From positions 1 to 24,575 of the IMG/VR virus record IMGVR_UViG_3300027286_000013: a stretch of DNA of 24,575 nt; one strand, 5' to 3'. Numbering within the stretch: the stretch's first letter is position 1; each line of letters starts with the position of its first letter. Both the position numbers and the translations under genes were made by a program. This DNA comes from a virus. Shown here in pieces: positions 1 to 24,575 of this stretch. Under the pieces are notes generated by a model that was not told the DNA's origin, ran no database searches, and saw only the letters and a program-made list of their open reading frames with translations.

Positions 1-10
1 AGATATCACA

Positions 11-451
11 ATGGCCAAGCGTGGCCGCAAGCCAGTCGATCGCACCTCGTGGCTACGAGCAGGTGGGCCGCTACCAGATAAGCCACTCGGTTTGTCTAAA
101 TTAGAAATGGTGCAATACAAATGGCTAGTCGAGGCGATGGCGCACGTGGGAACGGGCGGGGCATCAGATCTCGCAGCGGTGACGATGGCGGCAAAAATGC
201 TGGCGAGAGCGCAGATCCTGCGCGACCTGATCGATCAGCTACCGAGTCCAATGATCGACCGCGAAAACGGGCCAGCGCTACACCCGGCGTACGCAGAGCT
301 CGGGCGCAGCGAGTCGCGAATCCAGTCGATGCTGATCAGCCTCAACCTGATGCCGCGGACACGATCGAGCACACGCCTGCCCGCCGAGCAGCAGGTGACG
401 GCAGCAAGCGTGCCCGACGACAATCCAATCCTCAAACTCCTGGGCAGCTAG
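11..451 (+). CDS. terS: Terminase small subunit (P27-like)
   Basis: This is the probable DNA-recognition subunit of the packaging motor. It is 146 aa, the size expected of P27-type small terminases. The N-terminus is basic (MAKRGRKP), and a helical central region (about residues 30-110) precedes a short polar tail. Gene order is the strongest evidence: the gene lies immediately before an unmistakable large terminase, then portal, protease and capsid. No clear Shine-Dalgarno is visible before the ATG at 11, and the window begins only 10 bases upstream, so the true start could lie further left. The only canonical start of the large subunit lies inside this gene in another reading frame. The sequence similarity itself is weak, so the call is partly positional. 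Confidence 0.7.
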   Translation: MAKRGRKPVDRTSWLRAGGPLPDKPLGLSKLEMVQYKWLVEAMAHVGTGGASDLAAVTMAAKMLARAQILRDLIDQLPSPMIDRENGPALHPAYAELGRSESRIQSMLISLNLMPRTRSSTRLPAEQQVTAASVPDDNPILKLLGS

Positions 452-1983
452 CCGCGCGCAACGTCGAGCTGTTTTTCCGCACCTGCTTGACTCACGTCAA
501 AGGAGCGGACGCAGGTCGTCCGCTCATGCTGGCCGACTGGCAGTATCGAGACATCATCGAGCCATTGTTCGGCACTCTCCGTCCTGATGGCCTGCGCCAA
601 TACCGCACCAGCTACATCGAGATACCGCGAAAAAACGGCAAGAGCACATTGTGCGCAGGCATAGCGCTCTACTTGCTCATGGCAGATGGCGAAAAGGGCG
701 CGGAGATCGTCAGCGCTGCCGCTGACCGTGAGCAGGCATCTATCGTGTTCGATATTGCCAGCAGCATGGTGCAGGCTAGCCCGATGCTCGCATCACGATG
801 CACTGTGCTGCGCAAAGAGATCGTAACCAAGAACGGTAGCAGATATCGAGCAATCAGCGCAGATGCTCATACTAAGCACGGGTTCAACTGTTCAGGCATC
901 ATATTTGACGAGCTCCACGCTCAGCCCAATAGAGAGCTCTGGGATGTGCTCACGACGAGCGTAGGATCGCGCAGGCAGCCGCTCACCGTGGCGATCACGA
1001 CCGCAGGGCACGATCGCAACTCACTCTGCTACGAGATGCACCAGCATGCCCGGTCGGTCGCTGATGGCTCGCTGGTCGATCACAGTTTCCTGCCCGTTCT
1101 GTATCGAGCGCCAGACGGGGCATCGTGGCGAGATGAGTCAACATGGCGAGCAGCAAACCCCGGATATGGCGTATCCGTGCTGCCCGACTACATGCACCAA
1201 GCCGCCATGGACGCCGCCCAATCACCTGCCCGCGAGCTAGCATTTCGCCGTCTCCATCTCTGCGAGTGGACCGACACAATCACACGATGGATCGCACCCG
1301 AGACATGGGACGCATGCCGCAGCCCTCGACCTGATCTCGATGGCCGATTGTGTTATGGTGCGCTCGACCTGAGCAGCACCATGGACCTCTCGGCGTTTGT
1401 CCTGGCGTTTCCTCTCGACGATGGCACGATCTGGATTGAGCCGACATGTTGGGCACCTCGTGGCGCTCTCAAACAACGTGAGCGCACCAATCGCATGCGC
1501 TACGACCAATGGCATGCGAGCGGGCACATCAACGTCACCGATGGCGATGTGATCGAGTACGAGGATGTCTACACGCGGATCAAGCAATTATGTGCACAGT
1601 ATCGAGTCGTCGATATCGCAATTGACCGTTGGAACGCTAGCCAACTGGCTCAGCAGATGCAGAGCGATGGCCTCAATATCGTGTCGTTTGGGCAGGGTTA
1701 TGCAAGCATGAGCCCAGCCGCTAAAGATTTTGAGACATTAGTCATGGCGAGAAAATTGAGGCATGACGGCAATCCGGTATTGCGGTGGTGTCTGGGCAAC
1801 TGTTCGATAGAGTCAGACGCCGCCGGAAACATCAAACCGAGCAAGGCCAAGAGCTCAGAAAAGATCGACGCCTTGGTGGCGAGCATCATGGCAGTCGCAC
1901 GATCTCGAGTTGGTGAGGCAGGCGGAGCGATTGGGCGAGGTGCCCCATCGGTGTACGAGTCGCGGGGGATGACTCTCATATGA
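121..1983 (+). CDS. terL: Terminase large subunit (start uncertain)
   Basis: This is the packaging ATPase and nuclease that translocates DNA into the prohead. Numbering from the ATG at 121, Walker A is PRKNGKST (169-176) and Walker B is GIIFDE (about 259-264). The RNase H-like nuclease domain supplies D416 (ALDLSS), D502 (AIDRW) and D583 (EKIDAL). Recognisable homology starts near residue 104 (TPGQLAARNVELFF). The first ~100 residues are low-complexity Arg/Gly/Asp/Ala sequence that overlaps terS out of frame. No ATG, GTG or TTG occurs in this frame between 121 and the start of homology; the next are TTG 487 and ATG 526, which would delete conserved sequence. The real start is therefore either ATG 121 with a 331-nt overlap, a non-canonical codon, or frameshifting from terS. 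The gene's 3' end overlaps the portal start by ATGA. Confidence 0.93.
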   Translation: MASRGDGARGNGRGIRSRSGDDGGKNAGESADPARPDRSATESNDRPRKRASATPGVRRARAQRVANPVDADQPQPDAADTIEHTPARRAAGDGSKRARRQSNPQTPGQLAARNVELFFRTCLTHVKGADAGRPLMLADWQYRDIIEPLFGTLRPDGLRQYRTSYIEIPRKNGKSTLCAGIALYLLMADGEKGAEIVSAAADREQASIVFDIASSMVQASPMLASRCTVLRKEIVTKNGSRYRAISADAHTKHGFNCSGIIFDELHAQPNRELWDVLTTSVGSRRQPLTVAITTAGHDRNSLCYEMHQHARSVADGSLVDHSFLPVLYRAPDGASWRDESTWRAANPGYGVSVLPDYMHQAAMDAAQSPARELAFRRLHLCEWTDTITRWIAPETWDACRSPRPDLDGRLCYGALDLSSTMDLSAFVLAFPLDDGTIWIEPTCWAPRGALKQRERTNRMRYDQWHASGHINVTDGDVIEYEDVYTRIKQLCAQYRVVDIAIDRWNASQLAQQMQSDGLNIVSFGQGYASMSPAAKDFETLVMARKLRHDGNPVLRWCLGNCSIESDAAGNIKPSKAKSSEKIDALVASIMAVARSRVGEAGGAIGRGAPSVYESRGMTLI

Positions 1984-3863
1984 CGATCATCGATCGCATC
2001 AAGAGCATATTCACGCTGCGCATGGGCAATCGCCCAAGCCTGCGAGATCCTGCGCTCACAGCGTTCTACGGTGGCGCAGTTAGCAGCGCTGGTGTGCAAG
2101 TATCAGAGACATCAGCGCTCAGCTATGCGCCGTTCTGGCAAGCCGTCCGCATTATCTCCGAGACCATCTCTAGCCTGCCGTTTCACGTATATCAGCAGAC
2201 TGCAAATGGGCGGATTATCGCTGATGACATGATGGTGGCCGACCTCCTGCGCTTTGCCCCCAACGAAGAAATGACCTCGATGCAACTGCGCGAGCAATGG
2301 CTTGCGCAGGCTCTCACGTGGGGCAATGGCTACTGCGAGATCGAGCGAGACACGATCGGCCGCCCAACGCGCCTATGGCTGCTGCGAGCGGAGAATATGA
2401 AAGTCGGGCGATCCGAAAACGGCGACCTACAATATATCTATCGCTCGGACCACGCTCGCCCGACCTACATACCAGCATCTGACGTACTGCATCTACGCGG
2501 CCCAGGCGGTGACGGCTACGTTGGTGCCAGCGTTGTCTCGCTGGCTCGAGACTCGATCGGGCTAGGCATCGCTGCTGAGTCGTTTGGCTCATCATTTTTT
2601 GGCCGTGGCGCTCGACCATCCGGCGTGCTAGAGCATCCCGGCAGGCTCAGCGACGATGCCCGCGGTCGCCTGCGCGGTGATTGGGAACGACTGCACTCCG
2701 GCATCGATAATGCCTCACGAGTAGCAATCCTCGAGGAGGGCATGAAATGGACCACGACTGCGATACCGCCTGACGATGCGCAGTTCCTCGAGACGAGACG
2801 CTTTCAGCTCGAGGAGATTGCCCGCTGGTTCAACATTCCAGTATCGAAACTGCGAGCAACTGGCGGCTCGACCTACAGCTCGCTCGAGCAAGAAAACCAA
2901 GCGTTCCTGAGCGAAACATTGCGCCCTTGGCTAGTCCGTATCGAGCAAGAGGTTCGCAACAAACTGCTCCTGCCGATCAGCAGCAGCTACTACGTCGAGC
3001 ATCGCGTCGAGGGGTTGCTGCGTACTGACCTCGCTGCTCGATACAGCGCCTACGCCATTGGCCGCAACTGGGGCTGGCTCTCCGTCAATGAGATCAGAGC
3101 GCTCGAGCAGCTCGACCCTATCGAGGGTGGAGATGTATTTCTCCAGCCGCTCAACATGCAACCCGTATCGTCGATGGGTGGAGCTCAGGCACCGCCTGCT
3201 GATCCTACTGTTGCGCCAGTCGTCGTCGATCCTACAGCGCTGCCAGCAGCACCACCGGCACCAGCAGAGACCAACGACCTTGAGGCATATGCCAGCGATG
3301 CCGTGATCGCTCTGGCTCTCGCCATGACCGAGCACCAGATCCCGAGCTGCGAGCATGGCTCGACCAATCGCTGCCGTGTCTGCGGTATCGAGCGTGAGCG
3401 TGAGCTTGTGCCACCGAGCCGCCCAGGTGGACGCCATGGTTGGCGCATCAAATGGCGACCGATTCTGCCATTGCGCAAAACAGAGACTGAGCGATCGATG
3501 CCAACTGAGCGTCGAGCAAAATACGACAATATTGATTTTTCGCCACCTGCCGGAGTGCGCGAGGAAGCCGCTCGAGGTCTAGCGTGGCGAGCCGAATATG
3601 GTCGCGGTGGCACTGAGGTGGGCGTTGCTCGAGCCAGAGACCTCAGCAATGGCAGCAACATCAGCCCCGACACAATCGGACGGATGGTGAGTTATTTTGC
3701 CCGCCATGCCGTTGATTCAGAGGGCGAGGGCTGGTCGCCCGGTCAAGACGGTTTCCCGAGCGCTGGCCGCATTGCCTGGGCGCTATGGGGCGGAGATGCC
3801 GGGCGAACATGGGCGAACAAAATAGCAGGCCAGATGGATAGGGAGGACGACAATGGAGCGTAG
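1980..3863 (+). CDS. Portal protein, HK97 type, with extended C-terminus
   Basis: This should form the dodecameric DNA entry and exit ring at the capsid vertex. Residues ~1-395 match the HK97-type portal fold, with landmarks FWQAVRIISETISSLPFHVY and, later, RRFQLEEIARWFNIP. A Pro/Ala-rich linker follows. Next comes a small metal-binding-like motif, C457-x-H459-x5-C465-x2-C468. The last part (about residues 521-620, including YGRGGTEVGVARARDLSNG and PSAGRIAWALWGGDAGR) is a separate module. I recognise that module as recurring at the C-termini of various phage head proteins; its function is unknown to me. At 627 aa the protein is some 200 aa longer than a minimal HK97-type portal. The start overlaps terL (ATGA) and the end overlaps the protease by 11 nt. 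Confidence 0.93.
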   Translation: MTIIDRIKSIFTLRMGNRPSLRDPALTAFYGGAVSSAGVQVSETSALSYAPFWQAVRIISETISSLPFHVYQQTANGRIIADDMMVADLLRFAPNEEMTSMQLREQWLAQALTWGNGYCEIERDTIGRPTRLWLLRAENMKVGRSENGDLQYIYRSDHARPTYIPASDVLHLRGPGGDGYVGASVVSLARDSIGLGIAAESFGSSFFGRGARPSGVLEHPGRLSDDARGRLRGDWERLHSGIDNASRVAILEEGMKWTTTAIPPDDAQFLETRRFQLEEIARWFNIPVSKLRATGGSTYSSLEQENQAFLSETLRPWLVRIEQEVRNKLLLPISSSYYVEHRVEGLLRTDLAARYSAYAIGRNWGWLSVNEIRALEQLDPIEGGDVFLQPLNMQPVSSMGGAQAPPADPTVAPVVVDPTALPAAPPAPAETNDLEAYASDAVIALALAMTEHQIPSCEHGSTNRCRVCGIERERELVPPSRPGGRHGWRIKWRPILPLRKTETERSMPTERRAKYDNIDFSPPAGVREEAARGLAWRAEYGRGGTEVGVARARDLSNGSNISPDTIGRMVSYFARHAVDSEGEGWSPGQDGFPSAGRIAWALWGGDAGRTWANKIAGQMDREDDNGA

Positions 3864-4419
3864 ATTACTCTCTACCGTCTCATCTGATGCTGGCCGACTG
3901 ATGGGCTATGCGAGCGTCTACGGGCCGCTCAGCGAAGATCTAGGCGGTTTCCGCGAGCGCATAGCACCGCAGGCATTTACTCGCACGCTTGAGGATAAGT
4001 CCGCGGATGTGCGAGCTCTGGTCAATCACGACTCATCGCTCGTGTTAGGTCGCAGATCCGCGGGCACGCTCAAACTGAGCACCGACAAAAATGGCCTTGG
4101 CGTTGAGATCTATCCGCCAGACACCAGCTATGCCAAGGATCTGCTAGCACTCATTCAGCGCGGCGATGTCAACCAGATGTCGTTTGGATTTATCGTCAAA
4201 GCTGACGAGTGGACAATCGAGGAAACAGTACGAGTGCGGACTGTGACAGATGTCGAGCTCATCGAGGTCTCCGTTGTCACCATTCCCGCCTACCCGGACA
4301 CCACGGTCGCGATACGGTCGCGTGATCAGTGGAGCGCCAGTCAATTAAGACTGAGCGTACATTTGAGAGGCCGAAGATTACTTATGTCGCAGCTCGGCTG
4401 CGCAGGGAGGATTGCATGA
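3853..4419 (+). CDS. HK97-family prohead protease (S78)
   Basis: This serine protease would mature the prohead by cleaving the capsid protein's N-terminal region. Family landmarks are GYASVYGPLSEDLGGFRERI near the N-terminus and VNHD (candidate catalytic His59). MSFGF follows with Ser110 as nucleophile, and then VELIEVSVVTIPAYP with the acidic third residue near 135-138. Length (188 aa) is normal for the family. A strong ribosome site (AGGGAGGACGACA) precedes the ATG at 3853, inside the end of the portal gene. The stop overlaps the capsid start by ATGA. The tail after about residue 155 (RSRDQWSASQ...) is basic and probably dispensable. Confidence 0.93.
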   Translation: MERRLLSTVSSDAGRLMGYASVYGPLSEDLGGFRERIAPQAFTRTLEDKSADVRALVNHDSSLVLGRRSAGTLKLSTDKNGLGVEIYPPDTSYAKDLLALIQRGDVNQMSFGFIVKADEWTIEETVRVRTVTDVELIEVSVVTIPAYPDTTVAIRSRDQWSASQLRLSVHLRGRRLLMSQLGCAGRIA

Positions 4420-5750
4420 GCGTATCACGTCGCGACCTGCTCGCAGAGCGAGCACGTCTAGTAGAGCAGGCCAAGGGCTACCACGAGTCGGCAGCGACCC
4501 GTGAGTGGACGCCTGAAGAGACTGCAAAGGTGGATGAAATCGTTGCTCTCATCGCAGACCACGATGCTCGCATCGCGGCTATCGAGCTAGCAATGGCCGA
4601 AGAGGTTTCCGGCGAAGAGGCACCAGCAGAAGCGCCAGCAGCAGATCCAGCAACTCAGCAGCAGGCAGCTCGCGCACGTCTCAACGATGTGCTCAGCGCG
4701 AGTTCACGCCGCACTCGCCCAGCACCAGTGGGCGTGCCAATGTTCACCCGCGACCTTGACGACAAGCGCGCCAATCGGGACCGGGAAACAGCTCTTTGCG
4801 GCTGGTTCTTGGGCAACGATGCTCGCCCTGAGCACCGCTCAGCAGCTCAGCGCTCAGGGCTCAACCTGGGCTCCAACCGCATCGTGTTGACTCGCGCCAA
4901 CTCGACCAGCTCCAGTGCCGGTGGTTACACCATCCCGCAGGGATTTCTCGCCGAGCTGGAAAAGAAAATTGTATACTTCAACCCTCTTCGTGATGTTGCT
5001 CGCGTCATCCGCACCGAGTCGGGTAACAGCCTGCCCTTCCCGACGATCGACGACTCGGGCAACCCGGGTGCGATCGGCGCGGAAAACACCGCACCATCCG
5101 CTACCGATATGACCTTCGGTCAGATCATCCTCGGCGCATACCGCACCGAGTCTCTGGTGCTGCTCAGCAATGAGCTCCTACGTGACTCCGGTTTGGATCT
5201 TGCGACCGAAGTTGCTGGTCTCCTCGGCGAGCGTCTTGGCCGCAAAGAGGCGACCGACCACGCAACTGGTAACGGCACGACTGCTCCTCAGGGTGTAGTC
5301 ACCGGCTCCAGCGCTGGTGTTGCTGGCGCGACCACGACGACCATCACGCTCGCCAATATCATGGGATGCCGTAATGCCCTCGATTACGGATACCAGCAAA
5401 ATGGCGCATGGATGATGCACCAGTCGATCTGGTCTACCATCCTGCAATTGGCCGACTCACAGAGCCGTCCATTGTTCTTGGACCTCTTGAACGGCAACGC
5501 ACCGCGGCTCCTTGGCTATCCAGTCATCGTCAATAACGCAATGGCCAGCTCGATCGCTGCCAACGCCAAAACTGTTCTGTTCGGCGATTTCAGCAAGTAC
5601 TACATCCGTGATGCCGGTGATATCGAAATCATCCGCATGAACGAGCGCTATGCTGATGCCTATCAGACTGGCTTTATGGCAGTTCGTAGGTCTGACGCCA
5701 AGGTGGCTCAGTCCGCCGCGATCGTCCGTATCACTCAACCAGCAACCTAA
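4416..5750 (+). CDS. Major capsid protein, HK97 fold
   Basis: This is the shell protein. The start chosen is ATG 4416, which overlaps the protease stop (ATGA) and follows GGGAGGATTGC. A longer in-frame extension upstream only repeats protease-coding DNA. The product is 444 aa. The first ~110 residues are charged and predicted coiled coil, then Ala/Glu/Pro-rich; this is the usual scaffolding delta domain removed by the S78 protease. The mature HK97 core follows, marked by SAGGYTIPQGFLAEL, LPFPTIDDSGN, LVLLSNELLRDSG and LGERLGRKEATDHATG. The C-terminus carries the usual RYADAYQTGFMAVRRSDAKV segment. The order protease then capsid is the canonical head module. Confidence 0.96.
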   Translation: MSVSRRDLLAERARLVEQAKGYHESAATREWTPEETAKVDEIVALIADHDARIAAIELAMAEEVSGEEAPAEAPAADPATQQQAARARLNDVLSASSRRTRPAPVGVPMFTRDLDDKRANRDRETALCGWFLGNDARPEHRSAAQRSGLNLGSNRIVLTRANSTSSSAGGYTIPQGFLAELEKKIVYFNPLRDVARVIRTESGNSLPFPTIDDSGNPGAIGAENTAPSATDMTFGQIILGAYRTESLVLLSNELLRDSGLDLATEVAGLLGERLGRKEATDHATGNGTTAPQGVVTGSSAGVAGATTTTITLANIMGCRNALDYGYQQNGAWMMHQSIWSTILQLADSQSRPLFLDLLNGNAPRLLGYPVIVNNAMASSIAANAKTVLFGDFSKYYIRDAGDIEIIRMNERYADAYQTGFMAVRRSDAKVAQSAAIVRITQPAT

Positions 5751-5764
5751 TGTGGGGCAAGCTC

Positions 5765-5965
5765 ATGAGAGTTAAAATACTCATCCACTGCGTAGGCACT
5801 CTCGTGAGCTACATGCCCGGTGAGGTTCTGGATATTGTTGGCGATGACGCCCAGCGGCTCGTATCCGCTGGGCTCGCCGAGCCCTATCAGGAGCCAGCAG
5901 CACCGGCTCCACCACCTTTAGACATCGCAGACACTAAGCGTCGTAAAAACGTGGAGAAGAGATGA
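5765..5965 (+). CDS. Small head-associated protein, function unknown
   Basis: This short protein (66 aa) has the form RVKILIHCVGTLVSYMPGEVLDI...AQRLVSAGLAEP, followed by a Pro/Ala-rich stretch and a basic tail. The pattern 'hydrophobic strand, xPGE, L-V-x-AGLAEP' resembles small proteins often found between capsid and connector genes in siphophages. No activity can be assigned. ATG 5765 is preferred because GGGG lies 7 nt upstream. An in-frame ATG at 5750, overlapping the capsid stop as TAATG, would add five residues and cannot be excluded. The 3' end overlaps the connector gene by 4 nt. Confidence 0.7.
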   Translation: MRVKILIHCVGTLVSYMPGEVLDIVGDDAQRLVSAGLAEPYQEPAAPAPPPLDIADTKRRKNVEKR

Positions 5966-6576
5966 ATATCAAGATCCTTGCGCGTGGTACCGCTGAGCCA
6001 GTCACACTGGCTGAGGCGAAGCTGCATATGCGCGTGGATCTGAGCGACGATGATACGCTCATCACTGCGATGATCAGCGCGGCACGTGACATGGTAGAGC
6101 GTTACACTAGCCGCACACTGATCTACACCGCATACCGACTGACCATGGACAACTGGCCGTACGACATCGAGCTGCCAAGGTCGCCTGCGATCGAGGCTGC
6201 GGCTAATCTCGTGACCGGCATCGCATACATCACACCGCGCATCCGATACTACGACGGTGATGGTAATCAGCAGACGATGACGTATGCCGCCAATGATTTT
6301 GAAGTTTTGCTCGACAACAACCCGCCGCTGCTCGTGCTGCCACCGAGCGGCATTTGGCCGGTCACCTACCCGCTCCAGCGTGGCGCAATCGAGATCGACT
6401 GGATCGCAGGGTATGGCTCAGCCAGCACGGGCATACCGCAGCTCCTGCGCCTCGCCATCATGATGCTCGTCGCGCATTGGTACGAGCACAGAGAAGCAGT
6501 CGGGTCGTTTGGATCTGAAGTGCCGCTGGCAGTCGATAGCGTGCTCAGGCTCTACTCCGATGGAGGGTATAGCTGA
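5962..6576 (+). CDS. Head-tail connector (gp6-like adaptor)
   Basis: The product probably forms the adaptor ring beneath the portal. The N-terminus, PVTLAEAKLHMRVDLSDDDTLITAMISAARDMVERYTSRTL, is the hallmark of gp6-like connectors: helix, acidic turn, then a long helix with an ERYTxR ending. The remainder is a beta-rich region ending in WIAGYGSASTGIPQLLRLAIMMLVAHWYEHREAV. That segment is the typical C-terminal helix of the family. Length (204 aa) is normal. The start ATG overlaps the previous stop, with GGAGAAGAG-like ribosome-site sequence just upstream, and the stop overlaps the next gene as TGATG. Confidence 0.88.
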   Translation: MNIKILARGTAEPVTLAEAKLHMRVDLSDDDTLITAMISAARDMVERYTSRTLIYTAYRLTMDNWPYDIELPRSPAIEAAANLVTGIAYITPRIRYYDGDGNQQTMTYAANDFEVLLDNNPPLLVLPPSGIWPVTYPLQRGAIEIDWIAGYGSASTGIPQLLRLAIMMLVAHWYEHREAVGSFGSEVPLAVDSVLRLYSDGGYS

Positions 6577-6986
6577 TGCCCGCCAGCACCGTAGTAGGAG
6601 ACATGCGCCGTCGCGTATCCTTGCAGGCTGCGACCGATGCGCTCGATGACTACGGGCAGGCGATCCGCACTTGGGCGACCTATGCGACCGTCTGGGCCAG
6701 CGTTGTGTCGACTCCTGGCAGCGAGCCGCAGAGCGCTCTCATGCAGTCATCAGTCACGACCTACACGGTCACGATGAGATACCGCACCGATGTGCTGCCG
6801 ACTCATCGCGTGATCTACGGAGCGATCACGCTCAATATCGTGGGATTAAGCACCGTTGACGGACTCAATGAACACCTCAAGATCACGGCTGTGCAGGTCG
6901 AGTCAGATGCGCCAGCGACCACGACGACAACGACCACCACAACGGCAGCACCTACCACAACCACCACCACAACTGGGGGTGCGTGA
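6576..6986 (+). CDS. Head-closure protein with Thr-rich tail
   Basis: Residues 1-~110 resemble SPP1 gp16-type stoppers (MRRRVSLQAAT, then a small beta barrel with YTVTMRYRTDVLPTHRVIYG). Such proteins close the connector after packaging. After VQVESDAPA the protein ends in a low-complexity tail, residues 115-133, made of Thr broken once by AAP and finished with GGA. This tail is not part of the usual family and recurs in two tail genes of this window. GGAGGG lies 8 nt before the ATG, and the start overlaps the upstream stop (TGATG). Confidence 0.8.
   Translation: MPASTVVGDMRRRVSLQAATDALDDYGQAIRTWATYATVWASVVSTPGSEPQSALMQSSVTTYTVTMRYRTDVLPTHRVIYGAITLNIVGLSTVDGLNEHLKITAVQVESDAPATTTTTTTTTAAPTTTTTTTGGA
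6918..6974 (+). repeat. ACN-codon tract encoding a Thr tail
   Basis: A run of threonine codons, interrupted by GCA GCA CCT (Ala-Ala-Pro), encodes the tail of the head-closure protein. ACC, ACG and ACA are mixed, so the tract is not a simple microsatellite, and the preserved feature is the amino acid. Related tracts lie at 12429-12518, 12545-12676 and 12824-12979. Confidence 0.9.
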
Positions 6987-7573
6987 TGGCTATACGTAGC
7001 GCCCTCAATATTGATGGGCTAGTAGAGCTGGTCGCCAAGCTCAAAAAATTCCCGGTAGCTATCCGTACCGCATTACGTCGAACGGCTCGCAAGGTCGGCG
7101 GTCAGGTCGCCAAGGTGGCCAAGGCTAAGGCACCTAATCGAAAAGAGACAATGCGAGTCGGCGATCAATTGGTGCGCATGTATGGTGCATCTCAGGCGTT
7201 GAAAAAGAGCATCGGCGTCAAGGTCGCCACGACTCGCAAGGGCGCGGTGAATGCCATCATTGGGCCAAAGCGCAATAGCGAGGCCAAAGTATTCATTGCC
7301 TATTACAAGCCGACTGCTGCCAAAAAAGCGCAGCGCAACGTCACTATCACAATAAAGCCCGCCAAATATGCGCACTTGGTGGAAAATGGATTTACCGCCA
7401 AAATTTGGGCCAGCAATAAGCGAATAAGAGTTAGCCCTAAGCCCTTTCTCCGACCTGCCCTCGACTCCAATAGTGGGCAGGTTTCCGACATCACCGTCGA
7501 TTATCTCCAGATGGCTATCGACGACCTGATCGCCAAGGGCAAAATCAGCCCCGACATGGGGAGTGATACATGA
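6986..7573 (+). CDS. HK97 gp10-like tail completion protein
   Basis: The N-terminus (ALNIDGLVELVAKLKKFPVAIRTALRRTARKVGGQVAKVAKAKAP) is typical of the HK97 gp10-like family. Its members sit between head closure and tail terminator genes and help join tail to head. The middle is strongly basic, and the C-terminal part ends in VENGF...PKPFLRPAL, which is the conserved end of the family. The ATG at 6986 overlaps the previous TGA (TGATG) and follows GGGGG at good spacing. A GTG directly in front (6983) is a less likely start. The stop overlaps the next gene by ATGA. Confidence 0.85.
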   Translation: MAIRSALNIDGLVELVAKLKKFPVAIRTALRRTARKVGGQVAKVAKAKAPNRKETMRVGDQLVRMYGASQALKKSIGVKVATTRKGAVNAIIGPKRNSEAKVFIAYYKPTAAKKAQRNVTITIKPAKYAHLVENGFTAKIWASNKRIRVSPKPFLRPALDSNSGQVSDITVDYLQMAIDDLIAKGKISPDMGSDT

Positions 7574-7980
7574 GTGCCCTTGGCAAGCTCCTGCGTACCT
7601 ACCTCGTCGGTCGCACCGACTACGGCACGACTATCCCCGGTGGCATATCACCGGAGAATGCGCCAGTGGGTTCATCGCTGCCCTATGTCGTGTATCAGGG
7701 CATCAGCACTCAGCGACAGATGCTGCTCTCTGGCATACCAGCAGTCATTACAGAGCGTGTTACGCTGACGGCAGTGGCTGAGACTCGATCGGGTGCGCAG
7801 GGCGTCCTAGTGTGGATCGCGGCTCAGATCGAGGCTACGCCAGGGCGACAGACAGTAGACGGCACGACAGTCCATCACTGGCGCATCGAGGAAGCGCAGG
7901 ATCAATCCGAGCTCGGGGGAGATGGGACCGACGAGCTAGCACGCTTGACTACAATTGACGTAGTCGGCACATACCAGTAA
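7570..7980 (+). CDS. Tail terminator-like protein (DUF3168 type)
   Basis: This 136-aa protein has the pattern of DUF3168 tail-completion proteins. It has an N-terminal helix, a segment with LPYVVYQGISTQ, then VTLTAVAETRSGAQGVLVWIAAQIEA, and a final beta strand ending in IDVVGTY. It lies exactly where the tail terminator lies in siphophages, between gp10-like and tail-tube genes. The product should cap the tail tube and dock it to the connector. GGGGAG precedes the ATG, which overlaps the upstream stop. Confidence 0.8.
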   Translation: MSALGKLLRTYLVGRTDYGTTIPGGISPENAPVGSSLPYVVYQGISTQRQMLLSGIPAVITERVTLTAVAETRSGAQGVLVWIAAQIEATPGRQTVDGTTVHHWRIEEAQDQSELGGDGTDELARLTTIDVVGTYQ

Positions 7981-7992
7981 GGGAGTCTCGAC

Positions 7993-8427
7993 ATGCCAAA
8001 TGTACTAGGACCGGGAACGACCGCAGCCTACGCGACGCTGACCAGCAGCACCGCAGGCACTACAGCAGCTTTGAACGGGCTGATCAGCATCGCGGCTAAT
8101 GCACGATCTACGACGTTCGCTGATGTGACCGCGCTCAGCGATACAAAAATGCAGCGCGTGCCAGTGCGCAACGACCCAGGCACTGTGCAATTCACGCTGT
8201 ACCTCGACGATACCGCGACTGCTACCAACCTGTTAAGCCTGCTCGATACTCGTCGGCTCAACAAGGTTCACACTCGGGTAACCGTCGATCTCGGTGGCGC
8301 AAATATCGATACAATCGCAGTGTACGATGGTTACATCAGCGAGATCGGGTATCCTGATATCGGCGCGACTGACGAGGCGCTGAGGTACACGGTGACACTG
8401 CAACTGAGCGACAAGGACAACACCTAA
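7993..8427 (+). CDS. Major tail tube protein
   Basis: This is probably the subunit of the tail tube. At 144 aa it is Thr/Ala-rich and beta-strand-rich, with a loop MQRVPVRNDPGTVQFTLYLD and a closing VTLQLSDKD that fit small tail-tube proteins of the lambda gpV/HK97 type. Position is decisive: it follows the tail terminator and precedes the frameshifted chaperone and tape measure. AAGGGAG lies upstream of the ATG. The stop overlaps the chaperone start as TAATG. Confidence 0.8.
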   Translation: MPNVLGPGTTAAYATLTSSTAGTTAALNGLISIAANARSTTFADVTALSDTKMQRVPVRNDPGTVQFTLYLDDTATATNLLSLLDTRRLNKVHTRVTVDLGGANIDTIAVYDGYISEIGYPDIGATDEALRYTVTLQLSDKDNT

Positions 8428-8765
8428 TGCCACTAGACAGAGCAGCAATTATCGCAGGCGCAAAGCCCCGCATCGTGACCATCTCCGTGCCGGAGTGGGG
8501 CGGAGATGTATGCCTGCGCGAGATCACGGCAGGCCAGCGCGACCAGTGGGACGCATGGCAGATCGAGAATGAGGGCGCGGCACGATACGCCAACATCCGC
8601 GCCCGTCTGCTGGTGCTCACCATCTGCGACGAGCAGGGTGTGAGACTATTTGCTGACAATGACATCGCAGTGGTGAGCGGGCTGCCCGCCATGTCGATCG
8701 ATAAACTCTGGGATGCTAGTTGCAAATTGGTAGGCCTGCGTCCTGAGGACGTGGAAAAAAACTAG
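8427..8765 (+). CDS. Tail assembly chaperone, short (G-like) form
   Basis: This 112-aa product is the unshifted chaperone, equivalent to lambda gpG, which coats the tape measure during tail assembly. It ends ...RPEDVEKN followed by TAG. Landmarks are VPEWGGDVCLREITAGQRDQWDAW near the start and LWDASCKLVGL near the end. The last three sense codons (GAA AAA AAC) contain the slippery sequence at which a fraction of ribosomes shift to produce the longer form. It contributes nothing to the mature virion in the homologous lambda system. Confidence 0.85.
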   Translation: MPLDRAAIIAGAKPRIVTISVPEWGGDVCLREITAGQRDQWDAWQIENEGAARYANIRARLLVLTICDEQGVRLFADNDIAVVSGLPAMSIDKLWDASCKLVGLRPEDVEKN

Positions 8766-9088
8766 CCAAGCGCCCGCTCAGGCGGGTGCTATTTCGGCTC
8801 GCTGGTCATCTGGGCATGACGGTCGGCGAGATCGAGGAGCGGATGAGTAGCACAGAGCTGGCTGAGTGGGTCGCACTCATACGGCTCGATCCATGGGGCT
8901 ACTACCGCAGCGACCTACAGCATGCGCTAGCGGCTTGGGCGCCGATGGCAGCGTGGTCCAAGGGCGCTAAAATCACAGACTTTCTGCCTCGAGATCTCTG
9001 CGCGGAGATGGAGTCAGAGCGAACGACACTCACGGCACTGGTAGAGACTGGGGCCAAGGTCATGACTAGGGAGCAGGCATATGGCTAG
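8427..9088 (+). CDS. Tail assembly chaperone, frameshifted (GT-like) form
   Basis: A -1 shift at 8756-8762 joins the 112-aa ORF to the frame running from 8762 to 9088. The codons after the shift read LAKRPLRRVLFRLAGHLGMTVGEIEERMS and continue to KVMTREQAYG. The extension region, with 'RxAGHLGMTVGEIEERM...EWVAL', matches the T-part of gpGT-like proteins, which recruit the tail-tube subunit. The extension has no credible independent ribosome site; a GTG at 8786 is only the start of an open frame and lies inside the hairpin. The end overlaps the tape measure start by 8 nt. Confidence 0.88.
8756..8789 (+). promoter_or_regulatory. Programmed -1 ribosomal frameshift signal
   Basis: The slippery heptamer A AAA AAC (8756-8762) is in the correct zero-frame phase, with codons AAA and AAC. 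TAG follows directly at 8763. After a 7-nt spacer comes a hairpin with an 8-bp stem: 8770-8777 pairs with 8782-8789 (one G-T wobble) around the loop TCAG. After the shift the frame stays open for 109 codons through gpT-like sequence. Confidence 0.93.
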
Positions 9089-11051
9089 TATCGCCAAACT
9101 CTCAGTACAAATGGCGTGGCAGGGCTCTGAGCTGACTAAGGGCGCTGCTGATGCCAGCAAAGATCTCAAGAATGTAGGCGACAAAGCCAAGAAAACCAAA
9201 GAAGAGCTCGAGGCGCTGAAGAAAGAAAAAGACAAGCTAGGCGAGAAAAAACTAAACTTAGCAGAGTCACTAGGCCTCAAATCGTTAAACGATGTCAAAG
9301 GCCTGCTGGACATGGCACGCGGCGTGTTCCAATTCTTTGTTGGACTACCCATCCAAGGTGCCGTATCCATCCTAAAAATGGGTGGCGCTCTCGAGACGAT
9401 GACGATACGGGCTCAGTACGCAGCCAAATCAATCGAGGCAGGCAATAAAGTTATTAAGGATTTACGAGACCTAAGTAGCAGCAGTGGCGTGCCATTGCAG
9501 GATCTAGCCAAAGCATTCGAGCAATTTACCGCTGCTGGTATCAGCACGGCAGGCGCATCAACGATCTTGGCCAATGCGGGCAACGCCATCGAGCTGCTCG
9601 GTGGTGGAGCGGCTGGTGCTCAGTCAGTTGCTGCCGCAATCACTGAGATCCGTGGCGCAGCCATCGCCACTGATGGGCCGCTCAAAACATTGCAAAGAGG
9701 CGGGCTGAAAGTATTTGAGGCACTCGCTCAGGAGCTCGAGGCAGTCACGGGCAATGCCTACTCGGTCGAGGAGGCAATGGCTGCCGTGCAGCAAGGCTCG
9801 GTCAGCAGTGCTACAGCAGTACGCGCAGTATTCAGGGCGAGCAATTCACCAGAGGCTAAGGCAGCCGCTGACGCATTTGGCGCATCATTTGACGGGCAAT
9901 TGCGACAATTGTCGTCAGGCTTCAATGATCTGCTCACAGAAATAGGCAAGCAGATGCTTGCCATATTACAGCCAGAGAAGGCATTTTCTGCGCTCAAGGG
10001 AGCGTTTCAGGGCGTCAAAGAGGTTGTTCAGGAGATCGCCGCAGCATTTATGCCCGTGGTTGATCCCAAGGATAAAGCAGCAGGGCTAGCCTCTATATTT
10101 GAGTCGAGCAAGCAGATTGCCAAAGACGTTGTTAATAAATTGGTCGAGGGTATCACTCAGCTAAAGGGGATGTTTGACGAGGTAGTCGCTGGCATACGCA
10201 AATTGATGCAGGATTACCAAGGCATGACCGCAGGCAAGGTCGCAACCAGCGCTGCCACAACAGTCGTCACCGCGCCATTTGAGATTGGCAAGGCGATGAC
10301 TATGGCAGTTGGAGATTTTGTCAAAGGGCCGCGTGTCGATCCGAATAGACCAGGGCAGATGACGATTGGCGATGAGGTGCGGGCCCAAATAAAACTCGAG
10401 AAAGAAATAGCGTCAAAATCAAATCTTGCTTTGATTTCTGCGATGTCATCATTTTTGCAACTCAATAATGAGCTGCCCAAAGTAGGAGTTAGTGCTGAGG
10501 AGGCTGCGGTCAACGCAAAGAATCTTGCATATCAGCAAAAACTCAACGCTCAATTTGCTCTAGAGCAAGCTGAGAATGAGAAAAAAGCTAATCTTGATTT
10601 AGAGCTTGCCACCAAAGACAACGCCAAATTGACCGCGACTATACTAAATAACAATATGACCATCACCGAGAAATTTGCCGAGATGACCGGCAATCTTGAA
10701 TCGATGATGGCGCAGGCAGCCAAGGGCAGCAAAGAGTCCGCCGACAAATTGCGAGCAGCACAAACTAGAGTCGTTGGCAAGCAGCTCCAAGACATGATCA
10801 AACAATTTGCCACGCCCCAGGCAGGCACTGCGCAGGCGTTTGTGGCTGGCTCTGCCGGTGCTGCTGAGGCTCAGATCAGGGCGAGAGTCGAGGGCATGAA
10901 TGCTCAGGCAGACCCACAGAAACAATTGGTCGCTGCTGCTGCTGAGGCTGCGCGGCAGGATGCGATCCAAGCTGAGCAAATGAAGCGCCTAGTGGCTGCC
11001 GCAGAGAAAGCAAACATAATCAAGCCCGGCACTCTGGTCATCCCGAAATAA
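9081..11051 (+). CDS. Tail tape measure protein
   Basis: This is the length ruler and scaffold of the tail. At 656 aa it is the longest late protein and follows the frameshifted chaperone, as expected. Residues ~20-60 are a Lys/Glu coiled coil. Residues ~75-105 are the hydrophobic stretch GLLDMARGVFQFFVGLPIQGAVSIL. A long Ala/Gly/Gln-rich helical region follows, with repeated charged heptads around residues 465-540. Using the usual rule of about 1.5 Å per residue, the tail would be near 100 nm. GGGAGCAGGCAT precedes the ATG at 9081. No lytic transglycosylase or peptidase motif is visible in it. Confidence 0.92.
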   Translation: MASIAKLSVQMAWQGSELTKGAADASKDLKNVGDKAKKTKEELEALKKEKDKLGEKKLNLAESLGLKSLNDVKGLLDMARGVFQFFVGLPIQGAVSILKMGGALETMTIRAQYAAKSIEAGNKVIKDLRDLSSSSGVPLQDLAKAFEQFTAAGISTAGASTILANAGNAIELLGGGAAGAQSVAAAITEIRGAAIATDGPLKTLQRGGLKVFEALAQELEAVTGNAYSVEEAMAAVQQGSVSSATAVRAVFRASNSPEAKAAADAFGASFDGQLRQLSSGFNDLLTEIGKQMLAILQPEKAFSALKGAFQGVKEVVQEIAAAFMPVVDPKDKAAGLASIFESSKQIAKDVVNKLVEGITQLKGMFDEVVAGIRKLMQDYQGMTAGKVATSAATTVVTAPFEIGKAMTMAVGDFVKGPRVDPNRPGQMTIGDEVRAQIKLEKEIASKSNLALISAMSSFLQLNNELPKVGVSAEEAAVNAKNLAYQQKLNAQFALEQAENEKKANLDLELATKDNAKLTATILNNNMTITEKFAEMTGNLESMMAQAAKGSKESADKLRAAQTRVVGKQLQDMIKQFATPQAGTAQAFVAGSAGAAEAQIRARVEGMNAQADPQKQLVAAAAEAARQDAIQAEQMKRLVAAAEKANIIKPGTLVIPK

Positions 11052-11061
11052 AGGAGGCGAC

Positions 11062-11961
11062 ATGGCGTATACACTGTTTACCGAGGTCGCCGAGGGGCGC
11101 ACGGCATCCGTCGATCAGAAATTCAACCGCACCTATACCCGTGTATTTCTGGTGCGCACTGACGCGGCATCCTATGGGCCAGCGTATGCCGCATCGCATC
11201 CATCGCTGCCAGTCATATTCTCGGCGCACAACGAGGACGCCAACGCGTACTGCCTCAGCATCAGCCCGTCTCAAGATCAGGGCGACCCTACGCTCTGGCG
11301 CATATCGGTCAATTACGGCTACAACGTCGATGCGCCATCGGCAGCATCTGCGCCATCCGGTGATCCTGCGGTCGAGACGCAGCAGGCAGGGCAACCGCCC
11401 GCGGATCGAGAAGAGAACCCGCTATCGAGGCCGAGAGACTACAGCGTCAGCACGACTTCATACCCGCTCGGCGTGATGTTCGATCGCTCTGGTACGCTGA
11501 TCCGTAACTCTGCCAAAGATCCATTTCTGCCAGTGCCCGAAATCGTCAAGGGTGGCGCATCGATCACGGTAGGCCTCAACTCCGTAGACTCTCCATCGGC
11601 AGCGTGGATCGGTGCTATTGGCTCGGTCAATGCAAGCTCATACACAGTCGGCCCGTATGTTATTGGCACAGCCTTGGCTAAGTTGAATAGTGTTAGCGCC
11701 AATCTGGTGTACGAAAACAATGTGAGCTATTGGCGCTGGACGCTTGTCTTCGAGTACCGTCCTAACGGCTGGACGCATGTCGTCAACGATATGGGCATGT
11801 TTAAGCTTGTCGCAGGCGTGCGCAGCCCTATTGACTACAATGGCGTCAACGTCACAGTGCCAGTCAATCTTGACGGCGCAGGGCTGCCGCTGGCACCTGC
11901 GAGTAGTCCTATCCCGTTGACGTTCGACATTTACCCGCGTGTGACGTTTCCGGCACTCTAG
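11062..11961 (+). CDS. Putative distal tail structural protein
   Basis: I do not recognise this 299-aa family with certainty. The sequence is rich in Ser, Thr, Pro, Tyr and Gly, with predicted beta strands, two Pro/Ala-rich loops near residues 94-125, and a regular C-terminal region (NLVYENNVSYWRWTLVFEY). There is no signal peptide or membrane segment. It directly follows the tape measure with a strong ribosome site (AAAGGAGGCGAC), where distal tail and tail-tip genes lie. A structural, possibly tail-tip, role is inferred from position alone. Confidence 0.6.
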   Translation: MAYTLFTEVAEGRTASVDQKFNRTYTRVFLVRTDAASYGPAYAASHPSLPVIFSAHNEDANAYCLSISPSQDQGDPTLWRISVNYGYNVDAPSAASAPSGDPAVETQQAGQPPADREENPLSRPRDYSVSTTSYPLGVMFDRSGTLIRNSAKDPFLPVPEIVKGGASITVGLNSVDSPSAAWIGAIGSVNASSYTVGPYVIGTALAKLNSVSANLVYENNVSYWRWTLVFEYRPNGWTHVVNDMGMFKLVAGVRSPIDYNGVNVTVPVNLDGAGLPLAPASSPIPLTFDIYPRVTFPAL

Positions 11962-11975
11962 GAGGCCCGTAGACA

Positions 11976-12530
11976 ATGGCTGGCTATCTCCTAGACGACC
12001 AATCAATCGCGCGCCTCGCCACGCTCCTGCGTGAGTATGAGGCAGGCAATCTGGCCAATCGTGACCGCAACGTCATGCCACGATCTGGGCCAAGTTATCC
12101 GATCGTGCATGTGGTGCGTGTGACATCGACAACGCCAACATCAGGATACTATCCAGGCAAATTGATGACCTACGTCGCCGCGACTGACACGTGGACCGAC
12201 GATGTCGATATCAAAATCAAGGACATCAACGGTGGTGTGCCGTCAGTGCAAAGATATCTAGGCCGGTATGCAGGGATTAACAGCTACGGCAATCCGGTGT
12301 ACATGGTTATCTTGTCTGGCGGTGGTGGCGAAATCCTGAGCTACGACTACGTCTCATCGATCTCCTGCGTCGATGGCACAATCACACCCAACTACACGAC
12401 CATATGTGTGCCTGGGGCGTACTACTGCACGACGACCACGACGACGACCAGCACTACCTCAAGCACAACAACCACGACCAGTACCGCGGCACCAACGACG
12501 ACTAGCACGACCTCGACGGGTGGCGGATAA
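11976..12530 (+). CDS. Tail-associated protein with Thr-rich C-terminus
   Basis: This 184-aa protein has a folded part, about residues 1-150 (LLDDQSIARLATLLREYEAG, then beta-rich YPGKLMTYVAATDTW and GRYAGINSYGNPVYMV). It ends with a Cys (PGAYYC151) and then a Thr/Ser tract, residues 152-181, interrupted by AAP and closed by GGG. The tract repeats the arrangement seen on the head-closure protein. AGGAGG lies 10 nt before the ATG. The stop overlaps the next gene as TAATG. The function is unknown; a tail-tip or fibre-attachment role is inferred from position. Confidence 0.65.
   Translation: MAGYLLDDQSIARLATLLREYEAGNLANRDRNVMPRSGPSYPIVHVVRVTSTTPTSGYYPGKLMTYVAATDTWTDDVDIKIKDINGGVPSVQRYLGRYAGINSYGNPVYMVILSGGGGEILSYDYVSSISCVDGTITPNYTTICVPGAYYCTTTTTTTSTTSSTTTTTSTAAPTTTSTTSTGGG
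12429..12518 (+). repeat. ACN/AGC tract encoding a Thr/Ser tail
   Basis: Thirty codons of Thr and Ser, with one Ala-Ala-Pro, form the C-terminus of the 11976-12530 product. Synonymous codons are mixed (ACG, ACC, ACA, ACT, AGC, TCA), so slippage alone does not explain the tract. Confidence 0.9.
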
Positions 12531-13738
12531 TGAGCACGATGCCGCCAACGACCTCGAGCACGTCGAGTAGTAGCTCGTCTAGTAGCTCGTCATCGACGAC
12601 CTCGAGCACGAGCAGCTCCACCAGCTCGACCACGTCATCGACGACCTCGAGCACGACAACGACGACAACAACTCCATGCGACCTATTTTGCACGTACACA
12701 TGGAACGGCGCGGCATGGGTATTAACGTATAGCCTGTGCGCTGAAGGTTGCTATTGCGGATATCCTCCATCTGAGCCGGGTGCTTATGTTGGCCAGGAAG
12801 CCTTTGCGTTTTGTCAAAACTCTCCGACTACCACGACAACCAGCACAACAACCACAACCACAACAACCAGCACAACCAGCACTGCGCCGCCGACCACGAC
12901 AACGACGACCAGCACGGGCACCACGACATCATCGACTACGACTAGCAGCACATCCTCGACCACGACGACAACCACAACCGAGCAACCCTGCACCGGCTCA
13001 TGCACGTGGCAATGGCGCGCAGAATTACAGAAATGGATCAAGATCTCTGGCGGTAACGGCACGTGCTCGACGGGGTGCTCGTGCTCGTATCCTGCCAGTA
13101 ATGGCACTACGGATGGTGAGTATGCGACGCCAGCGTGCAAGAGGCTGACTTGCACAAAGTGTTGCGGGAATGTAAATGAAACCTGCTGCCCGTTAATAAT
13201 TGGATGCTGCGCGTCGCCGCTTACGTTACCTCATGTGATTTATGCTACTTTTACAGATCCAAATTCAATTTGTCCGTGTCTTGATGGCATGTCGTTTCAA
13301 CTAAGGCATTCAATCACAAATACAACACCAGGAGTGGAAAAAGAGCACATTTACAGATACAGGCCTGATCTTTTAATTTTTCCACAACCTGCAACCTGTA
13401 ATGGCAATGAATCCGTCATCAATTGTAGCGGAGTTCCGACCTATTTTTACAACGCCTGCTATTCGTTTGGAATGAGTTTTATTATCACCGAAAACTTGCT
13501 CAATAACACATGCAGCTATTTGTTTGTTTGGTATTTTGCGACTCAACGATTTTCGGCAAAAAGTCAGTTTACAGCAACTGGAAATACTGGTTTGTGCGAT
13601 TCGCCATTGTTTATTCAATGGAATCAAATTGATCTTTTTAAAGTTGATGGGCTTGAAAATCCTTTTAATTGTTTTCCCAACCCACCAGTAGCTATTGGCA
13701 CCACATCACAGGCCCTAACTTTGACAATCACGCCATGA
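12530..13738 (+). CDS. Modular Thr-rich, Cys-module tail fibre/adhesin candidate
   Basis: This 402-aa protein is clearly modular. Residues 2-49 are Ser/Thr tract. Residues 50-95 form a Cys module (C50-x3-C54, C70-x3-C74-x-C76, C95) and 99-150 a second Thr tract. Residues 154-203 are a second copy of the module (C154-x3-C158, C179-x3-C183-x-C185, C203) with conserved Trp residues. A C-terminal domain (about 207-402) begins TCTKCCGN...CCPLIIGCC and contains CPCLDGMSFQL. That last domain is visibly AT-richer (from about 13150) than everything around it, suggesting recent replacement. I infer a host-binding or surface-exposed tail protein. Similar Cys modules occur, in my recollection, in planctomycete and phage proteins. 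No enzymatic motif is seen. Confidence 0.7.
   Translation: MSTMPPTTSSTSSSSSSSSSSSTTSSTSSSTSSTTSSTTSSTTTTTTTPCDLFCTYTWNGAAWVLTYSLCAEGCYCGYPPSEPGAYVGQEAFAFCQNSPTTTTTSTTTTTTTTSTTSTAPPTTTTTTSTGTTTSSTTTSSTSSTTTTTTTEQPCTGSCTWQWRAELQKWIKISGGNGTCSTGCSCSYPASNGTTDGEYATPACKRLTCTKCCGNVNETCCPLIIGCCASPLTLPHVIYATFTDPNSICPCLDGMSFQLRHSITNTTPGVEKEHIYRYRPDLLIFPQPATCNGNESVINCSGVPTYFYNACYSFGMSFIITENLLNNTCSYLFVWYFATQRFSAKSQFTATGNTGLCDSPLFIQWNQIDLFKVDGLENPFNCFPNPPVAIGTTSQALTLTITP
12545..12676 (+). repeat. Thr/Ser codon tract, first copy in fibre candidate
   Basis: This tract encodes the N-terminal Ser/Thr stretch. Short internal near-repeats are visible (for example ACGACCTCGAGCACG, occurring twice). It codes first for Ser-rich, then for Thr-rich sequence. 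Confidence 0.88.
12824..12979 (+). repeat. Thr codon tract, second copy in fibre candidate
   Basis: About 52 codons, almost all Thr or Ser with one Ala-Pro-Pro and one Gly, link the two Cys modules. It includes the peptide pattern TSTAPPTTTTTTSTG, close to the TAAPTTT...GG tails of the two other genes. Confidence 0.88.
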
Positions 13739-14121
13739 AACCTTGCAACCACACACCATCGCGTGACGGATGCCGACTTTGCTGGCTCTACGACCACGAC
13801 CCTCGCTATCGCTCGCTCTGGGGCGGAGATCCGGCAACGGTGGCGACATCGGTCACGACTACGGGTGCGACTCCGCCAGCGGCAGGGCCAACGCCAGAGC
13901 AGCTCGAGATGCTGCGCAAAATCAAACTGCACATGTCCTCGCCATGCCAGCATCTTGGCGAAGCGCTCGAGGCTAAGCCCTCGTGCGGCTGCGGTGGCAC
14001 CCTAGCAATTTTGCACTCGTGTGACAGGCACGAAAAATGTAGGATATCATCGCGTGATCAGTCGCATCGCAACTGCATAACATGCGATGACTACGAGCCG
14101 AGAGCGGAAGATGAAAATTGA
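13735..14121 (+). CDS. Small Cys-rich, probably zinc-binding protein
   Basis: This 128-aa protein has two Cys clusters separated by a Thr/Ala/Pro linker. The N-terminal cluster is C4-x-H6-x6-C13-x2-C16, followed by WLYDHDPRYRSLWGG. The C-terminal cluster is SCGCGGTLAILHSCDRHEKC, then RNCITCDDYEPR. The latter resembles a CxCGG...C...CxxCxxY segment that I associate with planctomycete proteins, often beside glycosyltransferase genes. A glycosyltransferase gene does follow here. The ATG at 13735 overlaps the previous stop (ATGA). An upstream in-frame start at 13669 would lie inside the fibre gene and is not preferred. The function is unknown. Confidence 0.7.
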   Translation: MKPCNHTPSRDGCRLCWLYDHDPRYRSLWGGDPATVATSVTTTGATPPAAGPTPEQLEMLRKIKLHMSSPCQHLGEALEAKPSCGCGGTLAILHSCDRHEKCRISSRDQSHRNCITCDDYEPRAEDEN

Positions 14122-14980
14122 CTTGACGATTGGCATGGCGACCTATGACGACCCGCAGGGCGTCTGGTGGACCCTATCCTCTTTGCGCATGCACCACCAG
14201 CTCGACGGTGTGGAGCTGCTGGTCGTCGATGATCACCCCGAGCCTAATCGTGGGGATATCCATCATGTCTGCGCTAATTCAAGAGCTCGATACGTTCATG
14301 CGCCTAAAGCCATGGGCCCAGCGCACGCGAAAAACTCTGTGTGGGAGCATGCGCAGGGCTCTCACGTCCTCGTCATCGATTGTCATGTCCTGCTTGTGCC
14401 TGGAGCAGTCGAAACGCTTGTAGCTGCTGCCCGCGCTGACGCAGTCGGTCGTGATATGTGGGTCGGGCCATTACGGAGTGAAGCAGGCAATATCATCGCT
14501 ACCGAGCTGAGCCCCGAGCTACGCGGTGACTTTTTCGGCACGTGGCTAGTGGATTCGAGATACCCTGTCAGCGAGACGCGCGAGGTGCATGCCCATGGCA
14601 GTGCTCTCTCCTTCATGCGCAAGGCCGACTGGCCAAAGTTTTCGCAGCATTTCCGCGGATTCGCAGGCGAAGAGGTTTATATCCACGACAAAGTCCGTCT
14701 CTATGGCGGCAAGGTGATGTACCAGCCATGGCTCGGATGGTGCCATCGTTTCCCGCGATTCGGTGCTGTTCCCTACTCGCTGACCCTCAACGACAAGCTA
14801 CGCAACTATCTCATCGGCGCATACGAGATGGGCTGGAATATCAGTCAATTCAGAGAGTATTTTGGACGTAAGCTACCTCAAGCTCAGCGGCTTGAGGTTG
14901 AGCAGCAGGTGCTCGAGATCTACCCGCAAATATTCGACGGCAGGTACGACCATGTGCCAGCCGTCAAAACTCACGACTAG
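14111..14980 (+). CDS. GT-A glycosyltransferase, polypeptide GalNAc-transferase-like
   Basis: The N-terminus (LTIGMATYDDPQGVWWTLSSL, then VELLVVDDHPEP) is a nucleotide-sugar-binding Rossmann-like GT-A fold. Instead of DxD it has D90-C-H92 (VIDCHVLLVPGAV). The acceptor/catalytic segment is G186-E-E...VRLYGGKVMYQPWLGWC-H212-RF. This spacing (GE[DE], GG, P, then H six residues after P) matches the C-terminal catalytic part of GT27 polypeptide GalNAc-transferases, where DxH and a later His hold Mn2+. I therefore expect transfer of a sugar, perhaps to Thr/Ser. The C-terminal ~60 aa are helical. The start ATG 14111 is chosen by GAGCGGA upstream and by homology. Substrate and sugar are unproven. Confidence 0.8.
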   Translation: MKIDLTIGMATYDDPQGVWWTLSSLRMHHQLDGVELLVVDDHPEPNRGDIHHVCANSRARYVHAPKAMGPAHAKNSVWEHAQGSHVLVIDCHVLLVPGAVETLVAAARADAVGRDMWVGPLRSEAGNIIATELSPELRGDFFGTWLVDSRYPVSETREVHAHGSALSFMRKADWPKFSQHFRGFAGEEVYIHDKVRLYGGKVMYQPWLGWCHRFPRFGAVPYSLTLNDKLRNYLIGAYEMGWNISQFREYFGRKLPQAQRLEVEQQVLEIYPQIFDGRYDHVPAVKTHD

Positions 14981-14989
14981 GAGATAGTT

Positions 14990-15262
14990 ATGGATGAGGT
15001 TAGCCGTTCGTTTGGCCCCCACGTCTGGCTGCTCTATGTCGTGCTCTGTGGCGTGTCTGCCGCAGCGTGGTGGCTGGCGCAGAATATCCTTATCCCGGTG
15101 CGAGATGATCACCGGGAGTTTCTGAAAGAATTGCGCGGCAGCATCAAGGACATCAGCTCGACGCAGCACGATCTCGCCGACACGGCAACTGTCATCTCCG
15201 CAAAAATCGATACACTAGGGTGCAGACCTCAACCCCGCAACTCAGGGATACAACAACAATGA
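14990..15262 (+). CDS. Small single-pass membrane protein (holin-like candidate)
   Basis: This 90-aa protein has one hydrophobic segment (about residues 12-36, VWLLYVVLCGVSAAAWWLAQNIL). A charged amphipathic region follows (DDHREFLKELRGSIKDISS) with coiled-coil character. TAGGAGA precedes the ATG. The next genes encode a secreted protein and a cysteine peptidase, so a holin or pinholin role in a lysis block is possible. Single-TM small phage proteins have many other roles, and no family is recognised. Confidence 0.6.
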   Translation: MDEVSRSFGPHVWLLYVVLCGVSAAAWWLAQNILIPVRDDHREFLKELRGSIKDISSTQHDLADTATVISAKIDTLGCRPQPRNSGIQQQ

Positions 15263-15900
15263 TGCTCGCAGCGCTGCTCGTACTGGGCCAGCTTGTCGTA
15301 CCTGCTGAGGTGCGCGGTGAGGTGGCTGAGTTTGTGACGGTCATTGCAAGCACTGAGGGCAGGGTCGTCCGGTATGTTGCGCTCGATCAGGGATTGCAGG
15401 TGTTCCCTAGCTCGCTACTAGCTAATCAGCGAGCGACAGTGGTCACCAGCGCCAAGCCCGGCAGGTATCGCCTGCTTGCATATACCAGCGTTGCAGATGT
15501 GCCGACCGAGCCGGTCATCACGACCGTGATCATCGGCAGCTCGACTCCACCAGTACCACCAATTGACACGCTCGCCGATGCGCTGGGCGGTATCTATGGC
15601 GGATCGCAGGAGCGAGATAAGGCTGCGACATTGGCAAAACTGCTGACGCTCTATCGGGCAGCACCTGCGACTATCCGGTCACCCACGATCACGACCACCG
15701 AGCAGCTCTACTCTGCCATGGTCACGGCTCGCAAAAACGCTGGCATCGCTGACGCTGCTCTGTCGCCAGTCAGAGAGCGTATCGCGGTCGAGTGGACCGC
15801 AGTCATGGGCGCAGACGATCGAGCCCTGACGCCTGATCTACGCGACGCAGCGACCACATTATCCGCCCGCATCGTGTCAGCTCTGGAGACCATCCGATGA
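15259..15900 (+). CDS. Secreted protein of unknown function
   Basis: The start ATG 15259 (or 15262) overlaps the previous stop and gives an N-terminal signal peptide, MMLAALLVLGQLVVPAEVRG. A longer GTG start at 15220 would bury it and is rejected. The mature part has an N-terminal beta domain (ATVVTSAKPGRYRLLAYTSV) and a Pro-rich hinge (TPPVPP). The rest is a helical half (TLAKLLTLYRAAPATI, then ERIAVEWTAVMG). The 'PGRYRLLAYT' pattern is familiar to me from planctomycete and phage hypothetical proteins. There is no lipobox. Position between a membrane protein and a peptidase hints at envelope work, but this is inference. Confidence 0.65.
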   Translation: MMLAALLVLGQLVVPAEVRGEVAEFVTVIASTEGRVVRYVALDQGLQVFPSSLLANQRATVVTSAKPGRYRLLAYTSVADVPTEPVITTVIIGSSTPPVPPIDTLADALGGIYGGSQERDKAATLAKLLTLYRAAPATIRSPTITTTEQLYSAMVTARKNAGIADAALSPVRERIAVEWTAVMGADDRALTPDLRDAATTLSARIVSALETIR

Positions 15901-16793
15901 ATAGCCAGTATGTGCCGGGATGGGTAGACAATAAACAAGCCGTCGATGACATCGTCGCAACCTGCGTCGATGCAGACATCAGTAGTACGCCAATCGGCTC
16001 GACTCCTATCGAGGATCTGCCCGATCACGTTTATCTCTGGGATCTGGCGCGCAAGGCCACGGGTGCCCTGCTGCCTCCACGCAATCAGGGCAAGGTTGGT
16101 AGCTGCGTTGCGTTCGGGACTGCGAGAGCAATCGAGTACACCATGTGCGCCGAGATCGTGGCTGGCGAGTCTGAGCAGTACATACCACTCGCCACCGAGC
16201 CAATCTACGGTGGTGCCCGCGTCGAGGTAGGCGGTGGCAGTATTCGCGGTGATGGCGCAATCGGCGCTAATGCCGCTGCTTGGGTGCGAGACTGGGGCGT
16301 GCTTGGCCGCGAGGAGTATCTAGGCATCGACCTGCGGGAATACTCAGAGTCTCGATGTCGTGAATACGGCACCAAGGGCGTGCCGCTCGAGCTCGAGCAG
16401 ATCGCAAAAATTCACCCGGTCAGAGCTGTCACACGAGTGCGCAACTGGCTCGACGCGAAGAAAGCCCTGAGCAACGGCTACGGTATTGCGCTCTGCTCAT
16501 CGCAGGGCTTCACAATGACCAGAGACACCAACGGCATCGCCATGGCCGCTGGCACGTGGCAGCATTGCATGTGCCTATGTGGTTACGCCACGATCACTGG
16601 CCGCGAGTATGGGCGCATCGACAACTCATGGGGCGCATCGTCGCACACTGGGCCAGTAGGACCGGGCAGTCCTGGGCCTGAGGGATTTTATGCCTCGAGT
16701 AGCACCATCGAGGCGATGCTGCGCAGTGGCGACTGCTGGATATTCTCCAACGTCGAAGGATTCCCTCAGCGCAAGATCTCATGGATCATCTAA
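15897..16793 (+). CDS. Papain-fold (C1-type) cysteine peptidase
   Basis: The catalytic set is complete: Q64-G-K-V-G-S-C70 (RNQGKVGSCVAFG), H223 (WQHCMCLCGY) and N243 (IDNSWG). The order and spacing are those of papain-like C1 peptidases, and the protein is 298 aa. There is no signal peptide; the ~55 N-terminal residues may serve as a short propeptide. Before His223 is a region with TMTRDTNGIA, and after Asn243 a Gly/Pro-rich loop. The ATG overlaps the upstream stop (ATGA). It could degrade host envelope protein at lysis, process virion proteins, or act on host targets after entry. No classical endolysin is visible in the window, so a lytic role deserves testing. Confidence 0.85.
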   Translation: MNSQYVPGWVDNKQAVDDIVATCVDADISSTPIGSTPIEDLPDHVYLWDLARKATGALLPPRNQGKVGSCVAFGTARAIEYTMCAEIVAGESEQYIPLATEPIYGGARVEVGGGSIRGDGAIGANAAAWVRDWGVLGREEYLGIDLREYSESRCREYGTKGVPLELEQIAKIHPVRAVTRVRNWLDAKKALSNGYGIALCSSQGFTMTRDTNGIAMAAGTWQHCMCLCGYATITGREYGRIDNSWGASSHTGPVGPGSPGPEGFYASSSTIEAMLRSGDCWIFSNVEGFPQRKISWII

Positions 16794-16802
16794 GGAGTTC
16801 AT

Positions 16803-17108
16803 ATGGTCGAGCACATCGAGCGAGTACGACGACTGGCACGCGGGCAGGAGGGCTGGTCTCAGCTCTGCCTGACCAGCGCAACCACAGTATTGAGCGAGGC
16901 GCTGGTCAAGGCGCACACGCTCCAGGCGATCAAAGTTCGCCCCGGTCAGCCGATCCCCGACCCAAAACTACTACGGGTATGGGCTGAGGAGGTATGTGAC
17001 GCAATCCTCGCCGACCCTGAGTATCCAGACGGTCACGGCTGGCGCATGCTGGCTGAGTACTGCAACGACCTGATCCGCACTCACGTGCTCGAGGCTGCCA
17101 ATGTTTAA
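16803..17108 (+). CDS. Hypothetical protein
   Basis: This is a soluble, mostly helical 101-aa protein without recognised motifs. It has an N-terminal basic helix (VEHIERVRRLARGQEGW), a central Pro-rich turn (VRPGQPIPDPKLL), and a C-terminal WAEEVCDAILAD region. An ideal ribosome site (AAGGAGTTCAT) precedes the ATG. It lies between the peptidase and the HNH gene, overlapping the latter by 8 nt. I do not assign a function. Confidence 0.6.
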   Translation: MVEHIERVRRLARGQEGWSQLCLTSATTVLSEALVKAHTLQAIKVRPGQPIPDPKLLRVWAEEVCDAILADPEYPDGHGWRMLAEYCNDLIRTHVLEAANV

Positions 17109-17451
17109 CGCCATTGCTCGCTGGCTCGATCGCCTTGTCACATCGCCCGGCATTGCCGATGTCTACGGCGGTACTCCTCGATCTCCGAGATGGTCAGCAG
17201 TAAGGCGCAAGCACCTCGAGCAGCAGCAGAAATGCGAAGCCTGCGACCGTGTCACCTCGCTCGAGGTACACCATGTGATGCCCTATCACCTGCATCCTGA
17301 GCTTGAGTTATCACCCGGCAACCTTATGACGTTGTGCGAGGATTGCCATTTCATTTTTGGTCATTATTCAGACTGGCGCAGCCACAATCCGCTGGTGAGA
17401 GTCGATGCCGCGGCATGGCTCGAGAGAGTACGATCACGACCTCAGGGGTGA
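17101..17451 (+). CDS. HNH endonuclease
   Basis: This 116-aa protein has a compact HNH fold. Zinc ligands are C45-x2-C48 and C79-x2-C82. The catalytic region is LEVHHVMPYH (H57/H58) with N74 (SPGNLMTLC) and H83/H88 following. In tailed phages small HNH proteins often aid packaging beside the terminase, or act as homing nucleases. Here the gene is far from terL on the available side and lies among accessory genes. There is no membrane or targeting segment. Confidence 0.88.
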   Translation: MFNAIARWLDRLVTSPGIADVYGGTPRSPRWSAVRRKHLEQQQKCEACDRVTSLEVHHVMPYHLHPELELSPGNLMTLCEDCHFIFGHYSDWRSHNPLVRVDAAAWLERVRSRPQG

Positions 17452-17454
17452 GTT

Positions 17455-18171
17455 ATGCTGCCAAAGATCTCGTGCCTATGCCCGACATATGGCAGGCCTC
17501 GCCAGCTCGAGCACGCTATTGAGTCGTTTCTACGGCAGGATTACGCAGGCGAAAAAGAGCTCATAATCCTCAATGACTACGGCGATCAGACGCTGGTATT
17601 CGCTCATCCGCAGGTCAAGATCTACAACTTGGCAGATCAGATCCGCCCGCTCGGCGCTAAGTTCAACGCGACTGCATCGCTCGCAACCGGCGACCTATTA
17701 GCGATCTGGGAAGATGACGACATTTACTTGCCGTGGCGACTCAGCTACAGCGTCGAGCATCTCGATAGTAATCGCATCTACCACACGGCTAGCGCGTGGT
17801 TCGAGGAAGACGCGCACAAGCTTACAGCAAGCCGCAATCTCTACCACTGCAACCTGATGATGAGTCGTGAGGTGTTTAGATCGATTGGCAGCTACAGCGA
17901 GGTGAGAGATAGCGGATCGATAGACGTTCTGCTATTTGATGAACTGCGCAAGAAATACGGCACCATCACGCAGGAGATCGAGGACAAGGATAGGTTCTAC
18001 ATCTATCGTTGGGGCACGTCTGGCGGCTATCACGCTAGCGGCTGGAGCACCAATATCGTGTCTGAGATGGCTGCTAATCATCTGCGGCAGCACAACACCA
18101 CACGCGGTATCGTCCAGCTCGTGCCACACTGGCCGTACGAGTACACGGAGTATCTCCCATGCGCACGCTAG
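17455..18171 (+). CDS. Family 2-like glycosyltransferase
   Basis: This is a GT-A fold protein of 238 aa. The N-terminus is ISCLCPTYGRPRQLEHAIESFLRQDY, followed by the ELIILNDYGD nucleotide-binding strand. LGAKFNATASLATGD and then W85-E-D-D-D89 (the metal-binding DxD-type motif) follow. The sugar donor and acceptor cannot be read from sequence. The downstream overlapping methyltransferase suggests that a sugar may be further methylated. GGGGTG-AGTT precedes the ATG. It may decorate the virion or alter the host surface. Confidence 0.88.
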   Translation: MLPKISCLCPTYGRPRQLEHAIESFLRQDYAGEKELIILNDYGDQTLVFAHPQVKIYNLADQIRPLGAKFNATASLATGDLLAIWEDDDIYLPWRLSYSVEHLDSNRIYHTASAWFEEDAHKLTASRNLYHCNLMMSREVFRSIGSYSEVRDSGSIDVLLFDELRKKYGTITQEIEDKDRFYIYRWGTSGGYHASGWSTNIVSEMAANHLRQHNTTRGIVQLVPHWPYEYTEYLPCAR

Positions 18172-18746
18172 ATCAGGCATTTCTCGATGCACTCAATCGG
18201 CCCAGTGACATTTCAGAGCATCTCGAGACGATCCGGTCGCACGCTGCTGGCTACCAGCACATCACCGAGATGGGTGTTCGAGGTGGCGTCTCCACCTGGG
18301 CGCTACTGTCTGCGAGACCAAAACGATTGGTGTGCTACGACATCCTGCCGATCGACATGAGCGAGCATGCCCGCATCGCGGCTGAGGAGCATATCGATTT
18401 TGAGTTTCGGCAGATCGATGTGATCGAGGCAGACATCGAGGAGACCGATTGCCTGCTCATCGACACTTGGCACACGTACAGCCAGCTCTGCGCAGAGCTA
18501 CAGCTCCACTCGCCCCGTGTAAGAAATCTGGGGCACATTATCCTACATGACACGTACACGTTTGGTTATATTGACGAGCCAGCGTATCCTCACGCATCGA
18601 GCTCAGCGTTGCGATGGGGCAAAATGAGCGCTAAGCGTGGTCTACGCCTAGCGCTCACGGAGTTTGTCGATAGCATGCCCGACTGGCGCATCGTGCTAGA
18701 TCACCCGCACAATAACGGGCTCACCATCCTGCGCAGATCAGCCTAG
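18159..18746 (+). CDS. Class I SAM-dependent methyltransferase-like protein
   Basis: Motif I is ITEMGVRGGVSTWALL (E37-x-G39...G43), the acidic post-I residue is D61 (VCYD), and then comes LLIDTWHTYSQLCAEL (D102, H105). The last landmark is HIILHDT (H130-D131). This is the pattern of the Methyltransf_24 group, in which D/H residues bind a metal near the substrate. Many members act on sugars or small molecules, which fits the glycosyltransferase gene it overlaps by 13 nt. The last codons overlap the convergent 43-aa gene by 9 nt. A perfect stem within its 3' end serves the opposite strand as terminator. Confidence 0.82.
   Translation: MRTLDQAFLDALNRPSDISEHLETIRSHAAGYQHITEMGVRGGVSTWALLSARPKRLVCYDILPIDMSEHARIAAEEHIDFEFRQIDVIEADIEETDCLLIDTWHTYSQLCAELQLHSPRVRNLGHIILHDTYTFGYIDEPAYPHASSSALRWGKMSAKRGLRLALTEFVDSMPDWRIVLDHPHNNGLTILRRSA
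18621..18657 (-). terminator. Intrinsic terminator of the - strand operon, inside a + strand gene
   Basis: A nearly perfect hairpin is present. TGAGCGCTA (18625-18633) pairs with TAGCGCTCA (18649-18657), then there is one A/C mismatch, then GCGT (18635-18638) pairs with ACGC (18644-18647) around GGTCT. On the - strand it is followed by TTTTG (18624-18620). It lies ~80-115 nt beyond the last - strand stop codon, so it probably ends that operon. Confidence 0.75.
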
Positions 18747-18869
18747 GATCTCACGCAGGAGCCAGAGCGACCAATACAGCGTCCAGCCGAGCGCTGCCGT
18801 CAGAAGGCCAGCGCCGCACCATGCAAGCGTCTCGTCGTATCGTGTCGGTGGTGATCTCTCATCCATCAT
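18738..18869 (-). CDS. Small single-pass membrane protein (43 aa)
   Basis: This reading frame encodes MMDERSPPTRYDETLAWCG, then a hydrophobic helix (GLLTAALGWTLYWSLWLL) and a short charged end (REILG). The ATG overlaps the stop of the upstream gene (ATGATGA), which suggests translational coupling. The stop codon overlaps the end of the convergent methyltransferase gene. Function is unknown; as the last gene before the terminator it could be any small envelope-active phage protein. Confidence 0.6.
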   Translation of the reverse strand: MMDERSPPTRYDETLAWCGAGLLTAALGWTLYWSLWLLREILG

Positions 18870-19111
18870 CGATACCTCACGCACGCATACCAGCCGTTGC
18901 GACCACGTACCACCGATTGCTCGACGATTGGGCGCTGGCCGTAGTAGCAGCAGTTGCGAAGAGCCTGCGCTGCTGAGCTCGAGCTAAAGCCGACGCCCTC
19001 AAAGCGATACGACCCGCCACGGTGCGCCATGCGCCCCTGCGCAGCGCTTGTGCTAGCGCTCTGCTGAGCGCTCTGATCCATCATCAGCCCTGCAAGTAAC
19101 ATCAAAATCAC
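18866..19111 (-). CDS. Small Ser/Ala-rich protein with hydrophobic N-terminus
   Basis: This 81-aa product probably starts at GTG 19111, which follows GAGAGGGGTGATCC. The ATG at 19102 is spaced less well. A short hydrophobic N-terminus (ILMLLAGLMMD) could be a signal sequence. The body reads MAHRGGSYRFEGVGFSS...NCCYYGQRPIVEQ...RGRNGWYACVRYR. The 'FEGVGFSS...GWYACVRY' form reminds me of small planctomycete hypothetical proteins, but no function is known to me. It overlaps the upstream gene by 59 nt, which is unusually long. Confidence 0.55.
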   Translation of the reverse strand: MILMLLAGLMMDQSAQQSASTSAAQGRMAHRGGSYRFEGVGFSSSSAAQALRNCCYYGQRPIVEQSVVRGRNGWYACVRYR

Positions 19112-19268
19112 GGATCACCCCTCTCACCCAGTCCTGCACCATCAGCTGATCGCCCACGCGGACGACACAATTCTCACGGATGGCATCTCTCATGCGCTTT
19201 ATCTCGCGCTCGAGTTTCAATATGCGCTGATGCGCCTCCAGTAACCAATCTGCCTCATTGCTGGTCAT
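19053..19268 (-). CDS. Small coiled-coil protein
   Basis: This 71-aa protein has an N-terminal charged helix (EADWLLEAHQRILKLEREIKRMRDAIREN) with clear heptad spacing of Leu/Ile. A short beta-like region (CVVRVGDQLMVQDWVRG) and a polar end follow. It starts at ATG 19268, overlapping the preceding DUF3310 gene by 14 nt. It is presumably a dimer. No function can be assigned. Confidence 0.55.
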   Translation of the reverse strand: MTSNEADWLLEAHQRILKLEREIKRMRDAIRENCVVRVGDQLMVQDWVRGVIRDFDVTCRADDGSERSAER

Positions 19269-19476
19269 ATGTAGCCCTCAGCATCTCGAGGCATCGGATC
19301 GCCTTGTCGATATCCTGCACGCCATTTTTAAGCGTATGACGCCAGACGTATTTGGCCGCATTGCCAGCAAGGTATGCTCGATATCCGAGAACACCGAGCC
19401 CTGCCAATTGCGCCCGAGCGCAATCGACATCAGAGCCATCACGCGGATCATAATGAGCCGGGTTGATCGGATCCAT
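19255..19476 (-). CDS. DUF3310-family protein
   Basis: The protein (73 aa) has the family pattern INPAHYDPRDGSDVDCARAQLAGLG, then GYRAYLAGNAAKYVWRHTLKNGVQDIDKAIRCLEML. DUF3310 proteins are common in phage early regions and have been described as nucleotide-kinase-like, though their activity is not well established. The ATG at 19476 has an excellent ribosome site (TAGGAGGATGGGGT). It overlaps the sigma-factor gene by 29 nt. Confidence 0.85.
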   Translation of the reverse strand: MDPINPAHYDPRDGSDVDCARAQLAGLGVLGYRAYLAGNAAKYVWRHTLKNGVQDIDKAIRCLEMLRATYDQQ

Positions 19477-19963
19477 ACCCCATCCTCCTAAGAACGCGCC
19501 TCAGGCGTTGTACTGCGTTGCGCCAGTTGCGTGACACTGCTGCTCGCACCTGCCCTAAGTCTTGAGCGGCAGATGCAAACGACTTATCATTGAGCCATGC
19601 CTCGACTGCATATCGCTCGTGTGGCAGGCAATATAGTAAAGCCTTGCCAACATCTCTAGCCACGACCATTGAGTGCTCTTCAGATCCGATGATGTCCTCA
19701 TATGGAGCAGCTAGATCGTAGTCGCCGATCGTGCCCACTCGCATCGTTTTGCGCCGCTCGATCTGGCGCTTGACATGATGCGAGCGCTCACGACGAACGA
19801 TCTGGTATACCCATGTCGAAAAGGCACCACGGGCAGGGTCGTAGGAGTCCATGTGTCCGAGTATCCATGCGATCATCGATTGTGTCCAGTCCTCAGGATC
19901 TAGGTCGATTGGCTGGAATCGTCGCGCGGCTGCGTACACAAGCCGTAACTGATCGTCAGTCAT
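19448..19963 (-). CDS. Sigma-70-like RNA polymerase sigma factor
   Basis: The product is 171 aa from ATG 19963, which overlaps the upstream stop by 8 nt. A longer frame to 20032 lies inside the previous gene and is not favoured. Residues ~20-66 resemble sigma region 2 (DPEDWTQSMIAWILGHMDSYDPARGAFSTWVYQIVRRERSHHVKR). Residues ~105-158 resemble region 4, a helix-turn-helix (LPHERYAVEAWLNDKSFASAAQDLGQVRAAVSRNWRNAVQRLRRVL). Like ECF/SigZ-type factors it lacks regions 1 and 3. It should redirect host RNA polymerase, probably to late phage promoters. Confidence 0.85.
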   Translation of the reverse strand: MTDDQLRLVYAAARRFQPIDLDPEDWTQSMIAWILGHMDSYDPARGAFSTWVYQIVRRERSHHVKRQIERRKTMRVGTIGDYDLAAPYEDIIGSEEHSMVVARDVGKALLYCLPHERYAVEAWLNDKSFASAAQDLGQVRAAVSRNWRNAVQRLRRVLRRMGYGSDQPGSL

Positions 19964-20342
19964 AACACTCTCTACAGTATGGTCGGAGATGCCCAGTGCC
20001 ATCGTCCTTGCTGCCGCCATACTCCTCGACACGATCGCGCGCCCACAAGGGCAAGCTTTTTTTATTGCGAGTCATTGCCCGCCTGCAATTGCAACAATCC
20101 ATGATGATCGCATCCTCAGGCAATTGCAGCACACGACCTGATGCGTCCATGGTCGAGACCACGACTCCGCTATCCTGCATGCGATCACGCACCTCGAGGT
20201 ATTGCTGACGAGCCAGCAATAGAGCCTTGGCCTCAGTCGCATCGATGCGCTCGATGCCCCGGCGACCCTCCTGCGGCACAGTACTCGATGGTCGTGTCGC
20301 TCGGACAGATACGCGGATCTGATCATCAGGATGTGTCGCCAT
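19956..20342 (-). CDS. Zinc-binding protein, function unknown
   Basis: The N-terminal half (128 aa in total) is polar and helical (DATEAKALLLARQQYLEVRDRM). The C-terminus carries C-C-x-C (MDCCNCRRAMTRNKKS) and a second pair, C-x2-C (RPYCRECYD), typical of a zinc ribbon. It could bind DNA or RNA polymerase, and it is co-transcribed with a sigma factor. GATGGGG lies 8 nt before the ATG. Confidence 0.7.
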   Translation of the reverse strand: MATHPDDQIRVSVRATRPSSTVPQEGRRGIERIDATEAKALLLARQQYLEVRDRMQDSGVVVSTMDASGRVLQLPEDAIIMDCCNCRRAMTRNKKSLPLWARDRVEEYGGSKDDGTGHLRPYCRECYD

Positions 20343-20344
20343 CG

Positions 20345-20494
20345 CTAATACCCCATCAGATCAGCGAGATCAGAGCTCAGAGCGTGACGGATTGCAGCTC
20401 GATGCTCTCGTAGCGCATGTCGTATCTCCTCAGCCACGCGCAGCACCTCGAGCGCCGCCTCCACCTCATACGGATCACAACTCACGTAGTGCAT
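20345..20494 (-). CDS. Small helical protein (49 aa)
   Basis: The frame MHYVSCDPYEVEAALEVL...EEIRHALREHRAAIRHALSSDLADLMGY is preceded by a near-perfect ribosome site (GAGGAGGATGAATC). It fits exactly between neighbours: it overlaps the 70-aa gene by 13 nt and ends 3 nt before the 128-aa gene. It is mostly amphipathic helix. The function is unknown. Confidence 0.6.
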   Translation of the reverse strand: MHYVSCDPYEVEAALEVLRVAEEIRHALREHRAAIRHALSSDLADLMGY

Positions 20495-20694
20495 GATTCA
20501 TCCTCCTCAGTATCCTCACCACCGATCGCCCAGGTTGACGATAGATGCTCAGGCCAGAATAGAATCCGTTCTTCTGGCTTAGCTGAGCGATTCAATTGCG
20601 TGCTCAGCTCACGCGCAACCTCCTCCGTGAGATTACTAATCATCGCCCACTGCCTGTCACGATGCTCGACCATGACCTGCCATAATGGGCGCAT
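20482..20694 (-). CDS. Small acidic protein (70 aa)
   Basis: This soluble 70-aa protein has the sequence RPLWQVMVEHRDRQWAMISNLTEEVARELSTQL, then a Pro/Glu-rich segment (KPEERILFWPEHLSSTW) and an acidic C-terminus (EDTEEDES). It lies 6 nt downstream of the two-TM gene. No motif is recognised and its ribosome site is weak. It is kept because it tiles precisely between its neighbours. Confidence 0.5.
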   Translation of the reverse strand: MRPLWQVMVEHRDRQWAMISNLTEEVARELSTQLNRSAKPEERILFWPEHLSSTWAIGGEDTEEDESCTT

Positions 20695-20700
20695 GTTGAA

Positions 20701-20910
20701 TCATCCAAAGCGATTAAAAACACGTCTGATCACATAGCTACGTAATAATGAGATCAGCGTGAAAACCAATCCTATCATCAGATTTTTTTCCAGCGAAACA
20801 TCAATTCCCATTATAGGAAAAACGATTAATTGCGCGACAACCGCGCACCAATACCCGATCAGTATATTGGTGGCAGACTCGATCAGACTAGAGAATTTAC
20901 TCTGACTCAT
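20701..20910 (-). CDS. Two-TM membrane protein (DUF7220-like)
   Basis: From ATG 20910 the product is 69 aa, MSQSKFSSLIESATNILIG..., with two hydrophobic segments (NILIGYWCAVVAQLIVFPIMGI and NLMIGLVFTLISLLRSYVI). It closes with RRVFNRF. The pattern 'SxxEsxTNxxIG...FPxxGI...N...G..FT..S..RSY..RR.FN' is a widespread small phage membrane protein family of unknown role. Upstream ATGs (20919, 20928) lie inside the helicase-methylase gene. The DNA is AT-rich like that gene, suggesting they travel together. Confidence 0.75.
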   Translation of the reverse strand: MSQSKFSSLIESATNILIGYWCAVVAQLIVFPIMGIDVSLEKNLMIGLVFTLISLLRSYVIRRVFNRFG

Positions 20911-23158
20911 CGGAAGCATCGCATTCAATTAAATCTAATTCATTATCAATGGAATCAAATAATCCTTTAGACTTTGTTTTTATTGCATTCTTCAAATTGG
21001 CGCATGCTTGTTTCCAATAAGATTCTTTGAGTTCGATTCCAATAAACTTACGATCCATTGACAGACTCACATAGCCTTCTGATCCAATGCCACCAAATGG
21101 CGACAGAATAAGATCATTCGGATTACTATACATTCGCAAAGATCGTTTTATGACTTCAAGCTGCAATGGGCAAATATGCCTTTCGTCATTGTCTTCGCGC
21201 GCGCTCGCTTTTTGTAGTGTGTTTGATGGATTGATGTCCATCCAAATAGGCGATGCTATTTTCTGCCATTCGAGAACAGGAAAATCTTTTGGATCATGCT
21301 CAACCGGATTAGCATTAACTCCTGGCTTTCGCAATGTCACTAGGTAATCTGGTATGCCCTGACGACTCATGCATGAGTCTTTTTTTAGTTGCTTCCACAA
21401 CAGGCCAATAGCTTTGGTGCGCTGCATGGCAACTACGGGATCTTTCCAGATGCAGACTTCCGAATGATATACCCAACCCTCCTCAACGTGAATTCTAATT
21501 AGTTCGCCTCGAAAATCACGCAAGCCAATCTCACCGTGAGATCCCTTGAACGATGGAAGATTCATGCAGTGGAAGCTAGTCAATCGGCCCGGCTTGGTTA
21601 CGCGGAATATTTCTTTAACTAAGAAACGATAATGAGACAAGAATTCATCATCGTTCTTTGTATTGCCCATGTCACGAGTAGATGCGGAATACGTATATAG
21701 ACTGGCAAACGGAGGGCTGTAAATTGAATAGTCGATCGAATTAGAAGAAAGCGTTTTGGTTTCTTCGACACAATCTCCTAATCGCATTTCCCAATTCCTA
21801 TCGCCTTCAAAGTCTGTTCTAAAATCCACTTGCAACCTATCCTTTCTGTTGAGTTCAATCTCGGTAAATACGCTAGTCTCACGAATCATTTCCAGCGCCA
21901 TTGCTTTGGCTTGCCTGTCTTTTCTTTCAATGTTGGCAACCACATTGCCTTCAATGTCAGCGGCAACAAAATAAATATGTACATCTCTTTTTTGGCCAAA
22001 ACGCCAGCAGCGGCGAATTGCTTGATAGACTTGCTCCCATGAGTCATTGAGACCAACAAAAACCATTCTGGCGCAGTGCTGCCAGTTCAGGCCAAAGCCG
22101 CACATTGAAGGTTTACTAATCAAAACCTTGATCTTTCCATTTGCAAAATCGCGAAGGATCTCTTCTTTCTTTTCTTCCGTTTGATTGCCGCGCAACTCAA
22201 CTGCGGATGGTATCGCCTTGGCAAGAGCTTCCGATTCGCCATTTAAATGGCACCATACAACCCACGTCTCATTAGGATTAGCGTTGACGATTTCTTTAGC
22301 TTTATCAACACGATCGCTAGTAGTAATCCGTTTCGCCTTAAGCCGCTCTTGCAGTGTTTGCGCCTCAAGAACAAACAATTCGCCAGGCATTTTCTGGTCG
22401 CTGGTAATCATTGCCAAATGCTGTTCTAGTTTTGGCAAAACATGCATTGATCCGTCATAACCTAGATCAGATGGCGACTGCAAAAGGACTGCCCATTCGC
22501 ATACCCATTTCCAAAAATGAGTACCAGCATGGCCCTTTAATCGCCATTTCTGAGTCTCCGCTCCATCATGCACAAAATATGTCGCAAGCATTTCAGCGCG
22601 CGAACAAACGCCTAGGAATTCGGCATGCGATGCCAATTCCATCCAATCGTTTGGAGCAGGAGTGGCTGTTGATGCGAGGCGAAACTGAATTGATTGCGAG
22701 AAGTCAATCAATTCTTTTTTAGTGCCTCCATCATGATGCTTAATTATTGATGACTCATCGAGCACAATACCGCCAAACATTCCACCGTTTTGGAATCTAG
22801 TCAACTTGGCATAATTGGTGACATAGATAATTGGTTGATCGCATTCAATTGGCGAAGATGCGCGCATCGCATGTAAGCCGAATCGTTCGGCTTCGGCAAC
22901 AATTTGATCAGCAACTGCTAGTGGAGCCAGAATTAAAACAGGCTTGCCAGTGTATTTTGCTACGGCATTAGCCCATACCAATTCCATAATTGTTTTGCCA
23001 AGTCCAGTACCGGCAAAAATACATGCTCGACCTTTGCGCAATGCCCATTTAATTATTGCTATTTGATAATCAAATAGCTCTTCAGGCATTTCTGATTCTG
23101 GCACTGATTCAAATTGAACTAGCTTCTGTTTGCTAGCCAAGAATTCTTCATAATCCAT
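20897..23158 (-). CDS. SF2 helicase - DNA methyltransferase fusion
   Basis: This is a 753-aa bifunctional protein. The helicase half (residues ~25-430) has FDYQ (29-32), GTGLGKT (50-56), LDESS (133-137, DEAD-like), STATP (163-167) and QAIRRCWRFGQ (379-389, motif VI). The methyltransferase half (about 455-725) has SPPF (481-484, amino-methyltransferase motif IV) and SPFGGIGSEG (686-695, SAM-binding motif I). The motif order (IV before I) is beta-class, so N6-adenine or N4-cytosine methylation is expected. Phages use such proteins against host restriction. There is no nuclease motif, so it is not a self-contained restriction enzyme. The gene is AT-rich relative to the late region and starts just downstream of the structured repeat, with AGTAGGG as ribosome site. 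Confidence 0.9.
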   Translation of the reverse strand: MDYEEFLASKQKLVQFESVPESEMPEELFDYQIAIIKWALRKGRACIFAGTGLGKTIMELVWANAVAKYTGKPVLILAPLAVADQIVAEAERFGLHAMRASSPIECDQPIIYVTNYAKLTRFQNGGMFGGIVLDESSIIKHHDGGTKKELIDFSQSIQFRLASTATPAPNDWMELASHAEFLGVCSRAEMLATYFVHDGAETQKWRLKGHAGTHFWKWVCEWAVLLQSPSDLGYDGSMHVLPKLEQHLAMITSDQKMPGELFVLEAQTLQERLKAKRITTSDRVDKAKEIVNANPNETWVVWCHLNGESEALAKAIPSAVELRGNQTEEKKEEILRDFANGKIKVLISKPSMCGFGLNWQHCARMVFVGLNDSWEQVYQAIRRCWRFGQKRDVHIYFVAADIEGNVVANIERKDRQAKAMALEMIRETSVFTEIELNRKDRLQVDFRTDFEGDRNWEMRLGDCVEETKTLSSNSIDYSIYSPPFASLYTYSASTRDMGNTKNDDEFLSHYRFLVKEIFRVTKPGRLTSFHCMNLPSFKGSHGEIGLRDFRGELIRIHVEEGWVYHSEVCIWKDPVVAMQRTKAIGLLWKQLKKDSCMSRQGIPDYLVTLRKPGVNANPVEHDPKDFPVLEWQKIASPIWMDINPSNTLQKASAREDNDERHICPLQLEVIKRSLRMYSNPNDLILSPFGGIGSEGYVSLSMDRKFIGIELKESYWKQACANLKNAIKTKSKGLFDSIDNELDLIECDASDESE

Positions 23159-23182
23159 ATTGCAACCCTACTTCTCTATTCC

Positions 23183-23294
23183 ATCAAACAACCGCAAAGC
23201 GCGGCATCTCACGCCCGACCTCCGACAGTGGGCTAGTGTCCGATCACACACGTGAGAGCGATAGGTGACCGGGTACCTACCGCACCCCCGAAGC
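23183..23294 (-). ncRNA. Candidate structured cis-regulatory RNA, copy 1
   Basis: This lies upstream of the helicase-methyltransferase start (23158). On the - strand a 9-bp hairpin (23275-23283 with 23258-23266) is followed by an 8-bp long-range pairing (23250-23257 with 23207-23214). The latter encloses a GACA/TGTC stem. A CCGC-GCTTT-GCGG hairpin (23192-23204) and then TTGTTT follow. Compared with copy 2 it is 89% identical over 103 nt and lacks a 20-nt hairpin. G-T wobbles in two stems favour the - strand as the transcribed one. No known riboswitch is recognised. Confidence 0.6.
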
Positions 23295-23339
23295 CTCGGC
23301 GCAAACTTGGCTAATGCGCCACCGGTCCTAGGGAATTTA

Positions 23340-23424
23340 AACGGTGACCATGGATGACAGTTCAGCGGCAGCATGCCCGCGGATTGCCTCGCTACAACGA
23401 GCAGCAAGGCCCATGGTCACCGTT
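23340..23424. other. Inverted repeat, possible three-way-junction structure
   Basis: A perfect 14-bp inverted repeat, AACGGTGACCATGG (23340-23353) and its complement (23411-23424), surrounds 57 nt. The interior holds two further hairpins: TTGC-CTCG...CGAG-CA-GCAA (near 23384-23407) and a GCGG...CCGC stem (near 23365-23380). It lies 13 nt past the stop of the zinc-ribbon gene. On the - strand it is followed by TTTAAATT, so it may be a terminator, an RNA structure or a protein-binding site. The 279-base gap 23159-23437 holds only this and RNA copy 1; I see no gene in it. Confidence 0.6.
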
Positions 23425-23437
23425 GGCTCATGTAGTC

Positions 23438-23584
23438 TCAATCCGAGTACACATCTTCTCGCTCCATCTCAGCGTCGCCGTTAGTCTCGCGCCAACATGC
23501 GCGACAAAGACCATCCGCGATCATGACTCGCTGAGCGCCACACTGGGCGCAGGAGTCCTTGTGGTCAATCCATGGGTCTGTCAT
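23438..23584 (-). CDS. Small zinc-ribbon protein (48 aa)
   Basis: The frame encodes MTDPWIDHKDSCAQCGAQRV...GLCRACWRE and an acidic tail ending EREDVYSD. C12-x2-C15 and C27-x2-C30 form a zinc ribbon of the usual spacing. The ATG overlaps the stop of the ParB-like gene (TAATG), and AAAGG lies upstream. Its base composition is GC-rich like the phage backbone, unlike both flanking AT-rich genes. It could be a small transcription regulator, but there is no direct evidence. Confidence 0.72.
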   Translation of the reverse strand: MTDPWIDHKDSCAQCGAQRVMIADGLCRACWRETNGDAEMEREDVYSD

Positions 23585-24429
23585 TAGTTACCTTTCAAAA
23601 TATCCATGACAGGATTCAAAACTGATTGAAGATCATAATTGCGCAAACGCCTAAACTGAGAACATGCAGGGTCAAACAAATTAAGTGCTGCGTTAAAAAA
23701 GTCACGCCTGCCTTTGTTACCGCGGTTATAGGCTTTACGCTCACGATCCAAAGAGCGGAAAAATGTAAGATGTATTGGCGGAGCTGTGCCTTCATTGTTA
23801 AGTAAATATCTTAAACTATTTTGACAGTAATCTCTGTTTTTATCATTTGACAACCATGACGCAACATAAGCAGCACGTACAGGGCACGGCACTCGACTGT
23901 TTTGAACACACAAAATGCCACCATCACGCTCAGCGTATTGAATCCACACTGCATACTGTTTAGCTTCTGCAACAGAAGTTCTTTTGGATTCGCCAATTTC
24001 AACTAGCAATCTAATACATGCCGCTGTTTCGCGATGTATACCAGACACATCAGCCAATGATCGTTTGTTGCCCGTGTCCATTACCTCATAGGTTGCTGGA
24101 TCAGCATCAAGGACAATTGCCATTTTGGCGGGCATGTCAGCTTGAACGATTGCTTGCAATCTGTGCTGACCATTGAGCAATCGGCCACACACGGAAAATA
24201 CCACTGGCTGAGGATTTTCGTACCATGAGCCATTTCTAATTTGAGCTGCTAAATGCGCCACATTTTTAAGCGATATGTTTCGATTGTCGATGTTGTTGTG
24301 CGCCATAATACTCTTTGCGAGATCCGGCGGTATCTCGACAAAATGGGCCGTGCTGCTAGTCGGCATCAAGGTTAGACCTCGAAGCTTAGAAATGTTCCCC
24401 ATTCTAACTGCTAATTCTATCATGTTCAT
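23584..24429 (-). CDS. ParB-like nuclease-domain protein
   Basis: The 281-aa protein has the ParB/Srx-type core: VAHLAAQIRNGSWYENPQPVVF, then GRLLNGQHRLQAI (N86-G-Q-H-R90), and VMDTGNKRSLADVSG. A helical C-terminal region (about 130-275) without a clear HTH follows. Phage ParB-like proteins of this 'NGQHRL' kind are common; some have nuclease or DNA-modification roles, and here the function is undetermined. A strong ribosome site (AAGGAGCAGCA) precedes the ATG. The gene is AT-rich and sits between the two copies of the structured RNA element. Confidence 0.82.
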   Translation of the reverse strand: MNMIELAVRMGNISKLRGLTLMPTSSTAHFVEIPPDLAKSIMAHNNIDNRNISLKNVAHLAAQIRNGSWYENPQPVVFSVCGRLLNGQHRLQAIVQADMPAKMAIVLDADPATYEVMDTGNKRSLADVSGIHRETAACIRLLVEIGESKRTSVAEAKQYAVWIQYAERDGGILCVQNSRVPCPVRAAYVASWLSNDKNRDYCQNSLRYLLNNEGTAPPIHLTFFRSLDRERKAYNRGNKGRRDFFNAALNLFDPACSQFRRLRNYDLQSVLNPVMDILKGN

Positions 24430-24443
24430 TGCTGCTCCTTATC

Positions 24444-24575
24444 ATCGAACAACCGCAAAGCGCGGCATCTCACGCCCCACCTCCGACAGTGAGTTAATGT
24501 CCGCTCGTAGCGTGCCCGCTACGATCACACGCGTGAGAGCGATGAGTGACTGGGTACTCACCGCACCTGGGAAGC
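24444..24575 (-). ncRNA. Candidate structured cis-regulatory RNA, copy 2
   Basis: This lies upstream of the ParB-like start (24429) and runs to the window edge, so it may extend further. The architecture is that of copy 1: a 9-bp hairpin (24556-24564 with 24539-24547) and an 8-bp long-range stem (24531-24538 with 24468-24475). A CCGC-GCTTT-GCGG hairpin (24453-24465) follows. It has one extra 8-bp hairpin, 24505-24512 with 24517-24524. The 9-bp stem differs from copy 1 at two pairs, and both are compensatory (AG/CT to GA/TC). Confidence 0.6.

Follow-up and report, generated by a model that had tools for sequence, protein, structure and literature searches.

A pseudoknotted structured RNA, probably an orphan cis-acting leader, at an exchangeable-cassette locus of a phage lineage

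The DNA analysed here, a 24,575-base IMG/VR record referred to as the window, belongs to a tailed phage and contains terminase, portal and tape measure genes. It carries two copies of an element that folds as RNA from one strand and lies at a fixed position before start codons, independently of the identity of the gene behind it. On comparative grounds, its conserved helices with compensatory changes identify it as a structured RNA, and it would best be read as an orphan leader RNA that acts in cis at a locus of exchangeable cassettes. We give a probability of roughly 0.55 to the proposal that the element is a cis-acting leader RNA of this phage lineage which binds a factor and sets the expression of the cassette genes. 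The initial annotation had spoken of a conserved structured 5' leader, and this description agrees with the lack of an Rfam match, the covarying homologues and the same-strand position before start codons reported below.

Both copies lie on the - strand. In an alignment, the repeats at 23183-23285 and 24444-24566 were identical at 92 of 103 positions apart from one 20-nt insertion, and a blastn search of one copy against the record recovered the other with E=1.7e-23. The copy ends are 24 and 14 nt away from the start codons at 23158 and 24429, and the copies contain a 9-bp stem (GCGGUAGGU/ACCUAUCGC versus GCGGUGAGU/ACUCAUCGC) and an 8-bp stem (UCUCACGU/C with GCGUGAGA), all of it as described in the initial annotation. 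The extent given there for copy 1 held only in part: the repeat was borne out, but its boundary had been drawn too short, as the core comprises 23205-23337 and thus reaches about 50 nt further 5'. In addition, the stretch 3' of GAGATG (CCGCGCTTTGCGGTTGTT), which had been taken as invariant from two copies, lies outside the core and is elsewhere either replaced outright or altered in its loop. The core of copy 1 (23205-23337, - strand, type A) has the full length of 133 nt, scores 127.9 bits with the covariance model and ends in an AUG triplet (23207-23205). The core of copy 2 (24466-24575, - strand, type B; 95.3 bits, truncated 5') lacks its 5' part, as the contig stops short at 24575; it is continued in a contig from sample 3300027290 (L011/L143), where the core is complete. 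Contigs L003, L015, L192, L204 and L247 likewise begin or end inside the element, and such breaks are expected, since sequence common to copies or strains breaks assembly. Elsewhere in the window, at 12430-12980, there are degenerate direct repeats which are apparently a Thr/Ser-rich coding stretch of a structural gene.

The core RNA, with a length of about 133-149 nt, consists of an internal-looped hairpin (H2), a second hairpin (P1), a stem (P2) enclosing two further hairpins (a and b), and a pseudoknot, amounting to 44 pairs in seven helices (H2 outer, H2 inner, P1, P2, a, b and pseudoknot) over 19 distinct cores. On the - strand of copy 1, H2 spans 23285-23334 (letters checked), with the outer helix formed by 23334-23330/23289-23285, the inner helix by 23321-23316/23302-23297, and the internal loop by AGGACCGG/AGGCUUC. 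P1, a hairpin of 9 bp with the loop ACCCGGUC, is found at 23258-23283 in copy 1 and at 24539-24564 in copy 2 (both - strand). Stem P2 and its enclosed hairpins occupy 23207-23257 of copy 1 (- strand), P2 itself corresponding to 23257-23250/23214-23207, hairpin a to 23249-23236 and hairpin b, which has one C-C mismatch in this copy, to 23232-23215; in copy 2, P2 is formed by 24538-24531/24475-24468 (- strand). The pseudoknot connects the 8-nt P1 loop back to the H2 internal loop by 6 bp (GACYGG with CCRGUC). In copy 1, its 3' strand CCGGUC in the P1 loop (23267-23272, - strand) pairs with GACCGG at 23327-23322, and in types B and C CCAGUC pairs with GACUGG. RNAalifold independently predicts the same nested helices, along with a different closure of the H2 internal loop, with which the pseudoknot would be in competition. 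An extra pairing of CUUC (columns 47-50) with GRRG (columns 137-140) may also form, as it fits all rows except one L205A pair.

Structure statistics were taken over the 19 distinct cores, corresponding to 835 pair cells, 99.9% of which are standard pairs. Changes on both sides of a pair occur in 13 of the 44 pairs and in 84 cells, although the independent events are fewer than these cell counts, several of the double changes representing a single split between A and B/C in sequences that come from one phage lineage and are closely related within each of these two groups. None of 500 shuffled controls reached 84 two-sided cells, and when the partners were slid by 1-3 columns at most 14 such cells and 47% pairing were obtained. 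The two-sided changes affect three of the five pairs of the H2 outer helix, including a switch from CCUGG/CCCAGG to CCCCG/CGGGG among type C sequences that show no other difference; they also affect two pairs of the fully paired P1 and are present in P2, hairpin a and hairpin b. The pseudoknot is 100% paired in the 19 sequences, with one double change from C-G to U-A. In an unbiased test of 10,011 six-column antiparallel windows, ten were found to pair in every sequence, of which nine are the nested helices or their shifts and the tenth is the pseudoknot. Extra support by covariation comes from L006, L198, L206 and L211. Hence, the reading as covarying RNA stands, while the pseudoknot is absent from the initial annotation and could not have been revealed by two copies. 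On the sense strand, there are 58 G-U cells and no A-C cells, and therefore the folded RNA is the - strand, i.e. the coding strand of the downstream gene. Since the core lengths fall into all three residues modulo 3, the core is not translated as a whole.

The first relatives were obtained with a 19-base pattern from the common 3' half, which yielded 14 more viral contigs, and the set was enlarged by further patterns and by searching with the gene that precedes site 1 (see below). In this way, the element was found in 36 IMG/VR contigs including the window, plus a fragment in L247, so that the proposed check for covarying homologues came out positive, with 35 further contigs and strong covariation. 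The sequences fall into three types, A, B and C, copy 1 of the window belonging to A and copy 2 to B. In type C, both inner hairpins differ in sequence, and type B is a mosaic of a C-like 5' half and an A-like 3' half. The element is absent from the 50,697 isolate phages and 72,556 plasmids searched, and an origin from bacterial genomes was discarded, as all 48 matches in a genome scan were due to chance according to their profile score; the pattern matches L208-L210, L213-L222, L255 and L258 were chance matches, too. With the covariance model, nothing was detected in 1.04 Mb of loci with helicase homologues, and only the L247 fragment among terminase relatives and other phage groups with the CCAUGG module described below. 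Within the data searched, the element is thus restricted to a single phage lineage. An earlier hint at a planctomycete host was not substantiated: no isolate phage with the element was found, and even the closest relatives of the phage proteins are far removed. The suggested comparison with Rfam 15 gave no matches at the gathering threshold, and no plausible match even at permissive E-values, for the window and six related loci.

With regard to its genomic setting, the element precedes the start codon by 24-46 nt, on the same strand, in every one of the 27 distinct junctions for which a cargo start was identified; a place just before start codons had been noted from two copies in the initial annotation. 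It occurs at two sites. Site 1 is located after a 238-aa gene, whose stop shortly precedes the element, and before the cassette gene, and all loci of the 238-aa gene with enough flank carry the element. Site 2 is located after the CCAUGG module, where a type A element is present in some phages only. The gene behind copy 1 (20897-23158, - strand) codes for a SNF2/ResIII-type helicase fused to an N6_N4 DNA methyltransferase (753 aa; Pfam, PHROGs), and the one behind copy 2 (23584-24429, - strand) for 281 aa assigned to phrog_5931. The label 'ParB-like' for the latter stems from the initial annotation; no Pfam family matches. Altogether, seven families were found downstream of the element: phrog_5931, helicase-methyltransferase, nuclease-like, phrog_4652, two without matches and a conserved MRPLWQ gene. 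Gene family and element type are unlinked; the families F30, F31 and F50/F50b are each found behind both type A and type C elements, which argues that genes were exchanged behind the element. The cassette genes of the window have a G+C content of about 37-48% compared to 53-62% in their neighbours. Each cargo gene has its own ribosome-binding site, which is not consistently masked in the predicted ensembles (nested structures without pseudoknot). No promoter-like sites above chance were detected in the element region. The window also codes for a phage sigma-70 region 2 protein (19448-20032; Pfam E=1.4e-10) on the - strand, as the cassette genes. Between the upstream stop and the core at site 1, three more hairpins were seen in L173, L190-L207, L211 and L235 (loop UGCUUA; GACUC/GAGUC; UGCCGGA/UCCGGCA), the first with some compensating changes.

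On its 3' side, the core of copy 1 is followed by hairpin c (CCGC-GCUUU-GCGG; 23191-23205, - strand) and UUGUUUG, an optional part outside the core that is terminator-like at chance level. Hairpin c with a U-run is present only in most type A and B copies and is missing or altered in others, and it is replaced in L013, L191, L194, L195, L201, L203 and L235; as it is not conserved, hairpin c was rejected as an intrinsic terminator. Directly 5' of copy 1, there is a second structured module (23342-23425, - strand) with a conserved CUGAACUGUCAU and a 12-bp CCAUGG stem (23422-23411/23353-23342) that is 99.4% paired and changed on both sides in four pairs. In phages without the type A element, this module has an intact U-tract behind it and so resembles an intrinsic terminator. 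It has no Rfam match. The CCAUGG module with an invariant UGAACUGUCAUCCAUGG was also seen in L005, L193, L065, L238-L254, L248, L253 and L263, with a U-tract after it in many loci; its occurrence extends to two more groups of phages, in which other genes follow it. As the empty site ACCGTTTTTGTTTG compared to the filled one looked exact, a precise insertion or an intron of group I-like type was considered for the CCAUGG terminator; this was rejected, since site 1 has a different flank and yet shows the same GCGGTTGTTTG end. In the interval from the CCAUGG module to a helicase gene, L065 (about 1770-1840), L066 and L067 carry a D-arm-less tRNA-like fold with a GGTTCGATTCC T-arm and CUA in the anticodon-like loop, which is also found in L242, L250, L252, L254, L256, L257 and L259. 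Its acceptor stem keeps pairing (TGCGGG/CCTGCA, TGCGAA/TTTGCA, TGCAAG/CTTGCA), and a similar fold precedes the CCAUGG module in L248, L253 and L263. Neither ARAGORN nor Rfam called a tRNA, and its identity as tRNA was thus rejected.

How the element would act as a leader can be outlined as follows. Transcription of the - strand would place it on the mRNA of the accessory gene behind, where the RNA would fold into H2, P1 and P2 with the two inner hairpins, tied together by the pseudoknot between H2 loop and P1 loop. The folded leader may then bind a factor, either a protein of phage or host origin or, with lower probability, a small molecule, and would in this way set the expression of the cassette gene that lies 24-46 nt further on, whatever its identity. 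Our guess would be that the leader acts on the stability or processing of the mRNA or by modification of RNA polymerase; a mere masking of ribosome-binding sites is disfavoured because each gene has its own site, which is not consistently occluded. No expression platform in form of a conserved terminator or a masked ribosome-binding site was found at the element-gene junctions. The element looks, from the arrangement of the loci, like a general-purpose control leader rather than a single-gene switch. Against the leader reading, the cargo genes share no pathway, which is unusual for a metabolite riboswitch. The seven unrelated downstream families do not point to one pathway and lower the standing of the metabolite riboswitch class, albeit phage cargo can vary. 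A transcription attenuator is the least supported class, since the sole terminator-like hairpin is not conserved and no conserved intrinsic terminator lies between core and gene.

Several other explanations have to be weighed against a leader RNA. The element could act as punctuation between the replication genes and the accessory cassette, i.e. as an mRNA processing or protective element without sensing, be it a nuclease-resistant fold, RNase-processed or self-cleaving. Its gene-independent position between cistrons, shortly after the stop codon at site 1, and the D-arm-less tRNA-like fold at the same place in L065-L067, L242, L250 and others are in line with this idea, but no known ribozyme or RNase signature and no Rfam ribozyme match were found. 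In addition, the P1/P2/P3 helix order of HDV-like ribozymes is matched only partly: a hairpin loop holds the second strand of the pseudoknot, and in all rows the first base of the outer helix is a pyrimidine and not G; we regard this explanation as rather unlikely. An independent small non-coding RNA that happens to neighbour the cassette genes is distinctly less probable. Its complexity would go beyond the need of a plain leader, and GOLLD and other phage-associated RNAs are non-coding RNAs, but the 3' end of our element lacks a conserved terminator, and in all junctions seen the element is sense to the gene and just 24-46 nt away from its start codon.

Elements that are nearly identical are followed by different cassettes, the boundary at GAGATG being sharp, and this raises the question of an element acting at the DNA level, by single-stranded DNA hairpins or as an integron-like recombination site for cassette exchange, and the mosaic of C (5') and A (3') in type B as well as the contigs breaking inside the element would fit such a role. 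The G-U cells without A-C cells, however, point to one RNA strand, neither copy region contains integron attC core sites (RYYYAAC/GTTRRRY), no linked recombinase was found among the genes surveyed, and homologous recombination via common sequence needs no dedicated site, which makes a DNA-level function quite improbable. Slightly more doubtful still is control by a short peptide whose translation would start at the terminal AUG of the core, served by the GGAGG of hairpin b, and would gate the cargo gene. The AUG is invariant in all cores, the SD-like GGAGG lies about 10 nt upstream of it in types A and B, and the frame fuses to the cargo gene in L191, L194, L201 and L203, but the encoded peptides are not alike (MPRFAVV, MP, MLRVCKGV, MFSVMLDFKEFY), and in L003 and L015 the frame is shifted by indels in the loop; for these reasons, the peptide MPRFAVV was discarded as a conserved feature. 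Neither this mini-ORF nor hairpin c has the degree of conservation to be expected of the functional part.

Returning to the cis-acting leader as the preferred reading, sequence comparison would assign the element to a known kind of structured RNA, but as a new class with the unusual trait of being linked to a genomic position instead of a gene family. Where an orphan structured RNA combines a pseudoknot with strong covariation, it is often a device that binds a ligand or a protein. A position-bound leader suggests that phages can control newly acquired accessory genes at once, by exchange behind it. More tentatively, and with the odds against it, a universal leader might mark a cassette-entry locus at which genes that recombine in come under shared RNA control, with other folded modules, namely the CCAUGG terminator-like RNA and the D-arm-less tRNA-like RNA, being interchangeable with it in related phages. 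If this were true, one phage or host factor reading these folds would control a changing set of accessory genes. The element offers a defined fold of 133-149 nt, two sites and several natural variants for direct tests.

Among known systems, the put RNA of phage HK022 and the EAR element mediate processive antitermination in cis, early in the transcript and largely independently of the genes. Our element resembles them as a structured RNA that would act in cis and largely independently of the downstream genes, but differs from them by the lack of an Rfam match and of any sign of terminator read-through. The T4 gene 32 leader contains an autoregulatory pseudoknot by which one gene is controlled by its own product. 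It is likewise a phage leader with a pseudoknot upstream of the start codon, but since the cargo genes differ, autoregulation by a cargo product is unlikely in our case. With theta ribozymes, which are HDV-like, pseudoknotted phage RNAs (PMC10879173), the element has in common the pseudoknot and, in relatives of the locus, tRNA-like folds next to the gene, whereas its helix order and the start of its outer helix do not fit the nested double pseudoknot and no called tRNA is adjacent. The SAS/ESAS of cluster K mycobacteriophages are repeats just upstream of the starts of variable non-structural genes, about half of them with inverted repeats (PMC3203893). Our element is also repeated shortly before the start codons of variable phage genes; unlike the 13-bp SAS (GGGATAGGAGCCC), of which no match was found with up to 2 mismatches, it is >130 nt long, pseudoknotted and does not include the gene's own ribosome-binding site. 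The manA and wcaG motifs, finally, are structured RNAs of cyanophages in potential 5' UTRs of several unrelated genes, for which the paper did not establish a function (PMC2864571). By analogy, they appear to be the closest working likeness, as phage-borne structured RNAs before several unrelated genes, with the difference that they precede metabolic genes in marine phages, whereas the element described here, which matches no Rfam family, precedes helicase-methyltransferase, nuclease-like and other cargo.
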